Part shown: one piece after another, positions 1 through 40,702 of the stretch
How positions within the stretch are numbered: position 1 is the first letter of the stretch
Layout of the letters: each line of letters starts with the position of its first letter
DNA from: Okeania sp. KiyG1
Lineage (GTDB): Bacteria; Cyanobacteriota; Cyanobacteriia; Cyanobacteriales; Microcoleaceae
Assembly: GCF_014132355.1 (NCBI RefSeq)
Contig: NZ_BLZO01000129.1
Span: forward strand, 1 to 40,702
Direction: 5' to 3'
Length of the DNA stretch: 40,702 nucleotides
Program-made: the position numbers and the translations under genes
Notes under the pieces: model-generated
What the model saw: the letters and a program-made list of their open reading frames with translations, nothing else
Database searches by the model: none
Told to the model about the DNA's origin: nothing

Positions 1-2
1 AT

Positions 3-245
3 ATTAGTGTGGTAAGTTCTTGTAAAGAATTTATGCAATATGAAATGGGATTTCCTAGTAATGGGCGGTGGTCTTCTAGTCAGAATGTGACTAAAACTGC
101 TGAAGGTTGGCAGTGGCGAGGATGGGTAAATGTTGGTGGAGAAAGAAATAAGTTTGTATGTACTGTCGATCCTAATGGAGTTAGAGTCGCCACTAATTTT
201 GAAGACTCCTATAATTATGAATATGAATATAACTATACCTACTAA
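3..245 (+). CDS. C-terminal part of an unknown small protein, cut by the window edge
   Basis: The frame is open from the first bases of the window to a TAA at 243-245, so the true start probably lies outside. About 81 residues are visible. Two cysteines (in SSCKEF and FVCTVD) flank an aromatic-rich stretch (WQWRGWVNVGG), as in small secreted beta-rich proteins, and the tail is a Tyr/Asn/Glu repeat (YNYEYEYNYTY). A GTG at position 9 could serve as a start but no ribosome binding site can be checked. I do not recognise the family. A short GGGAGATGGGGTGAT tandem tract begins about 35 bases after the stop. Confidence 0.4.
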   Translation: MSVVSSCKEFMQYEMGFPSNGRWSSSQNVTKTAEGWQWRGWVNVGGERNKFVCTVDPNGVRVATNFEDSYNYEYEYNYTY

Positions 246-834
246 TATAAAATCTGGTTGAGTACTTATTATATAGTTGGGAGAGATAGGGAGATGGGGT
301 GATGGGGAGATGGGGTGATGGGGAGATGGGGTGATGGGGTGATGGGGTGATGGGGTGATGGGGTGATTGAATATTGAAGTGTGAATAGAATAATAAACAG
401 ATACTGTATAACCGTATTCTATTTCTATATAACTAATAAGTATTATTCAATTTACCGAATAATTCAGGTTTAAAGCCTCTTCTTTAAATAATATGAAATA
501 CGTTAATGTTTACTACCAAAGATTGATAGGTAGATAGGGAGATGAGGAGATTCGTAAGTAGCACAATTTTTTGTATTTCATATAAGAAATAAAGAAAAAA
601 TCCTTTTCGTCAATCCTATACTTTTTCAGGAAAGATAATGATTAATTATTAATTGTTGAATGAGCAAACTAAAGCTTCAAATTTGCTAAGTAAGGATAAA
701 ATTGGTGACTCTAGTGCAGGATGGCGGAAATAAATGGTTACAAAATCCTAAAACAATTACAAATTAATACTTTTGAATTTTGACTTTTGAATTTTGAATT
801 TTGAATTTTGACTTTTAACTTCCGCGTAGTGGCT
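246..834. repeat. Gene-free stretch with simple tandem repeats
   Basis: No convincing gene is visible. Positions 279-366 hold a tandem tract of GGGAGAT/GGGTGAT units; related GGGGAGAT units recur at about 17670-17695. Around 450-480 is a fragment of the TACCGAATAATT..TTTAAA repeat seen many times in the window. Positions about 770-822 hold heptanucleotide repeats (TTTTGAA and TTTTGAC), which recur at 25085-25122. These resemble the short tandemly repeated repetitive sequences known from cyanobacteria. Confidence 0.7.
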
Positions 835-1304
835 CTAGTATTGCTTCATTACTCTTTGCATAGTCCGTTTATCGTCTCGTTGCTTAATAGTTTCACGCTT
901 ATCATAGAGCTTTTTACCCTGTGCCAAAGCAATATCAACTTTTACCCAACCACGCTTAAAATACATCCTCAATGGTACTAAAGTTAATCCCTGTTGTTCT
1001 ACTTTACCAATCAATTTACGAATTTCTTGTTTGTGTAACAGTAGTCTCCTACTACGACGAGGTTCGTGATTGAAAAATTCTCCTGCTTTTTGATATGGAG
1101 AAATATGAACGTTCAGTAACCATGCTTCATTATTACGAATTAAGGCATAACCATCTCGTAAGTTAACCTTACCTTCCCGGATTGATTTTACCTCTGTTCC
1201 TTGTAATGCAACACCAGCTTCATAAGTTTCAAGAATATGATAATTAAATCTAGCTTGGCGATTATCACTAATTATTTTATATCCTTCACCGCTTTTTTAT
1301 TCAT
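835..1304 (-). CDS. smpB: SsrA-binding protein SmpB, with an apparent frameshift at codon 4
   Basis: SmpB binds tmRNA and delivers it to stalled ribosomes for trans-translation. The minus-strand frame ending at TAG 837-835 reads as a complete SmpB: an N-terminal segment with ISDNRQARFNYHILETYEAG, then EVKSIREGKVNLRDGYA, LLNVHISPYQ, and a basic tail with KRGWVKVDIALAQGKKLYDKRE. The restored length (about 156 residues) is normal for the family. The only plausible start, ATG at 1304-1302, is in a different frame: it runs M-N-K-K and then stops within a few codons. One additional A in the six-A run (1293-1298 on the plus strand) would join the ATG to the SmpB frame as M-N-K-K-S-G-E-G-Y-K. In the SmpB frame itself a stop precedes this point and no ATG, GTG or TTG lies near the N-terminus. 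The cause may be sequencing error, mutation or transcriptional slippage. Confidence 0.9.
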
Positions 1305-1413
1305 AAAATATTCTAACTACACTTGATTTTTTATCTGTAATTTTTGATTATACTACAAAGTTATTGCTTATGGCAACAGATGAATGAAAACATCGCTATA
1401 AATAAAAAACTTT

Positions 1414-1612
1414 GTAAGCATTCAGCCATCAGCTATCAGCTATTAATTCATTGCCTTGAGAGCAGGAATTAGTATTAAAAAATTTAAGGATAATTATAAA
1501 GTATTGGAAAACAACTGACCTTGACCAAGAGAGTGTATATACATTATCTATGAAACAGCTATTAGCGGTCAGCTTTTAGCTGTTTGCGCAGCATGACCTA
1601 GGAAATGCTTAC
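1414..1612. repeat. Inverted-repeat element, family A (GTAAGCATT ends)
   Basis: The element starts GTAAGCATTCAGCC and ends GGAAATGCTTAC, so the ends are imperfect inverted repeats about 200 bases apart. Motifs of the AGCTATCAGCTATTA type lie inside both ends. Related copies are at 5096-5431, 11772-11992, 12947-13155 and 23626-23809, with partial copies at 13302-13327 and 21431-21492. No ORF is inside, so it looks like a non-autonomous (MITE-like) element. Confidence 0.75.
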
Positions 1613-1744
1613 AAAACTTTAATAATATACTTTTATATAAATGCCTTGGTTATCAATAGCTGAATCAACTATTATAATTAAGTATTTTGCTGATAATTAA
1701 GCTATTTTAATTTAAATTGATACTATAGCTTTCCTAAATTGGTT

Positions 1745-1880
1745 TTGAACAAATGTTAGTTATTGCAGAAGGAAGAAGGAAGAAAGAAAAAGGAAGAAAG
1801 AAGAAGGAAAAATCTGGCGTTGTGTGAGTTTTAAGCTTTTTATCTGTCCGCGCCTTTTCCTTCGACTGCTATATCTAAAT
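1745..1880. repeat. Dispersed repeat, family G (GA-rich tract plus conserved tail)
   Basis: A tract of GAAGGAAGAAGG-type units is followed by AAAAATCTGGCGTTGT and, further on, CCTTCGACT(G/A)CTATATC. The same arrangement occurs at about 15290-15447, and a complementary pyrimidine tract is at 13525-13570. No coding potential is seen. Confidence 0.6.
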
Positions 1881-1943
1881 ACTGAGGTTTACTTCTCTTG
1901 ATATGTACTTAATGTTCATTATTCTATTTAGGATAGCTCTTTT

Positions 1944-2803
1944 AAATAAATAGAAAAAATCAAAAGTTTTAGGTGGGGCGGTCAGCTTTTTTCTCCTACT
2001 ACCTACCACCTAATTAGGGTTTGCTGAATCAGTCTTTTGGTATGGGGTAGGAGTCAGGAGTCAGGAGTCAGGAGGAATGGGGAATTTAGAGGAGGTAGTA
2101 GGATATTTTATCCTTTGATTTTTTTGCCATAGTGAGCCTTTAATCCTAACTTTTTGGTCGCTCAAGCTAAAAAAGTTGCACTTTTTTTTGCTGTAAAAAA
2201 AACTAAAACCTTTACCTATTAATGCTTTTAGATTTAATCAGCAAGCTCTAATTAAATAAATAGAAAAAATCAAAAGTTTTAGGTGGGGCGGTCAGCTTTT
2301 TTCACCTATCACTTATCATCTACCGCCTAATTAGGGTTTGCTGAAAAAGTCTTTTGGTATGGGGTAGGAGTAAGAATTCAGGAGTCATAACTCAGGGGGA
2401 ATGGGGAATTTAGAGGAGGTAGTAGGATATATTTATCCTTTGATTTTTTTGCCATAGTGAGCCTTTAATCCTAACTTTTTGGTCGCTCAAGCTGAAAAAG
2501 TTGCACTTTTTTACAACGAAAAAAAGCTAAAACTTTTACCTGTTAATGCTTTTAGATTTAATCAGCAAGCTCTAATTAAATCCAATTATGCGCCTAAAAT
2601 ACTAACTTTTTGAGCGTTTTAGACGTGATACAAGGCACTTTTTAAAAGCCCCAAAAAGGCACTTGTCTTTATATGTCAATGCTTTTAGATTTAATCAGCA
2701 GAGCAATAATTAAATAAAGAGAAAAAATCAAAAGTTTTAGGTAGGGCGGTCAGCTTTTTTCTCCTACTACCTACCACCTACTACCTACTACCTAAAACTT
2801 TCT
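1944..2803. repeat. Composite repeat block with three copies of one unit and two family B elements
   Basis: A block containing ATCAAAAGTTTTAGGT and GGGCGGTCAGCTTTTTT starts at about 1944, 2254 and 2712. Two of the copies are followed by family B elements (2011-2254 and 2328-2578) that begin TAATTAGGGTTTGCTGA and end with TTTAATCAGCAAGCTCTAATTA-type sequence. The right half of a third family B copy spans about 2580-2712. Heptamer tracts (GGAGTCA at 2047-2073, CTACTAC at 2764-2803) lie between. The arrangement suggests local duplication. No gene is seen between 1305 and 2815. Confidence 0.75.
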
Positions 2804-2815
2804 TAATTCTGAAAA

Positions 2816-3592
2816 TTATCCAGGTATTTCCAACAGCGATCGCTCTAAAACAATCATCTCAGAATTAATCACTGAACTACGAGCTATAACTCTACCTTGA
2901 AAGTTCATAACTTGTAACTTACTAAAGTCTAAATCTTGTGCTTCTTGAAACATTTGGTTAACTAATTTATCTTGTTCTTCCTCAGTTCTGTCATACCAAT
3001 CATTATTCAGTTCAACAATTAATAAACTACTGGGAAAATTAACTCTTAAAGATTCAATAATTTCAGCACCATATTCATTAGTAAGGTCATCAATTTGATT
3101 TTGAATTGACACAATTAAATTTTGCTCTGGTGTCAACTTTGGAGGTGAAGCTATAATTGCTTCCACAGATTCAGGAGCTTCATCAAATGAATTTTCGGAT
3201 ACTTCTGGATCTACAGTAATAGGTAGAGACTCTTCCGGGGCGATCGCTTCTATTTCTTCAGCTATAGGAATATCTGCCACCTCAGTAGGAGGTTGACCAG
3301 GGGAAAAAGAAACAAAAATAATTACCAGAATGAGGACAAAAATACCAGCGATCGCCCCTGTTAATAACCCATCAGAAAGCTTCTGACTTAGGGACGCTGG
3401 TAATAAGGAACGAACTAATCCTAAAACCTGTTGTCCAAGGCCAGGTTTTGTCACTACTGATTTTTTATCAGTAGTAGATTGTTGTTCAGGTGGACTTTCC
3501 GGTGCCACAGAAGCAGTTTCTTTTGATTCTTGATAGACTGCTTCAGTTTCAGGTTGTTCTATATTTGGTTGCTGTGGTTGGTCTTCTGACAT
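2816..3592 (-). CDS. Conserved cyanobacterial-type single-pass membrane protein of unknown function
   Basis: The protein has 258 residues. Residues 1-50 are Gln/Glu/Pro-rich and disordered-looking. A basic amphipathic stretch (about 52-72) is followed by one hydrophobic segment at about 76-96 (GAIAGIFVLILVIIFVSF). An acidic, Pro-rich linker runs to about residue 150, and the rest forms a compact domain with ELNNDWYDRTEEEQDKLVNQ and ending in ARSSVINSEMIVLERSLLEI. The topology suggests a membrane-anchored soluble domain. HIP1 octamers occur inside the gene at about 2837, 3240 and 3351, supporting native chromosomal origin. The function is unknown. It is divergently transcribed from the phosphatase gene, with 114 bases between the starts. 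Confidence 0.75.
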   Translation of the reverse strand: MSEDQPQQPNIEQPETEAVYQESKETASVAPESPPEQQSTTDKKSVVTKPGLGQQVLGLVRSLLPASLSQKLSDGLLTGAIAGIFVLILVIIFVSFSPGQPPTEVADIPIAEEIEAIAPEESLPITVDPEVSENSFDEAPESVEAIIASPPKLTPEQNLIVSIQNQIDDLTNEYGAEIIESLRVNFPSSLLIVELNNDWYDRTEEEQDKLVNQMFQEAQDLDFSKLQVMNFQGRVIARSSVINSEMIVLERSLLEIPG

Positions 3593-3706
3593 TTACTTTA
3601 TACCTTTTGGACTAAACAAATCGATGGATAAAACGATAAATTAATAAAAGACAAATTTGTATTCTGGACTATAGTCCTTTTTCTACTTAATTTATTTTCT
3701 CAAACG

Positions 3707-4614
3707 ATGAGTATTAAAGGTCGTCAATTTTTATTTTTAAGTAGTCTCAGCAGCATTAGTGTTGCTGGTATATGCAGCAAAATAGTAAAAAGTCTTAATT
3801 TTTTTACTTCTGCTAATGCACTGACATTAAACAATTCTTCCTCTGTTAAAACAAACCCTATTTTCAGATTTGTTGCTGTTGCTGATACTGGTGCAGGAGG
3901 CAAAGATCAATTTGCTGTAGCTGAAGCTATGGGGCGTTATTTTTTAAAATATCCTTTTGACTTTGTAATTCTTGGTGGCGATAATATTTATGAAGATGGA
4001 GAAATTGAAAAATAGAAGATGTTTTTGAGAAACCATATAAATCTTTACTAGAAAAAGAAGTTAAATTTTATGCCTGTTTGGGCAACCACGATATTCGTAC
4101 TGAAAATGGATACTGGGAACTCAAATATCCAGGTTTTAATATGACAGGAAGATACTATACTTTTCAGTATCATCCAATTCAATTTTTTGCCTTAGATACT
4201 AATATTAATGCTGACTGGGAAACCGAATTAAAATGGTTAGAAAAAGAATTGAGTAACAGTGAAGCACCTTGGAAAATAGTCTTTGGTCATCATCAAATTT
4301 ATTCTTCTGGAATGTATGGGTTAAATGAAGATTTTATTCAAACTTTAACTCCTCTATTTAAAAAATATGGAGTTCAGCTTTATATTAATGGGCATGAACA
4401 TGATTATGAAAGAACTAGCTCAATTAATGGTACTACTTATTTAATTTGTGGTGCGGGTGGCAAACAACGTCTTGTAGGGAAATCAGAGTGGACTGAATAT
4501 TCTACAAGTGATTTTAGTTTTGCTGCTTTTGATGTTTATAAAGACCGCATCATTGTTAAAGGTATTGATGTAAATAATCGTGTTTTTGACGAAGGTATAA
4601 TTCACCTTAGTTGA
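3707..4614 (+). CDS. Purple-acid-phosphatase-like metallophosphoesterase, broken by one missing base
   Basis: Two adjacent frames together make one calcineurin-like phosphoesterase of about 302 residues. The first frame (3707-4015) has a hydrophobic N-terminus that may be an export signal, then VAVADTG (metal-ligand Asp) and LGGDNIYEDG. The second frame continues with LGNHDI, VFGHHQIYSSG and INGHEHDYER, which are the remaining metal and active-site motifs. The order and spacing resemble tartrate-resistant (type 5) acid phosphatases, probably acting outside the cytoplasm on phosphate esters. The first frame stops at TAG 4013-4015 after an A5 run (4008-4012). With one extra A the frame reads on as KIEDVFEKPYKSLLEKEVKF into the GNHD motif with no gap in homology. 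Either a pseudogene or a sequence error; all catalytic motifs are intact. Confidence 0.85.
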
Positions 4615-5095
4615 AGGAAATTTTGTACTAGGCGATCATTCAAGAATTTAGAATTTAGAATGCGCGAATTTAGAATTACCTCTCCTTGAAAAGAAGAGGA
4701 TTGACTAATCATGAAAATTTTTATTTATTATTCCCTTAAAAAGGGAGGCTTTCAACCCAATCTTTTGGTAATATTAAGTCAGGTAGTATCGGTATTATTA
4801 AAGTTCAGGTGAGGAAAAATGAAGAACAAAAAATAGATATTTATCAAGTTTTTAAACAAAGGATTTCAACGAACATGAAATAATACGATTTCCCGAATAA
4901 TTAATTTGCAAAACCTTTCCTCTCTAAGGATAAAAAAATCTTTTAGTTAGCCATCTTAATTTTAAGCATAGTTCAACAATTAATAATTAACAATTACCTC
5001 TCCTTTAAAAGAGGAGGATTGACTAATCATGAAAATTTTTCTTTTTATCCCCTTAAAAGATGAGGCTTTCAACCACAATTTTTCGGTAATAATTC
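4615..5095. repeat. Gene-free stretch with family F hairpin repeats
   Basis: Two copies of a repeat lie at about 4672-4792 and 4985-5090. Each contains ATTACCTCTCCTT, GAGGATTGACTAATCATGAA, CCTTAAAA..GAGGCTTTCAACC and ends in (T/C)GGTAAT. The outer parts are partly complementary. Related copies are near 6135, 19368, 19590 and 21905. No gene is seen. Confidence 0.6.
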
Positions 5096-5431
5096 GTAAG
5101 CATTCAGCCGTCAGCTAGCCTCCTGTCGGAGGAACTGCGTTATCAGCTAGCCTCCTCCGGAGGAACTGCGGACTTCAGCTATTGCTTTTCGTGTAGCTTT
5201 AAAGCTGTATTAATTGAGCTAGAATTAATCTTACTACAAAAGTTGTTAAAGCCTATATTCATTTAAACTATGTCCTTAAAAGCAGGGTATTATTGCGCTC
5301 GAGCTGACTACTAATAGCTGTTAGCTCCGCATTCCGCAGGAAATACTTACGAAAATATAGTATAAGTTAAACGAATTTTTACTTCATTCTTTAAAAAGCT
5401 GACAGCTGACCGCTAATAGCTGAATGCTTAC
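5096..5431. repeat. Composite family A inverted-repeat element
   Basis: It opens GTAAGCATTCAGCCGTCAGC and reaches a first closing end at 5350 (ACTTAC), followed by a second closing end at 5431 (GCTGAATGCTTAC). Inside are two copies of a small palindromic module of the CCTCC..GGAGGAACTGCG type (about 5118-5170). The internal ACTACAAAAGTTG is the complement of CAACTTTTGTAGT found in the copies at 12947 and 23626, so this copy is in the opposite orientation. Confidence 0.7.
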
Positions 5432-5452
5432 AATAATTCATTATTAATTTTT

Positions 5453-5594
5453 ATATAATGTCCGGATAATTAGTGATGAAAAAACTTATCCTCTTGCTTA
5501 AACAGTAAATCTTTCTATTTTCCCTACTCCTCTACTCCCCCGCTCCCCCGCTCCCCTACTATCTTAATAATAAGTCTTCAACCGGACATGATAT
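5453..5594. repeat. Inverted-repeat element, family D (ATGTCCGG ends)
   Basis: The ends are ATAATGTCCGGATAATTAGTG on the left and ACCGGACATGATATT on the right. A CTCCCCCGCTCCCC-type tract lies between. Family D copies or fragments are also near 6288-6522, 10575-10748, 19340-19370, 20048-20189 and, as a clean insertion, 31548-31696. No ORF is inside. Confidence 0.65.
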
Positions 5595-5764
5595 TAATTA
5601 TCGAACAGTCTCATACTCTCTACAGGAGTCATATCAAATCCGTTTAACTCGGTATAAAAATATTCTCCATCTTCACCATTACCAAATATTTATAAGTTTT
5701 TCTATCCTGAGGACTGAGGACTGAGGACTGACTTCTACTTCAAAATATTTTACCGAATAATTAA

Positions 5765-6126
5765 TAATTAGGGTTTGCGTATGGAAAGTCTTTTTGCTGG
5801 GGTAGGAGACAACCAACCCCTAACCCTCCCAACCCACTCCCTAACCCTCCCAACCCACCCCTAACCCCTCCCAACCCACCCCTAACTTTCTCCCAACCCA
5901 CTCCTAACCCTCCCAGGAGGGGAAGACAGGAGACAGGAGACAGGAGAAATAGGAATTTAGAAGAGGTAGGAGTAAGAATTGTAAGAATGATTTTTATGCC
6001 CAACTATGCGCCTAAAATATGCTCCTTTTTGAGTGTGAAGAGCTGAAAACCAAGGTATTACAGACCCTAAAAGGCTAAAGTCTTTATATGTCAATGCTTT
6101 TAGATTTAATCAGCAAGCCCTAATTA
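5765..6126. repeat. Family B inverted-repeat element expanded by a CCCTAACCC-type tract
   Basis: The left end is TAATTAGGGTTTGC and the right end is AATCAGCAAGCCCTAATTA. The middle has expanded with near-tandem CCAACCCACCCCTAACC units (about 5810-5915) and GGAGACA units. The minus-strand open frame here (5761-6003) encodes only Gly/Leu-rich low-complexity sequence from the tract and is not a gene. Confidence 0.7.
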
Positions 6127-6548
6127 AATAATTAAATAATTAAACAATTTAGCTTTATTAGCCTCCTTTCAAGGGGAAAAAAATAAATTTTTTCCTTATC
6201 GATCAATCCTCTACCTAAAAGGGAGAGGTAATTATCCATTATCCATTATCCATTATCCATTATCCATTAATGAAACTGATGCTACCGGATTTGATATAAC
6301 ATCATATCCGGTTGAATACTGATAAATAACCATAAAGGAGTCAGAATAGAAGAAAAAGGAAGACGAGAAGAAAGTTTTCGATCGCTAGACATCTGGCGGT
6401 CATTAAAAATAAAATCAATTCTTATTCATAAATTATCAATTATTTATCTCTTTTCCCAGAACCAGTGTTTTCTGTTCCCTATTTTCTGGAGATGTCTACT
6501 AATTTAAGACAGACATGATATAAATATTTATCCCCCATTTTTTACTAT
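6127..6548. repeat. Gene-free stretch: family F fragment, ATTATCC tandem repeat, family D-like copy
   Basis: Positions 6135-6245 are a family F copy (GAGGTAATTATCC end). Positions about 6231-6269 are tandem ATTATCC heptamers. Positions about 6288-6522 look like a diverged family D element (ATCATATCCGGTTGAA ... AGACATGATATAA). No coding sequence is seen. Confidence 0.55.
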
Positions 6549-6878
6549 TCAACCTTCATTCGGAGGCATTTCCTTATTTGTAAATCGCTGAATTATAATT
6601 TGTATAGCTAAGGCAACTAAACCTAAAGTAACCATCGCACACATACAAGTAGCTAAAGCAATAACTCCCACAACTAAAGCACGAACAGCAGTTGAAATAT
6701 TTACTACAAAAACGTTATCTGAAATAATAGGTTTACTAGCAAATGTTTCAGAAATAGATTTCATTAACATATAAGCAAGTGTGGCTAATCCACCAGCAAT
6801 TATCGCACTAGCTAAACATTGTAAAGGATTGACATTTGAAGTGGATTTTTTATCAGATTTAGGAGTTAAATTAGTCAT
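6549..6878 (-). CDS. DUF3082 small membrane protein
   Basis: The protein has 109 residues and two hydrophobic regions: about 20-42 (LQCLASAIIAGGLATLAYML) and about 66-98 (VRALVVGVIALATCMCAMVTLGLVALAI, interrupted here only by residue choice). Between them is the conserved-looking stretch SETFASKPIISDNVFVVNIS. Length, the two-helix topology and this central motif match the cyanobacterial DUF3082 family, which I recall as a common neighbour of ispE. It lies downstream of ispE on the same strand, but about 490 repeat-rich bases intervene, so a shared transcript is uncertain. The function is unknown. Confidence 0.8.
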   Translation of the reverse strand: MTNLTPKSDKKSTSNVNPLQCLASAIIAGGLATLAYMLMKSISETFASKPIISDNVFVVNISTAVRALVVGVIALATCMCAMVTLGLVALAIQIIIQRFTNKEMPPNEG

Positions 6879-7371
6879 AGATTTTGAATAGTTGAAGTCG
6901 GGTTAACGCGCGTCAGAAGTCAGAAGTTATTTTTGTAACGGGGATTTGAACCCGCTCCAAAATTATTGCGCCTTAAAAGGCGGGGTTTTAGACCCATGTT
7001 ATTTTGATAAAAATTGCTTTTAATTATGGGAATTATGGTAAAAATAAAAATTTCAGATAACAGTCTATGACTAGGCAAAATACAGAAAATAAATAGGATT
7101 TGCTGAAAAAGTCTGATGTGATGTTAGGCAACAGGAAACAGCTCATCTAGCAACAGTCTCGGCTATCTGCTACGGCCAATTTTTCGGCATTGTCAGGGAA
7201 AAATATTAGCATTTTGAGACTAATTGAGCCAACAACCTTGCACTTTTGTTAGAATAAAAAACACTGGAAGGCTGAACTGGTATTGATTACAATTTTATTC
7301 AGCAAGTCCTAATTATTAATTATTAATTATTAATTATTAATTATTCGGTTGCCTCCTGTCCTCTTCCCTCT
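6879..7371. repeat. DUF3082-ispE spacer holding a family B element
   Basis: Positions 7094-7314 are a family B copy (TAGGATTTGCTGAAAAAGTC left, TTATTCAGCAAGTCCTAATTA right). Positions 7312-7342 are tandem TTAATTA units. Positions 6939-6990 contain CGGGGATTTGAACCCGCTCC, which looks like the end of a tRNA but does not fold as one; a related sequence at 11596-11660 shows it is another dispersed repeat. Confidence 0.65.
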
Positions 7372-8316
7372 TCAATGGGCAACAGTAATGCCACTAGAGT
7401 TAAACTGTGCTATCCAGAATTCTAGACCGGGGTCAGCCATTTGAGCTTTTACTGCTGCCTCAACTTCCTGTGCTTGAGCAAAAGATTCTGTCAAAGCAAA
7501 TATAGTAGGTCCAGACCCCGACATCATAGCTCCTAAAATATTTTGGGACGCAAAAGCTTCTCTTAATTTTAATAATTGTGGATATTCTGGTAAAGCCACC
7601 TTTTCTAAATCGTTGTGCAATAGTTTTCCAATCTCTATATTGTCTTGGTGAGCGATCGCCGAAACCATTGGTCCAGAATGTACTCTTTGTATACTATTTT
7701 CCCGAGCTTCAGTATCATCAATATAAGTATGACCGAATTCTTGACGATAAGTGCGATAACTCCAAGGTGTAGAAATAGACAGATTCTTGTATTTCGCCAA
7801 AACCACATAAAGTTGGTCTAAATTTGGTAGTGGGGAGAGAACTTCGCCACGTCCAGTTGCCAATGCTGTCCCGCCACTAACACAGAAAGGAACATCTGAC
7901 CCCAACTGCGCCCCCAACTCCTGCAATTCTCCCTGAGTCAAACCAAGTTCCCACATTAAATCTAATCCCACTAATACTGCTGCTGCATCTGTGGAACCTC
8001 CTGCTAAACCTGCCGCTACAGGAATCTGCTTATTTATAGTAATTTCAACACCACCGTACCTGGCAAATACATCTGGAAATTGTTTACCGAGCAAGGAAGC
8101 TGCTCGATAAGCAATATTGTCAGCATCAGCAGGAACCAGAGGATTTTCGCATCGAACCACAATAGTTTCAATTCCAATGGCACGAATATCTATTTTGTCT
8201 GCAAGACTAATGCTTTGCAAAACCATTGCTAATTCGTGATAACCATCTGGGCGATCGCCTATAATTTCCAGATACAGATTGATTTTAGCAGGAGCAATTA
8301 ATGAATAGGAGCGCAT
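7372..8316 (-). CDS. ispE: 4-(cytidine 5'-diphospho)-2-C-methyl-D-erythritol kinase
   Basis: IspE phosphorylates the 2-hydroxyl of CDP-methylerythritol with ATP, the fourth step of the MEP pathway to isoprenoids, in the cytoplasm. The protein has 314 residues and is a GHMP kinase. The N-terminus IAPAKINLYLEI carries the expected lysine (residue 11), followed by RPDGYHEL. The ATP-binding glycine-rich loop PVAAGLAGGSTDAAA is at 99-113. LGSDVPFCVSGGTALATGRG holds the catalytic aspartate (141). The third GHMP motif MMSGSGPTIFAL is at about 271-282. Length and motifs are complete. The slipin gene lies 102 bases upstream on the same strand. HIP1 sites occur at about 7650 and 8251. Confidence 0.97.
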   Translation of the reverse strand: MRSYSLIAPAKINLYLEIIGDRPDGYHELAMVLQSISLADKIDIRAIGIETIVVRCENPLVPADADNIAYRAASLLGKQFPDVFARYGGVEITINKQIPVAAGLAGGSTDAAAVLVGLDLMWELGLTQGELQELGAQLGSDVPFCVSGGTALATGRGEVLSPLPNLDQLYVVLAKYKNLSISTPWSYRTYRQEFGHTYIDDTEARENSIQRVHSGPMVSAIAHQDNIEIGKLLHNDLEKVALPEYPQLLKLREAFASQNILGAMMSGSGPTIFALTESFAQAQEVEAAVKAQMADPGLEFWIAQFNSSGITVAH

Positions 8317-8418
8317 TTTAGCTAGTTTAGTATTAGATATTTTAACTCGAAGGAAGTAAAGAAAAAGGTTAATTTTTTGAGCAAAATCATCTCTCGCGAC
8401 TTCGAGTGAGACATGATA

Positions 8419-9285
8419 CTAATCAGATTTTTTCAGTTTAGATGGTGAAATAGGTAGATCGTTTAGTGGAGGATAATCAGGAGAATCTCCCACTAATTCA
8501 GCTAATGCTTCAGACATCGCTTTCGGGTCCATAAATAGAACCTTAGAATTAGCACTTTCACTTAATTTCTGATTAGTTTCTAAATATCTTTGAGCAATCA
8601 GAAATTGCATAAATTCTGGACTATCTGGGCGCAAATTTAAAATTTTGGAGAGAACCTCTATAGACTCTGCTTGTCCTTGAGCTTTAGCAATAGCAGCTCT
8701 TTTTTCTCCCTCTGCTTGTTCAAGCATAGCTTTTTTCTCACTTAAAGCCACCCTTTCTGACTCCATCGCTGCTTTCACGTTTTCAGGGAAAATAATATTT
8801 TGAACTTCCACACGAATCACCTTGACACCCCAACTAGAGGTAGCTTCATCCAATTTCTTCAACAAAGCTTTATCAATTTCATCTTTTGAAGATAAAACTT
8901 CTTGAAGTGGCAAGCGACCAATTTCAGAACGCAGAGAAGTTAAAACAATATTATCAATAGCATTTTCTACGTCTTCAATTGCATAATAAGCTCTCTCCAT
9001 TTCTATAATCTGCCAGTAGACTACTGCATCTACCTTCAAAGTCAAATTATCCTGAGTAATAACTGACTGAGGAGCAATATCCAAGACCCTTTCGCGGATG
9101 GTATCAACATGAGCTATTTTTTCCACTAGAGGTAAAACAAACTGAAGTCCAGGCTTCAAAGTACGCTTATACTTACCTAAGCGTTCTACTAAAGCCTCAT
9201 CTCCTTCATCAATAACTTTTACAGATGAATTAACTGTATAACCAATGATTGCAGTTGCTATAAGAGCCACAAGATATTGGAGCAT
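8419..9285 (-). CDS. Slipin/stomatin-like SPFH-domain membrane protein
   Basis: The protein has 288 residues. A single N-terminal hydrophobic anchor (about 2-19) is followed by the SPFH core: DEGDEALVERLGKYKRTLKPGL, VDTIRERVLDI, TKDNL-like TQDNLTLKVDAVVYWQI, and RSEIGRLPLQEVLSSKDEI. Residues about 175-225 form a Glu/Ala/Lys-rich coiled coil (VALSEKKAMLEQAEGEKRAA) typical of the family. Stomatins assemble into rings or microdomains in membranes and often control proteases. No NfeD partner gene is next to it here; the next gene in the same direction is ispE. The closest named relative I can suggest is QmcA. Confidence 0.92.
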   Translation of the reverse strand: MLQYLVALIATAIIGYTVNSSVKVIDEGDEALVERLGKYKRTLKPGLQFVLPLVEKIAHVDTIRERVLDIAPQSVITQDNLTLKVDAVVYWQIIEMERAYYAIEDVENAIDNIVLTSLRSEIGRLPLQEVLSSKDEIDKALLKKLDEATSSWGVKVIRVEVQNIIFPENVKAAMESERVALSEKKAMLEQAEGEKRAAIAKAQGQAESIEVLSKILNLRPDSPEFMQFLIAQRYLETNQKLSESANSKVLFMDPKAMSEALAELVGDSPDYPPLNDLPISPSKLKKSD

Positions 9286-9462
9286 AATATGTTAAAAATT
9301 AGGTTAATTATTTTGATCCTAGCATTATCAATTCAAAAGTAGTCAAGTCAAAGGTTAACAATTTTCTTTTTGGCTGTTGAGATTGGGACTTAAACGAAAA
9401 ATTTTAGCCCCAATCAAGTCTAAACCCTTAAAGCTATTGTTTTTTTAATGTTTAACAAATAA

Positions 9463-9530
9463 CAGGACTTACGCAAAATATAAAATTATACACCATTTGT
9501 AGGGGCGTTACAAAGTATGCGTAAGTCCTG
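9463..9530. repeat. Inverted-repeat element, family E (CAGGACTTACGCA)
   Basis: The ends CAGGACTTACGCA and TGCGTAAGTCCTG are perfect 13-base inverted repeats enclosing 42 bases with TAGGGGCG. A second copy is at 17775-17863 and a diverged one near 14940-15053. The rest of the interval 9286-9641 shows no gene. Confidence 0.75.
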
Positions 9531-9641
9531 AAATAAGTAGAAAATCTAAAATTATTAATAATTGTCCCAATAATCACAGTTTTTGGTTTTTACTTGAATT
9601 AGTTAATTAATAATCTGAAATTTTATTCTTGAGGAGTATAT

Positions 9642-10079
9642 ATGGTGAATGCTGCAGAACAGGCCAAAAATTTTAAAGTAGCTAGTAAGATTGCTACTGT
9701 TGTAAATTTATTTAAGTCCCAGTTTGCAGATGTTAAGGTCGATCTCAAGCCCTGGATGAATGACCCAGATACTTTGGAGTTGGTTGACCCAGATTCTATA
9801 GATATTGGTTTTCATTTGCCTGGTAGAAGTCGGTCTCTGGAAAGTCGTTGTTTATTAGTGCAAATTCGTTTATATCAAGACCCCATTGAAGCTTATTCTC
9901 GTGCAATTGGAGTGGAAGTTGCTGGTTACGATCATCGTGGAGAGCAATGGAAATTATCAACGGTGGGTGGCTGGCGTTTTGTGGGAAATACCCAACCCAC
10001 AACAGAATCTGCTGCCAAACTGAAATATTTCTGTCGGCAGATTTTTGAACTATTTAATAATGATGATATGGCAGCTTAA
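9642..10079 (+). CDS. Conserved-looking small soluble protein of unknown function
   Basis: The protein has 145 residues and no signal or membrane segment. It has a helical start (EQAKNFKVASKIATVVNLFK), then a mixed domain with DIGFHLPGRSRSLESRCLLV, GVEVAGYDHRGEQWKLSTVGGW, and a closing helix AAKLKYFCRQIFELF. A good ribosome binding site (GAGGAG) lies six or so bases before the ATG, which fixes the start. The composition is that of a folded cytosolic protein. I do not recognise a family with a known role. It converges with the gene fragment at 10086-10277. Confidence 0.75.
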   Translation: MVNAAEQAKNFKVASKIATVVNLFKSQFADVKVDLKPWMNDPDTLELVDPDSIDIGFHLPGRSRSLESRCLLVQIRLYQDPIEAYSRAIGVEVAGYDHRGEQWKLSTVGGWRFVGNTQPTTESAAKLKYFCRQIFELFNNDDMAA

Positions 10080-10085
10080 TTGAGA

Positions 10086-10277
10086 TTAGCCAAAACCTTT
10101 TGGTTCTCGATCTTGGAAAATTTTACGGGTAATCTGAACGTCTGGCTCTACTTCTATCCACAAACGCGCTCCCCCTGCCTGACTTTTGTTAGGTTTGTGG
10201 GGGTGATAAACAATTTTGCAGGGTATCGAATAATAATGAATCGAATCAGGGGAAATTTTTTCCCCGTTGTTCCCTAT
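10086..10277 (-). pseudogene. Possible 3' remnant of an unidentified gene
   Basis: The minus-strand frame is open for 63 codons with no start and ends at TAA 10088-10086. Its last 30 residues look protein-like (GGARLWIEVEPDVQITRKIF then QDREPKGFG), with a mixed amino-acid composition. The upstream part quickly loses this character and runs into repeat sequence at about 10285-10315 (GGGTTTAAAGCCTCC). I read it as the surviving C-terminus of a gene interrupted by a repeat. The family is not recognised. Confidence 0.3.
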
Positions 10278-10372
10278 TTACCAAAAAATTGGGTTTAAAG
10301 CCTCCCCCTTTTAGCTATCCATTACCCACAACTTTCTTAACAGAAAAATTGACCAAAAGAAGTAATTATGTA

Positions 10373-10471
10373 ATGGAGTATGGAGAAAAAGTAACCAGTG
10401 ACTCTAGTTTAAAAACATCAGAAGAAAGAGAGCTTGAAAAAGCCTTATTTTCTAGAATTCATGTTCGATAA
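10373..10471 (+). CDS. Very short candidate ORF, 32 residues
   Basis: An ATG-started frame encodes MEYGEKVTSDSSLKTSEERE and a short tail ending RIHVR. The sequence is hydrophilic and not low-complexity, which is why it is listed. No good ribosome binding site is seen and the preceding DNA is repeat. It could equally be chance. Confidence 0.15.
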   Translation: MEYGEKVTSDSSLKTSEERELEKALFSRIHVR

Positions 10472-10838
10472 AAATAGAAATAAGAGGACAGCATGAGGCA
10501 ATGGTTAATTAATTATATAAGTAGATAAAAAATAATTTTGCCTACCTACTCGAGCCGAATGTCAAACAAATAGTCATATCATGTCCAGTTGAACAATTTT
10601 AAATAATTAGGGAGGAGTCACTTAGTTAGGAAAAAATAGAAGAGAAAAAGGAGAAAGTAACCCTTGTATAAGATGATAAAGGCAGAAGGAAAAAATTAAG
10701 GTTGTGAGGCACAAAGGAATTATCGTGCTATTATCCGGACTTGATATTAGTTGTGCTTGATTAAGTATTCAAGCCCATTGTTTGTAGAAATTCGACGCTA
10801 CATCTACATAACATTTTTTCTGCTAAATACTTATTCCT
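10472..10838. repeat. Gene-free stretch with a family D element
   Basis: Positions 10575-10748 carry family D ends (CATATCATGTCCAGTTGAA left, TATCCGGACTTGATATTA right) around a purine-rich centre with AGAAAAAGGAGAAAG, the same internal order as in the copy at 31548-31696. Nothing else is recognised. Confidence 0.6.
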
Positions 10839-11297
10839 TTAATGAATAGTAATTGGTGGTAAATTTGGCTGAGGATTAGTAACTCTTCTCAATAATTCTT
10901 GTCTAGCTTGTTGAGGATTTTGACCATGAGGAACTTGATATAATAATCTACAAGAACCATCTTGAGGATTAGCAGCACAAATCATTGGCTGTCCATTTTT
11001 AGAAATACTGACAGTGATACTTCGATATCCATTTCTTTGTTGAGTAGATAAAATTCCAGATACTCTAGTACATCTGGTCAGAGCATCTTCTCCTGATTCG
11101 GTAAAATAATTATTAGAATTCCAGAGAATAATCGGAATATTTTGGCCTTGTTTAGTGGCTATTGTTGCTGGAGTTGCCCCTATTCTCCCACAGAAAAAAT
11201 TAGTAGTTTGAGCTTCAGCAGAACGATTATTTATAGGAAGATTTAAAAATCCAATTATTGTGGCAGCAACAATAGAAGTAAATGATAAAATTTTCAT
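10839..11297 (-). CDS. COP23-domain secreted protein
   Basis: The protein has 152 residues. Residues 1-29 form a signal peptide (hydrophobic FTSIVAATIIGFLNL, cleavage plausible after AEA). The mature part has four cysteines (36, 76, 107, 116) and the pattern F-x-C, IPIILWNS, ALTRCTRVSG, QPMICAA, SCRLLY, which is the layout of the COP23 family, named after a circadian-oscillating protein of Cyanothece. The cysteines probably form two disulfides outside the cytoplasm. The molecular role of the family is not established. Flanking DNA on both sides is repeat. Confidence 0.8.
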   Translation of the reverse strand: MKILSFTSIVAATIIGFLNLPINNRSAEAQTTNFFCGRIGATPATIATKQGQNIPIILWNSNNYFTESGEDALTRCTRVSGILSTQQRNGYRSITVSISKNGQPMICAANPQDGSCRLLYQVPHGQNPQQARQELLRRVTNPQPNLPPITIH

Positions 11298-11771
11298 TGA
11301 TTATAATCTACATAGATAACAATACTAATATTCTATAAATCTATATATAGTTCTTGACTGTCAGTAATGGCATTTAAGCAAAATTTTTTTTTAGTATACC
11401 TGGGAAATTCTGGAAGTTCTGATTATCAGTGATTCTTGTGTAGTTATCATTTCTAATTAATAAATTACTTGCTTTGCTTATATTGCTTATTCAATTTATT
11501 ATCTGCCTTAACTTCGGTTCAGGAAAACCTTCCTAATAATGGCAGTCAATCAACCAGATATAATTTGGAATAATCAATTTATCAAACAGGATTGGGTCGC
11601 GCAACCCTGCCTTAAAAGGCGAAATATTTTTGGAGAGTTGCTCAAATCCCCTACTTCCCCTCCCCTCCACGGTCGGGGAGGGGTTAGGGTGGGTTGACTT
11701 CTGACTTCTGACTTCGTTAATGGGAGTGGGTTAAAAAATAGTGATTCACTGTCAAACTAAAAACTTAATCA
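11298..11771. other. Gene-free stretch with a strong GC-rich hairpin
   Basis: A 9-base stem (CCCCTCCCC at 11657-11665, GGGGAGGGG at 11675-11683) stands out, in a dispersed sequence also seen near 23845-23875 and 19270-19300. Tandem GACTTCT heptamers follow at about 11696-11716. A repeat related to 6939-6990 lies at 11596-11660. No gene is seen. Confidence 0.5.
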
Positions 11772-11992
11772 GTAAGCATTCAGCTATTAACTATTAGCTG
11801 TTAGCTGTCAGCTCTCATAAGGAGGTTTAAATGAATATAGAGTGTTTCAGCCAGTTTTGATAGTAAGTATAAATTCTGGCTCAATTAGTAAAGCTTTTAT
11901 CTAAAACTAAAAACAATAGCTGAAGTCCGCAGTTCCGACCACAGGAGGCTAGCTGACGGCTGTTTACGCAGCATTCCGTAGGAAATGCTTAC
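11772..11992. repeat. Family A inverted-repeat element touching the stop codon of the next gene
   Basis: The element runs from GTAAGCATTCAGCTATTAAC to GGAAATGCTTAC and contains the CCTCCTG-type and GCATTCCGTAGGAAATGC modules. Its right end lies one base from the TAA (11996-11994) of the minus-strand hydrolase gene, so it forms the immediate 3' untranslated sequence of that gene. Confidence 0.75.
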
Positions 11993-11993
11993 C

Positions 11994-12686
11994 TTAGTCA
12001 AGATATTTTTGGAAAAATTCCATAGTGCGACTTTGGGCAAGATTAGTAGTTTCTAAGTTATAGTCTTTTCCTTCTATCCGAGCAAAGCCATGATTAACAT
12101 TTGGATAAGAATGTATTGTTATTAAAGGATAATTACTCAATTCAATTTTTAGTTGAGACTGAATTTCTGGAGAAACATATTCATCTTTTTCAGCAAGATG
12201 AAGCATTAATGGATTTTGAATATTAGCCGCTTCATCAAGATTTTTTTCAATGCCAACTCCATAATAACTAACGTTACATTCTGCTTGGGAACGAGTAGCC
12301 ATTAAATAAGCGAGTTTTCCTCCTAAACAAAAACCTACACTGCCAATTTTGCCAGTACATTCTGGTAATTCTTTGAGAGTTTTCATTGTAGAAATTAAAT
12401 CATCAACTCCTTGATTTTCATCAAAATTTTGGTAAAGTTCAAATGCTTTTTGCCAGTCACTCTCAGATTTATCAGTAAGTTCGATATCTGCTTCTTGGCG
12501 CCAAAATAAATCAGGGACTATTGCCACATAACCTGCTTGAGCATATTCATCAGCTATATTACGCATTACTTCATTAACTCCAAAAATTTCTTGGATAATT
12601 ATTAATCCAGGAGCAGGTGTAGAAGTAGGTGTTTTTAAGTAAGCGGAAAAAGTCTCGCCGTTATTAGTGGGAATTTTAATTTTCAT
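11994..12686 (-). CDS. Dienelactone hydrolase family protein
   Basis: The protein has 230 residues and an alpha/beta-hydrolase fold. The catalytic triad of the family is visible: Cys120 in the nucleophile elbow VGFCLGG, Asp168 in AEKDEYVS and His199 in VNHGFAR. Glu33 in IIIQEIFGVN corresponds to the conserved glutamate of the family. The sequence AGYVAIVPDLFWRQ is also typical. Family members hydrolyse cyclic or aliphatic esters such as dienelactone; the natural substrate here cannot be told from sequence. No aromatic degradation genes are nearby, so a general carboxyl-ester role is more likely. A family A repeat begins two bases after the stop codon. Confidence 0.93.
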   Translation of the reverse strand: MKIKIPTNNGETFSAYLKTPTSTPAPGLIIIQEIFGVNEVMRNIADEYAQAGYVAIVPDLFWRQEADIELTDKSESDWQKAFELYQNFDENQGVDDLISTMKTLKELPECTGKIGSVGFCLGGKLAYLMATRSQAECNVSYYGVGIEKNLDEAANIQNPLMLHLAEKDEYVSPEIQSQLKIELSNYPLITIHSYPNVNHGFARIEGKDYNLETTNLAQSRTMEFFQKYLD

Positions 12687-12946
12687 CTTGCTTAATTGAT
12701 TTGATATTGCCGTTATATTTATAGGTTACTTTAACATTAGTTAGTCAATTTAGTTAGTCTCTTGAAATAGAAACTGTGGGCTTGGGCAACCCCTGCAATA
12801 GGGAAGCTTTGAAGATGCAGAATTTTCTTTTCTCTCGATAATTTTGGTAAAAATATTATGTAGTCCTATAGATGTAATGATCAAACTTCTATAAGGCGAT
12901 ATAGTTGTCGCACTTGCTCCACCTTTCATGCAGGTTCATTTCATTC

Positions 12947-13155
12947 GTAAGCAAACAGCTATTAACTGTCAGCTAGCCTCCTGTGGAGGAACTCTGTTAA
13001 CAGCAATAAGACTCTCTCTTATGGGACAGTGTTTAAATTAAAAACTGACTTTAAGGGTAAGGGAGTCAACTTTTGTAGTAAAACAATTAAATATTGCTTT
13101 TATCCTAAACTAAAAGCAATAGTTGATAGCTGATAGCTGACGGCTGAATGCTTAC
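12947..13155. repeat. Family A inverted-repeat element with conserved core
   Basis: The left end is GTAAGCAAACAGCTATTAAC and the right end is GCTGACGGCTGAATGCTTAC. The core (ACTCTCTCTTATGGGACAGT, then GACTTTAAGGG and CAACTTTTGTAGTAA) is shared with the copy at 23626-23809, showing both come from one ancestor rather than from convergent hairpins. Flanking 12687-12946 shows no gene. Confidence 0.8.
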
Positions 13156-13301
13156 TTTCATTCTAGATTTTGACAATGAATTTATTGATTTTCAGGCAGC
13201 GAAAGATAAATTTCCTCCAGCTTGAAATAACGTGGTTTAGTCAATACATAAAATGGCACAGTTTAGAATGAAATAGCTCTGCCTTTCATGGCTGCCTAAA
13301 A

Positions 13302-13327
13302 GTAAGCATTCCGCAGGAAATGCTTAC
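13302..13327. repeat. Solo family A palindrome
   Basis: A 26-base near-perfect palindrome begins GTAAGCATTCC and ends GGAAATGCTTAC. It equals the outermost ends of family A joined with nothing between, and may be an excision or deletion product. The rest of 13156-13791 has no gene; 13525-13570 is a pyrimidine-rich tract complementary to family G. Confidence 0.6.
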
Positions 13328-13791
13328 GCCTAAAAGATATTTATAGTAAGTGCTTGATAATTTTCGGAGATGTCTATTTTGGGCATACTCTTGTTACACT
13401 AATTATTTCAGCTAAACTAATTTTTTCACTTTTATAATCTATCAATTATTCTCTTGGTTTAATCACTATACCAGTCGAACCAAAGGTTAAGAAAATTCAA
13501 AAGTTTAACACTCAGACAACGTAAAATTTTTCCTTCTTCCTTCTTCCTTCTTTCTTCTTCCTTTTCCTTTTATTCAAAAATATATTTACAATCCAAACGT
13601 AAATGCTATATATCTGAGAAATATCAAAGAGAAATATCAAAGAGTAATATCTATTTCTTAGTTGAGATTTTTGATTCCAGAAAAAATTTAACTTATTTAA
13701 GCTATTATTATTCAACTATTGAGTTAAATTGGATAAAAATTATCCATAATAAAATTAGAAAGATATTTAAGAATGGACTTCTCAAAAAAAC

Positions 13792-13820
13792 TTGACAAAA
13801 GTTATAAGTTTTGTTACAAA
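13792..13820 (+). promoter_or_regulatory. Candidate sigma-70 promoter for the oxidoreductase gene
   Basis: TTGACA (13792-13797) is separated by 17 bases from TACAAA (13815-13820). The -35 is perfect, the -10 is weak. It lies about 40 bases before the GTG start. Confidence 0.4.
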
Positions 13821-13859
13821 AATTTTAAAAATTAATATACTTTAAGAGGATTTTAGATT

Positions 13860-14888
13860 GTGAAAGTAGCGATTGTTGGTTTTGGATTTAATGCAGAGAA
13901 AGCCCATGTACCAGTATACAGAGAGCGTTCTGATATTCATCTCACAGCAGTAGTAGATCCAGTAACATCTAGGCGTGCAGCAGCGCTTCGACAATATGCA
14001 GATATCCGAGTTTATGAACAATTTAGCGATCTATTAGAAGAATATTCTAGTGAAATAGACGTAATAGATATTTGTTTACCTAATACTTTTCATGTAGAAA
14101 GTATTAAACAAGCATTAGCAGCAGATAAGCACGTCTTATGTGAAAAGCCATTAGTTTTAAATAAAGCTGAGTATTATGAATTAATCAATATAGCAAATGA
14201 ACGAAAACGTATTTTATATCCATGTCATAGTTATAAATTTGCTCCTTCAATAGTTCATGCTGCCTACTTAATTAATTCAGGTGAAATAGGAACACCTTTA
14301 TTTGCGTCATTTAATATATTTGGTGTAGGTTTTCAACCAGGTGTACGGGGAAAAGATAAAGAACTATCTGGTGGTGGTATTATGATAGACCATGGTTTAG
14401 ATGCGATTTCTGTTGCTCAAACTTTATTTGGTGGCTTCCCTCAACGTATATCTGCACATACTAGAAGTTTCAATGAAACAAATAATCAACTTGAAGATGT
14501 AGCTGTTTTTTGTTTAGATTGGGAGAGCAAATTAATCAACATTAGTGTCAGTTCTTTAGGGTCTATTCCAAAAGCTTATTACAGAATTCAGGGAACAGAG
14601 GGAGAAATTAGCATTGAGAATAATGATGTGTTTTTAAGCGTTAAAGATAAACCAGTTCAGCACATTTTTGTACCTACATATTTTGACGATCCTGGTCATA
14701 CTAATTGGTTTAATGGATTGATTGAGAATTTTCTAGATTGCGCTAATAATCCAAATACTGAACCATTCTCTTTGATGGAAGCTGGTTTAGTTCTAGAGAT
14801 AGCTGAAAAAGCTAGTCATTCTAGTAATAATGGAGGTAGTTGGATGGGAATAGAATTTACTACTAAGTCATTACAAATGATTGGTTAA
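13860..14888 (+). CDS. Gfo/Idh/MocA family NAD(P)-dependent oxidoreductase
   Basis: The protein has 342 residues. The N-terminal Rossmann fold starts VAIVGFGFNAEKAHVP (a GFG-type variant of the usual glycine motif). The family signature CEKPLVL, with Glu95, Lys96 and Pro97, is present, and GGGIMIDHGLDA holds the expected catalytic His178. The C-terminal alpha/beta domain extends to the end. Members oxidise or reduce sugars and cyclitols or related hydroxyl groups with NAD(P); the substrate cannot be assigned. The start is GTG at 13860, supported by AGAGGA about ten bases upstream and by the Rossmann fold beginning at residue 2. It stands alone between repeats. Confidence 0.93.
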   Translation: MKVAIVGFGFNAEKAHVPVYRERSDIHLTAVVDPVTSRRAAALRQYADIRVYEQFSDLLEEYSSEIDVIDICLPNTFHVESIKQALAADKHVLCEKPLVLNKAEYYELINIANERKRILYPCHSYKFAPSIVHAAYLINSGEIGTPLFASFNIFGVGFQPGVRGKDKELSGGGIMIDHGLDAISVAQTLFGGFPQRISAHTRSFNETNNQLEDVAVFCLDWESKLINISVSSLGSIPKAYYRIQGTEGEISIENNDVFLSVKDKPVQHIFVPTYFDDPGHTNWFNGLIENFLDCANNPNTEPFSLMEAGLVLEIAEKASHSSNNGGSWMGIEFTTKSLQMIG

Positions 14889-15735
14889 TTTATGACTAGG
14901 TTCTGTTGCTTGCTAGAGCTTAAAAACATAGATTAAATCTAGTGAGGGCGTTAGCGGAGCTTGGCGTTAGCCAATGCCATTTCCTAAGGTCATGCTCCGC
15001 AAACGCCCCTACATATGGGGTTTTCAAGGGAGTTGCATGGGTAAGTCCTGATAAATATGATATGGCAATCCTAAATTATTCGTAATAATTTGACTATTCT
15101 CAAATCCGGTGTTCTATCAGGGTCTACAATATTTCACAACTTAAATAAGTTTCCTATATCGTTAGAGGTAAATTCGGTAGAACAAATTTTTGCTACTTAT
15201 AACTTATATAGTTATAGTTTTAGCTAAAATAAAAATTTATCGTTAATTAGTTGATATTGGTGCATTTTATAGTACTTAATTATGACTATTAGCAGAAGGA
15301 AGAAGGAAGAAGGAAGAAGGAAGAAAGAAGAAAGAAGAAGGAAGAAGGAAGAAGGCGATTAATTATCTAGGAAATAAGGAAAAATCTGGCGTTGTCTGAG
15401 TCTTAAGCTTTTGATATATCCGTGCCCTTTCCTTCGACTACTATATCAATTTAAATCAACTAAATATCAATCCTCAAATAATTTATTAGTTTTGCTATAA
15501 AAGAAAATATATTAATACGAAATTCATTTCTAAGTTGCACAGAATAATATATTAATAATAATTGAATGTAGAGCTAGATAGACAAGTTAATAAATTTCAT
15601 AATTCTGTGGCACCTCACATAAAATTTGTATAAGACAACGCTACCTACGACCTAACACCTAATTATGTGCAGCCTTATATAAAATTGGTATAAGAGTTTA
15701 GCAATAGGAAATTTTGAATTCCAAACTATATAACT
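14889..15735. repeat. Gene-free stretch with diverged family E and family G repeats
   Basis: Positions about 14940-15053 hold a repeat with GAGGGCGTTAGCGGAGC, CGCCCCTACATATGGGG and the closing GTAAGTCCTG of family E. Positions about 15290-15447 are a family G copy (GAAGGAAGAAGG units, then AAAATCTGGCGTTGT). Positions about 15612-15695 contain two similar ATAAAATT(T/G)GTATAAGA stretches. No gene is seen. Confidence 0.55.
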
Positions 15736-17655
15736 ATGTTATCCAAAAAATTTCCGAAGTCTCACCGTTCACGTTTACTATTACTGAGCGAACGAATTAT
15801 GGCATTACTAATTCTTACTAATGTCATGTTAGTAATATTTGATATTACCTATATAAAAATCCGTCATTGGTACTTAAGAATAGATTTATACCTACAAACA
15901 ATCACTGATACTCCTCAAAAAAAATATCTCCAAAAAGTAGATAAGCTACAAGAAGAGTTAGAAAAAAATGGTTTAGAGTCACCAATAGTAGAAAATTTAT
16001 TAGACGATTTACGCATTAGTAGCTTTGAAATTTTCATTAATCGTCCTCCATTTAAAGTTATTGATAATTATGGAAGTTTAGCAAAAATTAGGCAAATATT
16101 CACTACTCACACCAGAAGAGAAAGTTTTTCACAAGCAGTACAGATGTTTTGGGATAAAAATTACTTAGAAACACAAGGTTGGCAAAGTCAATTAGAATTT
16201 TTCAACAGAAAAATTCGTCCTTTAATGTTATTGTATGAGCCGAAATTACAGTATGATTTAATTAAAGGAATAGAGCCATTCCGAGACTCACAAAATTATC
16301 TAATCGCAGTTAGTGAACTGAAGATATTACTCGAAAAAAAAGGTATAGAAGCAGAAGAAACAGAACCTTTACTCAAAGAATTACGTAGTCGTAGTACTCA
16401 ATTAATTGATAAAGATTATGATTTCCAGATAGTTAATCAGATTGTAGTTTTAACTCAAATAAAATACCGGATGAAGCAACATATTTATAGCCAGATTCCA
16501 GATAGTAATATGAGTTTAACTCCTACTCTTCAAATTTTACAGTCATTAAACTTGCTCCAATATTTAGCACCAGAAATTTTGTTGGCAGATAAATCATCAA
16601 AAATAGCGTTTAATACCTTCTGGAGTCGTCAATATCTAGAAAGATATCAATGGCAACAAGAGTTAGATTTTTTTTCAGAAAATATCCAGTTTTTAATGCA
16701 CTCTTTTTATTTTCGCGATTTGGGTAAGGATGGGGAATTTGTAGATAGATTTTGGTTAGTAGATTTACCTTGGATGATTATATTTTGGATAGAGTTTATT
16801 GGACGGACTTTACTAATTAGTTGTCGTTCTAATTTAAGTTTATGGGGTGTTGTTAAAAAGCGTTGGTATGATGTTTTTTTATTACAACCTTGGCTACCTT
16901 CACTGCGAATAATTACTGTATTTATTCGTTTACAGAAAGTTAAATTGCCAGATATGAAACATTTCTACACAAATATCCGATTCCAACTTATTGGTAGTTT
17001 TGCTCAGGAAATAATTCAAGTTGTGGTAGGTGGGAGTATAAATCAGCTTCAGAATAATATTAGTCAAGGTTCTCTAAAAAAAGCGATATTTGAATCAAAA
17101 AATAAATCAGATAAAGTTGGTGTAGATAAAAATGACTATGGAAACATTCAGGAAATTATTAACAATATACTTGAAGTAACTGCTTGTAGAGTTCTTCCAG
17201 AGATTTATCCAGATATTGAAGATTTTTTACGCTATCAGGTTGAAAAGTCTATGCAGCAGTTATCTATATATAGACGTTTACAAAAAATACCTTTTTTACG
17301 TCGTTTACCGGATAAAATAGCCAATAATTTAGTGATACAAATATCAAGTACAATTGCTAGAAGTCCACAAAAAGTCTATCAGACAGATATACCTCCAGAC
17401 CCTGTGAGTATCAAACTTAGAAAACAGTTAGTCAGACAATTTACAACTAAGTTTCTATCAGAATTGCAAGACAAACAAACTTTTGAAGAAATAGAAGTTT
17501 TAATGATTAATTGGCTTGAAGAAATTAAAAATAGTTACGTTAAACCATCAAATCAAACTAATTTACAACCTGCACAAACAACTATTCCGAAAATTATACC
17601 TACAGAAGTAATTGAGTTAAAAAATGGAGATGGGAGTAATATAGAATCTGGTTGA
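15736..17655 (+). CDS. Large membrane protein with an internal duplication, function unknown
   Basis: The protein has 639 residues. Hydrophobic segments are at about 21-40 and 341-363. A duplicated module is visible: KLQEELEKNGLESPIVENLL (about 70-89) matches ELKILLEKKGIEAEETEPLL (about 194-213), and FWDKNYLETQGWQSQLEFF (138-156) matches FWSRQYLERYQWQQELDFF (295-313). After the second hydrophobic segment comes a basic and aromatic stretch, VVKKRWYDVFLLQPWLPSLR, followed by VFIRLQKVKLPDMKHFYTNI, which resembles the region after a transmembrane helix in a cyanobacterial family I recall only as hypothetical. The C-terminal 200 residues are helical with a polar tail. No enzyme motif is seen. A role in the membrane is inferred; the substrate is unknown. 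Confidence 0.8.
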   Translation: MLSKKFPKSHRSRLLLLSERIMALLILTNVMLVIFDITYIKIRHWYLRIDLYLQTITDTPQKKYLQKVDKLQEELEKNGLESPIVENLLDDLRISSFEIFINRPPFKVIDNYGSLAKIRQIFTTHTRRESFSQAVQMFWDKNYLETQGWQSQLEFFNRKIRPLMLLYEPKLQYDLIKGIEPFRDSQNYLIAVSELKILLEKKGIEAEETEPLLKELRSRSTQLIDKDYDFQIVNQIVVLTQIKYRMKQHIYSQIPDSNMSLTPTLQILQSLNLLQYLAPEILLADKSSKIAFNTFWSRQYLERYQWQQELDFFSENIQFLMHSFYFRDLGKDGEFVDRFWLVDLPWMIIFWIEFIGRTLLISCRSNLSLWGVVKKRWYDVFLLQPWLPSLRIITVFIRLQKVKLPDMKHFYTNIRFQLIGSFAQEIIQVVVGGSINQLQNNISQGSLKKAIFESKNKSDKVGVDKNDYGNIQEIINNILEVTACRVLPEIYPDIEDFLRYQVEKSMQQLSIYRRLQKIPFLRRLPDKIANNLVIQISSTIARSPQKVYQTDIPPDPVSIKLRKQLVRQFTTKFLSELQDKQTFEEIEVLMINWLEEIKNSYVKPSNQTNLQPAQTTIPKIIPTEVIELKNGDGSNIESG

Positions 17656-17774
17656 TAAAGTACCTTTTTGGGGAGATGGGGAGATGGGGAGATGGAGACC
17701 TACCCCTAACCTCTTCCAGGAGGGGAATTTGGGGAGATTCTTATATTTGCACAATTAAATGTATTTCAAATTAT

Positions 17775-17863
17775 CAGGACTTACGCAAATTTACCTCGAA
17801 ACCACCATCTGTAGGGGCGAATGGCATTCGCCCTCTATATGTAGAATCTCTGCGTAAGTCCTG
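17775..17863. repeat. Family E inverted-repeat element
   Basis: Ends CAGGACTTACGCA and TGCGTAAGTCCTG are perfect 13-base inverted repeats, as in the copy at 9463-9530. The centre has GTAGGGGCGAATGGCATTCG, itself containing CGAATGGCATTCG, a small palindrome. The preceding 17665-17730 has GGGGAGAT units. The interval 17656-17978 has no gene. Confidence 0.75.
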
Positions 17864-17978
17864 ACTATACTATTATATATACTAAAAAAACAATTAACTT
17901 ATAAGCTAAAAAAAGTTCTAAATTAATAGATAATTAATAGACAAAAGCTATGACTAAAATTTAGCTGGAGGTGTAAAA

Positions 17979-18554
17979 ATGGATTTTCTGAGAAAGGTTG
18001 AATTAGGGGCGTTGGTTACACTACTAATTGCAATTGTAGGTTTAGCTGCCTATTTTGGTAAAATAGATGCAGAGGTTCAAAACCTTAAAGAGCGAGTCAA
18101 AGAGTTAAAACCTGATGAAATACAGAAAGCACAGAAAGAAGCTCTAGAAAATTTTAAGCAAGAAGTTGAAAACATAATTGAGGAAGGTAGAAGGGAAATT
18201 ACCACTCAAGAAATTGAAAATGTTAGAGCAATTGTTACAAAGTCTGATGCTGATAAAATTTGCTCATCTAAACCTGGCTCAAAAGCTACTTATGTACCAT
18301 TTTCGTATATTGGTAAGACTGGACAAGAGATTTGTGCTGCCAGTTATGGTGACTTGAAAAGTTGTTCTCAAGTGCCCTTTGTTTGGGTATCAAATAAGAA
18401 TACGCACGGCAAATATGAAAAGAATGATAAGAAGTGTGGTGACCCTGTGCAAGCTCCGTGGCCGTGGATAAATCAGTATACAGAGCCGAATACTAATACG
18501 GTGAGAGACGGAAGACCCTATGCAGATAGTTGGGTTGTATGCTGCTTCAAGTAA
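17979..18554 (+). CDS. Membrane-anchored coiled-coil protein with Cys-rich C-terminal domain
   Basis: The protein has 191 residues. A transmembrane segment at about 8-26 is followed by a long coiled coil (about 28-90, Glu/Lys/Gln-rich). The C-terminal domain (about 92-191) has cysteines at 95, 119, 129, 153, 188 and 189 and many aromatics (VPFVWVSN, APWPWINQY, RPYADSWVVCCFK). The layout suggests an extracytoplasmic domain held away from the membrane by a stalk, with disulfides. GGAGGTG about 6-8 bases before the ATG is a strong ribosome binding site. I do not recognise the domain. Confidence 0.75.
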   Translation: MDFLRKVELGALVTLLIAIVGLAAYFGKIDAEVQNLKERVKELKPDEIQKAQKEALENFKQEVENIIEEGRREITTQEIENVRAIVTKSDADKICSSKPGSKATYVPFSYIGKTGQEICAASYGDLKSCSQVPFVWVSNKNTHGKYEKNDKKCGDPVQAPWPWINQYTEPNTNTVRDGRPYADSWVVCCFK

Positions 18555-18705
18555 AGGCATCATAGCAGAAGTAATACCAATTACCATAAACTTTGCCATA
18601 TTTGGATTTTCTATTTATAAATATTATTTATTCGAGCAAACGCTTGATATTTGCGAACTTCAGTTATGAAGGAAAGTTATTTTTGCCAGAAATATTTGCG
18701 ATAGA

Positions 18706-18740
18706 CGGTGCGTTACATTTCATTAACGCACCCTACTGGA
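18706..18740. repeat. Half of a family C element at a stop codon
   Basis: GGTGCGTTACATTTCATTAA and CGCACCCTACTGG form the right half of family C. It ends directly at the TAA (18743-18741) of the minus-strand lectin gene. Confidence 0.75.
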
Positions 18741-19139
18741 TTAACCAGTGTAACCAAATACAGAGAGAGTCACAAAAAGGTCATTAAAGTCGGGTTTTGC
18801 ATCAGAACCACCATCATTAGTGATGAAAGAATATCGGTGCAAAAAGACTTCGCCTTTTTCTATAATAGCGTCTTCACCCACTAATATCTCAGAACCTTCT
18901 GTTAGAGTAACTGTGTAATTTCCATCTCCTGCTGATGTGAAGCTACCACCACCGATATAGGTGAATACTCCACCACTTCTGCTGCTACCAGAAGCAGAAA
19001 ATACTTCATTACCATTAGAGTCAACAATTTTTACTGTTTGATTACCACTTGATTGAGCAAATGCAGCAACTGTTACTAACTTGCCACTTGGGTTAATACT
19101 GATTTTCTGCGGACCAGTGGAAGAACTAGGCATAATCAC
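18741..19139 (-). CDS. Calcium-dependent lectin similar to the LecB/PA-IIL family
   Basis: The protein has 132 residues, Gly/Ser/Thr-rich and beta-like. VTVAAFAQSSGNQTVKIV (about 22-39) closely resembles the VTAFANSSGTQTVNV stretch of Pseudomonas LecB as I remember it. Near the C-terminus, SDAKPDFNDLFVTLSVFGYTG resembles the calcium loop and end of LecB (DNDYNDAVVVINWPLG). Asp113, Asp117, Asn119, Asp120 and the terminal Gly132 would be calcium ligands; in LecB the C-terminal glycine reaches into the partner's site. There are two extra residues in the loop. No signal peptide is seen, as for LecB. It is likely a sugar-binding, cell-surface or aggregation lectin; sugar preference cannot be told. 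Confidence 0.7.
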   Translation of the reverse strand: MIMPSSSTGPQKISINPSGKLVTVAAFAQSSGNQTVKIVDSNGNEVFSASGSSRSGGVFTYIGGGSFTSAGDGNYTVTLTEGSEILVGEDAIIEKGEVFLHRYSFITNDGGSDAKPDFNDLFVTLSVFGYTG

Positions 19140-19917
19140 CTCATATAGTGTTTGATATTAAAAAAAAGGATAATATGTTCACCTTTTCTAGTCTACTTAA
19201 CTTTATTATTTGTAATACAGGTAAATAAATAAACGACTGAGGAGTCAGGAGTCAGGAGTCAGGAGTCAACCCACCCCTAACCCCTCCGGTGGAGGGGAAG
19301 AAAGAAGAAGAAAGAATAAAGAGGAGACAGTTTTTTATCACTAATTATCCGGACATGATATTACCGAATAATTAAGTTAAAAATCCTCTCCTTTAAAGGA
19401 GAAACAAGAAAATATTTTCTTTTATTCAATCCTCTTCTTTTAGGGAGAGGTAATTATCAATTATCAATTATTGAAGCACCTAAACAAGAAACCGGGTTTA
19501 TTGCCCTGGTTATTGTTTTTCATTTTCAAATGAGTAAATTTTGCATTATAACGAGGTTTCTGCGTAAGTCCTGATTATGCTATTCTTTACCGAATAATTA
19601 AGGTTTAAACCCTCTCCTTTAAACCCACATTTCGCACCACAAAATGTAGCATAAAAACAAAAGTTAAAAGTCAAAAGTCAAAAGTAATAAATAAGAAGTA
19701 AGAAGAAAATTTCCTTAAGGGTCAATCCTCTTTTTTTCAAGGAGAGGTCATTTCAGTTATCAGTTATCAGTTAACAGTACCTCTGCAATAAGGAGGCTTG
19801 AAATATGGAGTATGCTCTTTTTTCTACCACCCTTAAAAGGGAAGGCGCATACCCACAATTTTCCGGTAATTATTAATTATTAATTATTAATTATTGAACC
19901 CCTACTCCCTTTTTTAA
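19140..19917. repeat. Gene-free stretch with heptamer tracts and family F copies
   Basis: GGAGTCA heptamers are at about 19238-19265, followed by a purine-rich stretch and a family D right end (TATCCGGACATGATATTACC, about 19350-19370). Family F copies occupy about 19368-19465 and 19587-19875; the second begins TTACCGAATAATTAAGG and ends TTTTCCGGTAATTATTA. Tandem TTAATTA units follow at 19868-19895. GTAAGTCCTG at about 19565 is a lone family E end. No gene is seen. Confidence 0.6.
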
Positions 19918-19959
19918 GAAATTAATATGACTCTTCATTTGAGTTAAATATTTTTCTAG
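19918..19959. repeat. Duplicated copy of the 3' end of the CapA gene
   Basis: Positions 19921-19959 match 20199-20237 at 38 of 39 bases. The latter encodes the CapA C-terminus LEKYLTQMNSHIN on the minus strand. The copy lies directly beyond the family C and D elements that follow the gene. Confidence 0.8.
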
Positions 19960-19960
19960 T

Positions 19961-20044
19961 CCAGTAGGGTGCGTTAGCGCAGCGTAACTGAGCGAAATAT
20001 TTGGAAGAGGCGGTGCGTTACATTTCATTAACGCACCCTACTGG
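19961..20044. repeat. Complete family C inverted-repeat element
   Basis: The ends CCAGTAGGGTGCGTTA and TAACGCACCCTACTGG are perfect 16-base inverted repeats, 84 bases overall. The inside reads GCGCAGCGTAACTGAGCGAA and later GGTGCGTTACATTTCATTAA. It is the simplest copy and serves as reference for 29413-29521 and 31439-31773. Confidence 0.85.
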
Positions 20045-20047
20045 ACT

Positions 20048-20189
20048 TATATTAAATCCGGATAATTACTATTACTATAATCTGCGTCATTGCGACGGTC
20101 ACTGCGTGGAAGGAAGTAATCTTAGGGGTGAAACAAGATTGCTTCCTATCGTGGCAATGACAACTGTTCAACCGGATTCTATATTATTT
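20048..20189. repeat. Family D-like inverted-repeat element
   Basis: The left end ATTAAATCCGGATAATTA and right end TTCAACCGGATTCTATATT are imperfect inverted repeats. The inside is unlike other D copies (TCTGCGTCATTGCGACGGTC). It separates family C from the stop codon of the CapA gene. Confidence 0.55.
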
Positions 20190-21398
20190 ATTTAACGAAT
20201 TAATATGACTATTCATTTGAGTTAAATATTTTTCTAGCAACAAATAATCTCTAGACTTAAGTAAAGAATCATTCTTAGCATTAACAACTTCCTCTAATGG
20301 TAAAACCCGAAAGTTTAATTTCCCATTTTTTCGATAACGATGTACCCATGTAGGTAAAGCTTCTACACCAGAAATTTCAATAGTTTCTTCTGGAAAACTT
20401 TTCTGAATATTAACCTGAAAAATAACTCCCAATTTAGTATATTTTTTCGTTTGATTGGAAATAAAGTTCCCCATAGAATAAATCGCAACTGCTTGACGAG
20501 TATCTCCACTTTCTTCAGTGATTTGAAAAATTTTATAGGGTTGAACTACATGAGGATGACTACCTAAAATAATATCTGCTCCTCCATTAACTAAATTTTC
20601 CACTAATTGTTTTTGTTGAGTATTAGGTAGGCGCTGATATTCTGCACCAAAATGTAGAGAAACTGTGACAATATCTGCTCCTTTTTCTCTTGCCCTAGTA
20701 ATATCTTGAATAATTTTTTGTTCGTCAATTAAATTTACTAGATAATCTTTGCCTTGAGGAATTGGGATACCATTAGTGCCATAAGTGTAAGCCAAGAAAG
20801 CCATCAAAATTTCATTTTTTTCCACTATTAAAATTTCTTGAGATTCTGCTAAAGATGCTGCCGTACCTACTGGATAAATATCGCGATCGCGTAAATTTTC
20901 TAGAGTTTTCAACAGACCTTTTTCTCGTCTATCTAATGAATGATTATTAGCAGTAGTTAAAATATTAAAACCTGCCCATTTAATAGCATCAGCTAATGTT
21001 GCGGGAGCATTAAATAAAGGATATCCTGTATATCCAGATTCTGGTCCTGCTAATGTTGTTTCTAGATTACCAATTACCCAATCACCAGCAGATAAAATAT
21101 CTTTTACTTCTGTGAAAAAACTTTGATAAGAATAAGTTTTAGTTTGAGAATTATAACCAGATTTGATTTGCATACCGTGCATCATAATATCTCCAACCGC
21201 TATTAATTTTGCCTCGGTAACGTAGGGAGTTGGTTGAGGCGATCGAGGTGATTCTACAGGTAAAGTTTCTGGTAGTTTTTCTGTTTTAGTTTCGGGGTAT
21301 ATATTACAGCTAGAAATAAATAGTATTCCACTTAGAGAAATAAACCTAATTAACTTCTTATACTCAAAATTTATGAATTTATCGATCCAAATAATCAT
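20184..21398 (-). CDS. CapA/PgsA-type metallophosphatase-fold lipoprotein
   Basis: The protein has 404 residues. The N-terminus is a lipoprotein signal (SLSGILFISSC, Cys31 as lipid site) followed by a Pro/Thr-rich spacer. The PGA_cap domain starts LIAVGDIMMHG (Asp70, His74), continues with IGNLETTLAG, TTANNHSLD (Asn151-His153), VSLHFGAEYQ and GSHPHVVQPY; these are the metal-binding and active-site blocks of CapA proteins, related to calcineurin-like phosphoesterases. CapA of Bacillus takes part in poly-gamma-glutamate capsule export, but many cyanobacterial homologues stand alone as here, so the role is probably envelope-related and not specifically capsule. Its last codons are duplicated beyond adjacent repeats. 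Confidence 0.9.
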   Translation of the reverse strand: MIIWIDKFINFEYKKLIRFISLSGILFISSCNIYPETKTEKLPETLPVESPRSPQPTPYVTEAKLIAVGDIMMHGMQIKSGYNSQTKTYSYQSFFTEVKDILSAGDWVIGNLETTLAGPESGYTGYPLFNAPATLADAIKWAGFNILTTANNHSLDRREKGLLKTLENLRDRDIYPVGTAASLAESQEILIVEKNEILMAFLAYTYGTNGIPIPQGKDYLVNLIDEQKIIQDITRAREKGADIVTVSLHFGAEYQRLPNTQQKQLVENLVNGGADIILGSHPHVVQPYKIFQITEESGDTRQAVAIYSMGNFISNQTKKYTKLGVIFQVNIQKSFPEETIEISGVEALPTWVHRYRKNGKLNFRVLPLEEVVNAKNDSLLKSRDYLLLEKYLTQMNSHINSLNK

Positions 21399-22186
21399 CT
21401 TTAAATTTACTCAAATTATTAGAATTGTATGTAAGCATTTCCTCCGGAATGCTGCGCAAACAACAGTCAGCAGTCAGCTATCAGCTATTAACTTATTATT
21501 TTAAAAGTTGTCGCGGGGTCGCACCGCTTTGTCAAAGGGAAATTTTCTGCAAAATTATTTTTATTGTACTTATTATTCATAACATTCTTTTTTCAAATTG
21601 GTATCACTAACTCCGAAGCTGCTTTCAATAATTAATAATTAGGGTTTGCTTATGGAAAGTCTTTTTGCTAAGACAGGGAGTAGCGAGTAGTTAAGAGTCA
21701 AGAGGAATTAGGAGTTTTAGAAGACATGCAAAGGAAAAATTATCCCTTGCCCAACTCTACCCAATTCTTACCCAAATACTCAATTTTTGAGCATTCTTAG
21801 GCGAAAATATGGTACTTTTTTACTACCGAAAAAGCCTAAAACCAATATCAGTCAAGACTTTTATATTTAATCATCAGAGCAATAATTAATAATTAATAAT
21901 TACCGAATAATTAACTAATTAATAATTAAATAATTCTGGTTTAAATCCTCCCCTTTTAAGGAAAAAAAAATAAATAATATTTCCTTATATTCAATCAAGA
22001 GCGGTTTTAACCAGAGGTAATTATCAATTATCCATTAATGAACTCTCCTTCCTTAAGTAAATAACTTTTTTGATAACTATTAGCAAGTTATTGTTAATTA
22101 TTATTATTTTTACTACTCCCTACTCCCCACTCCCCACTCCCCTACTCCCTCACTCCCCTACTCCCCCACTCCCTACTCCCTACTCC
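21399..22186. repeat. Gene-free stretch with family A, B and F copies
   Basis: A half family A element is at 21431-21492 (GTAAGCATTTCCTCCGGAAT then CAGTCAGCAGTCAGC). A family B element is at 21636-21888 (TAATTAGGGTTTGCTTATGG left, ATCATCAGAGCAATAATTA right). A family F copy lies at 21904-22035. Tandem CTCCCCACTCC and CCCTACT units fill about 22113-22185 up to the stop of the next gene. Confidence 0.6.
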
Positions 22187-23377
22187 CTACAACATGAAAC
22201 CCATTGACTCTAAACCTTGCCTAATTCTTTTTGCCTCTAGAGGATTATATTTTTCATGTAAATTAATAGCCTTCCTAAACGCTTCTAAACTTTCTGGTAC
22301 TTGACCAACTTTCAACAATACAACTCCCAAATTTTGATAAGCTTCTGCATAATTACTATCAAGCTGAATTGCCTTTTGATAAGAAGCGATCGCTTCGGTA
22401 AACCAACCCATTTCTTTCAAGACCATTCCTCGGTTATAGTGAGCAACTGCAAAATTAGGGTCTATCTGTAAAGCAATTTCATAGTTAATTTTTGCATCCT
22501 GTAAATTTCCTTCTTCTTTCAACAAACTACCCAAATTATTGTATGCTCCCAACTTTAACTTAGGCATAACATTTAACTCTATTGCTATTTTATAATGACT
22601 CTTTGCCATTTCTCTATCTTGTTGTTGTCGATAGGCAATAGCTAAGTGATAATGCAGCTCATACAAAATTGTTTTATCTACCTCGGGGTCTTGTAAACCT
22701 CGAAATAGCAATTCCATTCCTTTCTGCTTTTCGCCAATTTCTATATACAAAGCACCTAACTTACTACAAACATAAACATCATTAGGATGATTACTAAAAT
22801 AACTTTCCATCGCTGCTTTTGCTCTTTGCAGCTTATTTTTAGAAGTAATTTCTCCCTTTTGATAACCCTCATGTAAAACCGCTATTTCTGGCAACGAAGC
22901 TATTTCCCAATGAGATTCCTTCGCCAACATCTCAGTAATACTATCATCAACTATAGCGTGATAAGGTCGAGAAAATTTTATTTCAGGATGATTTCTAAAC
23001 AGACGAGAAACCAAAGAATATGGAGACTGTTGCGCCCCTATTTCCTCTCTAATTAAATTAATTAAAATGTAGCGATCGCTCTTAATAGCTTCGTGAATAT
23101 GTGGAGCTATTTTTGGTGAGAGATATTCATCAGCATCTAATACTAAAACCCAGTCACCCGTAACATATTTCAAAGATTCATTTCTTGCTGCTGCAAAATC
23201 ATTACACCATTCAAAATAATGTACTTTTGCACCAAACTCTTTAGCTATTTCTGGCGTTCGATCAGTTGAACCCGTATCTAACACCACCATTTCATCTACT
23301 ACATTTTTCACACTTGCCAAACATCGAGGCAAGTTTTTTTCCTCATTTTTAACAATAATGCAGAAACTCAAATTCAT
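22187..23377 (-). CDS. Family 2 glycosyltransferase with C-terminal TPR repeats
   Basis: The protein has 396 residues. The N-terminus MNLSFCIIVKNEEKNLPRCL is typical of GT2 (GT-A fold) enzymes; VVLDTGSTDRT and the DxD-type metal/nucleotide motif VLDADEYL (Asp81, Asp83) follow. From about residue 204 to 380 are tetratricopeptide repeats, the clearest being AVAHYNRGMVLKEMGWFTEA and AEAYQNLGVVLLKVGQVPES. The fusion of GT2 and TPR is common in cyanobacteria. It probably adds a sugar to a glycan or protein on the cytoplasmic side, with the TPR part binding the partner. No sugar-nucleotide genes are adjacent, so the substrate is unknown. Confidence 0.93.
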   Translation of the reverse strand: MNLSFCIIVKNEEKNLPRCLASVKNVVDEMVVLDTGSTDRTPEIAKEFGAKVHYFEWCNDFAAARNESLKYVTGDWVLVLDADEYLSPKIAPHIHEAIKSDRYILINLIREEIGAQQSPYSLVSRLFRNHPEIKFSRPYHAIVDDSITEMLAKESHWEIASLPEIAVLHEGYQKGEITSKNKLQRAKAAMESYFSNHPNDVYVCSKLGALYIEIGEKQKGMELLFRGLQDPEVDKTILYELHYHLAIAYRQQQDREMAKSHYKIAIELNVMPKLKLGAYNNLGSLLKEEGNLQDAKINYEIALQIDPNFAVAHYNRGMVLKEMGWFTEAIASYQKAIQLDSNYAEAYQNLGVVLLKVGQVPESLEAFRKAINLHEKYNPLEAKRIRQGLESMGFML

Positions 23378-23625
23378 ATTTTAGCAATTAGCATTCAGCT
23401 ATCAGCGATTAGCATTAAAATTATATCATTTTCGTTAGTATAAGTAATGAATAAGGAAAAACACAAAAATCAGAAATAGAATAAAACCAAGGTTTTTAGT
23501 TTACTTAGATAAAACGGAAATTCTGTGCAACCAACGGAAATAATTCAAATAATCAGGGTAATTAAAATAATTTAACCAAATTTACCTTTGATTATAAAAG
23601 GATATTCAAGCCAATAAATGATATT

Positions 23626-23809
23626 GTAAGCATTCAGCTATTAGCTGTCAGCTATCAGCAAAAAGATTCTTTCTTATGGGAAAGTGTTTAAATTAATATA
23701 GACTTTAAGGGCAAGGGAAGCAACTTTTGTAGTAATACCATTAAATATTGCTTTTATCCTAAACTAAAAGCAATAGCTGATAGCTGATGGCTGACTGCTG
23801 AATGCTTAC
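23626..23809. repeat. Family A inverted-repeat element, well preserved
   Basis: The left end is GTAAGCATTCAGCTATTAGC and the right end GCTGACTGCTGAATGCTTAC, with several TAGCTGTCAGC-type repeats inside each end. The core (TCTTATGGGAAAGTGTTTAA, GACTTTAAGGGCAAGGGA, CAACTTTTGTAGTAA) matches the copy at 12947-13155. A fragment of the same end sequence is at 23385-23412. The rest of 23378-24050 holds no gene; 23845-23875 has the GGGGAGGGGCGAGGGGTGGG stretch seen elsewhere. Confidence 0.8.
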
Positions 23810-24050
23810 ATGATATTTAAACTAAAGATTTATTACTCCTGTCTTCCCCTCCAGCGGAGGGGAGGGGCGAGGGGTGGGTTGACTCCTAAGCGATAACCTA
23901 AATATTTGTAGCAAAAATTTATCAAACTGGTATAGCTTCTTTCTTGAATTTATAAAACTTACTAAAAACCCCATTTTTAATTAACTTCTGAATGAGGTAT
24001 GTTCAAATTTCTATCTTTTGATACTGATAGCTAATAATAGAATGTAATAC

Positions 24051-24306
24051 TAATTAGGGTTTGCTGAAAAAGTCTTTTTGTTAAAGCAGGGAGTAGGGAG
24101 TAGGGAGTAGTTAAGAGTTAGGATAAGCGGGGAGTTGTAGAATAAGTGGTTATTCATAATTACCCCTTAACTTTTCTATTATAATTATCCCAAAGTTCTC
24201 ACTTTTTCCCCTCCATCAACCGAAAAGCTGGTACTTTTTCAGTACCTAAAATCCTTCAAACCTTTATTTAATAGTGCTTTGATATTTATTCAGCAAACCC
24301 TAATTA
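24051..24306. repeat. Family B inverted-repeat element with perfect ends, overlapping a stop codon
   Basis: The ends TAATTAGGGTTTGCTGAA and TTCAGCAAACCCTAATTA are perfect 18-base inverted repeats, 256 bases overall. The centre has GGGAGTAGGGAGTAGGGAG and TACCTAAAATCC. The right end supplies the TAG stop (24302-24300) and the last sense codon of the minus-strand fasciclin gene. Confidence 0.85.
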
Positions 24307-24872
24307 TATCTGAGTGGTAGAATCACAGAATCAATAACATGAATTACACCATTAGTTGCAGGTACATCTGGAATAATTACATTAGCGTTATTCACCTTTA
24401 CACCTGCATTAGAAACTCTAACGTAGATATCATCACCTTCAATAGTTCTTACTTTTCCAGATTCTAAGTCCCCAGACATTACCTCACCAAAAACTACATG
24501 ATAAGTCAGAACATCAATTAGTGTGTCTTCGTTTTCTGGACGTAATAAATCTTCTACTAATCCTGGTGGTAAAGCTGCAAATGCTTCATCGGTAGGTGCA
24601 AATACTGTAAATGGACCTTCTTCTTGAAGCACTTCTACTAAACCAGCAGCTTCTAGTGCCGCAGCTAAAGTATTGAATTTACCTGCTTCTACTGCAGTTG
24701 ATACAATATCTTGAGCGTAAGCAATTAGTATAGGTTGATTAACTACTTGTTGATTAGCTACTGCGGGTAGACTATAAAAAGCACTAGCAAAGATTAGCGC
24801 TAAGGTAGTACAAATTAATCCTAAGATATTGATGGACTTTTTGAAGAAAGTCAGAATATTTTGGGTATTCAT
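24300..24872 (-). CDS. Secreted fasciclin (FAS1) domain protein 1
   Basis: The protein has 190 residues. The N-terminus has a hydrophobic segment (about 14-40, ILGLICTTLALIFASAFY) ending in a likely signal cleavage site near AVANQQ. The single FAS1 domain shows the H1 box [13 protein letters not shown], then ILTYHVVFGEVMSGDL, and the H2-type end [16 protein letters not shown]1 proteins act outside the cell in adhesion. It is a paralogue of the gene at 25226-25792, which lies 353 bases upstream on the same strand; the two are about two-thirds identical by eye over the domain. The last residues (RYN) differ from the paralogue's ending and derive partly from the adjoining family B repeat. Confidence 0.93.
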   Translation of the reverse strand: MNTQNILTFFKKSINILGLICTTLALIFASAFYSLPAVANQQVVNQPILIAYAQDIVSTAVEAGKFNTLAAALEAAGLVEVLQEEGPFTVFAPTDEAFAALPPGLVEDLLRPENEDTLIDVLTYHVVFGEVMSGDLESGKVRTIEGDDIYVRVSNAGVKVNNANVIIPDVPATNGVIHVIDSVILPLRYN

Positions 24873-25225
24873 GTTTTCCCGATTTCATTAACTACATTAT
24901 TTACAGTAGTACAGAAACTGGAACTTATCTTAAAAATATTTCAAATCAAATATAGAACTCTGACTTCTGACTTCTGATACCATTTCACTTTAAGGATGTC
25001 ACAAATAGTTTCAAAGTAATAATATCAAATAATCCGTTGAAACTAGAAACGTCAAAGTTTTCTGCCTATTAAATCTAACTTTTAACTTTTAACTTTTAAC
25101 TTTTGAATTTTGAATTTTGACTTCCGTGAAACGGTATGACTTCTGACTTCATTAAAAAACCCATTCGTAAACATAGTTAAGAATGGGGTTAATCCATATA
25201 TTTTTGATAAACGGTATAACGTTAA
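24873..25225. other. Spacer between the fasciclin paralogues
   Basis: It contains tandem GACTTCT heptamers (about 24960-24977), AACTTTT and TTTTGAA units (25078-25122) and another GACTTCTGACTTC (25138-25151). No gene or clear promoter is seen. Confidence 0.5.
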
Positions 25226-25792
25226 TTACTCAGGAATAATTACTGTGTCAATTACATGAATTACACCATTACTCGCAGGTACATCTGCCTTAACTACATT
25301 AGCTTTTCCAACTTTAACACCTGCATCAGAAACTTTAACTTTTACCTTACTACCTTCGACAGTCTTTACCATTCCAGATTCTAGGTCGCCAGACATTACC
25401 TTGCCAGGAACTACATGATAAGTCAGAATATCAATTAGTTTGTCTTTGTTTTCTGGTAACAATAACTTTTCTACTTTTCCTTCTGGTAAAGCTGCAAATG
25501 CTTCGTCAGTAGGAGCAAATACTGTATAAGGGCCTTCTCCTTGAAGCACTTCTACTAAACCAGCAGCTTTTAGTGCAGCAGCTAAAGTATTGAATTGCCC
25601 TGCTTCTGCTGCAGTTGCGACAATATCCTTAGAGTGAGAGTCAGCAATTTGTAGTGGTTGGTTAACTACTGGCTGAGTTAAAGATTTTTGAGAGAAGTTA
25701 GCTACTGCGGGTAGACCGAAGAATGCGCCAGCACCAACTAATCCTAAGATAGCGATCGCTTTTTTCATCAGACTTATATTTTGATTATTCAT
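25226..25792 (-). CDS. Secreted fasciclin (FAS1) domain protein 2
   Basis: The protein has 188 residues. The signal segment ([20 protein letters not shown]) is followed by a linker and one FAS1 domain with [39 protein letters not shown] and [14 protein letters not shown] at the very end, which is the canonical length. It is likely an extracellular adhesion protein. The start at 25792 sits about 50 bases after the terminator of the putative structured RNA upstream (25841-26209), so it may be read either from its own promoter or by readthrough from that RNA. A HIP1 site lies at about 25751. Confidence 0.94.
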
Positions 25793-25840
25793 CTAAAAAA
25801 GTTCGGTAGTTTGAAAACCTGTCAGCTTTAGCTACAGGAG

Positions 25841-25868
25841 GAAAAACAACGCGGTGGCTTCAGCCACC
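25841..25868 (-). terminator. Intrinsic terminator of the structured RNA
   Basis: On the minus strand a six-base stem GGTGGC/GCCACC with loop TGAA (25868-25853) is followed by GCG and then TTGTTTTTC. This is the expected form of a rho-independent terminator. A second small hairpin, CCTGTAGCTAAAGCTGACAGG-like, lies just beyond (25839-25819). Confidence 0.6.
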
Positions 25869-26209
25869 AGTCCCCTTTCGGGGTGGGAGAGTAATCCCCC
25901 AATAACGCCCATTTCTGGGGTAAAGTTAGCCTCGCCAATGTTATCGGTCGGTACTATCCAGAAAGCACTCGCTTAACCCACTAGGCGTGTTTAACCTTCC
26001 GGTTCTAGAGCATGAGACTGGCAACGCATCCCAAGGTAGGAACTTTAACACTTGCCGATAACGTAGACCTTGAAGGTCTTAGGCTGGTCAGGTATTGGCC
26101 TGTTTTCTTGGAGCGGTCGCAACAAGAGTGTGCAAGCCCTTGGATTTTAGTCCTGGGGTTCCTGACACCGATCTACTTTTCCTGTTTGTTAAAAAGTGTA
26201 AACTTCACT
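25841..26209 (-). ncRNA. Candidate large structured non-coding RNA
   Basis: No frame encodes a credible protein here, and the region is visibly richer in GC than its neighbours. Read on the minus strand it shows hairpins with GNRA-type loops: AACC-GGAA-GGTT (26004-25993), CCCA-GAAA-TGGG (about 25918-25907) and CCCC-GAAA-GGGG (about 25883-25872). Also seen are a 7-base-arm palindrome AGACCTTGAAGGTCT (26065-26079) and two long-range pairings: GTTATCGG with CCGATAAC (26055-26062 against 25940-25947) and CCAAGG with CCTTGG (26031-26036 against 26138-26143). A consensus promoter lies upstream and a terminator downstream. It lacks the conserved GAGGAAAGTCC of RNase P RNA and any tmRNA ends. It could be the omega-RNA remnant of an IS200/IS605 or IscB element, a leader of the fasciclin gene, or a new RNA class. 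Confidence 0.55.
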
Positions 26210-26215
26210 CTATTC

Positions 26216-26243
26216 ATCTTAACAAAATTTTAAGAAGTGTCAA
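26216..26243 (-). promoter_or_regulatory. Strong sigma-70-type promoter facing the structured RNA
   Basis: On the minus strand TTGACA (26243-26238), 16 bases, then TAAGAT (26221-26216). TG one base before the -10 makes it an extended -10. Transcription would begin near 26209 and run toward the fasciclin gene. Confidence 0.6.
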
Positions 26244-26284
26244 GATAATTTACATATTTATACCCAAATTTTACTTTTCAGTTT

Positions 26285-27100
26285 TTAATTACTTCCGAGA
26301 GAATCCGGAGATACTTGATCGAATCCATAGCTCAAAACTTCTATTACAGAGCCTTCTTGAGGTACATCAGCTCTAGTAATAGAAATTGTATCCTGATTGA
26401 CAACCCTTACTGGAGTTCCTTCCATCACGCTGAGAAATTCCTCGATAGGAGCAATATCACAAGTAGCTTCATCAGCAGCTTCAGTTTTGTAATGAGTAGG
26501 AATCACAATTCTGGGTTTTAGCACTTCCAATGTCTGTTTTGCCTCCAAAGGGGTATATGATTTTGGCCCTCCACCTACAGGAATGAGTAGCAAATCTGGA
26601 CGACCAATTAAAATACGTTCTTCTATACCAATAGGACTTGCTAGTCCCCCTAAATGCAAAATCTTGATTCCTGCTTGCTGCCATAACCAAGCCACATTAG
26701 TCCCGAATCGACGTCCACCTTCTCTATCTTTAGTAGTACGAATTCCTTGAATTTGTCTATTATCAACCTGATAAACTCCAGGCTCATATAACAACATTGG
26801 TGGAGGATTACTTGTAAAGCCTTCTACTACTCCCTCATCTAATAATCTACTACTAATTAAAATTAAATCTGTATCTACTGTAGGGTTACGATATCCTGCG
26901 GTACAACCTATTGGGCGAAAAGGATTTACTAATACTTTAGTCGCTGCATCTTCAAATAAAAAGCAAGTATGTCCTAACCATTTAATTGTTAAAGATTCTC
27001 CTGTTTGTGCTTGAGAATAGTGAAATTTAGATGTTAAACCTGTTCCTATTACAGCTAATAAACTTGCCTGTAGATAACGTATAAATTTTCGCCGTTTCAT
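26285..27100 (-). CDS. Tat-exported metallo-beta-lactamase-fold protein with degenerate metal site
   Basis: The protein has 271 residues. The N-terminus MKRRKFIRYLQASLLAV has the twin-arginine pattern followed by a hydrophobic stretch, so export by Tat is likely. After it, LTIKWLGHTCFLFED and KVLVNPF match the start of UlaG/UPF0173-type hydrolases. Where the family has the T-H-x-H-x-D-H metal motif, this protein reads LILISSRLLDEGVVEG with no histidines. Later elements remain (GRRFGTNVAWLWQQAGIKIL, HLGGLA, PVGGGPKSYT, VIPTHYKT). So the fold seems kept but the di-metal centre seems reduced or lost. It may be a binding protein or use other ligands. I recall cyanobacterial homologues with the same loss, but cannot check. 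Confidence 0.8.
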   Translation of the reverse strand: MKRRKFIRYLQASLLAVIGTGLTSKFHYSQAQTGESLTIKWLGHTCFLFEDAATKVLVNPFRPIGCTAGYRNPTVDTDLILISSRLLDEGVVEGFTSNPPPMLLYEPGVYQVDNRQIQGIRTTKDREGGRRFGTNVAWLWQQAGIKILHLGGLASPIGIEERILIGRPDLLLIPVGGGPKSYTPLEAKQTLEVLKPRIVIPTHYKTEAADEATCDIAPIEEFLSVMEGTPVRVVNQDTISITRADVPQEGSVIEVLSYGFDQVSPDSLGSN

Positions 27101-27166
27101 CTTAATTTATTTGACTATAAGTTTGACGCTATAGCAATATGAAATAATTTGTAAAAAAAACTCTAG

Positions 27167-27215
27167 GGGTTTGGTTTCCAAATCCCATTTTTGCTTAGGT
27201 TTGGAGACCAAACCC
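27167..27215. terminator. Long hairpin in the spacer of two divergent genes
   Basis: GGGTTTGGTTTCCAAA (27167-27182) pairs with TTTGGAGACCAAACCC (27200-27215), 16 pairs including one G-U, with a 17-base loop. It lies 67 bases upstream of a start codon, so it is more likely a repeat (this palindrome type is common in cyanobacteria) than a terminator. The rest of 27101-27573 shows no gene. Confidence 0.35.
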
Positions 27216-27573
27216 TGTTATATCAAATATTACAACATTAGCGCGGATTGCTATATTTTCTCTTTTTAATACTATAGAACCCATTTGGTATCTATAACTT
27301 TTTTACCGATAAGGCCAAAGAGAAAACTTATTTGGGATTGCTGATTTAAGGAATAGCTGCTAAAGTTTATGATATTATATTAAGGCAGATATAATTTTGA
27401 TTGGTGATCCTCAAAATATAATGTCGTTTCTTCAGGGTTAAATCTATCTATTTTTTCTATTTTGGAGCTTGATAAAATGTGCCAGTAATTTAGGCTACAA
27501 TCACGGGCGCATTATTATCAGTAATCAATATATTTTTTGATTTTTATTTATTGATTTAGCAAAAGTAAGTACT

Positions 27574-27693
27574 ATGGCTAACAATAAATCAGAAAATCGG
27601 AATATTCACATGGGTGATAACGGTAACTGCCATGAAAACAATATTCAAGACCAGGGAACCTATACCAAAAATCCATACAAAGCGCAAAACTAG
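27574..27693 (+). CDS. 39-residue peptide at the head of a small operon
   Basis: An ATG-started frame encodes MANNKSENRNIHMGDNGNCH followed by an Asn/Gln-rich stretch, ending NPYKAQN. The MGDNGN motif recalls the short MG(D/E)xxN segments near the N- or mid-regions of cyanobacterial conflict-system proteins, including the NVADKTEGSQNTTYNYAPEQ segment of the pentapeptide protein two genes on. It is 47 bases before the DUF4112-like gene. It might be a true short gene or a relic of a longer one. Confidence 0.4.
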   Translation: MANNKSENRNIHMGDNGNCHENNIQDQGTYTKNPYKAQN

Positions 27694-27740
27694 GGAAAGC
27701 TTTACGCCAATTAAACTTAAAACTTGTATGAGGTAAATCA

Positions 27741-28370
27741 ATGATCGATTCAAGTAATTTCGATGCTATTCCTGCTGATATAGAAATGTATGAAGCCAGA
27801 TTGCTTAAATCTCGTAATGATATTGAAAGTTTTAAGAAGCTTTCGGACGGATTATTACTTGGAACAATTGGTGTAGATGCTTTTATCGGAATGATACCTG
27901 TTGTGGGTGGAATCTATACTGGATTCGCTGGACTTTGGATGTTGATGCAAGCTAGTCGCGTACATGCTTCCTTCGGCGATATGTTTCTAATAGTATTTCT
28001 ATCTGTGATTGATATTCTCATTGGTATTTTTGTTGGAGTGGGTGATGTTTTAGATGCGTTCTTCAGAATTCATGCTTGGTTTGGTGGACGACTTATTGAG
28101 CATATTGATATGCAGCTTACATTGATTAAAAAGGCAAAAAATCGTGCCATTCAAAGTCAGAATCCTGATTTTACAGCTTTGAGAGATATTCTTTTTCGAG
28201 GAGGAAAAACCAAGCAGCAACAAATTATCATTTATATTGTTACTGCTGTTGTACTTTTGAGTGGATTAGCTACGTGTTCTTATATGGATTATCAGCGTCA
28301 GTCTTTGCGCCAGAATAAAATACAAGCGTGTCAACAGCGGAATGGCTGGTTTTGTGAGTGGCGATACTAA
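27741..28370 (+). CDS. DUF4112-like membrane protein
   Basis: The protein has 209 residues. After a polar N-terminus come the hydrophobic blocks FIGMIPVVGGIYTGFAGLWM (about 52-72), a following long segment MFLIVFLSVIDILIGIFVGV (about 81-100) and GVGDVLDAFFRIHAWFGGRL, which together resemble DUF4112 (pattern IPxxGD ... D ... P..GD..D). A third membrane segment lies at about 166-184 (QIIIYIVTAVVLLSGLA), ending in a short Cys-containing tail. DUF4112 proteins are small membrane proteins of unknown role. The next gene starts 31 bases after the stop, so an operon with the pentapeptide protein is likely. Confidence 0.75.
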   Translation: MIDSSNFDAIPADIEMYEARLLKSRNDIESFKKLSDGLLLGTIGVDAFIGMIPVVGGIYTGFAGLWMLMQASRVHASFGDMFLIVFLSVIDILIGIFVGVGDVLDAFFRIHAWFGGRLIEHIDMQLTLIKKAKNRAIQSQNPDFTALRDILFRGGKTKQQQIIIYIVTAVVLLSGLATCSYMDYQRQSLRQNKIQACQQRNGWFCEWRY

Positions 28371-28401
28371 GACAAATAATTAATAAAATCACTGAGATAA
28401 T

Positions 28402-29384
28402 ATGGCTAATTCAGATCATTTAGAAATATTGAGACAAGGAGCAATAACATGGAACAGATGGAGAAGAGAAAAAAATATAATATTAAACCTAACCTCAGTC
28501 AAGCTAACCTCAGTGAAGCTGACCTCAGTGTTGCTGACTTCAGTGAAGCTAACCTCAGTTATACTGATTTTAGAGGAGCTATCCTCAATTATACTGGTTT
28601 TAGAGGAGCTAACCTTTGTTATGCTGACTTCAGTGAAGCTAACCTCCGTTATGCTAAACTCATTAAAGCTAATCTTAGAAGAGCTATCCTCAATGAAGCT
28701 GACCTCAGTGAAGCTGACCTCAGTAAAGCTAACCTCAGAAAAGCTAACCTAAATGGAGCTAACCTAAATGGAGCTAACCTCAGTTATACTGACCTCAGTG
28801 AAGCTAACCTTAGAGGAGCTAACCTTAGAGGAGCTAACCTTACAGAAGCTAATCTTAGAGGAGCTAACCTTACAGAAGCTGACCTTACAGGAGCTAATCT
28901 ACATAAATCAAAACTATATCAAACAAATGTTTATAATGCAAAACTCTATAAAACTAACTACAGAGAAGCATTAATCAGTAAAACCAACATTGACGGAGCT
29001 TACTTTACAATGCCTGAAAAACAGCCAGAACAACAAAAAAACCAATATTTCTATGCCCCTGTTGGTAACGTTGCCGACAAAACTGAAGGGTCTCAAAACA
29101 CCACATACAATTACGCACCAGAACAAAAACAATCTCTTGCAGAAGCTGCAACGGAGATTCAAAAACTACTAGACCAGCTTTCTGATACCTATAGTGAAAC
29201 AGAAGCAGAACAAAAAGTAGCTGAAAATTTAGCTAATAAAGCAAAGCAAGACCCATCGTTTAAGGAAAAACTCAAAAGCTGGAGTCAATCTCTACTCAGT
29301 AAGGGTACTGAAGCTGGTATCGCAGAATTTGCTAAGGAAGGAGCTAAACGAGTTATTCCTCTTGCTATGACTTTTCTTGCTTAA
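28402..29384 (+). CDS. Pentapeptide-repeat protein with conflict-type C-terminal domain, frameshifted near the start
   Basis: The main frame (28449-29384) encodes about 27 tandem A(N/D)LSxA-type pentapeptides from about residue 15 to 165, forming a right-handed quadrilateral beta helix. Then comes NYAPEQKQSLAEAATEIQKL and a helical tail (to residue 311) of the type common in cyanobacterial conflict or effector-associated proteins. An upstream frame starting at ATG 28402 reads MANSDHLEILRQGAITWNRW, the N-terminus I remember from such proteins, and would join the main frame if the A7 run at 28469-28475 had one more A (..REKKYNIKPNLSQ). The alternative start at 28449 has a good ribosome binding site (AAGGAG), so the shorter protein may be made. 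Likely a scaffold or effector-binding protein. Confidence 0.85.
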
Positions 29385-29412
29385 CTGGGTCATTTCAGTT
29401 ATCAGTTATTAG

Positions 29413-29521
29413 CCAGTAGGGTGTGTTAGCGTTTGCGCAGCATTCCGTAGGAAAGCGTAACTGAGCGAAACATTGATTTGGGACAAGCGGTGCGTTACAT
29501 TTCATTAACGCACCCTACTGG
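29413..29521. repeat. Family C element carrying a nested small module
   Basis: It has the ends CCAGTAGGGTGTGTTA and TAACGCACCCTACTGG. Compared with the reference copy at 19961-20044, about 24 bases (TTTGCGCAGCATTCCGTAGG and flank) are inserted between TTAGCG and CGTAACTGAGCG. The inserted piece is the GCATTCC..GGAAATGC module found at the ends of family A. Confidence 0.8.
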
Positions 29522-29577
29522 ACCGACACACTGTAGGGACCTTCCATGGAACGTCCCTACTTTGATATTTACGTCAT

Positions 29578-29823
29578 TCAAAATGTTAGATTGGAACAGT
29601 CTATATGCAGCAATATTAGTTTTTCAAGTTCGAGGGATATCAATGCGTAAGTTTGCCCATTTTTATTAGCAAATTCTACTTCAAAAGCTTTTCCTTGATC
29701 GTAAATTTCTACCACAGTTCCTACTTGACCTCTAGGTAATATTATTTCTTTATCGGTCATAAATTGTGTAATTTTTATGTTCTCTGTTAAAGCTACAGTA
29801 TCATGTAATTTTATTTCATTCAA
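29578..29823 (-). CDS. DUF4926 small protein, likely toxin-antitoxin-related
   Basis: The protein has 81 residues. The core is typical of DUF4926: LHDTVALTENI, LPRGQVGTVVEIYDQGKAFE, VEFANKNGQTYALISLE, giving a small beta-barrel-like fold. In other cyanobacteria it is commonly encoded beside DUF6883 genes, which I do not find here, so it may be an orphan. The last eight or so residues (HIDCSNLTF) are unlike the family end, and the DNA there adjoins a repeat, so the tail may be new. Confidence 0.8.
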   Translation of the reverse strand: MNEIKLHDTVALTENIKITQFMTDKEIILPRGQVGTVVEIYDQGKAFEVEFANKNGQTYALISLELEKLILLHIDCSNLTF

Positions 29824-29912
29824 TTGTGACAGTAAAATATAGATGCTTAACGGAATTGAAAAATCTTCACTGTTTATTTCTTATACCTACCACCTACCAC
29901 CTAACACCTTGA

Positions 29913-29990
29913 ATCGCCAATGTAGCAATATTTTTTGAAAATGGTATTAGAGATTTGCCAGAGGAACTCAACAGACTATTCGCTAATTAG
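29913..29990 (+). pseudogene. Short coding relic, unidentified
   Basis: A 25-codon frame (IANVAIFFENGIRDLPEELN then RLFAN and stop) directly follows a CTACCAC heptamer tract and has no start. It reads like the C-terminus of a small protein cut by repeat insertion. Too short to identify. Confidence 0.2.
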
Positions 29991-30040
29991 TTTATGTAGT
30001 ATCTAATCTAGCTTAAAATAGAATAAAATGGAGAAAATTT

Positions 30041-30484
30041 ATGCAGCTCGTAAACAAAAATTCAATGGGTAAAATAACTACAAGTCTAGTCATCACTAAC
30101 CGTATAGACCAAGCGAATGCTTCTCAAGGTTTGATTTCTGCTGAAGAAGTACGTTCTATTGCTCTTAAAGATGTTCTGGTAGATACGGGAGCTACTACTC
30201 TCTGTTTACCACCAGAGGCGATCGCTCAATTAGGGTTAGAAATTCTTAAAGAAGTAGATGTAATAACTGCTACTGGTCTAAGTAAGGCACGCATTTTTCA
30301 AGATGCCAAAATTTCTCTACTTGGACGGGAGGGGACTTTTGAATGTTTAGAACTTCCTGGGGGTAGAGACGCTTTATTAGGAGTATTACCGTTGGAAGCT
30401 TTAGGTATTGAACTCGATCTGCAAAATCAACAGTTAAAAGTCTTGCCTACTAGCTCTAATCAGACTTATCTAACAATTCTATAA
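30041..30484 (+). CDS. Retropepsin-like aspartic protease family protein
   Basis: The protein has 147 residues. The active-site motif DVLVDTGATTLCLPPE (Asp in DTGA) is followed by QLGLEILKEVDVITATG and LELPGGRDALLGVLPLEALG, the usual pattern of single-domain, dimer-forming retropepsin-like proteins in cyanobacteria. The start at 30041 is preceded by GGAG at a proper distance; a second ATG at 30062 (MGKITTS) matches the start I would expect from the family and is an alternative. A HIP1 site is at about 30218. Substrate unknown. It stands among small toxin-antitoxin-like genes, which is common for this family. Confidence 0.85.
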   Translation: MQLVNKNSMGKITTSLVITNRIDQANASQGLISAEEVRSIALKDVLVDTGATTLCLPPEAIAQLGLEILKEVDVITATGLSKARIFQDAKISLLGREGTFECLELPGGRDALLGVLPLEALGIELDLQNQQLKVLPTSSNQTYLTIL

Positions 30485-30516
30485 AAGCAAGAAAAATATG
30501 AACACTGATATTATAA

Positions 30517-30636
30517 TATTATGATGAGGCTCACTTTTGGTTACTTGAGGATGAGTACGAACCTTTACAAAGAAGATTGAAAGCATCGGATTTATGTTAT
30601 AAAGGACACTGGACTAACTATCAAAATATCCTCTGA
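30517..30636 (+). pseudogene. Coding relic upstream of the SOUL gene
   Basis: A frame open for 39 codons after a TAA, with no start, encodes YDEAHFWLLEDEYEPLQRRL and ends NYQNIL. The composition is protein-like. It is probably the remaining C-terminus of a lost gene. Not identified. Confidence 0.3.
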
Positions 30637-30658
30637 AATCAATCATACAAAAAAAATT

Positions 30659-31162
30659 ATGTCTGCATCTTTACCCCAAGGTTTTCCTCAACCTACTGAA
30701 GTAAACGTCATCGAAGTTAAAGAATATCCCCAATACCGCGCCGTCACCTACACCCATACAGGTGATTCCCGGATGGCAACCAGAGTCGCTTTCAACCCAC
30801 TATATCAACATATCAGCACTAATCAAATTGCCATGACAACACCTGTAGAAGCACGTTATGTCAGAGAAGGCGAACAAACAGAGGTATCTTTTCTCTATTC
30901 CACCCCAGATATGACTCCCCAAAAAATTGATTCCCAGGTGATGGTGAGAGATACTTCGCCAATGACAGTTGTGAGTATTGGAGTACAGGGTGCTTACAGT
31001 TGGGAGAGCTACGAACAAAATTTGCAAAAATTGAAACATTGGTTGGTGCAGCACCCAGAATATGAAGTTGTGAGTCCTCCGAGACGGTTGTTGTATAATT
31101 CGCCGATGACACCGGAAGATTTGAAACGGAGTGAGGTGCAAATTGCGGTAGAGAGGAGCTGA
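30659..31162 (+). CDS. SOUL family heme-binding protein
   Basis: The protein has 167 residues. The SOUL pattern is clear: VIEVKEYPQYRAVTY, the middle FNPLYQHISTNQIAMTTPVE, and near the end EYEVVSPPRRLLYNSPMTPE, typical of the SOUL/HBP fold. SOUL proteins bind heme or tetrapyrroles, and in phototrophs they are thought to act in tetrapyrrole handling. There is no signal peptide, so it is cytoplasmic. The axial histidine of the animal protein is not needed in many homologues, and heme binding here is inferred from the family only. Confidence 0.92.
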   Translation: MSASLPQGFPQPTEVNVIEVKEYPQYRAVTYTHTGDSRMATRVAFNPLYQHISTNQIAMTTPVEARYVREGEQTEVSFLYSTPDMTPQKIDSQVMVRDTSPMTVVSIGVQGAYSWESYEQNLQKLKHWLVQHPEYEVVSPPRRLLYNSPMTPEDLKRSEVQIAVERS

Positions 31163-31202
31163 AGAGAGCATTGACTTAATCAAAGAATAACGATATAATA
31201 CG

Positions 31203-31358
31203 TTACACTCGCATACTATTAGACAGAATGTGTTCACACATATTTATAGAGCAGTAAAGCAAAAAATTGACAAACTGTAAAACTTCCGGGATTTTATGCT
31301 CTGGTAATTTCTCAATTCTTCTTTGCAATTCTTCTTTGACATTTTCAATAGACTTCAT
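31203..31358 (-). CDS. Truncated DUF2281-type antitoxin, orphan
   Basis: From ATG 31358-31356 the frame reads MKSIENVKEELQRRIEKLPE then HKIPEVLQFVNFLLY, which matches the DUF2281 antitoxin N-terminal half. After FLLY the sequence becomes unlike the family (CSINMCEHIL..) and stops at 51 residues. The frame extends 12 codons upstream, but the family start is the better choice. No toxin gene is adjacent. Likely a decayed toxin-antitoxin locus; the short protein may not be functional. Confidence 0.65.
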   Translation of the reverse strand: MKSIENVKEELQRRIEKLPEHKIPEVLQFVNFLLYCSINMCEHILSNSMRV

Positions 31359-31438
31359 TAATTTTATCTCCAACTGTAGGGACGTTGAATGCAACGTCTC
31401 TACAGGTTAACAAAAAAATTAATCAAAAATTTCTAGTC

Positions 31439-31773
<335 letters not shown>

Positions 31774-31799
31774 AACAACAGGTGGCCAATATGGTCGCA

Positions 31800-33380
31800 C
31801 TACCTTATTGCAGGCGCACGCATCAATAACTCAGACTCACTATTCAACGCCACTTCCCCAGATTCAATCAACGTTGGTACAGCATCTCGCAACCGCGCTG
31901 TCAACTGTACTGTTGTCGCATCATAAATCTGAGTCACAATCTTGGGATACAAACCAATACCAATAATTGGCACCAACAAACAACCGATAATAAACACTTC
32001 GCGGGGTTCAGCATCCGTGAGAACTTCGTTTTCTATTAACTCCTTATTCTCAGGACCGTATAAAATCTCCCGCAACATTGACAACAGATAAATTGGAGTC
32101 AAAATCACTCCCACTGCAGCCAAGAATATTACCAACACCTTGAAAGTAGGATTATAAGCATCACTGGTGGCAAAACCAATAAACACCATCACTTCAGCTA
32201 CAAACCCACTCATTCCCGGTAACGCTAAAGAAGCCATCGAACAAGTCGTCCACATCGCGAACACCTTCTTCATCTTCTTACCGACACCACCCATTTCATC
32301 CAATATTAAAGTATGGGTACGGTCATAAGTAGCTCCCACTAAAAAGAACAAACTCGCCCCGATCAAACCGTGGGAAATCATTTGTAGCACAGCTCCACTC
32401 AGACCTATCTCGGTAAACGAAGCTATACCAATCAACACAAAACCCATGTGAGAAATTGAGGAATAAGCAATTTTCCGCTTCAAATTTCGTTGAGCAAAAG
32501 AAGTCAAAGCAGCATAGACAATATTGACAACCCCCAAAATTACCAATATAGGAGCAAACACTGCGTGAGCATCAGGTAACATTCCTGCATTCATCCGCAA
32601 CAGAGCGTAACCACCCATTTTCAACAGAATTCCTGCCAGCAACATATGAGCAGGTGCAGTTGCTTCCCCGTGAGCATCAGGCAACCAGGTATGTAATGGG
32701 AAAATTGGCAACTTCACAGCATAGGCAATCAAAAACGCTCCATATAACAATAGTTGCAAATTCAGAGCGTAATCTTTCGCAGCAACTGCCCTCATATCAA
32801 AAGTAACAGTATCGCCATAAAACGCCATTGCTAACGCTGCTATCAAAATAAACAGCGAACCACCTGCGGTATAAAGAATAAACTTAGTTGCTGCATACAA
32901 CCGTTTTTTGCCTCCCCAGATGGAGAGAATTAGGTAAACTGGTACTAATTCTAATTCCCAAACTAGGAAAAATAGCAACATATCCTGCACAGCAAACACA
33001 GCTATCTGACCGCCGTACATGACCAACATCAAGAAATAAAACAGCTTTGGCTTAAAAGTTACAGGCCACGCTGCCATAATTGCCAGAGTGGTGATAAAAC
33101 CAGTCAGGATAATTAATGGCATGGATAAACCATCAGCTCCCACTGACCAATTTAAGTCTAATTGTGGCACCCAAGCATAACTTTCTACCAACTGGAGGTC
33201 TGGGTTATTGGTGTCATATCCAGTACAGAAGGCAGAAATGATAATAGCAAAATCAATTAATCCAATAATTAAGGCGTACCACCGTACCGTTTTGCCATCT
33301 TTATCCGGAATAATCGGAATTAGCAACGATGCAACTATTGGAAATAGGATGATTGTAGTCAACCAAGGAAAATTAGTCAT
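31800..33380 (-). CDS. ndhD: NAD(P)H-quinone oxidoreductase chain 4 (NDH-1 subunit D)
   Basis: The protein has 526 residues. NdhD is a proton-pumping, antiporter-like membrane subunit of the thylakoid NDH-1 complex, which works in respiration and cyclic electron flow. About 14 transmembrane helices are visible. Family blocks include [20 protein letters not shown] (with the conserved Glu), [39 protein letters not shown] and [11 protein letters not shown]. These match the NdhD1 type linked with NdhF1 better than the CO2-uptake types, but this is inferred from gene pairing with ndhF. It follows ndhF on the same strand after a 400-base repeat-containing gap. Confidence 0.97.
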
Positions 33381-33780
33381 AAGTATTTAATTCTCAGTTG
33401 GAAAATTTTGTAATGTTATGAGTAGGAGGAAAACTTAAGTTTGAGTTCTTTTGTTTCCATTCCTGGTGAATTTAGTTTGACAGTTTGTGAGCATCAGTTA
33501 TCAGTCAGAAGTTATATAAAATTTCAATCCCCCTAAATCCCCCTTTGAAAGGGGGGTTGCACATTAAAGAATGATAATAGATTTTAAACTGTACATATAT
33601 TGAGGAAATAATTATCCAAAAATATCTACTTTCGGGTTTCATTATTCCTAATTGTGCAACGCCTTGAAAGGACTTTTTTTCTCCCCCCTTTCAAAGGGGG
33701 GTTGGGGGGGGGATTACCGACACCATTAAATCCCACTAGGAAAACCTCTGATAACTGATAACTGATAACTGATAACTGAA
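33381..33780. repeat. ndhF-ndhD spacer with inverted repeats
   Basis: CCCCCTTTGAAAGGGGGG (about 33539-33556) and CCCCCCTTTCAAAGGGGGG (about 33684-33702) are related short palindromes, flanked by TTGCAC and GTGCAAC in inverted order, making a roughly 170-base inverted-repeat element. Tandem TGATAAC units fill 33745-33779. No gene is seen. Such an element between ndhF and ndhD could reduce readthrough. Confidence 0.65.
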
Positions 33781-35874
33781 TTAAACGCCAGAAAAGACTA
33801 CTAAACCCAACACTGCTACAAATACAATGAGGGCATAAAACTGAGCGCGACCATTTTCTAAATATTTCAAACCTTCCCCAGTCAGAAGTGTAATAAAACC
33901 TGTTAAATTAACAGCTCCATCAACCACTTTGTAGTCTACTTCCAACACTTGACGTGCTAAACGACGACTACCTTTAACAAATAGAAAGTCATTCAGGTCA
34001 TCTAGATACCACTTGTTGAGAGAGAAATTGTAAAGAGGTTTGATTTTTTCAGCGATCGCGCCAGGGTCAATTTTACGACTCAAGTACATTAGTGAAGCAA
34101 AAGTAATGCCAATTAAAGCAATACCAACAGAGTTACCTGCCATAATCAAAAATTCAGTCAGGTCAAACTCCGCTAGTTCCTCTAGCACCTCTGCCAAAGA
34201 TTCTCCTGGTCCATAGATAAATTGCTCAAAATAATTAGCAAAAGGCGTTCCTAACAAACCAATAATCATTGAAGGAATCGCTAAAACCATCAATGGTAAA
34301 GTCATGCTAATAGGAGACTCATGGGGAGAGTCACTATGATGACCGTGGTCGTGGTCGTGGTCATGGTCATCATGGCCGTGTTCTAATTCTTTCGGGTCCA
34401 TTGCGCCAGGTCCGAAAGCGATCGCTGGGGTCATCTCGACCTTGTCACCTGTAGAGGTTGCAGCCATTAATTGCTGTTTAATCTGCTCATCGTTACCCCG
34501 AAACTCTCCCTCAAAAGTAGAGAAATACATCCGGAACATATAAAAAGCAGTCATTCCAGCAGTTGCCCAACCGATTAACCACAAAGCGGGGTTTGCTCCA
34601 AAAGCACTACCAAGAATTTCATCCTTCGACCAAAAACCAGCAAAAGGAGGGATACCGCAAATTGCCAGAGTACCAATTAAAAAGCAAGCAGAGGTAACAG
34701 GCATATATTTGCGCAGTCCACCCATTAACCGCATATCTTGTGCCAAAACTGGGTTGTGACCGACAACAGCTTCCATACCATGAATAACTGAACCGGAACA
34801 CAAAAACAACATGGCTTTGAAATAAGCGTGGGTCATTAGGTGAAATAGTCCGGCGCTATAAGCTCCCACACCCATTGCCATGACCATATATCCCAATTGG
34901 GAAATAGTGGAATAGGCAAGACCTTTTTTAATGTCATTTTGAGTAATGGCGATCGTTGCTCCTAGAAAAGCCGTGAAAGCTCCTGTCCAAGCAATAATAT
35001 TCATTACTACTGGCAGATGTTCAAATACTGGATACATCCGCGCAACGAGGAAAACCCCAGCAGCTACCATTGTCGCAGCATGGATTAGAGCAGAAATTGG
35101 TGTAGGGCCTTCCATCGCATCTGGTAGCCAGACGTGCAATGGGAATTGAGCCGACTTGGCCGCAGGTCCTAAAAAGACTAAAACACCAAACAGGGTAGCT
35201 AAACCAGCACTCAGAGCGCCTGTTTCTACCAGTTGTTCTAGGCGAACGCCCATTACCTCAAATTCAAAGCTACCAGTCGCCCAGTAAATTCCGAGCATCC
35301 CCAATAGCAGACCAAAGTCACCGACGCGGTTGGTAACGAAAGCTTTTTGACAGGCATCTGCTGCTGCTTTCCGGTCGTACCAGAAACCAATTAGTAGGTA
35401 GGAAGATACACCCACCAGTTCCCAAAAGATATAGACCTGGACCAGGTTTGGAGATACCACTAGACCCAACATTGAGGAGCTAAACAAGCTCAAGTAGGCA
35501 TAAAAGCGTACATAACCAGGGTCGTGAGCCATGTAACCATCTGTGTAGACCATTACCAAAAAGGCCACTGTAGTCACAATGACTAACATTAGGGCCGTCA
35601 GATGGTCAATGGTATAGCCCATACTGAGTTTAAAGTCACCTGCTGCTGCCCACTCAAACATTTGAGTATAGGTTTCATGGCCATTAATTTGACTCCAGAG
35701 GATGGCAAAGGAGAGAACCATTGCAGTTCCTAACAGGGAGACAATGAATATTGCAGATCCCCGTCGCAAATTACTTGTGGCTTGACTATAGGATATTAGT
35801 CCCAGGCCGACTACCATTGCTCCAAGTAGGGGCAATAGTGGAATCAGCCAGGCATATTGATAAAGTGCTTCCAT
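33781..35874 (-). CDS. ndhF: NAD(P)H-quinone oxidoreductase chain 5 (NDH-1 subunit F)
   Basis: The protein has 697 residues with about 16 transmembrane helices. It is the large antiporter-like subunit at the distal end of the NDH-1 membrane arm. Diagnostic stretches are FWELVGVSSYLLIGFWYDRK, FPLHVWLPDAMEGPTPISAL, DIKKGLAYSTISQLGYMVM and CGIPPFAGFWSKDEILG, all in normal order. The C-terminal lateral helix region is present. An unusual insertion of His/Asp repeats (HDDHDHDHDHGHH, about residues 499-512) lies in a soluble loop. The start at 35874 fits the family (MEALYQYAWLIPLLPLLGA). Only 77 bases separate it from the recombinase gene upstream, so its promoter must be very short, lie inside that gene, or come from readthrough. 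Confidence 0.97.
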   Translation of the reverse strand: MEALYQYAWLIPLLPLLGAMVVGLGLISYSQATSNLRRGSAIFIVSLLGTAMVLSFAILWSQINGHETYTQMFEWAAAGDFKLSMGYTIDHLTALMLVIVTTVAFLVMVYTDGYMAHDPGYVRFYAYLSLFSSSMLGLVVSPNLVQVYIFWELVGVSSYLLIGFWYDRKAAADACQKAFVTNRVGDFGLLLGMLGIYWATGSFEFEVMGVRLEQLVETGALSAGLATLFGVLVFLGPAAKSAQFPLHVWLPDAMEGPTPISALIHAATMVAAGVFLVARMYPVFEHLPVVMNIIAWTGAFTAFLGATIAITQNDIKKGLAYSTISQLGYMVMAMGVGAYSAGLFHLMTHAYFKAMLFLCSGSVIHGMEAVVGHNPVLAQDMRLMGGLRKYMPVTSACFLIGTLAICGIPPFAGFWSKDEILGSAFGANPALWLIGWATAGMTAFYMFRMYFSTFEGEFRGNDEQIKQQLMAATSTGDKVEMTPAIAFGPGAMDPKELEHGHDDHDHDHDHGHHSDSPHESPISMTLPLMVLAIPSMIIGLLGTPFANYFEQFIYGPGESLAEVLEELAEFDLTEFLIMAGNSVGIALIGITFASLMYLSRKIDPGAIAEKIKPLYNFSLNKWYLDDLNDFLFVKGSRRLARQVLEVDYKVVDGAVNLTGFITLLTGEGLKYLENGRAQFYALIVFVAVLGLVVFSGV

Positions 35875-35951
35875 AGTTTATGGTTACTTTATAATTTTTA
35901 ATTAAGTAGACAAAACTAATAAGCATTACTTTACAGCTTAAAAACGGAAAA

Positions 35952-37217
35952 CTAATCAACACAACTTTTTTTTAACAACGGAAATAATCTCCGCAGAGCA
36001 AAAGCTATAGTCCGGGAGTGGACTAAGTTGGTAAATTTTCCCGTTTGTCCTTTGTTTTGTCCATCGGATTCGCTATTTAATTTAGCATAATGTTCATCGA
36101 ACTTGGCCTGAATCTCTAGGCCAACCTGGGAAATTAATCTTTTCTTCCCAATGGATGTCCTACTCCAGTTATAGAGTTCTGACTTTGCGATCGCAGAACC
36201 CGAACTACTAAAACTTTCTATTTGGCCACTCGACCTTTCTTCTTGGCCAAAACCCAAGCGACGTTTAAATGCTCCTTCTGATTCAAACCGACTCAGGGGG
36301 TAGCATCGGACTAGCAGCATAGCCCGTGCCATTAACCCAAACCCGAATAAATCAAATACTTCGTTATATTTTTTATACTCTGGGCGATCGTAAACTAAAG
36401 ACGATAGATTGCTCCGGAGTAACGCTACTTGAATGTGGTTATCACAGATTTGGTTGGCTAGATAGCGGGTGTGTGGGGTAATGGTTTTTCCATATTTTGG
36501 ACCAACAGAGGAATTGTAAAGGCGATTGTATTTATTCTTTCCCTTGTCTGTGTAACGCTCTCTTTGTGCGACCCAAGCAAATAACGGGGACAAGCCGTCA
36601 ACTCCGGGTTCAGAACTTAAAAAAGCAGCTTCTGGGAATGAAGTTACTAATTTAGCACGACATCTATTTATAGTGGCTGTGTTATTGGCTTTTAAGCCTT
36701 TAATGTCTAAGTATATTTCATTAATTTCCGCAATAACTCCTGGCTCGAATCGGAGAAAAGCAGTTTCCTTCTCCCAATTTTTCAGAGCGTAAGTTGCTAG
36801 AGCCAGTGCGTCGGCCTGGTCGTTTTTATCGGGGAGGCGTTCTGATTTTCGTAAATATTTAACTTCAGGATGACCGACCCACTGTACTGATACATTGTGG
36901 GTTTCAGCAATAGTCGCCCATAACTCTGAATAATTCTTACCCGTCGGTTCCAGAGCGAGACAATCAGCACCCTCGATAAATTCTACAAATTTTTCTACAC
37001 TGGCAGCATTTAAGTAAAAAGTTAGAGAGTCGGAGCGTTTCAATCTTTTGTACTTTTTAAAATGCGCGCGCAAATCCGTTGACAGCTCTGAAAGCTCCCA
37101 ACAAACCAGGGAGTTTTTGCAAACGTCCCCTCCAATTATTCTGTTTATCATGGCGATTTTACGGTTTAATAAAAAATTCCAAAATTCACAATTCGCCTGA
37201 AAGCTGTCAAATGACAA
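35952..37217 (-). CDS. IS110-like DEDD transposase/recombinase
   Basis: The protein has up to 421 residues. The N-terminal RuvC-like DEDD part is recognisable: GGDVCKNSLVCWEL (first Asp), LALEPTGKNYSELW (Glu), then VQWVGHPEVKYLRKSERLPD leading to DKNDQADALALATY (Asp, Asp). The C-terminal Tnp_20-like half has FGLMARAMLLVRCYPLSRFE, FKRRLGFGQEERSSG and a Ser-rich stretch ESFSSSGSAIAKSELYNW that could supply the catalytic serine. IS110 enzymes make and rejoin DNA ends guided by a bridge RNA. ATG 37151-37149 (MINRIIGGDV) is the start closest to the family; 37217 is the longest. It is longer and more divergent than typical IS110 enzymes. It is next to ndhF and followed upstream by an unusual operon. 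A single HIP1 site lies at about 36186. Confidence 0.75.
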   Translation of the reverse strand: MSFDSFQANCEFWNFLLNRKIAMINRIIGGDVCKNSLVCWELSELSTDLRAHFKKYKRLKRSDSLTFYLNAASVEKFVEFIEGADCLALEPTGKNYSELWATIAETHNVSVQWVGHPEVKYLRKSERLPDKNDQADALALATYALKNWEKETAFLRFEPGVIAEINEIYLDIKGLKANNTATINRCRAKLVTSFPEAAFLSSEPGVDGLSPLFAWVAQRERYTDKGKNKYNRLYNSSVGPKYGKTITPHTRYLANQICDNHIQVALLRSNLSSLVYDRPEYKKYNEVFDLFGFGLMARAMLLVRCYPLSRFESEGAFKRRLGFGQEERSSGQIESFSSSGSAIAKSELYNWSRTSIGKKRLISQVGLEIQAKFDEHYAKLNSESDGQNKGQTGKFTNLVHSRTIAFALRRLFPLLKKSCVD

Positions 37218-37395
37218 CTCAAATTACTTTCAAAACTTTGGAACCAACAACCTAGAAAGCTTGCTCATAATGCTTAAAAAGCTAAACAGCTCATATTACT
37301 TTCAAAGCAAATACTTTCTAGGATATTGCGGGCGAACCCGCGACTACCGACAACAGTTGTCGGTAGTTTCTGCACTCACCCGCGAGTGCGTCATC
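37200..37395 (-). ncRNA. Hairpin cluster upstream of the recombinase gene; bridge-RNA candidate
   Basis: This is the gap between the operon and the recombinase gene. It contains a large stem, CCTAGAAAG (37251-37259) with CTTTCTAGG (37314-37322), enclosing about 54 bases, and three compact hairpins: GCGGG-CGAA-CCCGC (about 37328-37341), ACTACCGACAAC-A-GTTGTCGGTAGT (about 37342-37367) and GCACTC..GAGTGC (about 37371-37388). A partly matching 20-base direct repeat (containing ATTACTTTCAAA) lies at about 37221 and 37294. In IS110 elements the bridge RNA is encoded in the non-coding end 5' of the recombinase gene, so the position fits. No homology proof is available. Confidence 0.4.
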
Positions 37396-37690
37396 AGGCG
37401 TTTAATCGCGTATTTAGTCTACAGCTATCTTCTTTAAAAGTGAAGTCAAACCCGTGGCTTAAAGCGTGGCATCTACTCCGCACTACCATGTGGTCGCACA
37501 TCACCTCCTCAGCCAGTTCGTCAAAAGTTATATATTTTTTTCCGTCCAGGAAGTCTAAAAGTCTGATGCAATTCTTGATAGTGGGAGTGAACAAAGAGAA
37601 AAGCAAATCCCTCTCTTTAATCTGGAGTTTATAGTATTGCGCGATACCGACGCAATTTTCTTGTATGAACACGAATACAGCATTTTTCAT
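37394..37690 (-). CDS. Small protein of the accessory operon, possible winged helix
   Basis: From ATG 37690 the protein has 98 residues (MKNAVFVFIQENCVGIAQYY...); a longer start at 37723 is possible but has no better support. GGAAAG lies about ten bases upstream. The stretch KYITFDELAEEVMCDHMVVR followed by SRCHALSHGFDFTF looks like a helix-turn-helix with a wing, so DNA binding is possible. It is the last gene of the operon before the hairpin region and recombinase. Not recognised as a named family. Confidence 0.6.
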   Translation of the reverse strand: MKNAVFVFIQENCVGIAQYYKLQIKERDLLFSLFTPTIKNCIRLLDFLDGKKYITFDELAEEVMCDHMVVRSRCHALSHGFDFTFKEDSCRLNTRLNA

Positions 37691-37778
37691 CTTGATACTT
37701 TCCTTTGGTTGGATGCTCGGCAATAGGCGATGAAACCTATTATTGAAGCTGTTCGCTTTTAGTAGCTACCAGCAAGAA

Positions 37779-38054
37779 CTAAAGAGGCTCGTCCCCTCTG
37801 ACAGTGGGGTATTTCATCACAATAGCCTTTACCTTAGAATCAGATGTCATTTTGGCATCCATTTCGGCCGCCACCTCTTCAAATGCTTCGGGGGGCATTG
37901 CCTTGATTTTTTCTGTAGCCACAGTCAACAGGTCTCGAATTATCACATTTTTATCGATATTAGACATTTTTGACAACGATTCCACGGCTAAACCGAGCAT
38001 ATAGCCATTTAAGGCGAGTTCTTTTTTCTTCCCAAGAGGTAAATCTGATAACAT
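37779..38054 (-). CDS. Small helical protein of the accessory operon
   Basis: The protein has 91 residues, soluble, helical and rich in Lys/Glu/Met (KKKELALNGYMLGLAVESLS, TVATEKIKAMPPEAFEEVAA). Its ATG overlaps the TAA of the gene before it by one base (TAATG), a sign of translational coupling. No known domain is recognised. Confidence 0.7.
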   Translation of the reverse strand: MLSDLPLGKKKELALNGYMLGLAVESLSKMSNIDKNVIIRDLLTVATEKIKAMPPEAFEEVAAEMDAKMTSDSKVKAIVMKYPTVRGDEPL

Positions 38055-38563
38055 TAGAATGGCTCCACTGTGTCGTAGACTGCTGCATCAAACACAGCCT
38101 TCATCATAGAGGATGCCAACTCATCGTTCTCCCCTTGTTTTTGTTGCTCTTGGTCGTTGATCGCTCCCTTGATGTCATCCCAGAACTCGTCGCTAATATT
38201 ATGCCTGTCGGAGATTTCTAGAATGGCTTCGTAGTCTCCTATCAGTTTTTTCAGTTCAGCCAGGCGAGGAAAGTTCTTTTTCATCTTTTCTTTTAAGATG
38301 GCTATCTCGTATTGATAAACGTCGCTCAACGTCCTCAACTCTAGGATTTTGTCATATTTGTCAGGATAGTTAAGCACCTTCAAACATTTTTCGAGTTCAA
38401 CTTTATCACTGCCAGAAGCTAACTTGGCTGCTTCTAACTTGAGTTCGTTTGCTGTTTTGTGCCAAGAGTCGTCTGCTGGCACCTCCTGTTCAAGCTCTAT
38501 CCTGATACTTGCGTACGGAACAGAGCTAGGGAAGGAGCCTCCCACTCTAACTTTTCTCTTCAT
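38054..38563 (-). CDS. Unknown soluble coiled-coil-rich protein of the accessory operon
   Basis: The protein has 169 residues. A basic, beta-like N-terminus (MKRKVRVGGSFPSSVPYASI) is followed by long helices with heptad character (about 40-130, e.g. YQYEIAILKEKMKKNFPRLA). The end is acidic. It is coupled to the next gene by a one-base overlap and follows the 63-81 residue gene by 9 bases. Not recognised. Confidence 0.7.
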   Translation of the reverse strand: MKRKVRVGGSFPSSVPYASIRIELEQEVPADDSWHKTANELKLEAAKLASGSDKVELEKCLKVLNYPDKYDKILELRTLSDVYQYEIAILKEKMKKNFPRLAELKKLIGDYEAILEISDRHNISDEFWDDIKGAINDQEQQKQGENDELASSMMKAVFDAAVYDTVEPF

Positions 38564-38572
38564 GTTCCTCTT

Positions 38573-38764
38573 TTATGAATTTGACTGTTTTAGGTGTACA
38601 GCAGTGATAGCACCTGCTATTCTAGGGTATCTGGTAGCGAGTATTGCTATCAGTTTATTGACAAGAGCTGTTGCTCCCAACTTAGTTTTTGTCATTGAAG
38701 CAATTCCGCGTAGCAGCACTTCAATTGCCAAGAAAATTTCAAGGGGTGTCAACGTTATTGTCAT
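38573..38764 (-). CDS. Small hydrophobic-helix protein of the accessory operon
   Basis: Starting at ATG 38764 (MTITLTPLEIFLAIEVLLRG) the product has 63 residues; a longer version from 38818 (81 residues) is possible. The start overlaps the end of the preceding gene by 26 bases in another frame. Helices with hydrophobic faces alternate with Lys/Arg/Thr, more like a small soluble bundle than a membrane protein. Unknown family. Confidence 0.55.
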   Translation of the reverse strand: MTITLTPLEIFLAIEVLLRGIASMTKTKLGATALVNKLIAILATRYPRIAGAITAVHLKQSNS

Positions 38765-39053
38765 CGGAGGTTGACCCGCCAGGAATGTCACCACCTTTCG
38801 ATAGTTGTTCATGTGCATACTTCTCCACCATCTCCATGATTGAGTTTGCGAGGTTATTTTTAAATTCTTGTGAGTATTGTTGATGCCTGGATATAGCTAG
38901 TTTGAGAAACGCTGAAGTAGCATCTTCATCTGACTGCTTTTTGATATACGCCATTGTCTCAGGGTTTTGTACCCTAAGAGTCGAAACAACTATCTTAAAA
39001 GCGAACATCAATGTGACAATACTTTTATGTTCTAACCTTGTGTCTTCTGTCAT
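38739..39053 (-). CDS. Unknown small protein of the accessory operon
   Basis: The protein has 104 residues. It starts MTEDTRLEHKSIVTLMFAFK and continues as helical sequence (SDEDATSAFLKLAISRHQQY, FKNNLANSIMEMVEKYAHEQ) with an acidic, Gly/Ser/Asn-rich tail. It starts one base after the stop of the 201-residue gene, supporting co-transcription. Not recognised. Confidence 0.7.
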   Translation of the reverse strand: MTEDTRLEHKSIVTLMFAFKIVVSTLRVQNPETMAYIKKQSDEDATSAFLKLAISRHQQYSQEFKNNLANSIMEMVEKYAHEQLSKGGDIPGGSTSDDNNVDTP

Positions 39054-39054
39054 T

Positions 39055-39660
39055 TTATTTAGGTGGTGAACGACTACCTCCGCTTATGCTCGGAGTTCGG
39101 CTTCCCATACTCAGGGCACAACCATACTCCAGTCTAAATGGTGGTGGCAATGAATAAGTAGGCAGTCGTTCAACTTCGACCATATTGCTAGCCCACGACT
39201 GCGGTGACGCAAGAGGTACTGCTACAATCATGGATTCATCATGCTCTACTGGCTGTGGACCAAATGCATACTCCCTAACAGAAGCGACAAGAGCTAAATA
39301 AAGGTGTTTATGTGGCAGCGATCGTGATTTTGTCCGTCTGCCATCGCCAGGAAGTGTATTATCTTCCTGCGGTGGTGTCAAAGGTTCTGTTTGCGGTATA
39401 TTTTCTTCTTCCGGTGGCGGTGGAGGACAGTTCGGTGGAGCTACTATCACTGGAGGCGCAGGAGGAACAAAATCAATAATATTGTTTAGTTCCGCTTGTT
39501 CAACAATAGCTTTAACTATTGGCAAGTTTTGATAGCAGCAATATTTTTTGTAGGCAGCTACCCAAGTTGCCCGGCATCGCAAGTCGCCAAACTCAGTTCT
39601 AACCTGCTCTGGCCAAACGCCTACACTGACTAGCTCTCGCTTCATCTCAATTAACTTCAC
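39055..39660 (-). CDS. Pro-rich protein of the accessory operon
   Basis: The protein has 201 residues. The N-terminal third is folded-looking (KRELVSVGVWPEQVRTEFGD, CRATWVAAYKKYCCYQNLPI). The middle is a polyproline region (VPPAPPVIVAPPNCPPPPPE). The end is Ser/Pro-rich with SISGGSRSPPK. The first four bases overlap the gene upstream (39657-39965). A linker-type or DNA-associated role is possible but not shown. Higher GC and low-complexity sequence distinguish it from chromosomal genes nearby. Confidence 0.65.
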   Translation of the reverse strand: MKLIEMKRELVSVGVWPEQVRTEFGDLRCRATWVAAYKKYCCYQNLPIVKAIVEQAELNNIIDFVPPAPPVIVAPPNCPPPPPEEENIPQTEPLTPPQEDNTLPGDGRRTKSRSLPHKHLYLALVASVREYAFGPQPVEHDESMIVAVPLASPQSWASNMVEVERLPTYSLPPPFRLEYGCALSMGSRTPSISGGSRSPPK

Positions 39661-39965
39661 TTCCTTGATTCCCTCCTTGTTTTTCCTGGATAAGTGTTCC
39701 CGTAGTCGTCATACCGATGTCTAGCCCTCACCTCCTTCTGCTGGCGCTTGTAAACTCTCTCCTTTTCATGCTTGAATTTATAAGGAAGATTCTTCTTAGT
39801 AAGGGATGGGGTCGTCCAATAGTTCGTCGAACTGATTAGGCGGCAATATCTCTCTGCTGCTTGGGCACCCGCGCTCCCCATTATCAGTTTGTACTGTCGA
39901 TATTGTTCCGGTGTCATCTTCTGTGTTATGTTGGTCTTGTCCTTGATTCTCAGCGGGGGCCTCAT
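39657..39965 (-). CDS. Small basic protein overlapping its upstream neighbour
   Basis: The longest frame has 102 residues. Internal starts at about 39917 (MTPEQYRQYKLIMGSAGAQA) or 39878 (MGSAGAQAAERYC) are as likely. The C-terminal half is strongly basic (KFKHEKERVYKRQQKEVRAR then HRYDDYGNTYPGKT), suggesting nucleic-acid binding. It overlaps the 3' end of the 279-residue gene in a different frame by 83-170 bases depending on the start. The family is unknown. Confidence 0.55.
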   Translation of the reverse strand: MRPPLRIKDKTNITQKMTPEQYRQYKLIMGSAGAQAAERYCRLISSTNYWTTPSLTKKNLPYKFKHEKERVYKRQQKEVRARHRYDDYGNTYPGKTRRESRK

Positions 39966-40635
39966 CCTCTGGAGTTGGTTCTTCTTCTTGAGGCTCCGAT
40001 TCTTCTTCTCTGGATAGTTGCTCCAAGTACTCTTGAACCGATAATCCTAATCTATCCGCTTTTTTCTTAAGTGCTTGCCAAACCTCAAATGGTAACTTTA
40101 CTTGCTTGGTTTTCTTGATGGAGTCTGGGTCTAGTACCGCCTCAATGTAATGTGCGGTCATTTGCTCCCCCTCTGTAGCAGCCATATCTATACATTTTTG
40201 CCAATCCGCCGTGATATCCCCATCAATTCCTTCCTTCTCGGACTTGGCACGCAAGGCTGAAGCTTGAGCTACACAGTTGGGTAACTTCTGAAATCCTTCA
40301 CAGAGTAAGTGCCAACCTGTCATGGCTGCTTCCATTAGCTGTTTGCATCGCCAAACCTTTTTGCCTATTTCTTTGAGGCAGTAGTCTTGAAAAGTTCTGT
40401 ACCCCAAGCAACGATAGAGTTTATAGATTTGGAATGCTCTCAAAATCATTCCCTCTTTAATATATGCATGGCCTGCTAGTTTGGCTTCAAAATGCAGTGT
40501 TTCAATAGCCTGCTTACCTTCTCTCCAGACTTCGTGTTCAAACAACTGGCAGAAGGTGTTAAGACAATCACCCGCCCAATCTGGTAAAGGCATCTCGTCT
40601 TGGTTTGGTGGGTATGTAAAATTAGAATCAACCAT
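39796..40635 (-). CDS. Putative regulatory protein with ribbon-helix-helix segment, first gene of the accessory operon in this window
   Basis: The protein has 279 residues. The N-terminal 150 residues are helical with CLGYRTFQDYCLKEIGKKVW, LPNCVAQASALRAKSEKEGI and DWQKCIDMAATEGEQMTAHY, which resemble a pattern in phage and plasmid regulators (helix, LP..QA..L, W...A..EG...TA..). Residues about 178-208 (VKLPFEVWQALKKKADRLGL, then SVQEYLEQL) look like a ribbon-helix-helix DNA-binding unit. The tail is acidic and disordered. It is likely a DNA-binding partition or regulatory protein of a mobile element. This is inference from pattern, not from a confirmed domain. Confidence 0.6.
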   Translation of the reverse strand: MVDSNFTYPPNQDEMPLPDWAGDCLNTFCQLFEHEVWREGKQAIETLHFEAKLAGHAYIKEGMILRAFQIYKLYRCLGYRTFQDYCLKEIGKKVWRCKQLMEAAMTGWHLLCEGFQKLPNCVAQASALRAKSEKEGIDGDITADWQKCIDMAATEGEQMTAHYIEAVLDPDSIKKTKQVKLPFEVWQALKKKADRLGLSVQEYLEQLSREEESEPQEEEPTPEDEAPAENQGQDQHNTEDDTGTISTVQTDNGERGCPSSREILPPNQFDELLDDPIPY

Positions 40636-40702
40636 GATGTTAGCGTTAAATAGTTTGCCTTTTAGGTAGGGGTTCGCTTTTAACTACCCCCAAAAGTTCT
40701 AT
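40636..40702. other. Upstream edge of the accessory operon
   Basis: The 67 bases before the first visible operon gene contain ACCCCTACC and GGGGGTAG on the minus strand. No promoter can be judged, since the element may continue beyond the window. Confidence 0.3.

Follow-up and report, generated by a model that had tools for sequence, protein, structure and literature searches.

An IS110-type recombinase, a bridge-RNA-like guide and a hammerhead motif at one end of a cyanobacterial phage-like element

Genes and ends of the element

The window, a stretch of 40,702 nucleotides from Okeania sp. KiyG1, makes up a complete contig, whose end falls within the element described here. All nine open reading frames of the array lie on the minus strand (35952-37217, then eight spanning 37394 to 40635), as the preliminary description had stated, and both the one-base TAATG coupling at 38054 and the gene overlaps that it reported are present in the sequence. 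The features are as follows.

35920..35932, no strand: left junction, comprising left target TAAGC, shared core ATT (35925-35927) and element end ACTTT (empty versus occupied sites)
35952..37151, minus strand: g9, IS110-type DEDD recombinase (Pfam, alignment of 11 relatives, PDB profile match, ATG position)
37179..37341, minus strand: bridge-RNA-like guide RNA, with its predicted 5' end at the ribozyme cut 37342/37341 (fold, aligned relatives)
37179..37241, minus strand: donor-binding loop, with RDG AAAGTAAT at 37223-37230 and LDG AGG(C)GAATT at 37190-37198
37251..37322, minus strand: target-binding loop, with LTG TAAGCATT at 37269-37276 and RTG AAAGTAAT at 37295-37302
37339..37400, minus strand: type I hammerhead motif, with CUGAUGA, GAAA, GUC and three stems (motif scanner, pair types)
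37394..37723, minus strand: g8, 109 aa, possible winged helix (open reading frame list; Pfam below cut-off; homologue in locus L005 at 36%)
37779..38054, minus strand: g7, 91 aa, unrecognised product (open reading frame list, homologue comparison)
38054..38563, minus strand: g6, 169 aa, unrecognised product (same sources)
38573..38818, minus strand: g5, 81 aa, unrecognised product (same sources)
38739..39053, minus strand: g4, 104 aa, unrecognised product (same sources)
39055..39660, minus strand: g3, 201 aa, unrecognised product, with homologues in the C71 and C187 elements (homologue comparison, cargo clustering)
39657..39965, minus strand: g2, 102 aa, unrecognised product (open reading frame list, homologue comparison)
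39796..40635, minus strand: g1, 279 aa, probable DNA-binding protein (weak ribbon-helix-helix matches)
39395..40702, no strand: overlap with contig C181, 99.8% over 1310 bases (contig comparison)

Most of these reading frames are real genes rather than chance occurrences, given that homologues of eight, g8 being the exception, occur in unchanged order in Okeania SIO1I7 (locus L004). Amino-acid identity is 88% for the recombinase and 42-75% for the seven cargo genes. The preliminary description had pointed to gene order in other genomes, and to the operon without the recombinase, as informative. Among the loci fetched, the syntenic operon occurs in SIO1I7 only. Homologues of the operon's first gene, g1, lie on contigs C36, C157 and C128 of the same genome, where a recombinase search was empty. 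In total, g1 is found at seven places in its own genome, including itself and the overlapping contig C181. For the proposed ribbon-helix-helix in g1 there are NikA-like and MatP_C matches, and for the proposed winged helix in g8 an HTH_Mga match, all of them weak and below Pfam cut-offs. An AlphaFold model of g1 from its single sequence (pLDDT 46) was too poor for use.

The IS110-like DEDD assignment of g9 holds. The protein matches PF01548 above the cut-off (E 8e-8) and PF02371 below it (E 0.003), and its family profile matches ISCro4 (9t56, E 6e-6) and IS621 (8wt6, E 7e-4) in the PDB. Both the RuvC-like DEDD domain and the Tnp domain with its catalytic serine are represented, because D8, E67, D110, D113 and S307-G308 are present and invariant across 11 aligned relatives; the roles of these residues are taken from PMC11208158. 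The listed reading frame starts with TTG (35952-37217), and an ATG lies at 37151. A structured gap of about 240 nt separates the operon from the recombinase; absent from the preliminary description, it proved to be the most important part of the locus.

Unoccupied sites upstream of ndhF, which had been suggested as a means of finding boundaries, place one end at 35927/35928, beyond the recombinase stop. Seven such empty sites have a common flank that reaches 35927 and diverge beyond it, and three occupied genomes (its own, G196 and G199) switch at the same left junction. The recombinase gene thus closes one end of the element, and the other end is on another contig. In two of the three occupied genomes, a flank search that was clouded by repeats in the query located the right end on other contigs; in G199 the element end does not precede the right flank. 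Because one end is at 35927/35928 and the other lies on another contig past the operon, the operon is inside the element. The eight genes are only one arm of a larger element and are not themselves its RNA-guided part.

IS110 elements are small, and the recombinase is normally their only gene, which would favour a simple IS110 insertion beside an unrelated chromosomal operon. The far end lies past the operon, and therefore a simple IS with the operon outside it does not describe the element. Moreover, five of seven within-genome copy pairs share stretches spanning 8-15 kb (the other two share little or nothing), and five bounded relatives are elements of 8.3-15.4 kb. We regard the simple insertion as scarcely credible. 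Sequence comparison identifies this region as one end of a phage-like element that has integrated, with a 3-bp core shared by its ends.

The window's element is about 20 kb by an estimate that joins two contigs overlapping at 99.8%, at a rearranged locus. Past the overlap, C181 carries a short tyrosine recombinase (C181:4397-4993), a C39 peptidase and unrecognised genes. The element's integrase gene is 84-100% identical in the three occupied genomes and absent from three empty genomes of the genus, and integrase paralogues (51%; one partial at 40%) occur in occupied genomes only.

Among 13 elements compared, three carry inovirus-like cargo and ten, including the window's, carry an unrecognised integrase-bearing set. 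Pfam identifies Zot and Rep_trans in the G113 element and Rep_trans in C71, and G372c3 is grouped with both by clustering only. A Zot-like ATPase and Rep were not found in the clusters of the window's element, whose extent is known in part, and it is not classed as Inoviridae-like. Neither the recombinase nor g1 had a match in 50,697 phage records, and a conserved cargo protein likewise had no phage match; the C187 integrase had 13, all under 60% identity. A plasmid search returned two partial matches, and one-sequence and profile searches of IMG/VR gave no confirmed relative.

Guides and their targets

The recombinase is preceded, on its own strand, by the hammerhead motif and then by an RNA with the layout of a bridge RNA. 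The fold of 37146-37341 has a z score of -4.84, and none of 200 shuffles was equally stable. The window LTG TAAGCATT equals the left flank at 8 of 8 positions and RDG equals the left end of the element. LDG pairs with the right end AGGGAATT given one bulged base. RTG is identical to RDG and does not fit the right flank. A consensus fold of 20 guide RNAs comprises nine pairs, seven of them with two-sided changes, and is short because loop lengths vary.

Guides were also compared with insertion sites in cyanobacterial relatives. The junction rule found none in 28 of 64 records examined. LTG is exact (5 nt plus the 3-bp core) at the insertion site in 28 of 35 scorable records, which hold 32 distinct left flanks, or in 25 of 32 when these flanks are counted. 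As controls, none of 816 cross-pairs that share the core and 23 of 6977 random flanks matched. Four of the seven failures are by one mismatch, and, by eye, the L008 and C187 copies misfit or fit in part only. RDG equals the element end over 8 nt in 34 of 36 junctions, a figure that is not independent, the junctions having been chosen by that match.

For the far end, a motif was derived from pairs of copies in one genome; it was absent from 5 of 16 elements examined. RTG matches in 10 of the 11 elements with this motif, against a background of 26 of 5365 positions that includes those 10; in G102 the motif is present and the script found no RTG match. LDG fits with one bulged base in elements with known ends. 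The G168c1, G168c2 and G020 elements are examples of relatives with fitting guides. Predicted empty sites were matched across the joint in 15 of 19 other genomes for C71 and in 13 of 38 for G168c2, and in 17 of 25 for G372c1, a weaker case to which the far flank contributes 7-31 nt only. The C187 copy has a broken recombinase frame, and a search for its far end found none.

Across the relatives as a group, the target guides correspond to the target and the donor guides to the element ends, around a shared core. The RNA-coding stretch upstream of the recombinase is thus one with predicted target- and donor-loop guides that match insertion sites and element ends. These matches, together with the empty-site ends, support the earlier suggestion that this is either a larger RNA-guided element carrying passenger genes or an island of phage origin that uses an IS110-type enzyme.

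The short tyrosine recombinase might instead integrate the element, with the IS110 gene and its RNA being a nested insertion that lies at one end by chance, and it is indeed encoded in 10 of the 13 elements compared and in all three occupied genomes. Yet guides fit where that gene is lacking, at both ends of C71 (LTG with one mismatch) and at the far end of G372c3; the shared core is only 3 bp; and, in the 36 junctions found, no more than about 0.4 kb separates the IS110 stop from the element end. These observations make the tyrosine recombinase a very improbable agent.

Another possibility is that this anatomy is real in relatives and that the window's copy has decayed, being immobile through an RTG that equals a donor guide and through its rearranged locus. 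A deletion derivative of the element is present on contig C42, and the element's site is common to three genomes of the genus, which is consistent with inheritance. On the other hand, the recombinase frame is open with its catalytic residues present, and the cargo proteins are open and conserved in SIO1I7 at the identities given above. Decay of this copy is a serious possibility, toward which we nonetheless do not quite lean.

A hammerhead motif before the guide RNA

The motif upstream of the guide RNA has the type I hammerhead features CUGANGA, GAAA, NUH, three stems and the pair A15.1-U16.1 in the core numbering. In the window, stem I is only 3 bp long and the g8 stop codon is within the core. 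Rfam at gathering score found no hammerhead in 18 loci. With the limit relaxed to E 10, its only hammerhead match among 11 loci was one of 21.6 bits to Hammerhead_3. An explicit motif scanner with shuffles was used in its place. Of 61 upstream regions this scanner accepted 33, compared with a single one of 1220 shuffles; some of the 28 regions that failed (for example, in G372, G319 and G229) have another hairpin at the ribozyme's place. The motifs take 31 distinct forms; GUC occurs in 27 of them, and a single stem position may show as many as six pair types. A pattern search of 388 genomes found 26 hammerheads in 19 genomes, and an IS110-type gene follows 24 of them, the motif ending 184-543 nt before the recombinase domain.

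The operon transcript might run into the guide-RNA stretch, where the hammerhead would cut itself after GUC and so set the 5' end of the guide RNA. The first bases of this RNA (GCGGG..) could then fold into the 5' hairpin, in competition with stem I of the ribozyme. Recombinase would be translated from the downstream cleavage product and bind the RNA, whose pairing with the chromosomal target and the circle junction would lead to integration of the element. We consider it reasonably probable that these parts form a self-contained RNA-guided integration module in cyanobacterial phage-like elements, in which a hammerhead cuts a polycistronic phage transcript and releases the bridge RNA. If so, neither the integrated nor the viral form would need a promoter at joined ends to yield guide RNA.

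Alternatively, the hammerhead could act as an insulator between the cargo operon and the recombinase message, or destabilise one half, while the guide RNA is expressed, as in IS621, from a promoter of its own. In agreement with such a function, PMC3088659 describes many bacterial hammerheads of no clear role in the vicinity of integrase genes. However, in the fold of the window's guide RNA the 5' hairpin starts at the predicted cut, as it does by eye in many aligned relatives (in rows trimmed at the predicted site), and the spacing between motif and recombinase in 24 of 26 cases fits a guide RNA. We therefore judge insulation to be unlikely. The placement of the hammerhead directly 5' of an IS110 guide RNA suggests a role. 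Cleavage and recombination are what we infer from these comparisons, and very probably the locus is one end of a phage-like element mobilised by an IS110-type recombinase together with a bridge-type guide RNA of its own, whose 5' end is set by a ribozyme.

Comparison with known systems

In IS621, transcription of the guide RNA begins at a promoter that is created when the ends of the element are joined. In contrast, the guide RNA here is internal, beside the recombinase and about 7-14 kb from the far end in bounded relatives, a predicted position that speaks against an IS621-type promoter; the 5' end would come from a ribozyme. In other respects the system resembles the IS621 and ISCro4 bridge RNAs and the seekRNA of ISEc21, which share with it a DEDD and serine recombinase; an RNA upstream of the gene, with a 5' hairpin and loops for target and donor; guides placed around a short common core; and one discontiguous donor pairing. 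It differs from these in element size (8 kb and more), in the many cargo genes, in the hammerhead motif at the guide RNA 5' end, and in a core of ATT, TTT or TTC rather than CT, with guides of 5+3 nt.

Bridge-RNA recombinases in the literature surveyed move small insertion sequences, and the same logic here appears to integrate phage-like elements of 8-15 kb. The natural variety of targets bears on tools for large DNA insertion; if our reading is true, these large-cargo recombinases form a family that has been reprogrammed in nature.

In Neisseria (Nf) and Thermus (phiOH16/Zuza), filamentous prophages are already known to carry an IS110-type enzyme at one end (PMC11437467). The present elements are similar in having the gene at a prophage-like end, and three of the 13 carry Zot-like and Rep genes. 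They differ in their cyanobacterial hosts and in the cargo set of the other ten, and the accessible part of that report (PMC11437467) does not mention a guide RNA or ribozyme.

Searches of the literature, with most subscription journals and preprint servers outside their range, did not find the combination of hammerhead, IS110 and bridge RNA; queries on inovirus or filamentous phage with IS110, on bridge RNA with prophage or self-cleaving, and on cyanobacterial hammerhead with transposase gave nothing on it. The bacterial hammerheads near prophage integrases resemble those found here in core, stems and phage context, and their role was called unclear in 2011 (PMC3088659). Those in the present elements differ in being placed directly 5' of an IS110 guide RNA, which, if our reading is true, offers a concrete, testable role for this class of hammerheads near phage recombinases.

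The element and its boundaries upstream of ndhF

The nine minus-strand ORFs claimed in the preliminary description are present as described, and the gene that it called IS110-like encodes an IS110-type enzyme. The protein matches PF01548 above the Pfam cut-off, carries the catalytic residues of this family in an alignment, and has a profile match to ISCro4 and IS621 in the PDB; its PF02371 match falls below the Pfam cut-off. The contig (C129) belongs to a genome of 10.98 Mb, and the nearest named matches of the recombinase are from Okeania. The same gene order was sought elsewhere and was found in Okeania SIO1I7, where homologues of eight of the nine ORFs (all except g8) adjoin the same ndhF-ndhD genes.

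Nine other ndhF-upstream regions were fetched for comparison. Seven are unoccupied (G195, G197, G198, G209, G202, G153 and G206) and share the window sequence up to 35927, which places the element end after this position, a boundary check that had been proposed earlier. Following ATT, the empty sites continue as CTTACA (CTGACA in G202), whereas the occupied sites (the window, G196 and G199) switch to ACTTTACA. At the ndhF junction the alignment of G199 is identical to that of SIO1I7, and the two are probably one strain. In the genome of the window, the sequence flanking the empty site on its right was located on contig C42, and in G196 on C64, in both cases directly after CTAGGGAATT; in G199 it is on C16, where the element end was not seen beside it. 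From this flank comparison and the location of the right flank on other contigs, the element is bounded by the shared ATT and extends from 35928 to beyond the end of the contig.

The end of the window overlaps contig C181 over 1310 bases at 99.8%. Beyond the overlap, C181 carries genes for a short tyrosine recombinase and for a C39-type peptidase that matches a family of phage endolysins, along with unknown genes. The tyrosine recombinase is matched at 84-100% in the three occupied genomes and is absent from the three empty ones of the genus; its paralogues (51%; 40% for a partial copy) are confined to occupied genomes. Assuming that C181 is part of the same copy, the window element would be about 20 kb. 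The locus is rearranged, as shown by a deletion derivative that C42 carries as well. This derivative (L116, reverse strand 10853-14354) includes the element right end and has in common with C181 a transposase fragment (16346-17215 of C181, 99.6%), and together these point to copies rearranged near ndhF. The preliminary description had proposed a larger RNA-guided element or a plasmid- or phage-derived island, and the sequence comparisons argue for a real, large element that is both RNA-guided and phage-like.

Guide RNA and insertion sites

The gap that separates g8 from the recombinase contains, on their strand, a stretch whose predicted fold comprises a 5' hairpin plus two long, internally looped stems (z -4.84; none of 200 shuffles as stable). 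The features are as follows.

35927/35928, left end of the element
35952-37151, minus strand, IS110-type recombinase (g9)
37179-37341, minus strand, bridge-RNA-like guide RNA
First loop, left target guide (LTG), TAAGCATT, equal to left target plus core
37295-37302, right target guide (RTG)
37223-37230, second loop, right donor guide (RDG), AAAGTAAT, equal to the element left end
Second loop, left donor guide (LDG), AGG(C)GAATT, fits the right end AGGGAATT with one bulged base
37339-37400, minus strand, type I hammerhead motif, 5' of the guide RNA

The RTG and RDG are identical, as they also are in SIO1I7, and the target loop therefore matches the left junction and not the empty site. With an RTG that is the same as its donor guide and fails to match the right flank, the window copy may have decayed or been reprogrammed. 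The copy in L008 shares this RTG, and by eye its guides do not fit; those of the copy on C187 fit in part only.

Among 64 recombinase records, a junction rule that uses the donor guide alone yielded 36 junctions, 35 of them scorable. An exact LTG match to the flank, spanning 5 nt or more and the 3-bp core, occurs in 28 of these 35 (25 of 32 distinct left flanks). Among the controls it occurs in 0 of 816 cross-pairs that have a common core and in 23 of 6977 random flanks. Four of the seven failures differ at a single position out of six. In 34/36 junctions the donor guide and the element end agree over 8 nt, but the junctions were selected by that same match.

Far ends were sought in within-genome copy pairs, five of seven of which share stretches spanning 8-15 kb (the other two share little or nothing). 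The pair in G372 gives the far end GAATCCCC, and a motif of this type occurs upstream in 11 of 16 elements examined. The RTG matches the far flank (at least 5 nt plus core) in 10 of these 11, the match not being found in G102; the background, in which these 10 are counted, is 26 matches among 5365 positions. For three elements, empty sites were predicted by joining the two flanks with one core. That of the C71 element was matched across the joint in 15/19 other genomes (70-99% identity) and that of G168c2 in 13/38; the G372c1 site was matched in 17/25, a weaker case involving just 7-31 nt of far flank. Bounded relatives measure 8.3, 8.9, 12.8, 13.1 and 15.4 kb. The 12.8-kb inovirus-like element on C71 of the same genome as the window (about 130837-143592) interrupts a host gene stretch that runs unbroken in those 15 of 19 other genomes; its RTG fits, and its LTG has one mismatch.

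The hammerhead motif and a possible processing route

The hammerhead motif lies directly 5' of the guide RNA, with the g8 stop codon within its core; Rfam does not recognise the motif at its gathering score (18 loci searched). Upstream regions of 200 nt or more were run through a scanner for which the conserved core and all three stems are obligatory; 33 of 61 were positive (with one locus entered twice) and 28 failed, versus 1 positive among 1220 dinucleotide shuffles. Since the scanner demands the first three to four pairs per stem, the informative part is the variety of pairs, and the 31 distinct motifs have up to six pair types at stem II and III positions. Beyond the required pairs, the next positions are paired in 30, 30 and 28 of the 31 motifs for stems II and III and in 24 of the 31 for stem I; 27 motifs have GUC as their cleavage triplet. 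A pattern drawn from the motifs, which the window's own motif does not fit, was run on 388 cyanobacterial genomes and gave 26 matches, spread over 19 of these genomes (reversed control, 1). An IS110-type gene lies 184-543 nt downstream of 24 of the 26 matches; one of the others is at a contig edge after guide-like sequence, and one is without such a gene.

By eye, a motif missed by the scanner lies upstream of the IS110 gene in L056, L057, L058, L059 and L061, hammerhead-like with a seemingly very long, branched stem II. In L153, L154, L155, L156, L165 and L167, again by eye, another hairpin, in several cases CTCAGCAACGGGCGCGG..CCGCGTCG..TGCTGAGTGTGTCC, replaces the hammerhead where the guide RNA begins, and could have a processing role of its own.

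For IS621, the guide RNA is described as starting at a promoter formed when the ends are joined (PMC11208160). Such a route is unlikely here because in bounded relatives about 7-14 kb separate the guide RNA from the far end. We infer that the hammerhead would cut the operon transcript and thereby supply the guide RNA 5' end, with the product downstream of the cut acting both as guide and as message. In the seekRNA study, the transposase was considered the likely agent of further processing of a long RNA (PMC11187229).

Cargo and relation to known systems

Protein clustering of 13 elements (limits set by hand for the window, C187 and G113) identified Zot-like and Rep genes in C71, G113 and G372c3, with Pfam support for both in G113 and for Rep in C71; these three are therefore classed by gene content as inovirus-like. 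The other ten, the window element included, have a short tyrosine recombinase, and the unrecognised cargo proteins of the window element are perhaps structural. Five of the 13 have in common a large protein of 580-936 aa (L074 13110-15647 and relatives), and one of its companions has no match among phage records; these elements are possibly an undescribed virus or satellite group.

Filamentous prophages that have an IS110-type gene at their end are already known (PMC11437467, which cites Kawai 2005). Coupling of a ribozyme to an IS110 bridge RNA was not found in the open literature searched, and as far as that search goes, this coupling appears to be the new part. The window guide RNA matches the bridge RNA layout of a 5' hairpin and two looped stems, and the element as a whole is best read as a variant of the IS110 bridge-RNA kind.
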